From a virus: a stretch of DNA of 37,330 nucleotides. Location: the IMG/VR virus record IMGVR_UViG_3300046557_000349, positions 1 to 37,330 of that record; one strand, given 5' to 3'. This document shows, one piece after another, positions 1 through 37,330 of the stretch; positions within the stretch are counted from its first letter, which is position 1; each line of letters starts with the position of its first letter. The notes beneath the pieces were generated by a model, which was given only the letters and a program-made list of their open reading frames with translations, was not told the DNA's origin and searched no databases. A program made the position numbers and the translations under genes.

Positions 1-21
1 CACCTTTCCCCCAGACAATAA

Positions 22-56
22 AAAACCCCGTAGATCATTGATCTACGGGGCTTTTA
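22..56. terminator. Terminator of the displaced tRNA-Cys 3' end
   Basis: A long inverted repeat, CCCCGTAGATCA and its complement around a one-base loop (26-50), is flanked by an A-run on the left and a T-run on the right. It can therefore act as an intrinsic terminator in both directions. It lies just downstream of the tRNA remnant read on the minus strand. The same hairpin is duplicated at the right end inside the direct repeat. Confidence 0.85.
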
Positions 57-60
57 ATAG

Positions 61-108
61 TGGAGGCCGAGGTCGGAATCGAACCGGCGTAGGTGGATTT
101 GCAATCCA
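61..108 (-). pseudogene. tRNA-Cys(GCA) 3' remnant
   Basis: Read on the minus strand, these 48 bases match the 3' portion of the tRNA-Cys gene at the right end: the anticodon loop with GCA, the variable and T arms, the 3' acceptor strand, U73 and encoded CCA. The 5' acceptor strand and D arm are missing, because the sequence diverges beyond 108. It cannot form a tRNA and is the footprint of prophage insertion. Confidence 0.9.
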
Positions 109-148
109 TCTATAAACCCATATAGATCAATACTTTAGAGCTATTCGA

Positions 149-223
149 GTTCCGCAAGCTACCGATTTTTCTGAGGCTACAGGCCGCGTAATCCGTGGTG
201 GCATACTTTCGATGCGGAACACC
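149..223. other. Left integrase arm-type sites (candidate)
   Basis: Two copies of a short motif flank the left att core. GTTCCGCAA at 149-157 is the inverse of TTGCGGAAC, and GATGCGGAACACC lies at 211-223. The same motif occurs twice at the right end, between the integrase stop and the right repeat (37162 and 37183). Copies on both sides of the core are what arm-type binding sites of a tyrosine integrase look like. Binding is inferred. No gene is seen between 109 and 320. Confidence 0.55.
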
Positions 224-282
224 GAATGACACACCACAGTGCCTCTCGTCGCCCTGCCCTCGCATGCCTCCAACGCATCGCT

Positions 283-302
283 TACTGTATATCCAAACAG
301 TA
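283..302 (+). promoter_or_regulatory. LexA (SOS) box
   Basis: TACTGTATATCCAAACAGTA fits the gammaproteobacterial LexA operator (CTGT-N8-ACAG with an AT-rich spacer and flanking TA on both sides). It lies 18 bases upstream of the GTG start at 321. A TGTATAT sequence inside the box could serve as the -10 element, so LexA binding would block transcription of the gene at 321-704. The operator match is seen directly; control by host LexA is inferred. Confidence 0.8.
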
Positions 303-320
303 CAATGTAAGGCGTCTTAC

Positions 321-704
321 GTGGATCCCTCCGATATCGAAAACACTGACGACTGGCTCGGCTGCCCGACGCCGCTCGAAACCTGTCGGCACCAGCTCGC
401 GCTTTACGAAAATGAGTTCGAGGAACTGAACCTGCAACTGCAACAGTCCAGGGAGCGGATCTTCAAGCTGGTTGAGATGCACGCTGCCGCGTCGGCCGAG
501 TGCGAAACCCTCCGCTTTCAATTGGGCGTTGCGAAGTCAGAGACGTCGGATGCCAGCCGGCGAGCTACCGATATCGAGACCAAAAGCAACTGGGAGCTGA
601 TGGCGAAGGACAAGCACATAGCCGAGCTGCGAACCCAGATTCGGATCCTCAGCGGAGACAGTCCGTTCAAAGACCCCTTTCCTCATCAGCGGGACAATTC
701 CTGA
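321..704 (+). CDS. SOS-box-controlled coiled-coil protein of unknown function
   Basis: This encodes an acidic 127-residue protein that I do not recognise. After an N-terminal segment with two Cys (LGCPTPLETC), it becomes a long heptad-rich helix (about residues 25-110: LYENEFEELNLQLQQSRERI and on), predicted to form a coiled coil. There is no signal peptide or membrane segment. The frame is open from an ATG at 195, but GTG 321 is preferred: it has a TAAGG ribosome site 9 bases upstream and sits directly behind the LexA box, whereas the extra 42 residues look non-coding. Its 3' end overlaps the convergent spanin gene by about 19 bases. The position next to the att site and the SOS control suggest a moron expressed on DNA damage. 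Confidence 0.72.
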   Translation: MDPSDIENTDDWLGCPTPLETCRHQLALYENEFEELNLQLQQSRERIFKLVEMHAAASAECETLRFQLGVAKSETSDASRRATDIETKSNWELMAKDKHIAELRTQIRILSGDSPFKDPFPHQRDNS

Positions 705-1192
705 ACATAGGCCTGACACGCCTGCAATGCGATCAGTCCCCGGTCACCGGTGTCGGTGATGGCGATAATTCGTTGAGCATGCGCCGGGTCAAGTCGGGCG
801 CGTACGGCTGCATGATCCACGCCGCCGGCGCCGGAGGTGGCTGGCACACCGCAACCTTTGGCAACGTCGGTTGCGTCGAGGAGGACTGACAACCGCAGAT
901 CAGCAGTGGCAAGGCGATCACGCAGGCGATCTTGGTCACGTTGGGCATCAGTCATTTTCCTGAAGTGGGTTTGCTCACTGGCCGACAGCCGCTGCTCCAG
1001 CACCAGCCGCTTATCCTGCTCGGCCTTCTGAGCGATGGCGGCGGACTGGGTCAGTTGATTGAGGGTTTCGGCATTCAATCTGCCTTGCTCCGCCAACTGC
1101 TTCCCGTAGCGCCAGTCCTGAAACTGCCAGGCGCTACCGAATCCGGCGAGCACAATCACCAACACGCCGATCAACTTCCACGGAACTACCAT
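686..1192 (-). CDS. Rz: Rz-like inner-membrane spanin
   Basis: This is the i-spanin that, with the nested Rz1 lipoprotein, disrupts the outer membrane in the last step of lysis. An N-terminal membrane anchor (WKLIGVLVIVLAGFGSAW, about residues 5-22) is followed by a long charged periplasmic helix (residues 30-105) with coiled-coil character. Its length of about 168 residues is normal for Rz. The ATG at 1192 overlaps the endolysin stop (TGATG), and a GTG one codon upstream is also possible. A complete second reading frame lies inside it, the diagnostic arrangement of Rz/Rz1 pairs. Confidence 0.88.
   Translation of the reverse strand: MVVPWKLIGVLVIVLAGFGSAWQFQDWRYGKQLAEQGRLNAETLNQLTQSAAIAQKAEQDKRLVLEQRLSASEQTHFRKMTDAQRDQDRLRDRLATADLRLSVLLDATDVAKGCGVPATSGAGGVDHAAVRARLDPAHAQRIIAITDTGDRGLIALQACQAYVQELSR
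733..948 (-). CDS. Rz1: Rz1-like outer-membrane spanin lipoprotein
   Basis: This 71-residue reading frame lies entirely within Rz in another frame. It begins with a lipoprotein signal peptide (MPNVTKIACVIALPLLICGC). The lipobox ICGC places the lipidated Cys at residue 20. The mature part is Pro-rich (QPTLPKVAVCQPPPAPAAW), as usual for Rz1. It should be anchored in the outer membrane and bind the Rz C-terminus across the periplasm. Confidence 0.88.
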   Translation of the reverse strand: MPNVTKIACVIALPLLICGCQSSSTQPTLPKVAVCQPPPAPAAWIMQPYAPDLTRRMLNELSPSPTPVTGD

Positions 1193-1614
1193 CACGGGAC
1201 GTCCTTGAAGAAAACGTGCCCGCCCAGTTTGAGAGTCTGCTTTGCCTTCGCCGTCCAGCCCGGGGCTTTAATGCTGGCCGCGTAGTAGTGCGTGGCGCCG
1301 CCGGTGGGATCCGGCACCTTGCCGTCGATCACCTGGTCAGCAGCGATCCGACATTGCGCGAGCTCGCGGAACGGGATCTGTTTCACGCCGATCAGGAACT
1401 GATAGTTCGGGTCGGTCTTGTTCCAGCAGCTGAACTGGTAGGGTTTCTGGCACACCCCTGCGTACCCCTCCCCCCACCACGACGTTTCCTTCCCATCAAA
1501 CACACGGTTGCGGATCGTCCAGGCGACGGCGATCTGTCCGGCCGAGCCCTCACCGCGCGCCTCACCCCAGATGGTGCGGGCGAGGATGTCGCGCTCTCTT
1601 TCAGTGACGGTCAT
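1192..1614 (-). CDS. Endolysin, SleB-type cell wall hydrolase
   Basis: The 140-residue protein begins MTVTERERDILARTIWGEARGEG, the conserved start of the Hydrolase_2/SleB family: the E of WGEARGE is the catalytic acid, followed by QIAVAWTIRNRV. The conserved block with ATHYYA follows near the C-terminus. It should cleave peptidoglycan glycan strands. There is no signal peptide, so it needs a holin to reach the periplasm, and the holins are about 21 kb away at the other end of the late region. The frame is open to 1668, but the ATG at 1614 has a GGAG site six bases upstream and matches the family start. Confidence 0.87.
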   Translation of the reverse strand: MTVTERERDILARTIWGEARGEGSAGQIAVAWTIRNRVFDGKETSWWGEGYAGVCQKPYQFSCWNKTDPNYQFLIGVKQIPFRELAQCRIAADQVIDGKVPDPTGGATHYYAASIKAPGWTAKAKQTLKLGGHVFFKDVP

Positions 1615-1627
1615 ACTTTTCTCCGGG

Positions 1628-1652
1628 CAAAAAAATACCGACCCTACGTCGG
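1628..1652 (-). terminator. Hairpin plus T-run in the endolysin leader
   Basis: On the minus strand the inverted repeat CCGAC-N5-GTCGG (1638-1652) is followed by TATTTTTTT (1629-1637). It ends just before the endolysin ribosome site. It looks like a short intrinsic terminator placed upstream of a gene instead of after one. The five-pair stem is weak. It could alternatively stabilise the 5' end of a processed transcript. Confidence 0.45.
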
Positions 1653-1654
1653 CG

Positions 1655-1729
1655 CTTGATAGAATCACGGTCGATTGACCGATACTTCAGACTAAAATTG
1701 AAAAACTAAAAACCGTTGAAGGTACGTAG
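1655..1729 (+). promoter_or_regulatory. Candidate promoter region of the acyltransferase gene
   Basis: This AT-rich leader lies between the divergent endolysin and acyltransferase genes. It holds an inverted repeat CGGTC-N4-GACCG (1668-1681) overlapping TTGACC (1675-1680), a possible -35 element. A convincing -10 at the right distance is not obvious; TTGAAA begins 17 bases further on. GAAGG before the ATG at 1730 is a good ribosome site. The region implies independent transcription of the moron. Confidence 0.35.
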
Positions 1730-2770
1730 ATGCTCGGTTACCTCCGATTTGCTTTAGCCATATTGGTTTCCTTTAATCACCTATGGGTGATATATGGAGT
1801 CGGCCGGCTTGCTGTGTTCTCGTTTTATGTCATCAGTGGTTACCTGATGACTGCAATTATCAGAGAGACCTACGGAACAACTGCTCGCGGATTAAAGCGA
1901 TACGCCGCAAACCGGTTGCTGCGAATTTACCCGTCCTATTTGATAGTGTTCTTTATTTTTGCAATTTTATTCCTATTCTTTGATCGATCAGATCTTTCAC
2001 GATTTGACGCAAGTATATCTACACCTGAGACACTGACTGACTGGGTAAAAAATATAACTCTGGTCGGTCTAGATTTTTCTTATAAAAATAAGACAGTGCC
2101 GCCCAGCTGGACGCTTTTTGTTGAGCTTTTCTATTACGCAGTAATCCCAGTGCTTCTACTGATCAACGCTCGAATGCTTCTGCTCTGGCTAATTGCCGCA
2201 ACCGCTTATCACATCTATGTAATATCCGGCGCAAATCCTACAGATGCCTCGATCGCATGGGAGGCCAGGTATGGAAACATTGCCGCCGGAGCTCTCGGAT
2301 TCGCCATCGGCGCATGCTCAAGGATCTACTTGCCGTCGCCATTAAAAACCAAGACTGCGTTCGGCCTAAGCTTGGCCGTTTTCGTATCGTGCTATTCCTT
2401 CTCCGCATACTGGGCTTTAACAGGAATGAATCCAGACCTGCAGCGAGTTTTATCAACCGTTGTATATTATGGTGTGATGCTTAGTGCCGCACCGGTTGTA
2501 GACTATTTAGCGAGAATGCCGAAAAACAAATACAGTGAGAATTTCGGCGAATTTTCGTATCCGTTTTATCTTGTACACATTCCGATGGGATTCGTTGTAT
2601 TCTTCTTAATGGACTTAGAACACAAAACCTTTTCATCAATGCTGCTAGGGATTCTGGCTTCTCTTCTTGCGTCGTGGGGATTAGTCCTAATTGACAGAAG
2701 AATCTCCTCATTAAGGACTCAGATCCGAAACAAGTCCAACATCAAAAGAACTGCACAAGCCGCGGCATAG
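1730..2770 (+). CDS. Acyltransferase 3 family membrane protein (probable O-antigen acylation moron)
   Basis: This 346-residue polytopic membrane protein belongs to the acyltransferase 3 (OafA/YrhL/Oac) family. It shows the N-terminal LRFALAILVSFNH with the conserved His, the ISGYLM turn of TM2, RLLRIYPSY at the start of TM3, and a long run of hydrophobic helices to about residue 325. Such enzymes transfer acetyl or other acyl groups to lipopolysaccharide sugars. Phage copies change the host O antigen and so block related phages. The gene is on the strand opposite to the late genes, between the fibre genes and the endolysin, and is visibly more AT-rich than its neighbours. These are marks of a transferred moron expressed in the lysogen. 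The exact acceptor sugar cannot be told. Confidence 0.85.
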   Translation: MLGYLRFALAILVSFNHLWVIYGVGRLAVFSFYVISGYLMTAIIRETYGTTARGLKRYAANRLLRIYPSYLIVFFIFAILFLFFDRSDLSRFDASISTPETLTDWVKNITLVGLDFSYKNKTVPPSWTLFVELFYYAVIPVLLLINARMLLLWLIAATAYHIYVISGANPTDASIAWEARYGNIAAGALGFAIGACSRIYLPSPLKTKTAFGLSLAVFVSCYSFSAYWALTGMNPDLQRVLSTVVYYGVMLSAAPVVDYLARMPKNKYSENFGEFSYPFYLVHIPMGFVVFFLMDLEHKTFSSMLLGILASLLASWGLVLIDRRISSLRTQIRNKSNIKRTAQAAA

Positions 2771-2811
2771 AATCAGGATCTGTTGAACTCTCAGGCAGTG
2801 GCGCAGGACAG

Positions 2812-3030
2812 TTACTGCAAAATTGCCGCGACGTCCGGATTTTCAATCAGAAAAGCTTTGAGCTTTTCGACAGGGTTAGTGATGAGCTCTGGTTCTCTGG
2901 GGGCGATAAACTCCAAATATCGCGGATCATCATCTTCTATCTCAACCATTCCCGGCCATTCCTTCCCGTCTTGCGCGCAGGGAAATGCCGTTAATACCCG
3001 ATCACCATCTAACTGGACAAACATAGTCAT
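2812..3030 (-). CDS. Small tail-fibre-associated protein, possible fibre assembly chaperone
   Basis: This 72-residue acidic protein (QLDGDRVLTAFPCAQDGKEW, then EIEDDDPRYLEFIAP and VEKLKAFLIENPDVAAIL) is of a kind often found directly after tail fibre genes in Pseudomonas prophages. The DDDPRYLEF segment resembles short fibre-assembly or XkdW-like proteins. Its ATG overlaps the fibre stop codon (ATGA), so translation is coupled to the fibre. A chaperone role is inferred from position and size only. Confidence 0.6.
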   Translation of the reverse strand: MTMFVQLDGDRVLTAFPCAQDGKEWPGMVEIEDDDPRYLEFIAPREPELITNPVEKLKAFLIENPDVAAILQ

Positions 3031-4337
3031 ATCGAATACCCGTTTATGTAACCATTAAAAGTGGTGGTGCCGGATGAGCTATTGGTCGTCAGATACACAA
3101 TGCGTGACGAATCGACAGGAACATTGGCGTAGTTGGTAACCAGCGTTTGCCCCGATCCGAGCATCATACGGAGTATTTGCTGACCCATTACTCCAGCGTT
3201 GGCGGTGATTGCGATAGAGCAGTCTGTGAGAGCAGAGGACACCATTCCGAGCTGACCAAAAATCTCTTTCGCATTTTGTGGTACCGAACCCGCTATTGAA
3301 GTAGAAGCGGTGGTAATAACGCTTGTGCCAGAATAAAACACACTTACCGTAATAAAAACCTTACGGTCTCTTACAGTACAAATATTAAATAATCCTGCTG
3401 CCGTAGTAGGGACGACTGTTAAAAGAGCCGAGGCGGTGTAACCAGCCGGCATGTTGCTGCCACCATACACTTCTGGAGCCACCGAGGCTGTAGCATTCAC
3501 GGCGAGAAGTCCTGAGGCTTGGGTAGAAGGATTGTATATTGCATACAACGCCACATACCCACTCAACGGTGCCGCTCCGGTGTCCATTTGCCCTACACCG
3601 GTCCCGGACAGGTTGATATTTTTATTGAATCCAACAAGCCTATAAGACTGACCGCCCAAAGCAGTTTCAACGACCAACTCATCAGCCGTGTAGTTAGCAG
3701 CTACAGATGCAGCAGGAACCGTCATTTTCCCGTTACGCAGTAACCCGACGACAGGGGAAAACATCAACTTCGCTTGTCCAAGCTGAATAGCATGCTGACT
3801 CTGAACAGCTGGCGCCACCTGCGATGCGCCGCCGAGAGAATTAATAATCACCCATGCCCCATTGCCGCCGTTCACTCCAGACTGAACCAGATACTTCAAC
3901 ACCACTATACCGACGGGTAGCTCACCACCTTGAAGTGGCTGCAATCCCAAGCCGTAAATCGGCTTGGTGGCCAGCCCATCCGGTGCGTAAGTCGCTGGAC
4001 CGGTGTTCGAATGCGCGATAACTACGCGCTGTACGTAACCATTTGGTGGAAGAGCTGTAAGTGCCGGCGAGTTGACCGCGGTGTAGGCGTTTGCTGCGCC
4101 CGTATCGCTCAAAAGCACAGGCTGCTTGTTGAGCAGGCGAATAGCCGCAACTAGCTGAGCGTTGTTTACCTCGCTCGGCACCAAACCAGCAGCAGTGATT
4201 ACGTTCAAGATCTCATCAGTGACGCCGTTCCCCCACTGCGAGGGGATCAACGAGCCAGGCGTACCCGTGACAGGATTTTCATCAACAAACTTTCCGCCCA
4301 CCAAACCAATGCTGGGGACGCTAATCGGATAATCCAC
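3027..4337 (-). CDS. Tail fibre protein
   Basis: This 436-residue protein begins VDYPISVPSIGLVGGKFVDE, a start common in tail fibres of Pseudomonas phages. The N-terminal part (TPGSLIPSQWGNGVTDEILN) should attach to the baseplate. The rest is rich in Gly, Ser, Thr and Ala with beta-strand character and no enzyme motif, as expected of a receptor-binding fibre. The GTG start at 4337 is chosen because of GAGAGG eight bases upstream. The longer open frame to 4523 lies inside the previous gene and is not fibre-like. Composition is less GC-rich than the upstream tail genes, which suggests module exchange. It is probably the host-range determinant. Confidence 0.82.
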   Translation of the reverse strand: MDYPISVPSIGLVGGKFVDENPVTGTPGSLIPSQWGNGVTDEILNVITAAGLVPSEVNNAQLVAAIRLLNKQPVLLSDTGAANAYTAVNSPALTALPPNGYVQRVVIAHSNTGPATYAPDGLATKPIYGLGLQPLQGGELPVGIVVLKYLVQSGVNGGNGAWVIINSLGGASQVAPAVQSQHAIQLGQAKLMFSPVVGLLRNGKMTVPAASVAANYTADELVVETALGGQSYRLVGFNKNINLSGTGVGQMDTGAAPLSGYVALYAIYNPSTQASGLLAVNATASVAPEVYGGSNMPAGYTASALLTVVPTTAAGLFNICTVRDRKVFITVSVFYSGTSVITTASTSIAGSVPQNAKEIFGQLGMVSSALTDCSIAITANAGVMGQQILRMMLGSGQTLVTNYANVPVDSSRIVYLTTNSSSGTTTFNGYINGYSI

Positions 4338-4348
4338 GTTTCTACCTC

Positions 4349-4948
4349 TCAGTCGTAATTGATGTGCACAACGGTGTGTGCCGGGGCGGGCCGACGGATT
4401 AAGCATTCGAGGGGGTTGCCCGGATTGGCACCGAACCGCTCCCCCCAGTAACTGACTCCAAAACGACGCCCTTGGCGCTGGCGGCCGCCGGTGTTGAGTG
4501 TCCAAGTGAACTGCGCCAGCCACGTACCAAAATGGGCCGAACCGAAGCGAGCACGCCCCATGCGGGGAGCTCGATGCTCTGTGATGGTTGCGTTTGGGTA
4601 GCCTTGGCTGACGGCGATCTCGATAAAATATGCTCGGCTCTGCCCACCCACCTCGATCAGCCGACGGCGCACAGCAAGCCGGCGATCTTCAAACGCTGGA
4701 TTGGGACCGAGGCACGGGTCAGGCAACCCCATAATCGCTTCCCAGTCAGGCACCAGCTCGTTTACGCCAGCAGGGTCCATTTCGTTGAGCAGATCTACAG
4801 CCCTTGCGTCGAGGCGCGAGAACTCTACCGATACTCCCGACAACACCAGATCAATTTCCGGGACGAGCTCTGGATCCCAAGCAGGTCCAGAGGGCAACAA
4901 GCCGCGCAGCTGGCGGCGGTACTGATCTGCGGTTCGCGCTACAGCCAT
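4349..4948 (-). CDS. YmfQ/Mu gp48-like baseplate protein
   Basis: This 199-residue protein of the YmfQ (DUF2313) family lies at the Mu gp48 position. Recognisable segments are QYRRQLRGLLPSGPAW at the N-terminus, the EIDLVLSG...DLLNEMDP region and DWEAIMGLPDPC. It is a structural baseplate component linking the baseplate to the fibres. Its start overlaps the end of the gp47-like gene by ten bases, and the fibre gene follows after 11 bases. Confidence 0.85.
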   Translation of the reverse strand: MAVARTADQYRRQLRGLLPSGPAWDPELVPEIDLVLSGVSVEFSRLDARAVDLLNEMDPAGVNELVPDWEAIMGLPDPCLGPNPAFEDRRLAVRRRLIEVGGQSRAYFIEIAVSQGYPNATITEHRAPRMGRARFGSAHFGTWLAQFTWTLNTGGRQRQGRRFGVSYWGERFGANPGNPLECLIRRPAPAHTVVHINYD

Positions 4949-5976
4949 GTGATACCCCCAAATGTCAGCAGCTCATTAGCCGCCGCGGTGACGTTGGCGT
5001 TCGGTAACGTGAGGGAGTGGTCGGTTTCGCCGGCCGAACCGCTGATCGCTTCTCGTATATGGCTGATTAACAATGTGTCGCCCAGACCTGCCTCGCGCTC
5101 GTGCAGATCCTTCAGACTCTCTGTAATAGCTGCTCGAACGGCTGTGGTATCAGGAACAGGATGAATGCTGTAGAGCACCGGTTTCTCAGTGGGAGCGAGC
5201 ACGTAGAGCTCTGCAGTCACAGGCCGTAGAGGCTCGATGTAGTCTTTGATTTCCTGCAACTGTGTTGGGTTTGGCACAGGGTCTGGATCATTGTCACGCA
5301 TCACGAAAAGCCCGACCGTGCCAGGGCCAAGGTAGTTGGCACGGCACCATGCACGCGTTACGCCGGGAAACTCCAAAGCCCAAGTCTCATAATCGTCAAC
5401 CGAACCACCATGCGGGATAACGCGGTAGGACCGGATCACCCGCGCACGGAGGGATTCGATGCTTTCCATTTCAATGCCGCCCGATAAACCGGGAGCAATG
5501 ACGGTGAAAGCGTTGGTCACACCGGCCACCGGCTGGACTAGTGTCAGCTGAAGCCCTGCGTCAGCGTTGCCAAGCGACCCAGCATCAACCGCCGCAATCG
5601 TGGCGGAGTTGACTCCCGCCACCGTTGTGACAGCGGCCGTGACGCGGTACATCCGGCCATCACCTGCCTGTAGCACAACGTCAGCGTCCAGCACGGCACC
5701 AGCGGCAGCACTGAAGCTGACGCCGCCTTCCGCAGGCTGAGCTGCGTTGCGCGAACGGTTCAGACGGAGCGATGCGATCCGTTCAAGCGTTACCTCGTCG
5801 GCCTTATCGGGCAAGATCTGCTCGGTGATCCAATCGAGGTAGCCGTACAATCCGTAGGCGGTACCACTCAACGTTCGCGCCAGAACCTGTGCATCGGACC
5901 GCCGCAGCGCTTCGCTGGCCAGATCGCTTTGCGTGCGGCTGATGAGCACCGGCAGTGACGGGGTTTCAAACGGCAT
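4939..5976 (-). CDS. Baseplate J/gp47 family wedge protein
   Basis: This 345-residue protein matches the baseplate J-like family (Mu gp47, P2 gpJ). It contains ARTLSGTAYGLYGYLDWI near the N-terminus, the central GGIEMESIESLRARVIRSYR, and GGSVDDYETWALEFPGVTRA, which is the family hallmark. It forms the wedge of the contractile-tail baseplate. It overlaps the preceding gp46-like gene by 11 bases and the following gene by ten, showing tight translational coupling. Confidence 0.9.
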   Translation of the reverse strand: MPFETPSLPVLISRTQSDLASEALRRSDAQVLARTLSGTAYGLYGYLDWITEQILPDKADEVTLERIASLRLNRSRNAAQPAEGGVSFSAAAGAVLDADVVLQAGDGRMYRVTAAVTTVAGVNSATIAAVDAGSLGNADAGLQLTLVQPVAGVTNAFTVIAPGLSGGIEMESIESLRARVIRSYRVIPHGGSVDDYETWALEFPGVTRAWCRANYLGPGTVGLFVMRDNDPDPVPNPTQLQEIKDYIEPLRPVTAELYVLAPTEKPVLYSIHPVPDTTAVRAAITESLKDLHEREAGLGDTLLISHIREAISGSAGETDHSLTLPNANVTAAANELLTFGGITWL

Positions 5977-6364
5977 AAATCACCTGCCAGGAAGAGATGG
6001 GTTTGATTTCGATGCGGTCACCGCCGGGCACCGTAATGATGACCGTCAAGTTGAGGCGGCTGATTTCAGCCTTCTCACTGGTGATCTCGATTGCGATCGC
6101 GTGGCCGTCGTCCAGCAGCCAGCGCAGGGCTTCCGCCGCGTAGAACTCCGCATCGCGCTGGGTTGCGTCAGTCAGCTTGACCCGCCGCAACAGCCACAGG
6201 CGCGAACCGATACGGTCGTCAGCAATATCCGGGTAACTATCGCCCCACCAGCCGAACAACTCTTCATCGTCCACGGCGTCATCGGTCAGCGCTCGGCGCC
6301 AGGTAAACAGACTGATCAGCACCGCGCGGGTCAGGGCTGATTCACGATCATCAGAAAAGATCAT
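5966..6364 (-). CDS. Mu gp46-like baseplate protein
   Basis: This 132-residue protein is of the GP46 family, a small wedge component related in role to gpW/gp25. ESALTRAVLISLFTWRRA and GWWGDSYPDI are family features. The segment LTDATQRDAEFYAAEALRWL precedes the C-terminal beta strands. It lies between the spike and gp47-like genes exactly as in Mu. Its ATG coincides with the end of the spike gene. Confidence 0.87.
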   Translation of the reverse strand: MIFSDDRESALTRAVLISLFTWRRALTDDAVDDEELFGWWGDSYPDIADDRIGSRLWLLRRVKLTDATQRDAEFYAAEALRWLLDDGHAIAIEITSEKAEISRLNLTVIITVPGGDRIEIKPISSWQVIYAV

Positions 6365-6870
6365 CAGGCCCCCGCCGCGGGTGGCCCGCTGTTGCCGCTG
6401 CCCGCCTGGACATTGGTGTGGACGTGAAGAACCTGGCTGATGCCCCCGGCAACCTGATCACCAGTCGAGATAATCCTCCCGGTCTGGTTGATTACCGGCG
6501 TGTCAAAGTTAACCGCGGTGGTTGCCTTGATGTTCAGTGTGACGGTTTCGATGTCGATGATCCGGCCACGCTTGAAGTGGATCTTGTCGCCCTCATCGGT
6601 ATAGATGGCCACCTCGCCGGGTTTCAGTTCGGTGATTCGGTACCGGCGATCAGCAGCAACCACAACCACAGCGTGAGATCGATCACCGCCGAGGAACATT
6701 GTCAGCACTTCGGCGCCCGGCAATGGATTACTGGTCAGACCGTACGGCTCGAAGTGCTCGACGTTGTCTTTCAGTTCGCCGGCGGTCAGCCTCACCTGCA
6801 GCGACTGCATCATCTTCCCGGCCGCCGCTAGCACAACCGTGCCGCGCGCCATCATGCTTTTCAGGCTCAT
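6364..6870 (-). CDS. Baseplate spike, Mu gp45/gpV-like
   Basis: This 168-residue protein is the Mu gp45-like membrane-piercing spike. An N-terminal OB-like part (residues 20-85, with FEPYGLTSNPLPGAEVL) is followed by a beta-helix region (about 90-145). The C-terminus has HVHTNVQAG, an HxH metal-binding apex typical of gpV/gp45 spikes. The protein should be trimeric at the tail tip. It overlaps the hub gene upstream by four bases (ATGA). Confidence 0.9.
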   Translation of the reverse strand: MSLKSMMARGTVVLAAAGKMMQSLQVRLTAGELKDNVEHFEPYGLTSNPLPGAEVLTMFLGGDRSHAVVVVAADRRYRITELKPGEVAIYTDEGDKIHFKRGRIIDIETVTLNIKATTAVNFDTPVINQTGRIISTGDQVAGGISQVLHVHTNVQAGSGNSGPPAAGA

Positions 6871-7979
6871 TTTTTCGGCTCGTAGTCTGCGGGAATGAGG
6901 TATTCGAAGTTGTCGGCCTTGCCGCCCTTCTTCAACTTGCGGTCTTTATGCGGGTCGTGCGGTTCTGGCTCGAAGCCGTCCGGCGGGCCGACTTCCAACT
7001 TGGTGATCTGCCCGCTGTCAGTGAGCGTGTAAGTCACCCGGGCGATGAGCATGATTCGATCAAAGCCCACAATTGGATCGATGACTCGCACCAGCGAGTT
7101 GTGTTTCCACAGTGCGCCGTTTGATTGCCGCCACCCCCGCACGGTGTAATTGGTGGTGAGGGCTTTACCCATGCGCGTGCCGCGCTCCCAGTTCGCCCGG
7201 GCCTGCGCCAGCTTGTTGGTCATCTGGCCGGATTCCTGAATGATCATGACCCGCTTGCGACCAACGCGCGGATCAGCGACCAGCGCCGACACCTCGGCCG
7301 CCTGCTCGCCGAACTCATCGTCGGTACCGCTCTTCTGGCCGAGCACCCGGTATTCGGAAAAAACCGCTGAGAAGTCGAGCGCGGCATCACCGGTCAGGAT
7401 GTTGTTGCCGACTTCCAGCGCATCGAACGCCCGGACCTCGCTGCCAGGCTTGGCGAGCACGGCCATGCCTTTTGCGTCGTCAGTAGAAAAAACACGGAAC
7501 AGCGTCAGCAGCCGGTCGGTGGATTCGAAAACGGTTTCGCCGGGTTCGATCGTGTGGTCTGACAGCTTTGCCCCTTCCGGGATCTCGCTGCGGACACGAA
7601 CGCCGTAAGGCGAAGCCAGCGCCTTGACGATCGAAAGGACGCTTTGATTGTTCCATTGCCCCGGTTTATTGACTGCCGCACAGTCAACCAGATCGGCAGT
7701 GAGCGAACGACCGCTGACGCTGGTGGTGATTTGCTGATGGTCGTAGCTGATCGGTGTTGCGAACACCCACCCGGTCAGGACAAGGTCGTCGCCGATCTTC
7801 ACTTGGCACTTGGCGCCCTGTTTGATCGGCAGCGGCAATGGCTGCCCCGGCCACTTCCATGTGATGTTCAAGGTAAATGACCGCGCCTGATCCTCAAGAC
7901 CGGCGGTGATCTCCACCGATTTCCAGCCGAAGTAATCCAGTCCGTCAACCGTGAGGCTGACAGCATTGACGTCTTCCAT
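6867..7979 (-). CDS. Baseplate hub protein, Mu gp44 (P)-like
   Basis: This 370-residue protein corresponds to the Mu P/gp44 hub, functionally like T4 gp27 and P2 gpD. Seen are VSLTVDGLDYFGWKSVEITAG at the N-terminus and GDDLVLTGWVFATPISYDHQ. The central LVDCAAVNKPGQWNNQSVLS is followed by a long C-terminal region ending in a basic tail. It forms the trimeric hub between tube and spike and sits directly upstream of the spike gene. Confidence 0.88.
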   Translation of the reverse strand: MEDVNAVSLTVDGLDYFGWKSVEITAGLEDQARSFTLNITWKWPGQPLPLPIKQGAKCQVKIGDDLVLTGWVFATPISYDHQQITTSVSGRSLTADLVDCAAVNKPGQWNNQSVLSIVKALASPYGVRVRSEIPEGAKLSDHTIEPGETVFESTDRLLTLFRVFSTDDAKGMAVLAKPGSEVRAFDALEVGNNILTGDAALDFSAVFSEYRVLGQKSGTDDEFGEQAAEVSALVADPRVGRKRVMIIQESGQMTNKLAQARANWERGTRMGKALTTNYTVRGWRQSNGALWKHNSLVRVIDPIVGFDRIMLIARVTYTLTDSGQITKLEVGPPDGFEPEPHDPHKDRKLKKGGKADNFEYLIPADYEPKK

Positions 7980-7982
7980 GGG

Positions 7983-9239
7983 TTACCTCTGGGCTATTTT
8001 GATCGGGCGGGCCGGCACGAACCCGGGGTGACGCAGGCGATTTCGCTGCACCACCTCGGATTCGCGAGTGGCATCACCGAAACGCCGGTAAGCCAGTACC
8101 AATGCCGACAGCGTTTCAGGCGGCGTGATCTCCACCAGGCGCACGCCTGATTCCGCAACAGCTGTCAGGTGTTTGACGATGGTCTGTCGCAGTGTGTTGA
8201 GCACCATGTAGTGCTCGGGATCAGCCTTCAACGACGCCTGAAAAATCGCCTCATTGAGGTTGTCGCGTAGCTCAATCACGTCGTCAGCCACCGGCACCTC
8301 CGGGCGCACGATCGGCTGCACAGCCTGCTGCTCGACCGAAGACACCGTGGCCGTCGAAACCGGCTGAGAGGCTACCGGCATTTCACTGATGATCAGGGCG
8401 ACTTGAACCAGCAAAGCGTCCTGCACCAGGTTTGCAGTGGCTTCGGACGCCGCGGCCGCGTCGACACCGCCCGAATCGCTGACGGTATTGATGCTGGCCA
8501 CGGCTTCGGTTTGCTGCGTGGCGGTGGCCACCGTGTTTCGATAGCTCGAACCTGAGTCGTCGCCCAGGTAATCATCCACCGAAAACTCACTGAAGTAGCT
8601 GGAGAACAGCGATGACAGTGAATCGGGTGCATTCATCAGAGACTGCACAAAACCAGTCAGGTTGGTGAAGGTACCGATGATGGTTGAGAACTGCTGCTGG
8701 ATCACCGTGTACACACCCGACAGGCTGTTGCGTAATCGGGCAAGCCCTAGTCGGGCCTGATCCACTTTCGCCATCGCCGACTTGTACCGGGCGATCGCGG
8801 AATCCAACAGGCTATCGGAGGCCTTCACCACCTGCTGCTGGGTGTTGACCTTCGCTGTCGGAAACTTCAGAGGGATGTCTGGGTAGAACGTCACCGCGAA
8901 CGCCGCCATCCCGCCCTGCTTGAAGTCGTGCGTCAGCTCCGCTTCACCGGCCTTGACCTGCATCCGGCCCAGCCACGGGTGCACCAGCTCGCCAGCGCCG
9001 GGAGTCTGCACAGCCTCCATGAATTTATCGCGGCGCTCGAAACAGTCGTCCCCGATAATCCAACAGACCAGCCGGTGAACCTGAGCCTGTTTGCCCATTT
9101 GCTCGGCGTAGGGCTCGTCGCGCTGCGGAAACTCGTGCAGCTGGACTTTCATGCCGACCGGCACCGAAGCCTGAGGGATCAAGAAACTGATCCCCCGGAA
9201 CGACGCCGGCAGCATTTGATCACGCCATGTCTGATCCAT
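7983..9239 (-). CDS. Mu gp43-like protein, DNA circularisation N-terminal domain
   Basis: This 418-residue protein has the DNA circularisation N-terminal domain (Mu gp43/N). The start W-R-D-Q-M-L-PASFRGISFLIP and HEFPQRDEPYAEQMGK are the conserved opening; ELTHDFKQGGMAAFAVTFYP follows. Despite the historical domain name, in this position it is a tail and baseplate structural protein that bridges tape measure and hub. The middle (about residues 130-320) is Ala/Ser/Val-rich and variable. Confidence 0.87.
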   Translation of the reverse strand: MDQTWRDQMLPASFRGISFLIPQASVPVGMKVQLHEFPQRDEPYAEQMGKQAQVHRLVCWIIGDDCFERRDKFMEAVQTPGAGELVHPWLGRMQVKAGEAELTHDFKQGGMAAFAVTFYPDIPLKFPTAKVNTQQQVVKASDSLLDSAIARYKSAMAKVDQARLGLARLRNSLSGVYTVIQQQFSTIIGTFTNLTGFVQSLMNAPDSLSSLFSSYFSEFSVDDYLGDDSGSSYRNTVATATQQTEAVASINTVSDSGGVDAAAASEATANLVQDALLVQVALIISEMPVASQPVSTATVSSVEQQAVQPIVRPEVPVADDVIELRDNLNEAIFQASLKADPEHYMVLNTLRQTIVKHLTAVAESGVRLVEITPPETLSALVLAYRRFGDATRESEVVQRNRLRHPGFVPARPIKIAQR

Positions 9240-9242
9240 TCC

Positions 9243-11366
9243 CTACCCCTTCTTAACGCCTACGGTTCGGGTGCCAACGTTCGGCTTGATCTTCAGCCCG
9301 CTCTGGTCCGTTTTTGGTTGCTCAATGGTTGTGCCTGGCGGCGCACCATTAATGTTGATGTTGAGCTCGCCATTTATCTTTTGTCCGCTCGCTGCCGTGG
9401 TCTGTTGAACAAGGCTTCCGGACGGAGGCAACTGGGCAGGTGCGCGAAGCAGTTGGCTGTTATCGGCGCTTTGGGCTTGTTGAGATTGCAGTGATGGCGC
9501 CTGACCGGGTGCACGCAGTAATTTGTTTTTATCAACGCCGAAGGCCTGATTGTTAACTGCTTGCTGGTCTTGGGCGACCTTCGCTGCATCGGCCCGAATG
9601 AGTGCGCCGGTACCGCCACCTACGCCCGCATTGCGCCGGGTCTGCTCCTCCGCAAAGGCGTTCGCTTTGTCGGTGGCGGTCTTGATAATCCCGCCACCCT
9701 CCGCGTCGATGCCCAGCATTTTCATCATCGGCTCGAGAATGGGCCTGATCCGATCCCAGATTTTCTGGAACATCCCGACGATGGGTTCCCAGTTGTTGAT
9801 AATCATGCCCAGCGGCGACCAGTCAAACAGTTCGCCGAGGAATTTCATGACAGGAGTGGATACGGCGTAAAGCACATCCCATATAGCTGTGAACAAGCCG
9901 GTCAGCGGCTCCCAGTTCTTGATCACCCAAGCCATTGGCGTGAACTGCCAGGCTTTTTTGACCCACTCCCAAAACGCCATAGCCGGACGGCGCACGCGCT
10001 CCCAGAGCTTTTCAAAGTACGGGGCGACGGTTTTCCAATTGGCGATCAACAGACCAGCGGCCAACGCAATCACCCGAACAATGATGCCGATAGGGCTCAT
10101 CGCAGTAACAGCGCTGAACAATTTCATGGCCCACATGGCAGCTGTAACCGCGACACGCATAACGCCAAATGCCAAGCCGGCACCCAGCACCCCTTTGATC
10201 AACTGCGGATGCTCGGCCGCCAAGGCAGAAACTTGCGAAACCAGCGGGCCAAACTCAGTCATAAGTTCGTTAAATGGCGGAAGCAACGCGTTCCCCACTT
10301 CAACGCCTAAACGGGTTACACGGTTCTGAAGCAGCTGCATGGCGTTGGCTGTAGTCGCCGAGCGCGCTGCGTACTCTTTTTCCATTGAGCCAGCAAAACC
10401 GGACCCTGCCGCGACATCTCTGAAACTCTTTTTCAGCAGTTCAAGATTCGTCAGAAGCGGAGCGATAGCCGAAACCGATTCAGTCCCGAATAGCTCGGTG
10501 AGCAGTCCGGCCTGTTTCGATGGGTCAACTTTTGCAATCCGCGCAAGCACATCCTCAATCGTGCCCTGCGCGTCTTTCTGCATGGACTTGGCCAAGTCCT
10601 TTACATCCAACCGCAGAGATTTAAATGCCTTGGCCTGCTGTTTCGTTGCGGAACCGCCTTTAGTCAGAGCGAGCATGAAGTTCTTCATGCCGGTGGCGGC
10701 CACTTCACTCGGCACCCCGACACCTGCCAGCGTTGCCCCCATCGCCGCGATTTGCCCAGATGCCAATCCCGCAATCGCGCCCAGCGGACCGATGCGCGTA
10801 ACGATGTCCGCAATCTGCGCCGCCGATGACGGCCCCGTGTTGCTCAGGTAGTTAATCTTGTCAGCGAGCGCTACCACTTCCGGCTGGGTGAGTTTGAAGG
10901 ACGTCCGCCACTTGGCCATCATGTCGCCGGACTGGTCTGCCGTTTGATCGAAGGCTATGCCCATCTTCACAGCATCTTCGGCGAACTGTTTCAACTCGCC
11001 GCGCGCGAAACCCGCCTGACCGCCGGCGGCAACGATCGCCGCAATGCCGCTCGCCGCCACCGGCATCTTCTCGGACATATCGAGGACGTCCTTGCCCATC
11101 TGCTTGAATTGCTCAGGAGTATCGAAGTCGACGACCTTCTTCACATCCGCCATGGATGTCTCGAACTCCATGGCGGCGCGAGCTCCCGCAATAAACGGCG
11201 CCGCAAAAGCTCCACCCTGGAGGACATCCTGAAAGCCGATATTGCCCAGTCCGGATTTGCCCAACTGCTTGCGGAAACCCGCAACGTTCTTTTGCACTCC
11301 CTTTAGCGTCGGCGACAGCTTGTCGACGCCAGTGATCAACGCCTTGAGCTGGAACTTGTCCGCCAT
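9243..11366 (-). CDS. Tail tape measure protein
   Basis: This protein of about 707 residues belongs to the TP901-type tape measure family. Features are a long helical N-terminal region with AMEFETSMADVKKVVDFDTPEQ and MPVAASGIAAIVAAGGQAGFARGE, and hydrophobic helices at about 385-445. Repeated NW-E-P blocks follow (VIKNWEPLTGLF, IINNWEPIVGMF). The Gln/Ala-rich tail ends in a basic segment. It sets the tail length and probably leaves the tail with the DNA. A GTG one codon upstream of ATG 11366 is an alternative start. Its start overlaps the stop of the frameshifted chaperone. Confidence 0.92.
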   Translation of the reverse strand: MADKFQLKALITGVDKLSPTLKGVQKNVAGFRKQLGKSGLGNIGFQDVLQGGAFAAPFIAGARAAMEFETSMADVKKVVDFDTPEQFKQMGKDVLDMSEKMPVAASGIAAIVAAGGQAGFARGELKQFAEDAVKMGIAFDQTADQSGDMMAKWRTSFKLTQPEVVALADKINYLSNTGPSSAAQIADIVTRIGPLGAIAGLASGQIAAMGATLAGVGVPSEVAATGMKNFMLALTKGGSATKQQAKAFKSLRLDVKDLAKSMQKDAQGTIEDVLARIAKVDPSKQAGLLTELFGTESVSAIAPLLTNLELLKKSFRDVAAGSGFAGSMEKEYAARSATTANAMQLLQNRVTRLGVEVGNALLPPFNELMTEFGPLVSQVSALAAEHPQLIKGVLGAGLAFGVMRVAVTAAMWAMKLFSAVTAMSPIGIIVRVIALAAGLLIANWKTVAPYFEKLWERVRRPAMAFWEWVKKAWQFTPMAWVIKNWEPLTGLFTAIWDVLYAVSTPVMKFLGELFDWSPLGMIINNWEPIVGMFQKIWDRIRPILEPMMKMLGIDAEGGGIIKTATDKANAFAEEQTRRNAGVGGGTGALIRADAAKVAQDQQAVNNQAFGVDKNKLLRAPGQAPSLQSQQAQSADNSQLLRAPAQLPPSGSLVQQTTAASGQKINGELNININGAPPGTTIEQPKTDQSGLKIKPNVGTRTVGVKKG

Positions 11367-11790
11367 CACTGCACCTGCTGGGATTTGTTGATGCGCTGGG
11401 CGTGCTCCAAAGACTCAAGAAGGACGTCCAGCGGGCGAGCCATTAAAAGCTCCGGATCGGTTTTCCAGAACCATGCAAGGTCGTAAGCGACCTCAATCAG
11501 TTGCTCGATGCTTCCGATGCCGGACTCATGAAAAAACTAGCCACCGCCCAGCTCAGCGCGTTGAGGTCGGACAGATCCAGCTGGTTGACGGAGGACGGCG
11601 GGATACCGGCGCATACGGCGATGTATTTGGCCGCCACATCCATGTCCAGACTGACGTCCTCGTTCTTGTCGATTTTGTAGGGAAGTGCCTTGATGGCTCG
11701 AACTTCCTGCACGGTCGGCCGGCGAAGAGTCAGTTCTGTCAGTGGTTCGCCGTGCGCTTCGATCGCGACCTGTAATTTTACTGCACTCAT
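11366..11790 (-). CDS. Tail assembly chaperone, -1 frameshift extended form (gpE/E' type)
   Basis: This is a composite frame read from 11790 to the slippery site and then in the -1 frame to the TGA at 11366-11368, giving a predicted 141-residue product. The extension (54 residues) contains AWFWKTDPELLMARPLDVL, typical of the E' part of P2-type tail chaperones. It has no usable start of its own. The heptamer T-TTT-TTC (minus strand, 11536-11530) lies in the correct phase, at codons 86-87. The long form should bind the tape measure while the tail tube assembles. Confidence 0.8.
11497..11790 (-). CDS. Tail assembly chaperone, short form (Mu gp41 / P2 gpE type)
   Basis: This 97-residue protein is the unshifted product. 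LQVAIEAHGEPLTELTLRRP and VQEVRAIKALPY are family-typical. DMDVAAKYIAVCAGIPPSSVNQLD and LSWAVASFF follow. It belongs to the tail assembly protein E/41/14 family found between tube and tape measure. ATGA overlap couples it to the tube gene. After the slippery codons only ten more residues are read in this frame. Confidence 0.88.
   Translation of the reverse strand: MSAVKLQVAIEAHGEPLTELTLRRPTVQEVRAIKALPYKIDKNEDVSLDMDVAAKYIAVCAGIPPSSVNQLDLSDLNALSWAVASFFMSPASEASSN
11530..11536 (-). promoter_or_regulatory. Programmed -1 ribosomal frameshift site TTTTTTC
   Basis: On the minus strand AGT-TTT-TTC is read in the chaperone frame, giving the canonical X-XXY-YYZ heptamer T-TTT-TTC. Slipping back one base enters an open frame of 54 codons that encodes the E'-like extension. 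Position between tube and tape measure genes is the place where such sites are conserved among tailed phages. Confidence 0.8.
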
Positions 11791-12134
11791 TGCCAGCTCC
11801 CGTTAATACCGTCGAATTGCAGTTCCGTCGTGCCGTCTTCGCCTTTGAAAGAAGGCTCGTCGACCAGATAGCCGCCGGAAAGCACATAAACCTTTCCGTT
11901 TGCAAATTCACAGGTAACCGTCATATCGCGGCCATTCACGAGTTTTTTTAGAGGAAACCCCTGCGGAACGAGCGACGTCACCTTTAAATAAGGTGGCAAC
12001 TCTTCTTCCTTGTAAAACCCCGGCCAAACGGTCTCACGCTTCACACTCATCAACGGCGCCTCCGCGCCGCCAGTAATGGTCAGCTGCTCACCGTCAACTT
12101 TGACGTAAACGGTGCCGGCTACTTTTTCGCCCAT
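11787..12134 (-). CDS. Tail tube protein (Mu M-like)
   Basis: This 115-residue beta-rich protein matches the Mu-type tail tube family. GTVYVKVDGEQLTITGGAEA lies at the N-terminus, with KRETVWPGFYKEEELPPYLK in the middle and GKVYVLSGGYLVDEPSF near the C-terminus. It polymerises as the inner tube of the contractile tail. It sits directly after the sheath gene, separated by a hairpin terminator-like element. It is normal length for the family. Confidence 0.88.
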   Translation of the reverse strand: MGEKVAGTVYVKVDGEQLTITGGAEAPLMSVKRETVWPGFYKEEELPPYLKVTSLVPQGFPLKKLVNGRDMTVTCEFANGKVYVLSGGYLVDEPSFKGEDGTTELQFDGINGSWQ

Positions 12135-12152
12135 GGTCTTTGTCTCCAGAAT

Positions 12153-12177
12153 GAAAAAGCCCGCTCTGGGCGGGCTG
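12153..12177 (-). terminator. Hairpin plus T-run between sheath and tube genes
   Basis: On the minus strand AGCCCGC pairs with GCGGGCT (12158-12164 and 12170-12176) around a five-base loop, followed by TTTTC. It lies between the sheath stop and the tube start, inside the late operon. It would end some transcripts after the sheath unless RNA polymerase is antiterminated, or it could protect the 3' end of a processed sheath message. Confidence 0.65.
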
Positions 12178-12193
12178 GATGTTCAGTTGAGCG

Positions 12194-13693
12194 TTACGCC
12201 GCTTCGTCGTACTGGAGGCGGAACTGGTTGAGCATCGCGAAGATGCGCAGGCCGTTGATGTAGTCAGGCGGGAACAGTACGTTGACCCGGCTCGGGTCAT
12301 TCACATCTCGCTCCACCACCAGGTGCTCGGCGAACAGATCCGCGTTTTCCACATGACCTTCCAGCTCAAGCTTGGCGTACTGGGCGATCAATTCGCCGCG
12401 GATCGTCGCCGGCGTCACGATCGGCTGGCCGGCGCCAAAGCGCGTGCCGTCGCTGGCCAGCTTGTGCCGGCCGTATTTGCTGGTAATCACGCTACGCATG
12501 CGGCGCACGATGAACGCCGACTGATGCATGGTTTCGCTGTCCAGATAGGAGTTGTCGGCCTGGCCGTAGGCGTTCTTCTGATAGGTGGTGATAGAGCGCT
12601 GGATGCGCACGTAACCGCCTTCGTAGTACGCAGTGGCAATGCCGTAGTTCAGCAGCGACTGGCGTTCGGTCAGGGTGAAGCGGTCACTGGCCGGCGCAGG
12701 ATCAACGCCTGGCATGCTGCCGCTCTGCGTTGGACGGCTGGCATCGGCAGAGATGAACACCGCCGTGCGAGCCGCCAGCGATGCCGCCACCACCCATACC
12801 GGTTGCGGCACACCGGGCTCTACGCCCTGAATGGTCATGTGCTGATCGTTGCGCACCTGCCCAGCCGCAACCAGCGTGCCGATGGTGCCGCGCTTGGCGG
12901 TGTACACATGGCCGAACAACTGTTTCGCCCAGCTCCAGCGACCAGTGCTGTCGTCCATCGCATCCTTCCAGGCATTCAACGTGGTCGTGTCCGACCAAGG
13001 CTGGCACAGGAATTCGAAGGGCTCATCACCCAGCGCGGCGATCGCATCGACCACATCCGGCGCGCCAACGCCCGCGGTCATCGCGGTGGTCATTACGGTC
13101 AGGCCTGCCGGCATGGATTCGCCGTTGGACTTGCCGAGACGGTTCATCTGAATGCTGATGTCGTTGCCGCTTTCGCCGGTCCATTTGCAGGTCAGCGTCA
13201 CCACGCCGGCAGCGGCCGCAGCGGTGACGGGCAAATCTGGCGTAGCGTTGATCTTCACGGCCAGCGCAGCGGCAGCAATCGTCGGGGTCGCCGCCGATGC
13301 AACCACCGACTGCACGCGCACGCCGCCGATGTACAGGTTCAGCAGCCCAGCCTCGGTAGCAGCAGCACCGGTAATGGTGATGGTCGACGAAGCAGATTCA
13401 CCGGTTTCATTCTGCAGCGGCAAACACCAGATTTCGCCGATCGGATCGACTTTGCGCCATGTCTCGTACATCGCGGCCAGCATTGAGCCCTGGCCGGCGA
13501 TGCTCTTGGCGATCGCGAGGCTGGACACCAACACCAACTTGCCGATGCTTTCGCTCTCGGCATCGTCATTGACCTGCGCGACGATGAGGCGGCGCATTGC
13601 GCTCGACGCGCTGTTTGCTGCCGAGCTATCCATCTCCGCATAGAACAGCGGCACTCGGATATCGGCGGGGATGTTGCTGAATCCGATGGCCAT
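12194..13693 (-). CDS. Tail sheath protein (Mu L-like)
   Basis: This 499-residue protein is the contractile tail sheath. The Mu L family opening is present (IGFSNIPADIRVPLFYAEMD, then MRRLIVAQVNDD). Further hallmarks are GEIWCLPL, an Ala-rich beta insertion at about 110-190, DDSTGRWSWAKQLFGHVYTA and the C-terminal conserved NPSRVNVLFPPDYINGLRIF block. It forms the contracting outer cylinder that drives injection. The start overlaps the stop of the small DUF2635 gene by one base. Confidence 0.93.
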   Translation of the reverse strand: MAIGFSNIPADIRVPLFYAEMDSSAANSASSAMRRLIVAQVNDDAESESIGKLVLVSSLAIAKSIAGQGSMLAAMYETWRKVDPIGEIWCLPLQNETGESASSTITITGAAATEAGLLNLYIGGVRVQSVVASAATPTIAAAALAVKINATPDLPVTAAAAAGVVTLTCKWTGESGNDISIQMNRLGKSNGESMPAGLTVMTTAMTAGVGAPDVVDAIAALGDEPFEFLCQPWSDTTTLNAWKDAMDDSTGRWSWAKQLFGHVYTAKRGTIGTLVAAGQVRNDQHMTIQGVEPGVPQPVWVVAASLAARTAVFISADASRPTQSGSMPGVDPAPASDRFTLTERQSLLNYGIATAYYEGGYVRIQRSITTYQKNAYGQADNSYLDSETMHQSAFIVRRMRSVITSKYGRHKLASDGTRFGAGQPIVTPATIRGELIAQYAKLELEGHVENADLFAEHLVVERDVNDPSRVNVLFPPDYINGLRIFAMLNQFRLQYDEAA

Positions 13694-13899
13694 TATTTGC
13701 CTTCCTCGATCAGCGCCGTTTTGCCGGCTTTGGTGGATGGGGCTTCAACAGATTTGGTTCTGACGTCACCGTCAGCCAGGCGGCGGCGCCACCAAGCGTT
13801 GTCGGGGACTTCACGGCCTTCAACGGGCAACAGGTCGCCAGCCTCCGGATCAGGCACAGAGCGGCCAGCGGCCGGCACCACAGTGATGCGCTTGGTCAT
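13693..13899 (-). CDS. DUF2635 family protein (Mu gp38-like)
   Basis: This short 68-residue protein with RSVPDPEAGDLLPVEGREVP followed by NAWWRRRLADGDV matches the DUF2635 family found at the Mu gp38 position. It is a small tail or neck protein of unknown function. It overlaps the gp37-like gene by four bases and the sheath gene by one, so it belongs to the same translational unit. Confidence 0.85.
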   Translation of the reverse strand: MTKRITVVPAAGRSVPDPEAGDLLPVEGREVPDNAWWRRRLADGDVRTKSVEAPSTKAGKTALIEEGK

Positions 13900-14486
13900 G
13901 GTGTTACGTCTCCAGTGAATGCAACTTCAATGCGCCCGTCAGGGCCAGGTCGTTTCAGGTTGGGGTCTGCAGGGTCGATGCAGTCCATGTTGATGGTTGC
14001 GCCGGTAAATGGTGCAAGGCCGTCGAGTTCGAGCTCGTGCCAGGTTTCGGCAGGATCGCTAGCCTTATTGCGACCAATCTGGAATTCAGCGGTGAAGAGA
14101 AACTGGTAGATGACCCTAGCTCGGCTGACAAAAACCAATGCGCCTTTGTCGTACTCGATGAGCGTGTATTCCGGGCCAGGCCTCCATCCCACCAACGCCC
14201 GCCAAAGCTCTGCACGAACATCGTGCAACTGATCATTGGCTTCCTGCCCACGCTCGTCGCCTGCGTCCAGCACGACCACCACCGCAAACTGATCAGTGAT
14301 TTCCTGTATCACCGCGTTCTGGGCCTTACTGGGCGCGGCTGCATCCGCTGCTGCGATCACATAGGCCGCGGGCATGGGAAGTTTCGCGCTCTCAGCTACA
14401 GCATCCCAGTCGATGCCAGCCGCGACCCGACCGGCATAGGTCGGGCATGTCGCCTTGAGATGGGCAACAATCGGGTTCAGTTTCAT
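13896..14486 (-). CDS. Mu gp37-like tail terminator
   Basis: This 196-residue protein lies at the Mu gp37 position. FAVVVVLDAGDERGQEANDQ and VRAELWRALVGWRPGPEYT are features of tail terminator-like proteins that cap the tail for head joining. The C-terminal part (ATINMDCIDPADPNLKRPG) is also typical. Its upstream gap of 22 bases to the gp10-like gene and the overlap with DUF2635 place it at the head-tail border of the cluster. Confidence 0.82.
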   Translation of the reverse strand: MKLNPIVAHLKATCPTYAGRVAAGIDWDAVAESAKLPMPAAYVIAAADAAAPSKAQNAVIQEITDQFAVVVVLDAGDERGQEANDQLHDVRAELWRALVGWRPGPEYTLIEYDKGALVFVSRARVIYQFLFTAEFQIGRNKASDPAETWHELELDGLAPFTGATINMDCIDPADPNLKRPGPDGRIEVAFTGDVTP

Positions 14487-14508
14487 AACGTTTCCAGAGA
14501 AACAGCGA

Positions 14509-15030
14509 TCAGTTCAACGCATTCGCGAACGCTGTGAAAAGAATGGTGCGTACCTGCTCTGACGTGTCTTGAAGAGCGTCCGCCATGTAGTTGTCACGCG
14601 GCTCAATCCGCCATCCGCCGGCGGCACGCTCGGCGATCAGCCGAGTACGAACGCCAGCTTGCCGGCGATTCTTCCGACCGATGCCTTTGCCAGGCGCGAG
14701 TTTTTGCGGCCTGCGACCTTGCTTCACTCCGTAAAACAGATACGCCGGATAGAACTCTCCCATTGCGGGAGTGAGCGTCGGTGAGATCTTCACCATGAAG
14801 CCCGAACGAGAGACCTTGAATTTTATGGAGCTGACGGTTTCACCGGTTCGGTTGGCTGGGTAACCCTTCTGGCCTTTGCCCAGCACCAGGTTCATCTGGG
14901 CATGCTGTGTAACGAGTAAACCAGCCTTGCGCATCCCTGCGCGAATCTTCTTCTTGTCGAACGCATCACGCTCAAAATCTTCGAAGCCCTCGACGTGCAG
15001 GTAACTTTCGACTGACGCAGAGTTAGCCAT
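14509..15030 (-). CDS. HK97 gp10-like head-tail (neck) protein
   Basis: This 173-residue basic protein has an HK97 gp10-like organisation: VEGFEDFERDAFDKKKIRAG at the start, MRKAGLLVTQHAQMNLV, GKGQKGYPANRTGETVSSIK and a C-terminal helix. It is probably a neck component. ATG 15030 is preferred, with GGAGG upstream; it overlaps the end of the adaptor gene by eight bases. The longer frame to 15060 adds residues without family likeness. Confidence 0.78.
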   Translation of the reverse strand: MANSASVESYLHVEGFEDFERDAFDKKKIRAGMRKAGLLVTQHAQMNLVLGKGQKGYPANRTGETVSSIKFKVSRSGFMVKISPTLTPAMGEFYPAYLFYGVKQGRRPQKLAPGKGIGRKNRRQAGVRTRLIAERAAGGWRIEPRDNYMADALQDTSEQVRTILFTAFANALN

Positions 15031-15385
15031 AGACACCGCCTCCGGGCTTCTGAGGCCCAAGTTCTTCGACTTCCAGAATGCTGTAACGCCGAGTGCCGTT
15101 CATGTCAGCGACCCGCCGCACCCGGTAAATGGTGGCGCCATGCACGACCTCATGAGCATCGCTGATGCCCTTGAGGTAGTAGAACGTCACCCGATGAGTG
15201 ATCTTCACGTCGGTTTGAATACCGGCCGTGTAAACCGCCGTGCCGACCGGTTTGATCTGCGCCCACCGTTTTTTCTCGTCGGTGAAGTTTGAATCAAGTC
15301 CCTGATTCGGCGCGGCAACGTCCGTGCGCAGCCTGAGCGTGATGCGCCGATCCAGTTCCCCGGCACTAGGTTCGCGGTAGGCCAT
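15023..15385 (-). CDS. Phage head closure / head-tail adaptor protein
   Basis: This 120-residue beta-rich protein has AGELDRRITLRLRTD at the start, then a W-A-Q-I-K-P motif (EKKRWAQIKPVGTA), KITHRVTFYYLKGISDAHEV and IYRVRRVADMN. This is the pattern of phage head-tail joining (SPP1 gp16-like) proteins. It should close the connector before tail attachment. It is next to the gp6-like connector gene, the usual order. Confidence 0.82.
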   Translation of the reverse strand: MAYREPSAGELDRRITLRLRTDVAAPNQGLDSNFTDEKKRWAQIKPVGTAVYTAGIQTDVKITHRVTFYYLKGISDAHEVVHGATIYRVRRVADMNGTRRYSILEVEELGPQKPGGGVYG

Positions 15386-15387
15386 GG

Positions 15388-15939
15388 TCAGAACCTCGGC
15401 GGAACGGTGATCTCGGCCACCAAATGGTCAAGAAATTCGGATGGAAGCTCTGACAGGGACTGACCCACCAGGAACATTTCCGGATGCCGAAGGATCGTGG
15501 CAGCCGCCATCAGCAACCAGTTGCGAACGCCGGGATGAAGCGCCAGATCTGTCGAGGCCTTGTAGCGTATACGCAGCACGCCGCTCGGCCGACCTGCCGG
15601 GAACAACAGGAAGCTTTCGCGCTGGCCTTGCTGGAGTTCCAGCGGGCCAGCGTGATCGACCCAAGTACCGTCGGACTGACGAACACGCACCGATACGATC
15701 TCGCTCGCTTGGCCGACATCCAGTGCGTGTCCGGATGGAAAAGCTATCGGCCAGTCCTCTTCGTAAATCGCGCCCCGGATCCCAGCGCCGGTTTTCGATT
15801 CGCACTGTGTGGTAACGCCGGGAATGATGATGTCTTCGATCAGCCCCGGCTCCATATCCTCAGGCTCTAACCGGCATTGGAAAGCGACCTGCTCCAACGT
15901 CAGAACCGGATCGCCGACGTACTCGATTCGGCGGGCCAT
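15388..15939 (-). CDS. Head-tail connector, gp6-like
   Basis: This 183-residue protein begins with a helical part (DPVLTLEQVAFQCRLEPEDME, GLIEDIIIPGVTTQCESKTG) followed by EDWPIAFPSG and a C-terminal helical region (HPGVRNWLLMAAATILRHPE). This is the layout of HK97 gp6-like DNA packaging/connector proteins, which form a ring under the portal. It is separated by two bases from the adaptor gene. Confidence 0.82.
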   Translation of the reverse strand: MARRIEYVGDPVLTLEQVAFQCRLEPEDMEPGLIEDIIIPGVTTQCESKTGAGIRGAIYEEDWPIAFPSGHALDVGQASEIVSVRVRQSDGTWVDHAGPLELQQGQRESFLLFPAGRPSGVLRIRYKASTDLALHPGVRNWLLMAAATILRHPEMFLVGQSLSELPSEFLDHLVAEITVPPRF

Positions 15940-15942
15940 GGC

Positions 15943-16260
15943 TTAGGGTTTCTCGTCTTCTGGATCAACTGGATCAACCGGATCAACCGGATCAACTGGA
16001 TCAACCGGGTCAACCGGATCAACTGGGTCAACCGGGTCCGTAACCTGAGAGCTACCCGGCGCAGCGCCATTCTTCTTCGCCGCAGCTTTTTTCGGCGCCG
16101 GTGCTTTGGGGGCGGACTCCGTTGCTGGCTTTTCCGCATACGCCTTTGCCCGGCCGGATTCGATCAACACAGCAGCCTCATCAGAAGCGAAGCCCGCTGT
16201 TTCCCCAATGGCATAGCCGCGCCATTCCTTCTTGAAGGTAACGATCTTCATATCGCTCAT
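15943..16260 (-). CDS. Small head-region protein with a (DPV)8 tail
   Basis: This 105-residue protein is of unknown exact role, between capsid and connector genes. The N-terminal part (residues 1-45, MKIVTFKKEWRGYAIGETAGF, then DEAAVLIESGRAKAY) resembles short proteins found next to phage capsid genes. An Ala/Lys/Pro linker (46-68) follows, then eight perfect Asp-Pro-Val repeats and an acidic end. The repeats are encoded by a 9-bp tandem repeat. Such a tail should be extended and highly charged; it could be surface-exposed or subject to length variation. Confidence 0.75.
   Translation of the reverse strand: MSDMKIVTFKKEWRGYAIGETAGFASDEAAVLIESGRAKAYAEKPATESAPKAPAPKKAAAKKNGAAPGSSQVTDPVDPVDPVDPVDPVDPVDPVDPVDPEDEKP
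15962..16040. repeat. 9-bp tandem repeat coding for (DPV)8
   Basis: On the plus strand the unit GGATCAACC (variants GGATCAACT and GGGTCAACC) is repeated eight times in tandem, followed by a partial unit. The changes fall at codon third positions (Asp GAT/GAC, Pro CCG/CCA), so the protein repeat is kept intact while the DNA drifts. In-frame slippage would change length by whole DPV units. Confidence 0.9.
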
Positions 16261-16309
16261 TTTGCTACCTGCTCAGTGAGTGACCCCGCCGGTAGGCAGG
16301 GCCAACGGG

Positions 16310-17620
16310 TTACATACCGGCGCCCCAGGTGATGCCGGTACCGACTGAAATGGACTCAACGTGACGAGGGCCGAAGTCGTGTTTGCTGATCACGCGAATC
16401 AGCGTCTGGTCACGCTGGAAGGCGCTAACGGTGTTGCCGCCGGCGTCCTTGTAGGACGCTTCGGTACTGATCGCGATCGCCAGCGTGGTGTCCTCACCGA
16501 TGTAGCAATCTGCAAAATTGACGAAGTAGATTTCGGATTCGTTACCACCAACGCCCAGGTTGGTCGGGATCTGCGTGGTCAACGCGTACGGATACCCTTT
16601 CAGCATCCCTGCATCAATCTCCGGATACGCCTTGTTGCCATTACCGTCACGCAGCGATTGCAACCAGCGAATCGTACGTGGTGCCATCAACCAGCCGCAG
16701 CCCGCCAGATCGACGTTCGCCGCCTCAAGGCGAAGCATCATGCTGCCCAGATACAAATCGACGATGGCCAGAGTTACACCTGCGGGCGCACCCGATACAT
16801 TGCCCGGCAGCGCCCAGTAGCGAAGGCCTTTCGGAAGCGAGCCAGTACCAGCACCACGAATGAAGTGCAGATCTTCGGACAACCCCATGCTCACTGCCAG
16901 ATCAGTACTGACTTGGGCGTCGATGCGCGGGTTTACGCCGGCGTAGGCCAGCAGGTCGTTGGAAATTGGAACCAGCGCGGCTGCTTTTTTGGCCGACAAT
17001 TTCAGGTCACCGAACTGCATATCAGTGACAGAGATGTCTTCTTCGGTACCCAGATAGGTAACTTGAGTGTTGCCCAATACGCGGGGCATGGTCAGGTTGC
17101 CATTGTTGAGCGGCAGGCTGACCGCGCCCATCTTGCGCACCACCGACTTCGGCCGCAGCGACTCAATCACGCTGGTACTGAAGTTTTCAGGAACCAGCAC
17201 TCCGCCGGAGCCTGGCGTGACCGTGGACAGCGCCGCATGTACATCTGCGCCATAGCCGCCAGTTTTCGCCATCTCGGCAGCGGCTTGCTGATTACCGCCA
17301 GCCTGAACCATCAAGCGAACCATTTGAGCCATGGCCACACCTGGTGGTGTCGGCTCGGATCGTACGGTGATGTGAGTTGGAGGGCTGTTGATGCCTTGGG
17401 CGCTCTCGGCGACTGGAACCGCAGCAGCAGCTGTCACTCGTTCCGCCGTCTCTGCGCGGGTGATCTTGGCGGTCAATTCGTTGATTTGGGTTTCCAGTTG
17501 CGTGAATTGCGCCAACTGCTCGACCGACAGACTAATACCGCCAGTCTCGATCTTGGCCAACTCTTGGATCTGAGTTACCAATTGAGCGCGTTCGCTACGC
17601 ATTTGAAGTACAAGGGACAT
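16310..17620 (-). CDS. Major capsid protein, HK97 fold
   Basis: This 436-residue protein is an HK97-type major capsid precursor. An N-terminal coiled-coil delta domain (about residues 5-70, MRSERAQLVTQIQELAKIE and on) acts as internal scaffold and is normally removed by the protease. A mature domain begins near 110 with TPGSGGVLVPENFSTSVIES, then NGNLTMPRVLG, GAGTGSLPKGLRYWAL and a C-terminal VISKHDFGPRHVESIS. The ATG at 17620 follows AGGAGG at close spacing; an in-frame upstream start would lie in the terminator-like region. Gene order protease-capsid is standard. Confidence 0.92.
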   Translation of the reverse strand: MSLVLQMRSERAQLVTQIQELAKIETGGISLSVEQLAQFTQLETQINELTAKITRAETAERVTAAAAVPVAESAQGINSPPTHITVRSEPTPPGVAMAQMVRLMVQAGGNQQAAAEMAKTGGYGADVHAALSTVTPGSGGVLVPENFSTSVIESLRPKSVVRKMGAVSLPLNNGNLTMPRVLGNTQVTYLGTEEDISVTDMQFGDLKLSAKKAAALVPISNDLLAYAGVNPRIDAQVSTDLAVSMGLSEDLHFIRGAGTGSLPKGLRYWALPGNVSGAPAGVTLAIVDLYLGSMMLRLEAANVDLAGCGWLMAPRTIRWLQSLRDGNGNKAYPEIDAGMLKGYPYALTTQIPTNLGVGGNESEIYFVNFADCYIGEDTTLAIAISTEASYKDAGGNTVSAFQRDQTLIRVISKHDFGPRHVESISVGTGITWGAGM

Positions 17621-17636
17621 GGTGCCTCCTGGGCAT

Positions 17637-17660
17637 AAAAAAACCCGCACAGGGCGGGTT
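17637..17660 (-). terminator. Hairpin plus T-run between protease and capsid genes
   Basis: On the minus strand AACCCGC pairs with GCGGGTT (17642-17648 and 17654-17660), followed by a run of seven T. It forms a good intrinsic terminator between the protease stop and the capsid ribosome site. As capsid is in great demand downstream, read-through or antitermination must be frequent. Confidence 0.75.
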
Positions 17661-17681
17661 CGGTGACTGCCGCGAACGCGG

Positions 17682-18626
17682 TCAGATCAGGGTTTGAAAG
17701 CTCAATGCAGTAGCTCGGACGGAGAGCCTGCCGGACTGCCGCCCAGCACGATTCAATGCTATGGCTTGCGAAAGATCATCAACCGCTTGCTGGGGGCTTT
17801 GCATCCGATCAGCAAGCCCAGCATTGATACCGGACTGCCCCCGATACAGCCCCGCCTCAGTGGCCATGACTTGTTGCACGGAAAGCCCACGGTAGTCCGC
17901 TACGGCGTTGACGAAAAGCTGGTAGCTCTCCTGAACAACATCGTTCAGGTACTTCAGCGATTGCTCGCTCAGGGGTTCGTGAGGGCTGAGGTCGTTTTTG
18001 TGCGCACCCGCGTAAACCGTGGTCACTTTGACGCCCATACCCTCTTCCATCTTGGAGCGATCCATGTGACTGGCGATGACGCCAATCGAACCGACACCGC
18101 TTGTTTGGCTAACCACCAGTTCGCTGCAAGCGGCTCCGAGCAAGTAGCCGCCGCTGTAGGCCATGAAGTTGACGATGCCGGTGATGGGCTTTTGCTGGGC
18201 CATGGCGCGGATATCGGCGGCCAGTTCGAACGCGCCGACAGCTGACCCGCCGGGGCTATCGATATCCAGCACGATCCGTTCGACCATCGGATCGGCTACC
18301 GCATTGCGCAGTTGTGCCCGAAGTGATTCGTAGCTGGTCATCGTTTCGCACATGCCGATATGACTTCCGCGACTGACCAAGACACCGCTAACCGGAATCA
18401 CCTCGATCCCTGTTCTAGCGATGGCAGTGCGACGCTCTTCCTCCTGTTGGGCTATGCGGTCGATACCGTCATCATCCCAGATAGCCGGGCTGCCCTTTGC
18501 GCCGATATTGACGATGTTCAGACTCATGGCCTGGTTGGCCCAGCGCACGCCGAGATCCAACATGTCAGGCGTCACCAGTAGGGGCTGATTGAACAGCAGG
18601 CTGGAGGCTCGCAGGTAGTTTTTCAT
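17682..18626 (-). CDS. Head maturation protease, S49 (SppA/gpC-like)
   Basis: This 314-residue serine peptidase is of the S49 type. IPVSGVLVSRG and RIVLDIDSPGGSAVGAFELA are the family core. The nucleophile Ser lies in MAYSGGYLLGAA (about residue 160), and the base Lys is probably the one in VYAGAHKNDLSP. GSIGVIASHMD lies between them. It cleaves capsid delta domains during prohead maturation. Its start overlaps the portal gene end by four bases. The C-terminal region after about 280 is variable. Confidence 0.9.
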   Translation of the reverse strand: MKNYLRASSLLFNQPLLVTPDMLDLGVRWANQAMSLNIVNIGAKGSPAIWDDDGIDRIAQQEEERRTAIARTGIEVIPVSGVLVSRGSHIGMCETMTSYESLRAQLRNAVADPMVERIVLDIDSPGGSAVGAFELAADIRAMAQQKPITGIVNFMAYSGGYLLGAACSELVVSQTSGVGSIGVIASHMDRSKMEEGMGVKVTTVYAGAHKNDLSPHEPLSEQSLKYLNDVVQESYQLFVNAVADYRGLSVQQVMATEAGLYRGQSGINAGLADRMQSPQQAVDDLSQAIALNRAGRQSGRLSVRATALSFQTLI

Positions 18627-19894
18627 TGGGCAAGAATCCTCTCGATTTCAGCATGCTGGAGTTCGAGCTGCGCTCGCACTTTAGGATTGGTCAAGTCGCC
18701 ACCGTTTTTGCCAGCATCGACCATGTTCAGCGGTTGCAGATAGATCTCACCGCCCGGTACCGGCGGCATATTCTCCAGCCGCCGGATATCGTTGACGCTT
18801 AGCCAACCCCACTGCCTCCCGATGGCATATGCTTCGTAACGACTCTTTTGGTCGCCGCGCAACAAACCGGACAGATTGAATTCGATGAAGTACTCGCGCC
18901 GATCCTTAGGCAGCAGAAAGTCGCGCATCATCGACTGTTCATGGCGTTTCACCCATGGCAACAACGCGAACACCACGAACTGGATCATGAGCTGTTCGAG
19001 CGTGTTGTAGTTGGACTTCTCCAGGTCGTTGACCATCGGCAGCGGGATCTTGTAGATCCGGGCGATATCGGTACCGGTGGTTTTGAGGATGCCCAACACT
19101 TCCGCGTCCACGTTGTTCATCGACACGGGTTTGAAGGTCATGCCTTCTTGCAGCAGCGCGACCTTTTTCGCGTTGTCCATGCCACCGAACTTCTGGCCCC
19201 ACTGGTCAACAATCTTGTCGATGCTGCCCTGATCCTTGATTGATGGAGCTTCGCGCGGACGCTCGATGACGCCGGACACGGTCACACCGTTAGCAAAGCT
19301 CTTGCCAGTGTATTGCCGCACAGCCTGGGCAAGACCGAGGGAATCGGCATGCACCTCGATCGGAGACAAGCCCACGTAGTTATTGGTGCTGACCCAGCGG
19401 ACGTGGTGAATCAACCGCATCGGCAAGGCTTCACCCGCGCCGACCTGGTAGTACGGCAGCATGTCGCCGCCCTTCAGCACTTGGACTTTGTCGTTGCACA
19501 GCGGCCATAGTCCAATGACATTTCCATCATCTCGACGGTCGATGAAGCTGTAGCCGTTGCCCCTCAGACCGGCGGCGAGTTGTGTGCACTCACGATATTC
19601 GTAAGGTGTCTGGAATCCATTCGGTTGATACCGCAAGACGTCGTAGGCCGGGTGATTTATCGCGGCTTCCCGCTGTCCGTTGCCCTGCCGCCGGTACATC
19701 TCGCAGGGCAACTGCCCCATGGTTTCAGCCAGCAACGTGACGCAGTTCTGCAGGATGGGCAGGCCCAACGCTGACTCAGGTGTGACCTTGACTCCCGAAC
19801 TGTTCCGGCCACTGCCGATGAGGCCGCGCCAGAATCCGCTGTCTGGATTTGTGAGAGTGCCGCGCCCTTCGCCGAGCACGCTTGAGAAAAACAT
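18623..19894 (-). CDS. Portal protein, HK97 family
   Basis: This 423-residue protein forms the dodecameric ring at the packaging vertex. Hallmarks are VTPESALGLPILQNCVTLLA with MGQLPCEMYRR, HPAYDVLRYQPNGFQTPYEY, RGNGYSFIDRR, and TGTDIARIYKIPLPMVND in the clip/stem area. The C-terminus has WLSVNDIRRLENMPPVPGG. The ATG at 19894 has AAGGAGG seven bases upstream; the open frame to 20125 overlaps the preceding membrane protein gene and is rejected. The order terminase, small membrane protein, portal, protease, capsid is typical. Confidence 0.92.
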   Translation of the reverse strand: MFFSSVLGEGRGTLTNPDSGFWRGLIGSGRNSSGVKVTPESALGLPILQNCVTLLAETMGQLPCEMYRRQGNGQREAAINHPAYDVLRYQPNGFQTPYEYRECTQLAAGLRGNGYSFIDRRDDGNVIGLWPLCNDKVQVLKGGDMLPYYQVGAGEALPMRLIHHVRWVSTNNYVGLSPIEVHADSLGLAQAVRQYTGKSFANGVTVSGVIERPREAPSIKDQGSIDKIVDQWGQKFGGMDNAKKVALLQEGMTFKPVSMNNVDAEVLGILKTTGTDIARIYKIPLPMVNDLEKSNYNTLEQLMIQFVVFALLPWVKRHEQSMMRDFLLPKDRREYFIEFNLSGLLRGDQKSRYEAYAIGRQWGWLSVNDIRRLENMPPVPGGEIYLQPLNMVDAGKNGGDLTNPKVRAQLELQHAEIERILAQ

Positions 19895-19896
19895 GC

Positions 19897-20082
19897 TCAA
19901 CCTCCTTGGGGTTTGGATTTCGATTTCATCGCAGCGCCGGCACGATCCGCCAGATATGACCAGCCCAGCAAGCCAACACCAGCGGTGATACAGCCAGCGG
20001 GTACGCTGATCAGCGTCACACCTCCGATCAATAAACCGAAGCCCAGCAGGCCGGCCAGCCATGACACGATGGCTAATTTCAT
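19897..20082 (-). CDS. Small membrane protein between terminase and portal genes
   Basis: This 61-residue protein consists of two predicted membrane helices (WLAGLLGFGLLIGGVTLISV, and AGCITAGVGLLGWSYLA) and a basic tail (MKSKSKPQGG). It starts inside the terminase end (ATGA overlap) and stops two bases before the portal ATG. Small membrane proteins of this sort occur at this position in several HK97-like phages. The function is unknown. Confidence 0.72.
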   Translation of the reverse strand: MKLAIVSWLAGLLGFGLLIGGVTLISVPAGCITAGVGLLGWSYLADRAGAAMKSKSKPQGG

Positions 20083-21899
20083 ATACCCGCCCCTTCGTCG
20101 TAGATGGATTTGCCGCCCGGGCCACCAGATTTCATGCTGGTACCAGTGGCGATGATGGAAGCCACAATGCCGTCAATCCTCCCCGTGGCCTTGGCCTTGT
20201 CGGCTTTACGATTGTTGGCCGGATCGGAAACGATCACCGCGTTGCCCGCATTCCATGTCATGACTGGGTTGCCATCGTGGCGTAGGGTTTCTACCGTTTC
20301 GGATTCGACCAATTCAAAGTCAGCCGAGTCCAGTTCAATAACCTCCCCTTCCCCCTTGATTTCCATCCCAAGTAAACGCCGCTCAAACTCGTCGACCGCC
20401 GGGCTCATGTCCTTGAAGCCCTGACCGAAGCCCACCATTTCCGGAAGCGTGATGTCGTACTCAGTCATGAGTTGAAGCAAGTCTTCGACACGCCAGCGGT
20501 CATAGCCGATCCGCTCAACATCGAAGTACGCGCAGATCGTGACCAACCTGCGCAATACGTGAAGCTTGCTGATCGCGCGACCGGGCGTGGTTTCGAGGTG
20601 CCGTTGTTTGATCCACAGGGCATATGGGACTTTGTCCCGTTCCTCGCGACCGTTCAGGTCGTCATCTGGAATCCAGAAGTACGGAAGCAGACGCCAGTGT
20701 GGGTCATGCACGGTGGGCCAGAAGACAAGAACAAAGGACGTCAAGTCCGTGGTACTTGAGAGGTCGAGTCCACCAACACAACGTCGATTGCGTAGCGCGC
20801 GCATTGGCACACGCTCTTCGGCTTGCTTCCAAACGTCCCAAGAAATCCATGGGGCATCAGCGGAAGTCCATTCGCAGAAGTTCAAACGACGCACCACCGA
20901 CTCTTGAGCCGGCAGCCCGCGGGCTGACTGGACCTGTTCGCGCAAGTACTTGCGGCCGGGGATGCCGTCGCTTTGTCCTTCGGCGATGTGATCCAGCGAA
21001 GGGTTAACCTTCGGCCAACATGCTTCGTCCTTGAAAGGATCATCGCCTTCGTCCAACGAACAGATAAAGGCGAAGAAGCTGTCGTTTTCTTCGATCTGCG
21101 CGCAGATCCGCACGCCTAGATCGTGGTACTGACCGCACACCGTCTTCTTGTCGGAACCGCTATTGGTGATCATCACCACCATGGCTTTGCGCCGGTTCTT
21201 GGTACCGGCGCGCATCATGTTCACGGTTGCGGCGGTCTTATGTTCATGCAGCTCATCGAGCAGACCAATGTGGGGTCGTGGGCCGGACTTGCCTTCGTCC
21301 GCGCTGATCGGCCGGAAGAAGGAATTGGTGTTCGCGTAGAACAGGTTCCAGACCTTGTCGTCTCGTCCCGACTGCACCAGGCGTGAACGCAACTTCGCGG
21401 ACATGTCGACCATCGACACGGCGTCGCGAAACAGGATCATCGCTTGATCACGTTTGGTAGCAGCGGCATAAATCTCCGCGCGCTGCTCACCATCTGCGAC
21501 CAGGCCATACAGACCGATGCCGGCCACCAGCGGACTCTTTCCGGAACCCTTGCCGGTTTCGATGTAGCCCAATCGGAAGCGTCGGAATCCGTCGACTGTC
21601 ATCCAACCGAACAAGCTGCCCACCACAAAAGCCTGCCACGGCGCCAAGAGGAAGGGCATACCTTCGTAGTCGCCGCCGTTGAGGCAAAGCACTTCTTCAA
21701 AAAAATCAATGGCACGATTTGCAGCGCAGAGATCCCAGATCAAACCACGATCGGATCCATGTTCAAGATCACGGAGATGGCGCTTGCAGGCGTTGCGGAC
21801 ATTCGGACCAGCGACGATATCGCCAGCCAGCACCGATTGGGCGAACAAAGAAACGCGGTCATCAACTGAAGAATCTGTCTGCGGCGTCTCGTTGGTCAT
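20079..21899 (-). CDS. Terminase large subunit
   Basis: This protein of about 606 residues is the packaging motor. The Walker A motif is ETGKGSGKS (about residues 114-122), the Walker B-like segment is HIGLLDELHEH, and the nuclease domain begins around VGGLDLSSTTDLTSFVLVF with the first acidic metal ligand. It cuts and pumps DNA into proheads with the small subunit and the HNH protein. ATG 21899 is given as the start; a GTG five codons upstream (21914) also fits. In either case the start overlaps the small subunit gene. Confidence 0.92.
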   Translation of the reverse strand: MTNETPQTDSSVDDRVSLFAQSVLAGDIVAGPNVRNACKRHLRDLEHGSDRGLIWDLCAANRAIDFFEEVLCLNGGDYEGMPFLLAPWQAFVVGSLFGWMTVDGFRRFRLGYIETGKGSGKSPLVAGIGLYGLVADGEQRAEIYAAATKRDQAMILFRDAVSMVDMSAKLRSRLVQSGRDDKVWNLFYANTNSFFRPISADEGKSGPRPHIGLLDELHEHKTAATVNMMRAGTKNRRKAMVVMITNSGSDKKTVCGQYHDLGVRICAQIEENDSFFAFICSLDEGDDPFKDEACWPKVNPSLDHIAEGQSDGIPGRKYLREQVQSARGLPAQESVVRRLNFCEWTSADAPWISWDVWKQAEERVPMRALRNRRCVGGLDLSSTTDLTSFVLVFWPTVHDPHWRLLPYFWIPDDDLNGREERDKVPYALWIKQRHLETTPGRAISKLHVLRRLVTICAYFDVERIGYDRWRVEDLLQLMTEYDITLPEMVGFGQGFKDMSPAVDEFERRLLGMEIKGEGEVIELDSADFELVESETVETLRHDGNPVMTWNAGNAVIVSDPANNRKADKAKATGRIDGIVASIIATGTSMKSGGPGGKSIYDEGAGI

Positions 21900-22395
21900 T
21901 GGGGAATAGCTCACCTTGCGGCGCCTGGGCGGCTTTCAGGCTGCGCCTCGACATTGGCGATAGGCCGAACTGGGCGCCGGCGGTGTTGGCACGCTTCTCG
22001 GCGTCGTTGGCGAGCTGCCTCAAGACGTGCATCTGCTGGGCACCTGTCTTGAAGGTCTGGATATCGCCACCGAGTTCGTCCTGGGATTCGATGTTGCGCT
22101 TGGCAATCAGCCGCTGGTAGCGGCGCCAGTCAGCAACCGCTTGGCAGTAAGTGGCCAGCGCCATCGCATCCAACTGGGAAATGATGCCGAGGGATATCAG
22201 GGCGGGCACCAGCTCCTCCCACTCCTTGACTGCCTCAACAGAAAGAACGTCCGGCATCGGCGGTGCGCCGACCGGCACCAGTGGCTTCGCCACTTCGGCC
22301 AAAAGATCAGCGACGTTTTCCCGACCGCGGTTTCCCTGCAATAGTTTGAGGGCCGCCGGTACGCCGGGACGGCCCGAATTTCCATTTCCTGCCAT
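21862..22395 (-). CDS. Terminase small subunit, P27 family
   Basis: This 177-residue protein has the P27-type start (AGNGNSGRPGVPAALKLLQG and N-R-G), PPMPDVLSVEAVKEWEELVP, LDAMALATYCQAVADWRRYQ and ARNIES-like helices. It is the DNA-recognition subunit that marks the cut site. It overlaps the large subunit gene and follows a C-rich 157-bp intergenic segment likely to hold the packaging site. Confidence 0.9.
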   Translation of the reverse strand: MAGNGNSGRPGVPAALKLLQGNRGRENVADLLAEVAKPLVPVGAPPMPDVLSVEAVKEWEELVPALISLGIISQLDAMALATYCQAVADWRRYQRLIAKRNIESQDELGGDIQTFKTGAQQMHVLRQLANDAEKRANTAGAQFGLSPMSRRSLKAAQAPQGELFPNDQRDAADRFFS

Positions 22396-22552
22396 AAATT
22401 CAACCCCTTACCGGTCGATACCCCCCCTCCCTCATATTTCCCGACTTTGTGTAAAGAGGGGGGCGATCGGTCTAGAAGGAAGTCCAAATGAAGTTTTTCA
22501 CCCCCCCTACCCTCGGGGTTGTGCCATTTTTTGGTGCGTCGGCGATGGTCGG
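22396..22552. other. Non-coding segment before terminase genes, candidate cos region
   Basis: This 157-bp gap lies between HNH and small terminase genes and holds no gene. It contains C-runs in both orientations (C7 at 22421-22427, G6-7 around 22458-22463, C7 at 22501-22507) and repeats of GGCGAT-GGTC character. HK97-like phages carry cos at this place, and their HNH protein works with terminase at cos. The cut position cannot be identified from one linear prophage. Confidence 0.35.
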
Positions 22553-22921
22553 TCACCGGTTCCAGTGATGCCCCGGATCGACCGGACGGCCGTCGGCATG
22601 GCACCCGGGCACGCGCCCGCTCTTCTCGATTCGCTGTTTCGTCGAGTCGTGGCAGAACTTACACAGGCTCGCCCAGTTCTCGGGGTTCCAGAACAGCTTC
22701 CATGCGGCCTTGATCCGGGCAGGATCGCCACTGTCCTTTGCGTCCTTCAGCTTGGGCGCTACCTTGTGGTCAACGATTACCGCCGCAACCGGGCGCTGGT
22801 CGGTCGAACACATCGTGCAGTACGGATGTTCGCGCAGGTGTCCATCGCGTGACTTCTGCCATCTGTACCCATAGCCCCGCGCGGTACTGCTACCTCGACG
22901 GTCATCCGATACCTTGCTCAT
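22553..22921 (-). CDS. HNH endonuclease of the packaging module
   Basis: This 122-residue nuclease has zinc-binding C-x2-C pairs (YCTMCSTD, and SLCKFCHDS). The HNH core consists of IVDHKVAP (His-metal), NPENWASLC (Asn) and CHDSTKQR (second His). It lies directly upstream of the terminase genes as in HK97 (gp74), where the HNH protein stimulates terminase and is required for cos cleavage. ATG 22921 overlaps the holin stop (TGATG). The open frame to 23161 overlaps the holin gene in a different frame and is not used. Confidence 0.9.
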   Translation of the reverse strand: MSKVSDDRRGSSTARGYGYRWQKSRDGHLREHPYCTMCSTDQRPVAAVIVDHKVAPKLKDAKDSGDPARIKAAWKLFWNPENWASLCKFCHDSTKQRIEKSGRVPGCHADGRPVDPGHHWNR

Positions 22922-23211
22922 CAGCCCATCTTCCAGACGCGCGCCAGGTTGCCACTGCTCTTGCACACCGATCCCACGAACACGCCCAGCACAATCACCA
23001 GCGGCCATGAGTTCTGCGGCATGACGAGTTGCCCTTTGCCGATGTAAACGACAGCGGATCCCGCTGCGACCATCACCACCCACGCAAGGCAACTCATGCT
23101 TCGACGGAAACGCGCACCGCGCCGGCGGAATGTGAACAACCGAACGAACAGTGCAACGCACAACCAGAACGTGGCCTGCGTGAGAACTTGCGGCATCAGT
23201 TGACTATCCAT
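22921..23211 (-). CDS. Phage holin family protein (second holin-like gene)
   Basis: This 96-residue protein has three membrane segments (FWLCVALFVRLFTF, MSCLAWVVMVAAGSAVVYIG, PLVIVLGVFVGSV) separated by a basic loop (RRRGARFRR). It resembles the 3-TM putative holin family of Pseudomonas and enterobacterial prophages. ATG 23211 has GGGAGG upstream and overlaps the preceding membrane protein gene by eight bases. With its neighbour it may be a holin/antiholin pair. Confidence 0.72.
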   Translation of the reverse strand: MDSQLMPQVLTQATFWLCVALFVRLFTFRRRGARFRRSMSCLAWVVMVAAGSAVVYIGKGQLVMPQNSWPLVIVLGVFVGSVCKSSGNLARVWKMG

Positions 23212-23557
23212 CCTGCCTCCCTTGCGGTTCAGCAATGAGGCCGCGCCTTTTGATGATGGCGAGCGCGACGGTAACGACCACAACCGAGGCGCCGAACGCC
23301 GCCGGCCCGGTGTACTTAAATGGCCTGGTACCGAACAACTCCACCTCGGCCATGCCTGGGGCGAACATGTAACCCATCACGAAAGACACCAGCAGGAACA
23401 AAACCCGCTTCCAGACCGGCAATTCCTCAGTGGTGGTGAAGAACACCAGAGAGCCAGCCAGCGCGCCGATCACCGCGAGCATGTCCACGCCCGCCAGCAG
23501 ACCAGTAGCCGCCAGTCCTACACCACCGGCCACGACAACAGTTGCCGGCTCGCTCAT
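23204..23557 (-). CDS. Putative holin, first late gene
   Basis: This 117-residue membrane protein has about four hydrophobic segments: VVVAGGVGLAATGLLAGVDM, a second starting AVIGALAGSLVFF, VLFLLVSFVMGYMFAPGM and GASVVVVTVALAII. A charged C-terminus follows. Similar proteins stand at the head of late operons in Pseudomonas prophages and are annotated as putative holins. The start at 23557 is set by AAGGAG eight bases upstream. It is the first gene after the P-box and terminator-containing leader, so it should be made early in the late phase. The family assignment is weaker than for the next gene. Confidence 0.65.
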   Translation of the reverse strand: MSEPATVVVAGGVGLAATGLLAGVDMLAVIGALAGSLVFFTTTEELPVWKRVLFLLVSFVMGYMFAPGMAEVELFGTRPFKYTGPAAFGASVVVVTVALAIIKRRGLIAEPQGRQDG

Positions 23558-23587
23558 GCTGATTCTCCTTGCAGACACCCATCGGGC

Positions 23588-23617
23588 CGAAAATAAAAAC
23601 CCCGCCGAAGCGGGGTT
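23588..23617 (-). terminator. Strong intrinsic terminator in the late leader
   Basis: On the minus strand AACCCCGC-TTCG-GCGGGGTT (23598-23617) forms an eight-pair stem with a UUCG tetraloop, followed by TTTATTTT. It lies between the P-box region and the first late gene, 41 bases before its start. An unmodified polymerase should stop here, so expression of all late genes needs read-through, as with lambda tR'. Confidence 0.85.
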
Positions 23618-23719
23618 AGGTGACCGGCACAGGGAAGGCCGGGTGAATCTGCACAGCACGTGCTCAGTCAGCGACTCAGGCGCAAATCGCATATCATGGG
23701 GACTTTTTACCTGCCGCCG

Positions 23720-23748
23720 GAAAAACCGAAAAGAGGTGATTTTCGGTA
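23720..23748 (-). terminator. Upstream hairpin in the late leader
   Basis: On the minus strand ACCGAAAA pairs with TTTTCGGT (23740-23747 and 23725-23732) around a seven-base loop, followed by TTTTT. It is an AT-rich, weaker terminator-like or pausing element about 110 bases upstream of the strong terminator and just downstream of the P-box. A pause site here would suit a Q-type antitermination mechanism. Confidence 0.5.
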
Positions 23749-23757
23749 GGTCAGCAA

Positions 23758-23790
23758 ACGACATGAATGCAACCGCAATGTGACCACAAT
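23758..23790 (-). promoter_or_regulatory. PrtN P-box upstream of the late operon
   Basis: On the minus strand the unit ATTG-N2-GT-N3 is repeated at an exact 11-bp period: two full units and a third beginning ATTC instead of ATTG. This matches the P-box (ATTGnn(n)GTnn(n) repeats) known upstream of P. aeruginosa pyocin genes, where PrtN activates transcription. It lies about 200 bases upstream of the first late gene, and the prophage encodes its own PrtN-like protein at 30862-31104. Function is inferred from the match and the pairing. Confidence 0.75.
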
Positions 23791-23814
23791 GCGACAAGAT
23801 GCCCCGACGAGCGG

Positions 23815-24303
23815 TCAGAACAATCTGACCCGCGCAACCGCAGACGCTCGCAGAAGATTGGTTTCAACTGACCTCACACGGCGATTCCGTGCACGGCCTG
23901 GTGCGCTCCGCGCGGTCAGTATCACCAACACCTGCTGATGCAAGGCATGAACCCAGTTCCGATACGTCCGATCTGCGTTGTCGCCGAGACCAAGAATCGG
24001 CAACTGAGACCTGACCGACAACGCAGGTCGAGGCAGATACCGATTGCGAGCCAGCTTCGCAAGCAGCGCGCCCTTTTCAGACTGACGCTCAAGTTGTGCC
24101 AGCGCCGCGGCGACTTCCTGCGCAGCGTGATCCATACCACCTCCCGCCGCCATCATCAGATCGCGAGATCCCGGCGTGCCGCGAGGGGCAGAGCCGCCCC
24201 ATTCAATAATCGTCGCCATCGGACTGCCCAATCCGCCGCCGTCACCCACCCGGTTGAACTGATTACCCCAATGCTGCATGAGTTCTTCAACTTCATCGAT
24301 CAT
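23815..24303 (-). CDS. Probable antitermination Q-like late regulator
   Basis: This 162-residue basic protein starts MIDEVEELMQHWGNQFNR and ends with a highly Arg-rich tail. The middle resembles Q-type proteins (phage_antitermQ): a PMATIIEWGGSAPRGTPGSR segment, a helical AAALAQLERQ region, LARNRYL, then a helix-turn-helix-like LGLGDNADRTYRNWVHALHQ. Position also fits: it is the last gene before the late leader with its hairpins. The start has ATGA overlap with the previous gene. The match is recalled from the family pattern and not proven; an alternative is a DNA-binding protein of other function. Confidence 0.55.
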   Translation of the reverse strand: MIDEVEELMQHWGNQFNRVGDGGGLGSPMATIIEWGGSAPRGTPGSRDLMMAAGGGMDHAAQEVAAALAQLERQSEKGALLAKLARNRYLPRPALSVRSQLPILGLGDNADRTYRNWVHALHQQVLVILTARSAPGRARNRRVRSVETNLLRASAVARVRLF

Positions 24304-24635
24304 CGCCCTACCCCCCGAAAAATCGAACCCAACACAAATAAACCGCTACCCAACACAAACCCAACACAAATAAATCCCTTTAAATTCAGGCAAATAAAAC
24401 AATTTGAGTTGAGTGTGTCGGGTTGGTTGGGTTTTTCGTCCCTCGCATAGAGTTTTTTTGTTCGCCATTTGAGAGCATCGAAAAACATCACGCAGGCGCG
24501 TGCGCGACACGAAACCCAACACACCCCGCACAAAGCCCGTAAAGCCGCGAATTTCAAGACCTCGACCTGTGTCGGGTATCGAAAACCAACCCAACACGCA
24601 CCCGACACACCCAACACACATTTAGGTGTATTCAT
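24300..24635 (-). CDS. Small Cys/Val/Gly-rich protein encoded over iteron-like repeats
   Basis: This 111-residue frame of unknown function runs from an ATG that overlaps the primase stop (ATGA) to a TGA that overlaps the next start (ATGA). Such coupling at both ends argues that it is translated. Much of its sequence derives from the TGTGTTGGG-type repeats, giving repeated peptides such as CVLGVSGACWVGF, GVCWVSC and ICVGFVLGSGLFVLGSIF. Composition (Cys, Trp, Gly, Val, hydrophobic) is unlike its neighbours. It may be a membrane-active peptide, a short regulator like the Icd or Ash-like proteins of other prophages, or only a spacer that keeps the operon translated through the origin. Confidence 0.55.
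   Translation of the reverse strand: MNTPKCVLGVSGACWVGFRYPTQVEVLKFAALRALCGVCWVSCRARACVMFFDALKWRTKKLYARDEKPNQPDTLNSNCFICLNLKGFICVGFVLGSGLFVLGSIFRGVGR
24328..24620. repeat. Cluster of CCCAACACA iteron-like repeats, candidate replication origin
   Basis: On the plus strand, copies start at 24328, 24349 and 24360 (two of the three extend to CCCAACACAAATAAA), 24515, 24590 and 24610, and a CCCGACACAC variant at 24601. Inverted related copies lie at 24413-24434 (TGTGTCGGG then TTGGG) and 24567-24575. Short AT-rich stretches lie beside the first three copies. The cluster sits immediately downstream of the primase-helicase gene, where P4-like replication systems place origins recognised by the same protein. 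Confidence 0.6.
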
Positions 24636-27346
24636 GCTGCAGCCGCCTTGATGTGGTCCCAGTTGTCGACGTTCCAGCCCGCCAAACGCGCCTTGGCGCG
24701 CCAGTCACTGACGACGACCCCAAGGTCTGCCGCTTTCAGGGATGGGGAGCGGGAAGGCTCCAGATCAGCAGGGAAGAAAAACGCACCAAACTTTCGATTG
24801 TTGCCGTCTGTCCACGGTATCGAGCGTGACTTGTCCAACTCCGAACTGAGGAACAGCGCGAACTTCGTGTGACTCATGGCGTGCTCTTTGTTGCGCTGAC
24901 ACCATTCCAGGAACAACGCGAACACGTCGCTGGAGAGACAGACACCCCAGAGATCCCGACCCAGCTCACCGTACTTCCACAAATGAAGAAACGTCTGCCA
25001 CCCTGCCCGGCTCAACGCCACCAATCGCTCCCGCGCCTCCGTCTTGGGCGGTCGCGTTCGCTGGTCGAAGTCACCGAGATCCAGCGACAACAACCACGCG
25101 TGCAGCGCCGCAACGCCTCCGTTCTTGAGTTCGTGACCGACCGCCTTTTGCCGATCTGGCGGCAACGTCTGGTTCGGCCACATCACCAACATCCGGCGAT
25201 CGCTCTCACTGATGGGCCACGGCAGGATCTCGTTACTCAGGAACACCGCGTTCATGTGGTTGGACTCTTCCCAACCATTGATGAACTTCGATTCCATCCG
25301 CACGGTTTTGCCGGTGATCAAGTGCTTGATCTTGCCAACCTGGTTGTAGCGTTGATCACGGCTCACGACCTCTTCAAACACCGCCCAGAGCTTGCGGCTT
25401 TGCCAGGCGTTGAAGTTACTTTCCAACTGGGTCTGACCCACCGTTGCCGCGTACTGGCCGTAAAGCATGCCCAGCGCATCGGCGAACAACAGGCTTTTGC
25501 CCGAGCCTTCCATGATCGAGTGCATCAACACCGCCGTATCCATCTTCGCGCCGAGGTGCTGAAGCGGAAAAGCCAGCCAGCGCGTCAACCACCACGCCGC
25601 ATCGGCATCACCATTGCAAAGGAACTTGATCAACCAACGCAGGTTCGCGCACGCGTCATCGTCGCGAACCGGCTCAAGCGGCAAGCCATCAAACGTGTTG
25701 ATGTACACGCTCGGGTCTTTGGTCATGGTTGGATCGAAGACAATGTGGTCCACGTCCACCACACGCCGCTCGGCACTGTTCAACCACAACGGATAGGTAT
25801 CGCCCAACGCCATCTTCACGGCACCTTCGGCGATCCGGCGCTTCTTCTCCCGGTCCCACACGTCCTTCGTGCCATCGATATACACATAGCGCTCAGTCGG
25901 TGACATGCCGAACGCACCGCCTTTCTTGCCAGCCATCCGCCGCGCTTGCTCAATCTCACTGACGTGATCGCTCGAAATCAATTTGCGCTGTTCGGTGTTC
26001 TCCAGCCATTGCTTGGCCATGGGTTTACCGACACGCGCCTCAAACGCAGACTTTTTCATGACCTTGGACTGATCGAAGTCCCATACGTGGGTTGTCCCAT
26101 CGACGAGCGCATAACGACGCAACACCTGGTCAATACTCAGCGCCGCAGGTACATCCACGCCCCCCGCGCCCCCTTCAGGATCTGGAGCGGCCCCGCTGGG
26201 CGACGGTTCGCCATAGTTCGGCTCGCTCGGATCAATGGATGGGGTCGGGGGAAGATCGCGCGGATCGGGCCGGGACGCATGCTGCATACCCATCAACTGC
26301 GCAGCAGCCTTCACCGCCCGCGACTGATCGCCGGAATGCTCCAGCAGGCAAAACACCTCGAAGGCGTCATTCTGATGACCGTTGGCCAACGGATCCGCGC
26401 CGTGGTGCGAATAAACCTTGCCTTCGTTGACCGTGACACCCGGCAAGCCTGTACTGCTTTGCGGATAAAGCCATTTGCTGCCGCGCTTGATGTACCCGTG
26501 CGCCCGCAGCAGTTCTTCAACGTCATGGCAGCGGTTGAACTCATCAATCACCGACGGTGGCCTACCCGCTGCTGGCGGTGCACGCTTGATGACCTTCGCC
26601 GGCGGCTTCTTCGGCTTTGGTGCCCACGGGCACGCTGCCTCGGCATCGCGCTTGAAGAAATCCCAGTTTTTCCAGATGGCCAGAAGCTCATTAGTCAGCG
26701 TTGGCAAACCATCAGTAGCACTTGGCGGCGTACGCCAGGTGTAAGGCTTTCCGGTACCGGGATGGATCGAAGGCGGAAAGACGTCCTGCACCAACCCAGC
26801 GCGCAGCTCGAACACGGTGAAGCGCTTGTAGTTATCCGCCTCGGCCTTCGCCTCCGCTTCACCCGCCACGTCACCCGCCTCTTTTGCGGCCTTCGCTTTC
26901 GCCATCAGCCCCTTCCAGATGGAACCGTCCGGATCATTTTCATTCGGCCAAGAGAGCGAATGCCGCGACAGCTCGACGCCGTCCGGCAACTTGAACAACA
27001 CCCGAAACCGCAACGGGTTACCGACGATAGTCGGATACACCACGACCATTGCATCGAGATCAATGCCCAACTGTTCGTAGAGGACGTGACGCGTCCATTG
27101 AACATCGTCGACGTCCAGCGAGCAGACACGGCTTGGCCCGAGCACGACGCCCAAATTGTGGTTAGGGTTGCGTTGCCAGAATGCTTCGGCGGCATTGGCA
27201 TCGGTGATGTAACCGCCCGGCTTGTTCCAGCCCATGCCTTTCGGGGCTTTGTCACCGGGTTCAATTGAGACAAGGGCAAGACCGAAGGTTTCGATGTAAC
27301 GCTTTGCCCAATTGGAAATGGCGATTCCCTTTGCCGGCTCCGTCAT
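24632..27346 (-). CDS. Primase-polymerase / superfamily 3 (D5-like) helicase
   Basis: This 904-residue replication protein has an N-terminal bifunctional primase-polymerase domain (about residues 5-230) with metal ligands in CSLDVDDVQW (76-85) and RFRVLFKLPDG. A linker with HHGADPLANGHQNDAFEVFC follows, then a Pro-rich spacer (365-400). The C-terminal SF3-type helicase has Walker A MEGSGKS (612-618), Walker B-like LWAVFEEV and motif C FLSNEILPWPISESDRRMLV. It should unwind and prime the phage origin. The ATG at 27346 overlaps the zinc-finger gene stop (ATGA), fixing the start; the 15 extra codons upstream lie inside that gene. Confidence 0.9.
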   Translation of the reverse strand: MTEPAKGIAISNWAKRYIETFGLALVSIEPGDKAPKGMGWNKPGGYITDANAAEAFWQRNPNHNLGVVLGPSRVCSLDVDDVQWTRHVLYEQLGIDLDAMVVVYPTIVGNPLRFRVLFKLPDGVELSRHSLSWPNENDPDGSIWKGLMAKAKAAKEAGDVAGEAEAKAEADNYKRFTVFELRAGLVQDVFPPSIHPGTGKPYTWRTPPSATDGLPTLTNELLAIWKNWDFFKRDAEAACPWAPKPKKPPAKVIKRAPPAAGRPPSVIDEFNRCHDVEELLRAHGYIKRGSKWLYPQSSTGLPGVTVNEGKVYSHHGADPLANGHQNDAFEVFCLLEHSGDQSRAVKAAAQLMGMQHASRPDPRDLPPTPSIDPSEPNYGEPSPSGAAPDPEGGAGGVDVPAALSIDQVLRRYALVDGTTHVWDFDQSKVMKKSAFEARVGKPMAKQWLENTEQRKLISSDHVSEIEQARRMAGKKGGAFGMSPTERYVYIDGTKDVWDREKKRRIAEGAVKMALGDTYPLWLNSAERRVVDVDHIVFDPTMTKDPSVYINTFDGLPLEPVRDDDACANLRWLIKFLCNGDADAAWWLTRWLAFPLQHLGAKMDTAVLMHSIMEGSGKSLLFADALGMLYGQYAATVGQTQLESNFNAWQSRKLWAVFEEVVSRDQRYNQVGKIKHLITGKTVRMESKFINGWEESNHMNAVFLSNEILPWPISESDRRMLVMWPNQTLPPDRQKAVGHELKNGGVAALHAWLLSLDLGDFDQRTRPPKTEARERLVALSRAGWQTFLHLWKYGELGRDLWGVCLSSDVFALFLEWCQRNKEHAMSHTKFALFLSSELDKSRSIPWTDGNNRKFGAFFFPADLEPSRSPSLKAADLGVVVSDWRAKARLAGWNVDNWDHIKAAAA

Positions 27347-27549
27347 CGCCGAGCCTCCCGCAGCCCCTGACAATGGACGCAGGTTTCGCAACCCTCGATC
27401 GCCTGTTGTCGAAGCAACGGAATGGCTTCATCGCAATCCTCGCAGAACTGCGCACTGACGCGACTCGAAGCAACGCGACGGTTCAGGTGGATTGCAACAT
27501 CGAGCAGGTATTGCGCTTGGTCATTGGCGCGATCGATATCGTCAGCCAT
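27343..27549 (-). CDS. TraR/DksA-type zinc finger protein
   Basis: This 68-residue protein begins ADDIDRANDQAQYLLDVAIH and carries a C4 zinc finger: FCEDCDEAIPLLRQQAIEGC followed by ETCVHC. These are features of short TraR/DksA family members. Such proteins bind the RNA polymerase secondary channel and mimic DksA with ppGpp, changing promoter choice. It overlaps the CII-like gene by eight bases and the primase gene by four. The upstream extension to 27672 belongs to another frame of the CII-like gene. Confidence 0.85.
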   Translation of the reverse strand: MADDIDRANDQAQYLLDVAIHLNRRVASSRVSAQFCEDCDEAIPLLRQQAIEGCETCVHCQGLREARR

Positions 27550-28030
27550 TGTCCTGCCCCTCCATCGCCTGCCGTGCACCGGCCATGATGCCCAGCACCG
27601 CCTGAATGACATCGATGCCGTATTTGTCCAGCGTGGCGACTTCGTGCGGCTCCCAAACGTTGTCGGCCGCACCGGCGTGCATGCTCGAAACGAACTCGCC
27701 GGTTCGCTCCAGCAACTTGCCGACAGACTTCAACGCCTCAGACGTTGCAGGCACCGGAGTCGGCTTGTACCAAACGGCACCCGCCGGACGCACAAGCGCA
27801 TCTAGCAACGCGGGATTTTGCGTCAGCCGGATAACCTCTTCGAGTTCATCCGGAGTCAGCCAGCGCCGCTCTTCATTGAGTTTGAGTTTCTTCTGCAGCT
27901 CGTCGTAGTCCATGAACATGTCATGAGCCAACGTGGTGATGCCGCCTCGGAAATCACGCCCAGCGCGATAAAGCGCCTCGCGCAAAGAAAGAACCGGGCC
28001 AGCGCCCGGAAGGAGATCTGTGCGACTCAT
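27542..28030 (-). CDS. CII-like phage regulatory protein
   Basis: This 162-residue protein has LSLREALYRAGRDFRGGITT, LAHDMFMDYDELQKKLKLNE and RRWLTPDELEEVIRLTQNP: the phage regulatory protein CII (CP76/YmfL) pattern with an N-terminal helix-turn-helix. In this operon position, after the Cro-like gene, it should influence the lysogeny decision or early transcription. The start codon is directly preceded by a hairpin (28033-28053), and no clear ribosome site is outside it. Confidence 0.8.
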   Translation of the reverse strand: MSRTDLLPGAGPVLSLREALYRAGRDFRGGITTLAHDMFMDYDELQKKLKLNEERRWLTPDELEEVIRLTQNPALLDALVRPAGAVWYKPTPVPATSEALKSVGKLLERTGEFVSSMHAGAADNVWEPHEVATLDKYGIDVIQAVLGIMAGARQAMEGQDNG

Positions 28031-28032
28031 AA

Positions 28033-28053
28033 CCGTAAATACCCCGTTTACGG
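28033..28053 (-). promoter_or_regulatory. Hairpin at the CII-like start codon
   Basis: CCGTAAA pairs with TTTACGG around a seven-base loop. The structure ends two bases before the ATG at 28030. The only purine-rich stretch that could serve as a ribosome site (CGGGG) is in the loop. This suggests translation control or a processing signal at the junction between cro-like and cII-like genes. No T-run follows, so a terminator is unlikely. Confidence 0.45.
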
Positions 28054-28171
28054 CCTAGCCTTCAGATGGGACACGCCCTATCCTACGACCACGACCGATG
28101 TGCATGTGCTGTGTATCGTCGTAGCCGGGCTGGGGGATTCTTTGGTGAGAGGCCCCAGTCCGGCACCCCTT

Positions 28172-28420
28172 TCAGGCCGCCTGCAGATCAGCAGGTAGCA
28201 AAAAAACATCGGGACGGAGAACGTCTCGCGCTATCCCCGTCTTCAGCTCAACTCGTAGAACCAGTTCAGCGGGTAACTCCCCTTTTCTGAACCAGTAGGA
28301 AACAAGCTGTTGCGATACCGGCCGATCTTCGGTCGACACCAGCACCGCGAACGCGGCCTGACCACCGGCAAGGCTAATGGCCTCTGCTAGCGCCTCTCGC
28401 TTGGAATTCGAAATGCTCAT
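28172..28420 (-). CDS. Cro/YdaS-like repressor
   Basis: This 82-residue helix-turn-helix protein has SKREALAEAISLAGGQAAFA, then SQQLVSYWFRKGELPAELVL and VELKTGIARDVLRPDVFLL. This is the YdaS/Cro-like arrangement, with the family-typical RPDVF ending. It is the first gene of the leftward early operon, divergent from CI across the three operators. ATG 28420 has AGAGG upstream. The frame is open to 28600, but that extension runs through the operators and into CI. Confidence 0.88.
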   Translation of the reverse strand: MSISNSKREALAEAISLAGGQAAFAVLVSTEDRPVSQQLVSYWFRKGELPAELVLRVELKTGIARDVLRPDVFLLPADLQAA

Positions 28421-28526
28421 CTCAACCTCTGGATCTGAAGTACAGACCAAAAATACAACTAAATTTGTAAACGAACAACATGTTTTTATGTTGGAACAAA
28501 TACAAATCTTTTTGTAGCCTTCTTTG
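28421..28526. promoter_or_regulatory. Divergent cI-cro control region
   Basis: This AT-rich 106-bp region between divergent regulators contains three dyads whose centres are 23-24 bp apart: TACAA-N6-TTGTA at 28454-28469, CAACAT-N6-ATGTTG at 28476-28493, and TACAA-N6-TTGTA at 28501-28516. The first and third have identical arms. The layout matches a lambda-type OR1-OR3 set. Promoters for both genes must overlap it, but -35/-10 boxes cannot be fixed with confidence. Confidence 0.78.
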
Positions 28527-29282
28527 ATGACCGAATCAACACCCAAGCCAAGCCGCATAGCTGTCCTATTCAAGACCCGACGCGAAGAGCTAAACCTCAC
28601 TCAAGAGGAAGTAGCAAGCAGGGTTAACGCGCTTCTTTCGCCTCCTAAAAGGCTCACGCAGCAGGTCTATGCTGCGTTTGAAAAAGGGAAGTCTCAGACC
28701 ACCAAACACGCAATCACCATTGCCCAGGTACTGGACATTCCGCTGAACGCGCTAGATGAAAACTTCCCGACTTCCCGACTCAAAGCCGGCGCTACGCCAG
28801 ACGCAAGGATAATTGCTGGACCTACAGAGCTATGGGATGAGGAATCTCCACTCCATGATGAAGTAGAGGTTCCCTTGCTCAAGGAAATAGAACTGAACGA
28901 TGGTTCAGGACACACAATAGTTAGAGCGCAAGGCACATTTAGGCTTGGGGTCACCAAGAAATCCTTGGAAGAAATGGGTATCCAGATCGAGGATGTTGTC
29001 TGCATCGAGGTATCCGGCAACAGCATGGAACCAGTCATTCCAGACGGCGGGAAAGCCGGGGTTGATCGCGGCCGCACGACGATTAAGGATGGCGATATGT
29101 TCGCAGTCCTTCACAACGGGCAGATCCGGGTGAAGATGCTGTATCGGATGGCTCGCGGCGGCCTTCGCATGCGTAGCTTCAATCGTGAAGAGCACCCTGA
29201 TGAAGAGTATCCGGCAGAACAGGTACGCGAAGAACAGATAGAAATTCTGGGTCGCATTTTCTGGTACTCAGTTCTTCGATAA
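28527..29282 (+). CDS. cI: CI-like repressor with S24 (LexA-type) peptidase domain
   Basis: This 251-residue repressor has an N-terminal helix-turn-helix (residues 10-75, REELNLTQEEVASRVNALL then TQQVYAAFEKG). A linker follows, then an S24 domain with catalytic Ser166 (SGNSMEPVIPDG) and Lys203 (QIRVKMLYR). Autocleavage stimulated by RecA is expected. An Ala-Gly pair at 97-98 (RIIAGP) is a candidate cut site, but this is uncertain. The ATG at 28527 has no good ribosome site and an in-frame TTG precedes it, so initiation may be weak or from a near-leaderless message. It should maintain lysogeny by binding the dyads upstream. Confidence 0.9.
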   Translation: MTESTPKPSRIAVLFKTRREELNLTQEEVASRVNALLSPPKRLTQQVYAAFEKGKSQTTKHAITIAQVLDIPLNALDENFPTSRLKAGATPDARIIAGPTELWDEESPLHDEVEVPLLKEIELNDGSGHTIVRAQGTFRLGVTKKSLEEMGIQIEDVVCIEVSGNSMEPVIPDGGKAGVDRGRTTIKDGDMFAVLHNGQIRVKMLYRMARGGLRMRSFNREEHPDEEYPAEQVREEQIEILGRIFWYSVLR

Positions 29283-29302
29283 CCACCTCCTCTTCCTAAA
29301 AG

Positions 29303-29328
29303 AAAACCCGCCTAGCGCGGGTTTTTTT
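29303..29328 (+). terminator. Intrinsic terminator after cI
   Basis: AACCCGC (29305-29311) pairs with GCGGGTT (29317-29323) around a five-base loop, followed by a T-run on the plus strand and preceded by an A-run. It ends the CI message 20 bases after the stop and separates it from the next promoter; it could also work in reverse. Confidence 0.88.
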
Positions 29329-29359
29329 ATACCTCCCACAAAATTAACAAAAAACACCG

Positions 29360-29391
29360 TTGACCAAAATACAAATAAACACGTATTGTTT
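29360..29391 (+). promoter_or_regulatory. Candidate promoter of the rightward operon
   Basis: TTGACC (29360-29365) and TATTGT (29384-29389), 18 bases apart, form a plausible sigma-70 promoter pointing to the gene at 29424. A dyad AATAC-N10-GTATT (29368-29387) overlaps it and could be a repressor site, but it does not share the arms of the cI-cro operators. Placement after the CI terminator supports an independent start here. Confidence 0.5.
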
Positions 29392-29423
29392 GTTTCGTAC
29401 ACCTCTCACCAAGAGTACGAGCC

Positions 29424-29621
29424 ATGCAAACGACACAGCACAGCAACACCCGCTGCCCGGTGTACCTACATCCGGCAGCGTGCACCAGTCCAGCAGCCGT
29501 CGAAGCGATTCAAAAGAACACCGGCCTGCTGGTAATCGTCACCCCCGGCGCTCGCCTGGCATCCGCAAAAGCGGTAGCCGCGGCGGCTGACCTAGGACCA
29601 TTCGGGGGTGACGCGGCATGA
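29424..29621 (+). CDS. Small conserved prophage protein of unknown function
   Basis: This 65-residue protein (NTRCPVYLHPAACTSPAAVE, then IQKNTGLLVIVTPGARLASA) has no domain that I recognise, though short proteins of this kind open early operons of Pseudomonas prophages. Its stop overlaps the ATG of the dNMP kinase (ATGA), supporting expression. It has two Cys and a hydrophobic beta-like strand (GLLVIVT), and no membrane segment. Confidence 0.7.
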   Translation: MQTTQHSNTRCPVYLHPAACTSPAAVEAIQKNTGLLVIVTPGARLASAKAVAAAADLGPFGGDAA

Positions 29622-30190
29622 CGCCTCTATTGCTCGGCCTCGCCGGCCTCGCTCGCTCTGGCAAAGACACCGCAGCCCAGCACCTGGTGAACCATCACGG
29701 TTTCCAGTCGTACGCGTTCGCGGACCCGCTGCGGGATGGCCTGATGCACATCCTTAATCTGAGCCCCTGCGACTTCGAAGGGGACAAGAAGGAACAGCCG
29801 CTGCCGTGGCTTGGCCGCTCTCCCCGCCAGTTGATGCAGTCCCTCGGCACGGAATGGGGGCGCAACAGCGTTCACCCCGAACTCTGGTTGCTGCTTGCCG
29901 CGCAGAACCTCGACCTACTCGCCCGTACTCACGACCACGCGAAGGGGTTCGTGGTGAGTGATATCCGATTCGAGAACGAAGCGGATTTCATCCGAAAGCG
30001 CGGAGGCCTCGTCATCCACCTGCAACGCCCTACAGCTAAGCAAGTGAACTCGCACATCAGCGAGAGCGGCGTCGAGGTACAGGCCAAAGATATTGTCATC
30101 ACCAATGACGGATCTATTGATGACTTCCAGAAGCATCTCACCGTGACCCTTTCCCTATTGACCCTCGGCGCCACGCCGCGCGTTGCCTGA
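29618..30190 (+). CDS. Deoxynucleoside monophosphate kinase-like protein
   Basis: This 190-residue P-loop kinase has LGLAGLARSGKDTAAQHLV (Walker A, residues 6-18), SYAFADPLRDGLMHIL and the SPRQLMQSLGTEWGR block. FVVSDIRFENEADFI and GGLVIHLQRPTA follow. These are features of phage dNMP kinases (T4 gp1-like). It should phosphorylate dNMPs, possibly including modified ones, to supply DNA synthesis. It is coupled to the upstream small gene and followed by the KilAC-like gene. Confidence 0.86.
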   Translation: MTPLLLGLAGLARSGKDTAAQHLVNHHGFQSYAFADPLRDGLMHILNLSPCDFEGDKKEQPLPWLGRSPRQLMQSLGTEWGRNSVHPELWLLLAAQNLDLLARTHDHAKGFVVSDIRFENEADFIRKRGGLVIHLQRPTAKQVNSHISESGVEVQAKDIVITNDGSIDDFQKHLTVTLSLLTLGATPRVA

Positions 30191-30200
30191 GGACTGTGCC

Positions 30201-30485
30201 ATGACGAACCGCACCCTGGACGAAACGGCCGCCGTGCTGGGCCTCAAACCCCGCAAGTTCCGCACCCGGTTGCGCGAACTCAAAGTGCTGACCCAAAGCG
30301 GTGACCTGGCCAGCCAGCACCGTGACCGCGGCTATCTGTTTTCGGACACCCGCAGCCGCTGGAACGACCACATCAGAGGCTACAGCCACTACGCCGTCGT
30401 GATGGTCACCGAAAAGGGAGTCGAGTGGCTGGCAAAGCAACTCGGCATCGGCATCAAAGCCCAGAACAAGGACGCCGCAGCATGA
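30201..30485 (+). CDS. KilAC-domain (phage antirepressor) protein
   Basis: This 94-residue protein consists almost only of a KilAC/ANT-type winged DNA-binding domain: TLDETAAVLGLKPRKFRTRL, the RDRGYLFSDTRSRWNDHI region and YAVVMVTEKGVEWLAKQLG. Full antirepressors usually have an N-terminal BRO or Rha domain, which is absent. ATG 30201 follows GAGGA at seven bases. It may regulate early transcription or antagonise CI. Confidence 0.8.
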   Translation: MTNRTLDETAAVLGLKPRKFRTRLRELKVLTQSGDLASQHRDRGYLFSDTRSRWNDHIRGYSHYAVVMVTEKGVEWLAKQLGIGIKAQNKDAAA

Positions 30486-30865
30486 ACAGCAACTACCTCA
30501 ACGCTCATTGTCACGCGCTCGGCAGCCTTCGACTGATCCCTGTCTACCTCGACAGCCCGGGCATCGTCAGCCGCGCGACACTCATCGGCGCAGCAAGCGA
30601 AGCCATTGAAATGCTCAGCAGCGTGCCGCTGCGTGTGCTCGAACTGGCCGACGTCTATCGCTGCGTCAACAACGTGATCCTCGAAGGCCAGACCGCCTAC
30701 GTCACCCCGACTAACTCGCCGGAGTATCCATTCGGCGCCGTTGTCGCGGACGAAAACGGAAACGTCCGTGCGGCCGCAATGGGTAAAAGCAAAGAAGGTC
30801 TCGCCGAGATGATCCGCTTGAAGTTGCTGCCCCCAACAGAGGGGCACGGGGAGAAAGCAACGTGA
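30482..30865 (+). CDS. Conserved prophage protein of unknown function
   Basis: This 127-residue protein overlaps the KilAC gene by four bases (ATGA) and the PrtN-like gene by four. It contains YLNAHCHALGSLRLIPVYLD, SVPLRVLELADVYRCVNNVI and EYPFGAVVADENGNVRAAAM. No catalytic motif or membrane segment can be named. The tight coupling to PrtN suggests joint expression. Confidence 0.68.
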   Translation: MNSNYLNAHCHALGSLRLIPVYLDSPGIVSRATLIGAASEAIEMLSSVPLRVLELADVYRCVNNVILEGQTAYVTPTNSPEYPFGAVVADENGNVRAAAMGKSKEGLAEMIRLKLLPPTEGHGEKAT

Positions 30866-31104
30866 GCGCCACCATCGACCAACTGCAAAAGGAATGGCCG
30901 ACACCCTGCCCGACGTTGTCCGCCGTTCGGCAGCGCTACTTCTCGCACATCACCAGCGATCGCTACCTGCTACGACGCATCAGCGCCGGCCGCATTGCGC
31001 TGAAGGTGACCCGTCTCGGCGGATCAGCCAAAGGCACCGCTGTCGTTTACCTGCATGACCTGGCTGCATACCTCGACGCTCAAGCGACGAAGCAAGCGGC
31101 CTGA
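30862..31104 (+). CDS. prtN: Pyocin activator PrtN family protein
   Basis: This 80-residue protein resembles the C-terminal two-thirds and overall size of PrtN: VRQRYFSHITSDRYLLRRIS, AGRIALKVTRLGG and VVYLHDLAAYLDAQAT. In P. aeruginosa PrtN activates pyocin genes by binding P-boxes. Here a P-box at 23758-23790 lies before the prophage's own late operon, so this protein is probably the late activator. It starts with GTG overlapping the previous stop (GTGA). Confidence 0.85.
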   Translation: MSATIDQLQKEWPTPCPTLSAVRQRYFSHITSDRYLLRRISAGRIALKVTRLGGSAKGTAVVYLHDLAAYLDAQATKQAA

Positions 31105-31163
31105 TTCAACGGTGGCGTCTGCCGCACAGGCGCGAACACCACAAACTCAATGAGGCACAGCAC

Positions 31164-31505
31164 ATGAAAGCCACAGACACGAATGACTTCTTCAACTCAC
31201 TTAACGCCGGCGTCTTCGCGCAGCAGGTCGGCCAAGCCCTCTCGAACGTTGCCGCCGGCGTCATCGACCACGGCAAGGCCGGCCAAGTAACCATCACGCT
31301 GAAGATGAAACAGATTGGCCAGAGCAACCAGGTTGCCATCAGCCACACCCTTGACTTTCAGCAGCCAACCAAACGCGGAAAGTTGCGCGAGGACTCTACC
31401 CTCGAAACGCCGCTCTACCTCACCCCGGATGGCCTAACCCTGTTTCAGAACAACCCAACGTCGCAGCTATTCGACAAAGCCGACACTCCGGTGCACGCCC
31501 GATAA
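31164..31505 (+). CDS. Conserved prophage protein of unknown function
   Basis: This 113-residue protein has TNDFFNSLNAGVFAQQVGQA, GKAGQVTITLKMKQIGQSNQ and ISHTLDFQQPTKRGKLREDS, a pattern seen in small proteins that precede DUF2303 genes in prophages. It is probably cytoplasmic. The ribosome site is weak (GAGGCAC about ten bases upstream of the ATG). Function is not known; association with single-strand annealing or recombination modules is possible but unproven. Confidence 0.72.
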   Translation: MKATDTNDFFNSLNAGVFAQQVGQALSNVAAGVIDHGKAGQVTITLKMKQIGQSNQVAISHTLDFQQPTKRGKLREDSTLETPLYLTPDGLTLFQNNPTSQLFDKADTPVHAR

Positions 31506-31556
31506 GGCGACACCTTCAACGCAAAACCAAGTCCTCTCACCAAAAGGGAAATACCA

Positions 31557-32366
31557 ATGTCGCTCAACAAAGACACGCTCGAACTGATCATCGATAACGC
31601 CGCTGCCGCTACTGCACTCCCGTCCACGCTGCTGCCGGTGACTGCCCTGCCCGCCGGCGTGAAGATCCACAATCTGGAGGCTTATCAGGCGCTGCGCTCT
31701 CGCTTTCGTGGCGCGCTGAACACCACCAGCCTTCGCGACTTCGCCGAATACACCATTTCTCGCAAAGGTCCAGCAGCAAAAGGCTTCATAGATCAGGACA
31801 ACATGAGCTGCCAGGTGTTCTTCAACCTCGGCGATGACGCCGCACCCGGGCACGCAGACGACACCGCAAAGCTGACGCTCAAACCGACCGCCGCTTATCT
31901 GGCGCTCCAAAAGATCGTCGGCCGACTGCTCTCCCAGCGTGACCTTGCAGAGTGGATAGAAGACTGGAATACCAGTCTGGTTGCAGTGAAAGAAGGCGGC
32001 GAAACGATGCCGATCAGCGCCGCCGTTGCGAGCGTTCGCAACATCACAATCGAAGCGAAGAGCACGGCGACCACCAGCGAACATAACTTCGGCGCCGCCC
32101 GGAGCGCGATGGACAGCATCGAAGCCGCGAACGCGGAGTCCCGCGTCGAGGCGCTGCACTTCTCGCTCATTCCCTATGACGGTCTGGCCACCCGCGTATT
32201 CACGCTCAAGCTCAGCATCTTCACCGGCAACGACAAACCGGCTCTGAAGCTGCGCTGGGCTGGTGAAGAGCAGCAAGTCGAAGAGATCGCCCAAGAGTTC
32301 AAGACCACCCTCGCCAAAGAAGTCGGCGGCGCGGCAACTCTAATTCTGGGTACCTTCAGCGCATAA
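31557..32366 (+). CDS. DUF2303 (YfdQ-like) protein
   Basis: This 269-residue protein matches DUF2303/YfdQ: LLPVTALPAGVKIHNLEAYQ, RFRGALNTTSLRDFAEYTIS, CQVFFNLGDDAAPGHADDTA, the long LKPTAAYLALQKIVGRLLSQ helix, DLAEWIEDW and a C-terminal beta region. It is common in early regions of temperate phages and has no assigned biochemical role. GGGAAATACCA before the ATG is a moderate ribosome site. Confidence 0.86.
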   Translation: MSLNKDTLELIIDNAAAATALPSTLLPVTALPAGVKIHNLEAYQALRSRFRGALNTTSLRDFAEYTISRKGPAAKGFIDQDNMSCQVFFNLGDDAAPGHADDTAKLTLKPTAAYLALQKIVGRLLSQRDLAEWIEDWNTSLVAVKEGGETMPISAAVASVRNITIEAKSTATTSEHNFGAARSAMDSIEAANAESRVEALHFSLIPYDGLATRVFTLKLSIFTGNDKPALKLRWAGEEQQVEEIAQEFKTTLAKEVGGAATLILGTFSA

Positions 32367-32442
32367 CCCCCAACCCGTTGCAACACCCCGCCGCCGGCCT
32401 CTCACCAAGAATCCCGGCGGCACCTTTATCGGAGCACAGCAC

Positions 32443-33090
32443 ATGCACGCACAGAACACGATCATCTTCATCGGAATGGCTTTTGGCTTGTTCCTGCTGG
32501 GGTACTACATTCGCAAGCTCATCCTGCGCGCGCTGGATCGCAGCTACGAAGCCGGCCTCAAGGAACGCAACGGCCTACACAGCCAACGGATCGCCGCGCT
32601 AAACACCGACCTGACCACCATCACGCAGCTACGCAACCGCGAGGCCCAACAACTGGCCGACCTGCGCGCACAAATGCAAAACATCAAAGCCACGCCCTTC
32701 ACAGCCACCGACTATCGCGACTTGACGGATATCACCCAGTTTCTGGCGCTTGCACTCCAGACGTGGAAGGCACTGAAAGGTACCGAGGCCAGCCAGGCCA
32801 GAGCGGAACAACTGATCAAGGTTTCCCGCGCTATGGCCTACCGCGTCTTCCATGCCGTCGAAACGGCCGGCAACCTCAACGCGCAGCCACTCGACAGCCA
32901 GCTCATCGAATGGCTGGACAAGCGCGGCACCTTCAACGCCGAGCCTGAGCTGAGTTCGATCAGCTTCCCCCACGACGCCGATACCGAAGGCTACCCACAC
33001 CTGCGTGATGCCCTGCGCGAAGCCTTTGAGCTGGACATGCAACGTCAGGCCATCGAATTGGGCCTGCCGACAGTGGAGGACGCAGCATGA
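32443..33090 (+). CDS. Membrane-anchored coiled-coil protein of unknown function
   Basis: This 215-residue protein begins with one membrane helix (TIIFIGMAFGLFLLGYYI, residues 6-23). A coiled coil follows (residues 45-85: QRIAALNTDLTTITQLRNRE, then AQQLADLRAQM). The C-terminal half is a helical cytoplasmic domain with QARAEQLIKVSRAMAYRVFH. GGAGCACAGCAC precedes the ATG. The stop overlaps the HD hydrolase start (ATGA). I do not recognise the family; it may act at the membrane in exclusion or replication. Confidence 0.72.
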   Translation: MHAQNTIIFIGMAFGLFLLGYYIRKLILRALDRSYEAGLKERNGLHSQRIAALNTDLTTITQLRNREAQQLADLRAQMQNIKATPFTATDYRDLTDITQFLALALQTWKALKGTEASQARAEQLIKVSRAMAYRVFHAVETAGNLNAQPLDSQLIEWLDKRGTFNAEPELSSISFPHDADTEGYPHLRDALREAFELDMQRQAIELGLPTVEDAA

Positions 33091-33629
33091 ACTGGATTCT
33101 CACCCACAGCGGTCGCCAGTTCGACCTGGTCAACCCAACCGCCGCCATGATCTCACCGCTCGACATCGCCCATTCACTGTCGAACCTGTGCCGCTTCAAT
33201 GGCCACACCCGAACGCACTACAGCGTGGCCCAGCACAGCATGCTGGTTTCGAGACTCGTTCCGGACCAGCACAAACTGGTGGCACTGCTGCACGACGCGA
33301 CCGAAGCCTACATCGGCGACATGACGCGACCATTGAAAGCGATCATGCCAGGCTTCCGCATCGCTGAAGAAATCATCTGGCACGCCATCTGCGATCGTTT
33401 CAACCTCGATCCGGTGCTGCCCGAATGCGTCGTGCGCGCCGACCTGATCGCGCTGGCCACCGAACGCCGAGACCTGATGCCCAACCACCCAGCCGAATGG
33501 GAATGCCTGCGCGGCGTCCCACCTATGCCCGAAGCCATCATCCCGCAATCCGCACCAGAGGCGTACATGCAGTACTTCAGCCGCCTGATGGAACTGATGC
33601 AGGGTGATCATCGGAGGGCTTGCGCATGA
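33087..33629 (+). CDS. HD-domain phosphohydrolase (YfbR-like 5'-nucleotidase type)
   Basis: This 180-residue HD hydrolase has RTHYSVAQHSMLVSRLV (first His ligand region), KLVALLHDATEAYIGDMTRP (His69-Asp70 metal pair) and ADLIALATERRDL (distal Asp). This resembles YfbR-type 5'-deoxynucleotidases. It would dephosphorylate nucleoside monophosphates, changing the nucleotide pool in opposition to or cooperation with the dNMP kinase upstream. It is coupled to the membrane protein gene before it and to the methyltransferase after it by ATGA overlaps. Confidence 0.84.
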   Translation: MNWILTHSGRQFDLVNPTAAMISPLDIAHSLSNLCRFNGHTRTHYSVAQHSMLVSRLVPDQHKLVALLHDATEAYIGDMTRPLKAIMPGFRIAEEIIWHAICDRFNLDPVLPECVVRADLIALATERRDLMPNHPAEWECLRGVPPMPEAIIPQSAPEAYMQYFSRLMELMQGDHRRACA

Positions 33630-35680
33630 CGGCATTCAAAAAGCCTCCTTTCGACTTCAAGACCCAGTACGCGCTCGGCTTCAACACTCAGGACGATGAG
33701 ATCGTTGTCGACTTCTTCTGCGGTGGCGGCGGCGCCGGTACCGGGCTTGAGATGGGACTGGGCCGCGCGGTGAATGTCGCCAAGAACCACAGCCCCCAGG
33801 CGATCAGCATGCACACCGTGAATCACCCGGGCGCCGTGCATTACACCACCGACGTGTTCGAGGGTGATCCGGACACGGAGTGCGGCGGCAAAGCCGTTGG
33901 CTGGTTCCATATGTCGCCGGACTGCACTCACCATAGCCAAGCCGCCGGCGGTCAACCGCGCAAGCGCGAGATCCGGAACCTTTCATGGATCGGCCTGAAG
34001 TGGGCCGGCAAGAAGAACCCGCGCGTCATCAGCTTGGAGAACGTGAAACAGATCCTCCAGTGGGGGCCGCTGATCGCCAAGCGCTGCAAGTCGACCGGCC
34101 GCGTGATGAAGTTGGGCGGCGCCATTGCCGAGCCTGGCGAAGTTGTGCCGGTCCACCAGCAGTTCCTGGTGCCAGACCCTAAACGTCGCGGGCAGACTTG
34201 GGCCGTATTTGTCGCAGAGCTGCAGCGTCTTGGGTACGCCGTTGAATGGCGAGTGATCAAGGCTTGCGACTTCGGCGCGCCAACCAGCCGCGAACGCCTG
34301 TTCATGATCGCCCGCTGCGACGGCCAGCCGATCGTGTGGCCTGAGCCAACCCACGCGAAGAACCCAGCCAAGGGCCAAAAGAAGTGGCGCACCGCCGCCG
34401 AGTGCATCGACTGGACCATCCCGAGCAAAAGCATTTTCGACCGGGCAAAGCCGCTGGCACCGGCCACTCTGCGCCGAATCGCCAAGGGCATGAAGAAGTT
34501 CGTCATCGATGCTGCTGACCCATTCATCGTGCCGATCGCGAACTGGTCCGGCGAAAGTGTCCAGTCTGCCCATGACCCGCTGCGTACTGTGACGTCCTGG
34601 CCGCGCGGTGGTTCTTTTGCCATGGCCAGCCCGATCATTGCGCCAGCAACTCACCAGGGTAGCGACCGGATCAACGATCCCCACGAACCGCTGCCGACGG
34701 TCACCTGCGCGAATCGCGGCGAGCTGACGTTGATCAGCCCTACCCTGATTCAAACAGGCTACGGAGAGCGCACCGGACAGGAGCCGCGCGTGCCTGGCCT
34801 TGATCAACCGCTGGGCACCGTGGTCGCCGGCGGCGTGAAGCATGCACTCGCAGCTGCGCACTTGGTGAAGTTCCGGTTTGCGGACGAAGGCAAGGCGCTC
34901 GACGAACCGCTGCCGACCATCACCAGCGGCGGCGACTACAAGCGTCCAGCCGGCGCCGCCCACGCCATGGGAATCTCAACATTGTTCATGGCCCAGATGA
35001 ATGGCGGTTTCAACACCACGGCGGCCAAGAGCATCGAAGACCCAATGACCACGGTCACCAACACCGGCAGCCAGCAGCAGCTGGTGACGGCGAACCTGGT
35101 GCACTTGCGTGGCAACTGTGACGCAAGGGACGCTGCTGATCCGCTGCACACCATCAGCGCCGGCGGCACTCACCACGGTCTGGTCACCGCCTTCATGGAA
35201 CGTCAGTTCGGCGCCAGCGTTGGCCAGAGTGTGGACGAACCAGCACCGACCATCACTGCCGGCGGTGGCGGCAAGAGTTCGCTGGTCGAGCTGCAGCTCT
35301 CGCCAGAGGTTGAAGCCGGCGCACTGCGTGTAGCGGCATTCATGATCAGCTACTACGGCACCGAGAACATGAGCGCCGCCGGCGCGCCAGCGCCAACGAT
35401 CACCACCAAGGATCGGCTGGGCCTGGTCACCGTCACGATCAAGGGCACGCCTTACGTGATCGTCGACATCTGCCTGCGGATGCTGCAACCGGCCGAGCTG
35501 TACAAGGCTCAGGGCTTCCCCGCCGACTACATCATCAGCCACGGCGCCGACGGCAAGCCATTTACTAAGACCCAACAGGTGCACATGTGCGGCAATAGCG
35601 TCAGCCCGCCGCCGATGGCTGCACTGGCGCGGGCCAATGATCCGTGGCGACAGACTGAGCAATTGCAGGAGGCCGCATGA
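33626..35680 (+). CDS. C5-cytosine DNA methyltransferase with repeated target region
   Basis: This 684-residue protein is well above the usual 330-450 for the family. Motif I is VVDFFCGGGGAGTGLE (27-42). The catalytic Cys is in SPDCTHHSQA (Cys100), with PDC in place of the usual PC. Motif VI is SLENVKQI (136-143), and CDFGAPTSRERLFMIARC (214-231) is motif VII/VIII. Motifs IX-X are LRMLQPAELYKAQGFP and CGNSVSPPP near the end. Between VIII and IX lies a long region with eight cores of the form (D/E)PLPT(V/I)T. ATG 33626 follows GGAGGG. It probably protects phage DNA from host restriction. Confidence 0.88.
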   Translation: MTAFKKPPFDFKTQYALGFNTQDDEIVVDFFCGGGGAGTGLEMGLGRAVNVAKNHSPQAISMHTVNHPGAVHYTTDVFEGDPDTECGGKAVGWFHMSPDCTHHSQAAGGQPRKREIRNLSWIGLKWAGKKNPRVISLENVKQILQWGPLIAKRCKSTGRVMKLGGAIAEPGEVVPVHQQFLVPDPKRRGQTWAVFVAELQRLGYAVEWRVIKACDFGAPTSRERLFMIARCDGQPIVWPEPTHAKNPAKGQKKWRTAAECIDWTIPSKSIFDRAKPLAPATLRRIAKGMKKFVIDAADPFIVPIANWSGESVQSAHDPLRTVTSWPRGGSFAMASPIIAPATHQGSDRINDPHEPLPTVTCANRGELTLISPTLIQTGYGERTGQEPRVPGLDQPLGTVVAGGVKHALAAAHLVKFRFADEGKALDEPLPTITSGGDYKRPAGAAHAMGISTLFMAQMNGGFNTTAAKSIEDPMTTVTNTGSQQQLVTANLVHLRGNCDARDAADPLHTISAGGTHHGLVTAFMERQFGASVGQSVDEPAPTITAGGGGKSSLVELQLSPEVEAGALRVAAFMISYYGTENMSAAGAPAPTITTKDRLGLVTVTIKGTPYVIVDICLRMLQPAELYKAQGFPADYIISHGADGKPFTKTQQVHMCGNSVSPPPMAALARANDPWRQTEQLQEAA
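34574..35407 (+). repeat. Eight-fold PLPTVT-type coding repeat in the methyltransferase
   Basis: Cores in residue numbers: DPLRTVTS 317, EPLPTVTC 354, QPLGTVVA 394, EPLPTITS 427, DPMTTVTN 472, DPLHTISA 505, EPAPTITA 538 and APAPTITT 587. Spacing is 33-49 residues. Several are followed by a Gly-rich turn and a hydrophobic strand such as HALAAAHLV, QLVTANLV or HGLVTAFM. The last unit leads straight into motif IX. The repeats occupy the place of the target-recognition domain and probably arose by tandem duplication. Confidence 0.8.
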
Positions 35681-35856
35681 CAGCCCTACGCAGGACCGTT
35701 CGGATTCGCCGCGGACAAATGCCACCACTGGATCTCGTCACCATTTGCGATAAGTGCAACAAGTCGCGAGCGCACGGGAACCACGATAAATGCAGCAAAC
35801 AACGCCAGGTTGAAGGCATCGCTAGACGGGAGGCAATCGATGGAATTTCAAAGTGA
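35677..35856 (+). CDS. Small Cys/His-containing basic protein
   Basis: This 59-residue protein starts with an ATG overlapping the methyltransferase stop (ATGA) and ends 16 bases inside the next gene. It has TICDKCNKSRAHGNHDKCSK, a possible zinc-binding CxxC...HxxxC cluster, in a strongly basic protein. This suggests nucleic-acid binding. No family can be named. Coupling to the methyltransferase hints at an accessory role. Confidence 0.65.
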   Translation: MTALRRTVRIRRGQMPPLDLVTICDKCNKSRAHGNHDKCSKQRQVEGIARREAIDGISK

Positions 35857-36076
35857 AACTCTTACTGACGATGAGCTGGCCACCATCACCGGCTACAAAA
35901 TCCCGTCCTGCCAACGCCAGTGGCTGACGAACAACCACTGGGAGTTCGTTGTAACCGGTGCTCAGCGTCCAGTTGTAGGTCGGGTATACGCCCGGCTGAA
36001 GCTGGCAGGGGTCAAACCTACGGCGACTAACGCCGTAGCTGAGACCTGGACTCTTGACCTAGCAAGCGTAGGCTGA
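35840..36076 (+). CDS. DUF4224 domain protein next to integrase
   Basis: This 78-residue protein has the DUF4224 pattern: LTDDELATITGYKIPSCQRQ then WLTNNHWEFV. Such proteins stand directly before integrase genes in many Pseudomonas and enterobacterial prophages. A role in excision control is a reasonable guess, since no other excisionase candidate is seen. ATG 35840 follows GGGAGG at six bases and overlaps the end of the small Cys/His gene. Confidence 0.8.
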   Translation: MEFQSETLTDDELATITGYKIPSCQRQWLTNNHWEFVVTGAQRPVVGRVYARLKLAGVKPTATNAVAETWTLDLASVG

Positions 36077-36078
36077 CG

Positions 36079-37155
36079 ATGCGACAGAAGAAATCAGCCA
36101 ACCGAGACTTGCCACCACGGATGATCCGGCGCACACGCAAGAGGAAATGCGGTACGACCTGGACGGGTTACTACTACAACGGCAGAGACGCTGAAGGTAA
36201 CCGGGTTGAGATTCCTCTCGGGGGCGACCTCGACGAAGCCAAGATCGAATGGGCGCGGCTTGATCGCAAAGCCACACCGAAACCGGCCCATTTGATGGGC
36301 CGGCTTTTTGATGACTACGAAAAAAAGGTGATACCGACCCTAAAGCCAGGCACTCAAAGCGACTATCTAAAAGGATTGAAACAACTTCGCCAGGTGTTTG
36401 ATGCTGACAAGCCCGCCCCGATCGACGCGATCACCCCGCAAGTAATCGCGCAGTATCGAGACGCACGCACGGCGAAGGTACGAGCCAACCGGGAGATAGC
36501 GCTCCTTTCCACCATGTTCACCTTTGCCCGCGAGTGGGGCCTGACCGACAAGGCCAACCCCTGCTTTGGCTTGCGGCGGAACAAGGAGACGCCTCGGGAC
36601 TTCTACGCCGGCGATATCATCTGGAATGCTGTGTACGAACAGGCCGGACAAGATCTCAAGGACGCAATGGACTTGGCATACCTGACCGGGCAGCGCCCGG
36701 CCGACGTGCTAAAGGCATCAACCACCGATCTCAACCATGGTTTTCTGATGGTTGGCCAAGGCAAAACGGAAAAACGTCTGAGGATCCGCCTATACGATGG
36801 AGACAAGGAGACGGACCTCTGCGTTTTCATCAACGGTCTACTTGATCGACGCGCCCAAGCAGGCACCAGGACATCGATCCTGATCACCAACCAGACCGGA
36901 CTACGCATGAGCTACAACATGTTGCGCAACCGCTGGGACGAAGCCCGCGACAAGGCAGCAACGAAGGCTGCAACCGACGGGGATGCCGAGCTGGCCATCA
37001 CAATTCGGAAGTTTCAATTCAGAGACATCCGACCGAAGGCCGGCAGCGAAATCGAAGATATCAAGGATGCAAGCCGCCTGCTTGGGCACTCAACCGAAGA
37101 GATGACAAAGAAGGTTTACCGTCGTGTCGGCGAGATCGTAAAACCAACGAAATGA
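36079..37155 (+). CDS. int: Tyrosine-recombinase integrase
   Basis: This 358-residue integrase has a basic N-terminal arm-binding domain (residues 10-65, GYYYNGRDAEGNRVEIPLGG), a core-binding domain (70-165) and the catalytic domain. Catalytic residues are Arg206 (LTGQRPADVL), Lys229 (GQGKTEKR), Arg318 in FQFRDIRPKAG (with Arg315 where a His is common), His337 (LLGHS) and Tyr347 (KVYRR) as nucleophile. It lies 60 bases from the right att repeat in tRNA-Cys. It starts two bases after the DUF4224 stop, so both are transcribed together. Confidence 0.93.
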   Translation: MRQKKSANRDLPPRMIRRTRKRKCGTTWTGYYYNGRDAEGNRVEIPLGGDLDEAKIEWARLDRKATPKPAHLMGRLFDDYEKKVIPTLKPGTQSDYLKGLKQLRQVFDADKPAPIDAITPQVIAQYRDARTAKVRANREIALLSTMFTFAREWGLTDKANPCFGLRRNKETPRDFYAGDIIWNAVYEQAGQDLKDAMDLAYLTGQRPADVLKASTTDLNHGFLMVGQGKTEKRLRIRLYDGDKETDLCVFINGLLDRRAQAGTRTSILITNQTGLRMSYNMLRNRWDEARDKAATKAATDGDAELAITIRKFQFRDIRPKAGSEIEDIKDASRLLGHSTEEMTKKVYRRVGEIVKPTK

Positions 37156-37161
37156 CGCCCG

Positions 37162-37192
37162 GTTGCGGAACGCCTGTTAAAAGTTGCGGAAC
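37162..37192. other. Right integrase arm-type sites (candidate)
   Basis: GTTGCGGAACGCC (37162-37174) and GTTGCGGAACACC (37183-37195) are direct repeats 21 bp apart between the int stop and the right core. The same core, TGCGGAAC, is found near the left end at 149-157 (inverted) and 211-220. In the excised circle these would flank attP on both sides, as arm sites do. Confidence 0.6.
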
Positions 37193-37214
37193 ACCCCACT
37201 TTTTGACAGGCAAG

Positions 37215-37303
37215 AAAAAACCCCGTAGATCACTGATCTACGGGGCTTTTAAGAGTGGAGGCCGAGGTCGGAATCGAACCGGCGTAGGTGGATTTGCAAT
37301 CCA
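37215..37303. repeat. Right attachment-site direct repeat
   Basis: This is the second copy of the 89-bp repeat. It contains the phage-supplied 3' part of tRNA-Cys, which restores the gene, and the copied downstream terminator. Identity with the left copy ends at 37303, in the anticodon stem. Confidence 0.93.
37217..37251. terminator. Terminator downstream of tRNA-Cys
   Basis: The inverted repeat CCCCGTAGATCA (37221-37232) and complement has an A-run on one side and a T-run on the other, working in both directions. It ends the tRNA transcript (minus strand) and also that of int (plus strand). Confidence 0.87.
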
Positions 37304-37329
37304 CTGCATAACCATTTTGCTACTCGGCC
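37256..37329 (-). tRNA. tRNA-Cys (GCA)
   Basis: This 74-nt gene reads on the minus strand from 37329. The acceptor GGCCGAG pairs with CTCGGCC, the discriminator is U73 (a tRNA-Cys feature) and CCA is encoded. The anticodon loop is TTGCAAA with GCA, and the T arm carries GGTTCGATTCC. The phage carries an identical 3' part, so integration leaves it functional. Confidence 0.96.
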
Positions 37330-37330
37330 T

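Follow-up and report, generated by a model that had tools for sequence, protein, structure and literature searches.

PrtN has been the textbook activator of pyocins for 30 years, and so far it is known as a pyocin switch. In the R-, F- and S-pyocins of Pseudomonas aeruginosa, control involves this PF11112 activator, an S24 self-cleaving repressor and the P-box, a tandem array of 10-11 nt units of the form ATTGnn(n)GTnn(n), usually four in number (PMC4905994). The pyocin cassette also carries PA0613, which lies among its regulatory genes ahead of the holin gene PA0614 (PMC8262887) and is induced together with the pyocin genes (PMC1250226); the papers that we consulted gave no description of PA0613 function. 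At the AlpA-controlled alpB promoter of P. aeruginosa, the spacer between -35 and -10 contains the binding element GGGACGN5GGTA (PMC7969949), and the pause motif CACGAT occupies -1 to +5, where A+1 and T+5 are required (PMC9371919).

We compared these systems with a window of 37,330 nucleotides, an IMG/VR virus record with packaging, head, tail, replication, repressor and integrase genes and a tRNA-Cys at its end. The first-pass annotation saw a complete, terminase-bearing phage here, and the gene content confirms it, with the two subunits of terminase, head, sheath, tape measure, primase, CI, integrase and tRNA-Cys. The locus shares with pyocin control the PF11112 activator, the tandem boxes, an S24 repressor and a PA0613-family gene. 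In contrast to the pyocins, it belongs to a complete phage bearing terminase and integrase, its prtN lies within a long operon rather than adjoining a prtR, and related phages use several further box alphabets. With AlpA/alpBCDE it has in common an element, placed between the -35 and the -10, whose closing GGTA falls at -14 to -11, a pause motif of the CACGAT type from -1 to +5, a terminator downstream and a holin as the first gene; however, the phage adds an upstream activator, the low-confidence model of its Q-like protein has no fold match, and the likeness seen is one of promoter architecture. The Q systems of lambda, 21 and 82 resemble it in late-operon position, pause motif, promoter binding element and leader terminator (PMC9371919), but their proteins match the Q-like protein of the window neither in sequence nor in fold. 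Cox of P2, Apl of 186 and RdfN are similar to PrtN in size, predicted winged helix-turn-helix (wHTH) fold and association with direct repeats about one turn apart, although they act at att and early promoters, while the repeats here stand at a late promoter, in a phage with another gene as its excisionase candidate. To our knowledge, classical Q promoters need no PrtN-type activator. We propose, with a probability of roughly three in four, that the late operon of this Pseudomonas phage would be held by two locks, a PrtN activator and a PA0613/Q-like antiterminator, with CI silencing upstream.

The locus ahead of the late genes

The PrtN-family gene (30862-31104, plus strand) encodes 80 aa and belongs to PF11112 (E=1.9e-23; 82.8 bits against a curated cut-off of 24.2), as had been claimed. 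Its AlphaFold2 model (pLDDT 86) predicts a wHTH with a recognition helix at residues 33-41 and wing strands at 50-52 and 59-61. On the minus strand, the Q-like gene (23815-24303), a putative antiterminator gene, precedes the late promoter region. The first late gene is a holin (23204-23557, minus strand, PHROG 198), followed by a second holin, HNH, TerS, TerL and the head and tail genes.

Between the Q-like gene and the holin, a three-unit ATTG-N2-GT repeat of 11-bp period had been noted, and it is indeed present at 23790-23758 on the minus strand. Its units, which we consider putative PrtN boxes of type A, are ATTGTGGTCAC (23790-23780), ATTGCGGTTGC (23779-23769) and ATTCATGTCGT (23768-23758), the third reading ATTC instead of ATTG. 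Measured against the P-box consensus, for which we used the published pattern (PMC4905994), the array consists of two perfect units and one single-mismatch unit, with a period of 11 and no clear fourth. With up to one mismatch, a two-unit pattern has the boxes as its sole site in the window (2 overlapping matches against 0.15 expected), and a four-unit scan scores 20.7 there, where shuffled 20-kb stretches reach 18.0 at most. Relative to the inferred start, the boxes occupy about -93 to -61, a usual position for an activator. A CCGTTCGTCGGGG-like conserved motif (23802-23814, minus strand) is located between the Q-like stop codon and the boxes, and is also found in relatives. When genome contigs were scanned with the P-box pattern, the matches came mainly from unrelated AT-rich genomes, and the strict three-unit form occurred in only 3 of 399 Pseudomonadaceae genomes; the exact consensus is therefore too rare to be useful as a genome-wide marker and was dropped.

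Downstream of the boxes is a palindrome, ACCGAAAA-N7-TTTTCGGT (23747-23725, minus strand), which overlaps the -35 region and is kept in relatives regardless of repeat type. The core late promoter (23732-23704, minus strand) comprises a -35 TTTTCG (23732-23727), a spacer with a putative Q site and a -10 TAAAAA (23709-23704), a layout that occurs once in the window. It is followed by the pause-like element CATGAT (23698-23693, minus strand), with A+1 at 23697 and T+5 at 23693. The start site was derived from this register, setting the phage CACGAT to -1 to +5 as at the AlpA promoter; GGTA then falls at -14 to -11 and the -10 at -12 to -7, with a poor -35 and a spacer of 17 bp. The register is that of the AlpA antitermination promoters: poor -35, spacer element, -10, pause motif and terminator. 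Of the two leader terminators previously proposed, the intrinsic terminator at 23617-23598 (minus strand, about +81 to +100) stands, being downstream of the inferred start in a leader with strong folding around it. The hairpin at 23747-23725 was rejected as a terminator because it is upstream of the inferred start and overlaps the -35; it is a promoter element.

Two further regions of the window deserve mention. The gap between the primase and Q-like genes contains five copies of CCCAACACA (24320-24620), a word present six times in the whole window against 0.42 expected; these copies are possibly replication iterons, and a 111-aa ORF covering the region (24300-24635), which has no family match, may not be a real gene. 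ARAGORN reports a tRNA-Ala at 30227-30324 (minus strand) within a coding gene; Rfam does not report it there, and the call is probably false.

Repeat types and their co-variation with PrtN

Using the Q-like protein and PrtN as queries, we found 34 and 80 loci as relatives, and an automatic layout check was passed by 109 of the 116 loci with a Q-like match. The common plan after the Q-like gene is tandem repeats, the palindrome, GTAAAAAG, CACGATATG, a GC-rich terminator and a late gene, usually a holin. Across these relatives the repeats vary; the palindrome, core promoter and leader are nearly constant. The repeats fall into type A, (ATTGTGGTCGT)n, which is the pyocin P-box pattern, type B, (GCGTCAAAGTT)n, type C, (GTGCGGTCGAA)n, and type E, (GCGCCGAAGnn)n, a single case, all with a period near 11. 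Reduced to a non-redundant set, the relatives comprise 65 distinct phages (26 A, 31 B, 7 C and 1 E), which carry the repeats in these several alphabets.

In all 65 the spacing of the core promoter is fixed, with no indel, and CAYGATVTG stands at a constant register in 63; the window has CATGAT where most relatives have CACGAT, with A+1 and T+5 retained. The promoters of Lodos and PG1 are more diverged, and PG1 lacks the T at +5. In PG1 the Q-like gene (L468:7525-8016, WID41963.1) carries the name of a formate-dependent phosphoribosylglycinamide formyltransferase, apparently in error, and the PG1 holin is annotated 'pyocin R2'. PrtN accompanies the leader in 73 of the 73 loci with at least 7.8 kb of upstream sequence, and in 25 of 25 among those found via the Q gene alone. 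Outside the 65-phage set, phages KT1 and SC_9_H1H8_2017 combine a B-type PrtN with B-type repeats.

The variation of the repeats follows PrtN. Over the 65 phages, the more alike two PrtNs are in their recognition and wing residues, the more alike are the repeats (r=0.65), and this holds once Q identity and the PrtN N-terminus are removed (partial r=0.60; 0 of 999 permutations, the best permuted value being 0.14). Repeats and Q-like protein show r=0.06. With the reading residues accounted for, the repeats correlate at -0.02 with the PrtN N-terminus and at -0.24 with Q. Three PrtN rows were left out of these statistics; the loci concerned carry a type B PrtN. Residues 31, 32, 38, 39, 53, 57 and 58 of PrtN split the 26 type A from the 31 type B phages without exception, and the AlphaFold2 model places them in or near the recognition helix (33-41) and wing (50-61). 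On the Q-like gene tree there are 12 changes of repeat type, at least five A/B changes being forced by supported branches, and PrtN switched along with the repeats in 5/5 supported independent pairs, a number too small to reach p<0.05 in a sign test. L011 resembles a recombinant that arose in nature: its PrtN joins a B-like N-terminus to A-type reading residues, and its repeats are A-type. Linkage explains the overall pattern poorly, since some 6.5 kb separate prtN from the repeats whereas the Q gene is only about 20 bp away from them. We take the co-variation as strong evidence that PrtN specifically recognizes the repeats, and, together with the constant company of PrtN at leader loci, it bears out the earlier idea that this phage pairs PrtN with a P-box at its own late operon. 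An array of only three units, the third imperfect, might resemble the P-box by chance or as a relic, but the scan values in the window, the conserved position and the matching of repeats to PrtN type across 65 phages leave that explanation next to no weight.

Could PrtN instead be an excision factor with no late role, like RdfN in dusA-specific elements, the repeats serving another regulator? Its family, PHROG 1300, is named 'excisionase', the PF11112 protein RdfN is required for excision (PMC8409611), and by TM-score the top solved fold for our PrtN model is, weakly, a phage P2 DNA-binding protein (4lhf; TM 0.52, E 0.25). However, a DUF4224 excisionase candidate (35810-36076, plus strand), apart from PrtN, sits beside the tyrosine integrase gene (36079-37155, plus strand), which adjoins the tRNA-Cys (37256-37329). 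PrtN is thereby not the sole excision candidate, as an RdfN-type role would have it, and no box array was found near the integrase and att end. Moreover, some phages have two PF11112 genes, one of them from a different clade, and the repeats co-vary with PrtN, so that we regard a purely excisive role as very unlikely.

P2 Cox is an excision factor that also controls transcription, and we take 4lhf to be this protein. PrtN might likewise be dual, excising the phage and activating its late genes, in the way that Cox and the Apl protein of phage 186 combine two tasks, and the weak 4lhf match would agree with this. Apl, too, would fit, as an excisionase and transcription regulator that binds direct repeats one DNA turn apart (PMC7498355). 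The separate DUF4224 gene adjoining the integrase and the lack of a second box array in the window speak against such a double role, which seems to us quite unlikely. Activation of the late promoter is our preferred role for PrtN.

Two PF11112 genes per phage occur in L360, L362, L366, L370, L375, L376 and G041, one of the late-activator clade and the other of an MNTxxLLMAQY clade whose members are probably excision factors. A search for P-boxes around the MNTxxLLMAQY-clade genes found none above background, and this clade was dropped as a box-reading PrtN; its genes look like a different paralogue. One phage record (L047; G006:C1:17694-18313) has its two PF11112 genes about 400 bp apart.

The Q-like protein and its pyocin counterpart

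The Q-like protein of the window has no Pfam family, but it falls into PHROG 4300 (1.1e-46) and hence into the PA0613/PHROG 4300 family. NCBIfam NF051483 (PA0613) matches its N-terminus at 1.9e-4, below the model cut-off. The PA0613-type proteins of 12 Pseudomonas tailocin clusters belong to PHROG 4300 in 12 of 12 cases, and hhalign joins the Q-like and PA0613 profiles at 96.9% (E 1.5e-10); judged by sequence, the Q-like protein and pyocin PA0613 are one family. A search of its structural model against the PDB returned no Q21 or AlpA fold match, the model having a mean pLDDT of only 72 and about 50 at residues 21-50, and so antitermination by this protein is something we infer.

Similarity of the spacer element (-29 to -15) correlates with that of the Q-like C-terminus (r=0.83; partial 0.67; 0 of 999 permutations), against 0.12 for PrtN. 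Linkage may explain part of this, because the Q gene is only about 100 bp from the spacer element. Repeats tracking PrtN and spacer tracking the Q-like protein form a double dissociation. At the level of sequence, the comparisons show that the parts are present, how they are spaced, that they occur together and that they co-vary in two ways, and the Q-like protein is probably an antiterminator. The antitermination layer suggested by the first-pass annotation is supported by promoter anatomy and by kinship with PA0613, both of them read from sequence.

Alternatively, PrtN alone could drive the late operon, with the Q-like gene a passenger or serving another function. Pyocin models invoke only PrtN (PMC8609362; PMC10598620), and the missing antiterminator fold would fit. 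Nevertheless, Q-like gene, spacer element, pause motif and terminator stay together in the 65 relatives, the spacer tracks the Q-like protein, and the same family also stands ahead of tailocin late promoters; we consider control by PrtN alone unlikely and favor the two-lock reading.

The layout of the phages recurs in chromosomal tailocin clusters: 24 distinct ones that carry a PA0613-type gene have repeats of 11 bp, a palindrome (GGCA...TGCC) that covers the -35 region and GTAAAAAG or GTATAAA, with A+1 and T+5 present in those promoters inspected by eye. The repeats of one tailocin cluster, ATTGCTGGTGT ATTGCCGTTG ATTGC, agree with ATTGnn(n)GTnn(n) (PMC4905994). In L425-L437, the stretch from the PA0613-type gene to the repeats holds dense direct and inverted GTGGGACA/TGTCCCAC-like words, which fill the last 250-400 nt ahead of the tailocin late promoter. 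In other genomes (L442, L443, L445-L447, L449, L450, L452, L453, L462 and L463), PrtN and PA0613-type genes lie close by with no tailocin-type leader after them.

A proposed two-lock switch for late genes

Upstream of PrtN, the window encodes a CI-type repressor with an S24 self-cleavage domain (28524-29282, plus strand), the putative functional counterpart of PrtR. An operator-like sequence, AAATACAAxTxxxTTTGTA, occurs in three copies, two beside cI (28451-28469 and 28498-28516) and one (29367-29385) inside the promoter-like site of the PrtN operon (29360-29389, plus strand). By analogy with PrtR-PrtN, and with a gene order of CI and PrtN that differs from the pyocin cassette, these positions suggest a cascade from repressor to PrtN to late genes. 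PrtN and the Q-like protein are both probably under this SOS-cleavable repressor.

In the switch that we propose, CI would probably keep the PrtN operon silent until DNA damage. PrtN, made from this rightward operon, would then bind the array of 11-bp boxes, which follow each other at intervals of one helical turn between about -61 and -93, and would activate a late promoter whose -35 is poor. The PA0613/Q-like protein would load between -35 and -10 during the pause that polymerase makes at CATGAT, within the first transcribed bases, and the loaded polymerase would continue past the leader terminator to transcribe the genes for lysis, packaging and the virion. DNA binding and activation by PrtN, antitermination and CI control are the steps that we infer from sequence.

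The first-pass annotation had also raised cross-activation between this prophage and host pyocins, in either direction. Our findings do not support this. Only type A resembles the P-box, and the phage PrtN belongs to a clade other than that of the tailocin PrtNs. Furthermore, if the second, phage-specific lock is real, host PrtN alone would yield just short terminated transcripts and no late switch-on. The variety of box alphabets suggests selection for insulation rather than cross-talk.

We found no report in the literature of PrtN/P-box control in complete phages. Such control, together with a PA0613/Q-like layer, would be new, and for the PrtN half the comparative evidence is unusually strong at the sequence level. 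On a wider scale, we could speculate, at even odds, that a two-key late switch, with PrtN-type proteins reading exchangeable alphabets and PA0613-type proteins reading the spacer, runs a broad group of Pseudomonas phages, that pyocins and tailocins inherited the whole switch with PA0613 as an overlooked antiterminator, and that the alphabets insulate. If true, alphabet switches would insulate co-resident prophages and tailocins from one another's activators.

Our results tie PrtN and PA0613-type genes to one late-promoter design, common to phages and tailocins and similar to AlpA promoters. The data form a natural table of PrtN residues against the matching DNA repeats, and two old questions can now be tested: how PrtN recognizes its box, and whether antitermination is required for pyocin expression.
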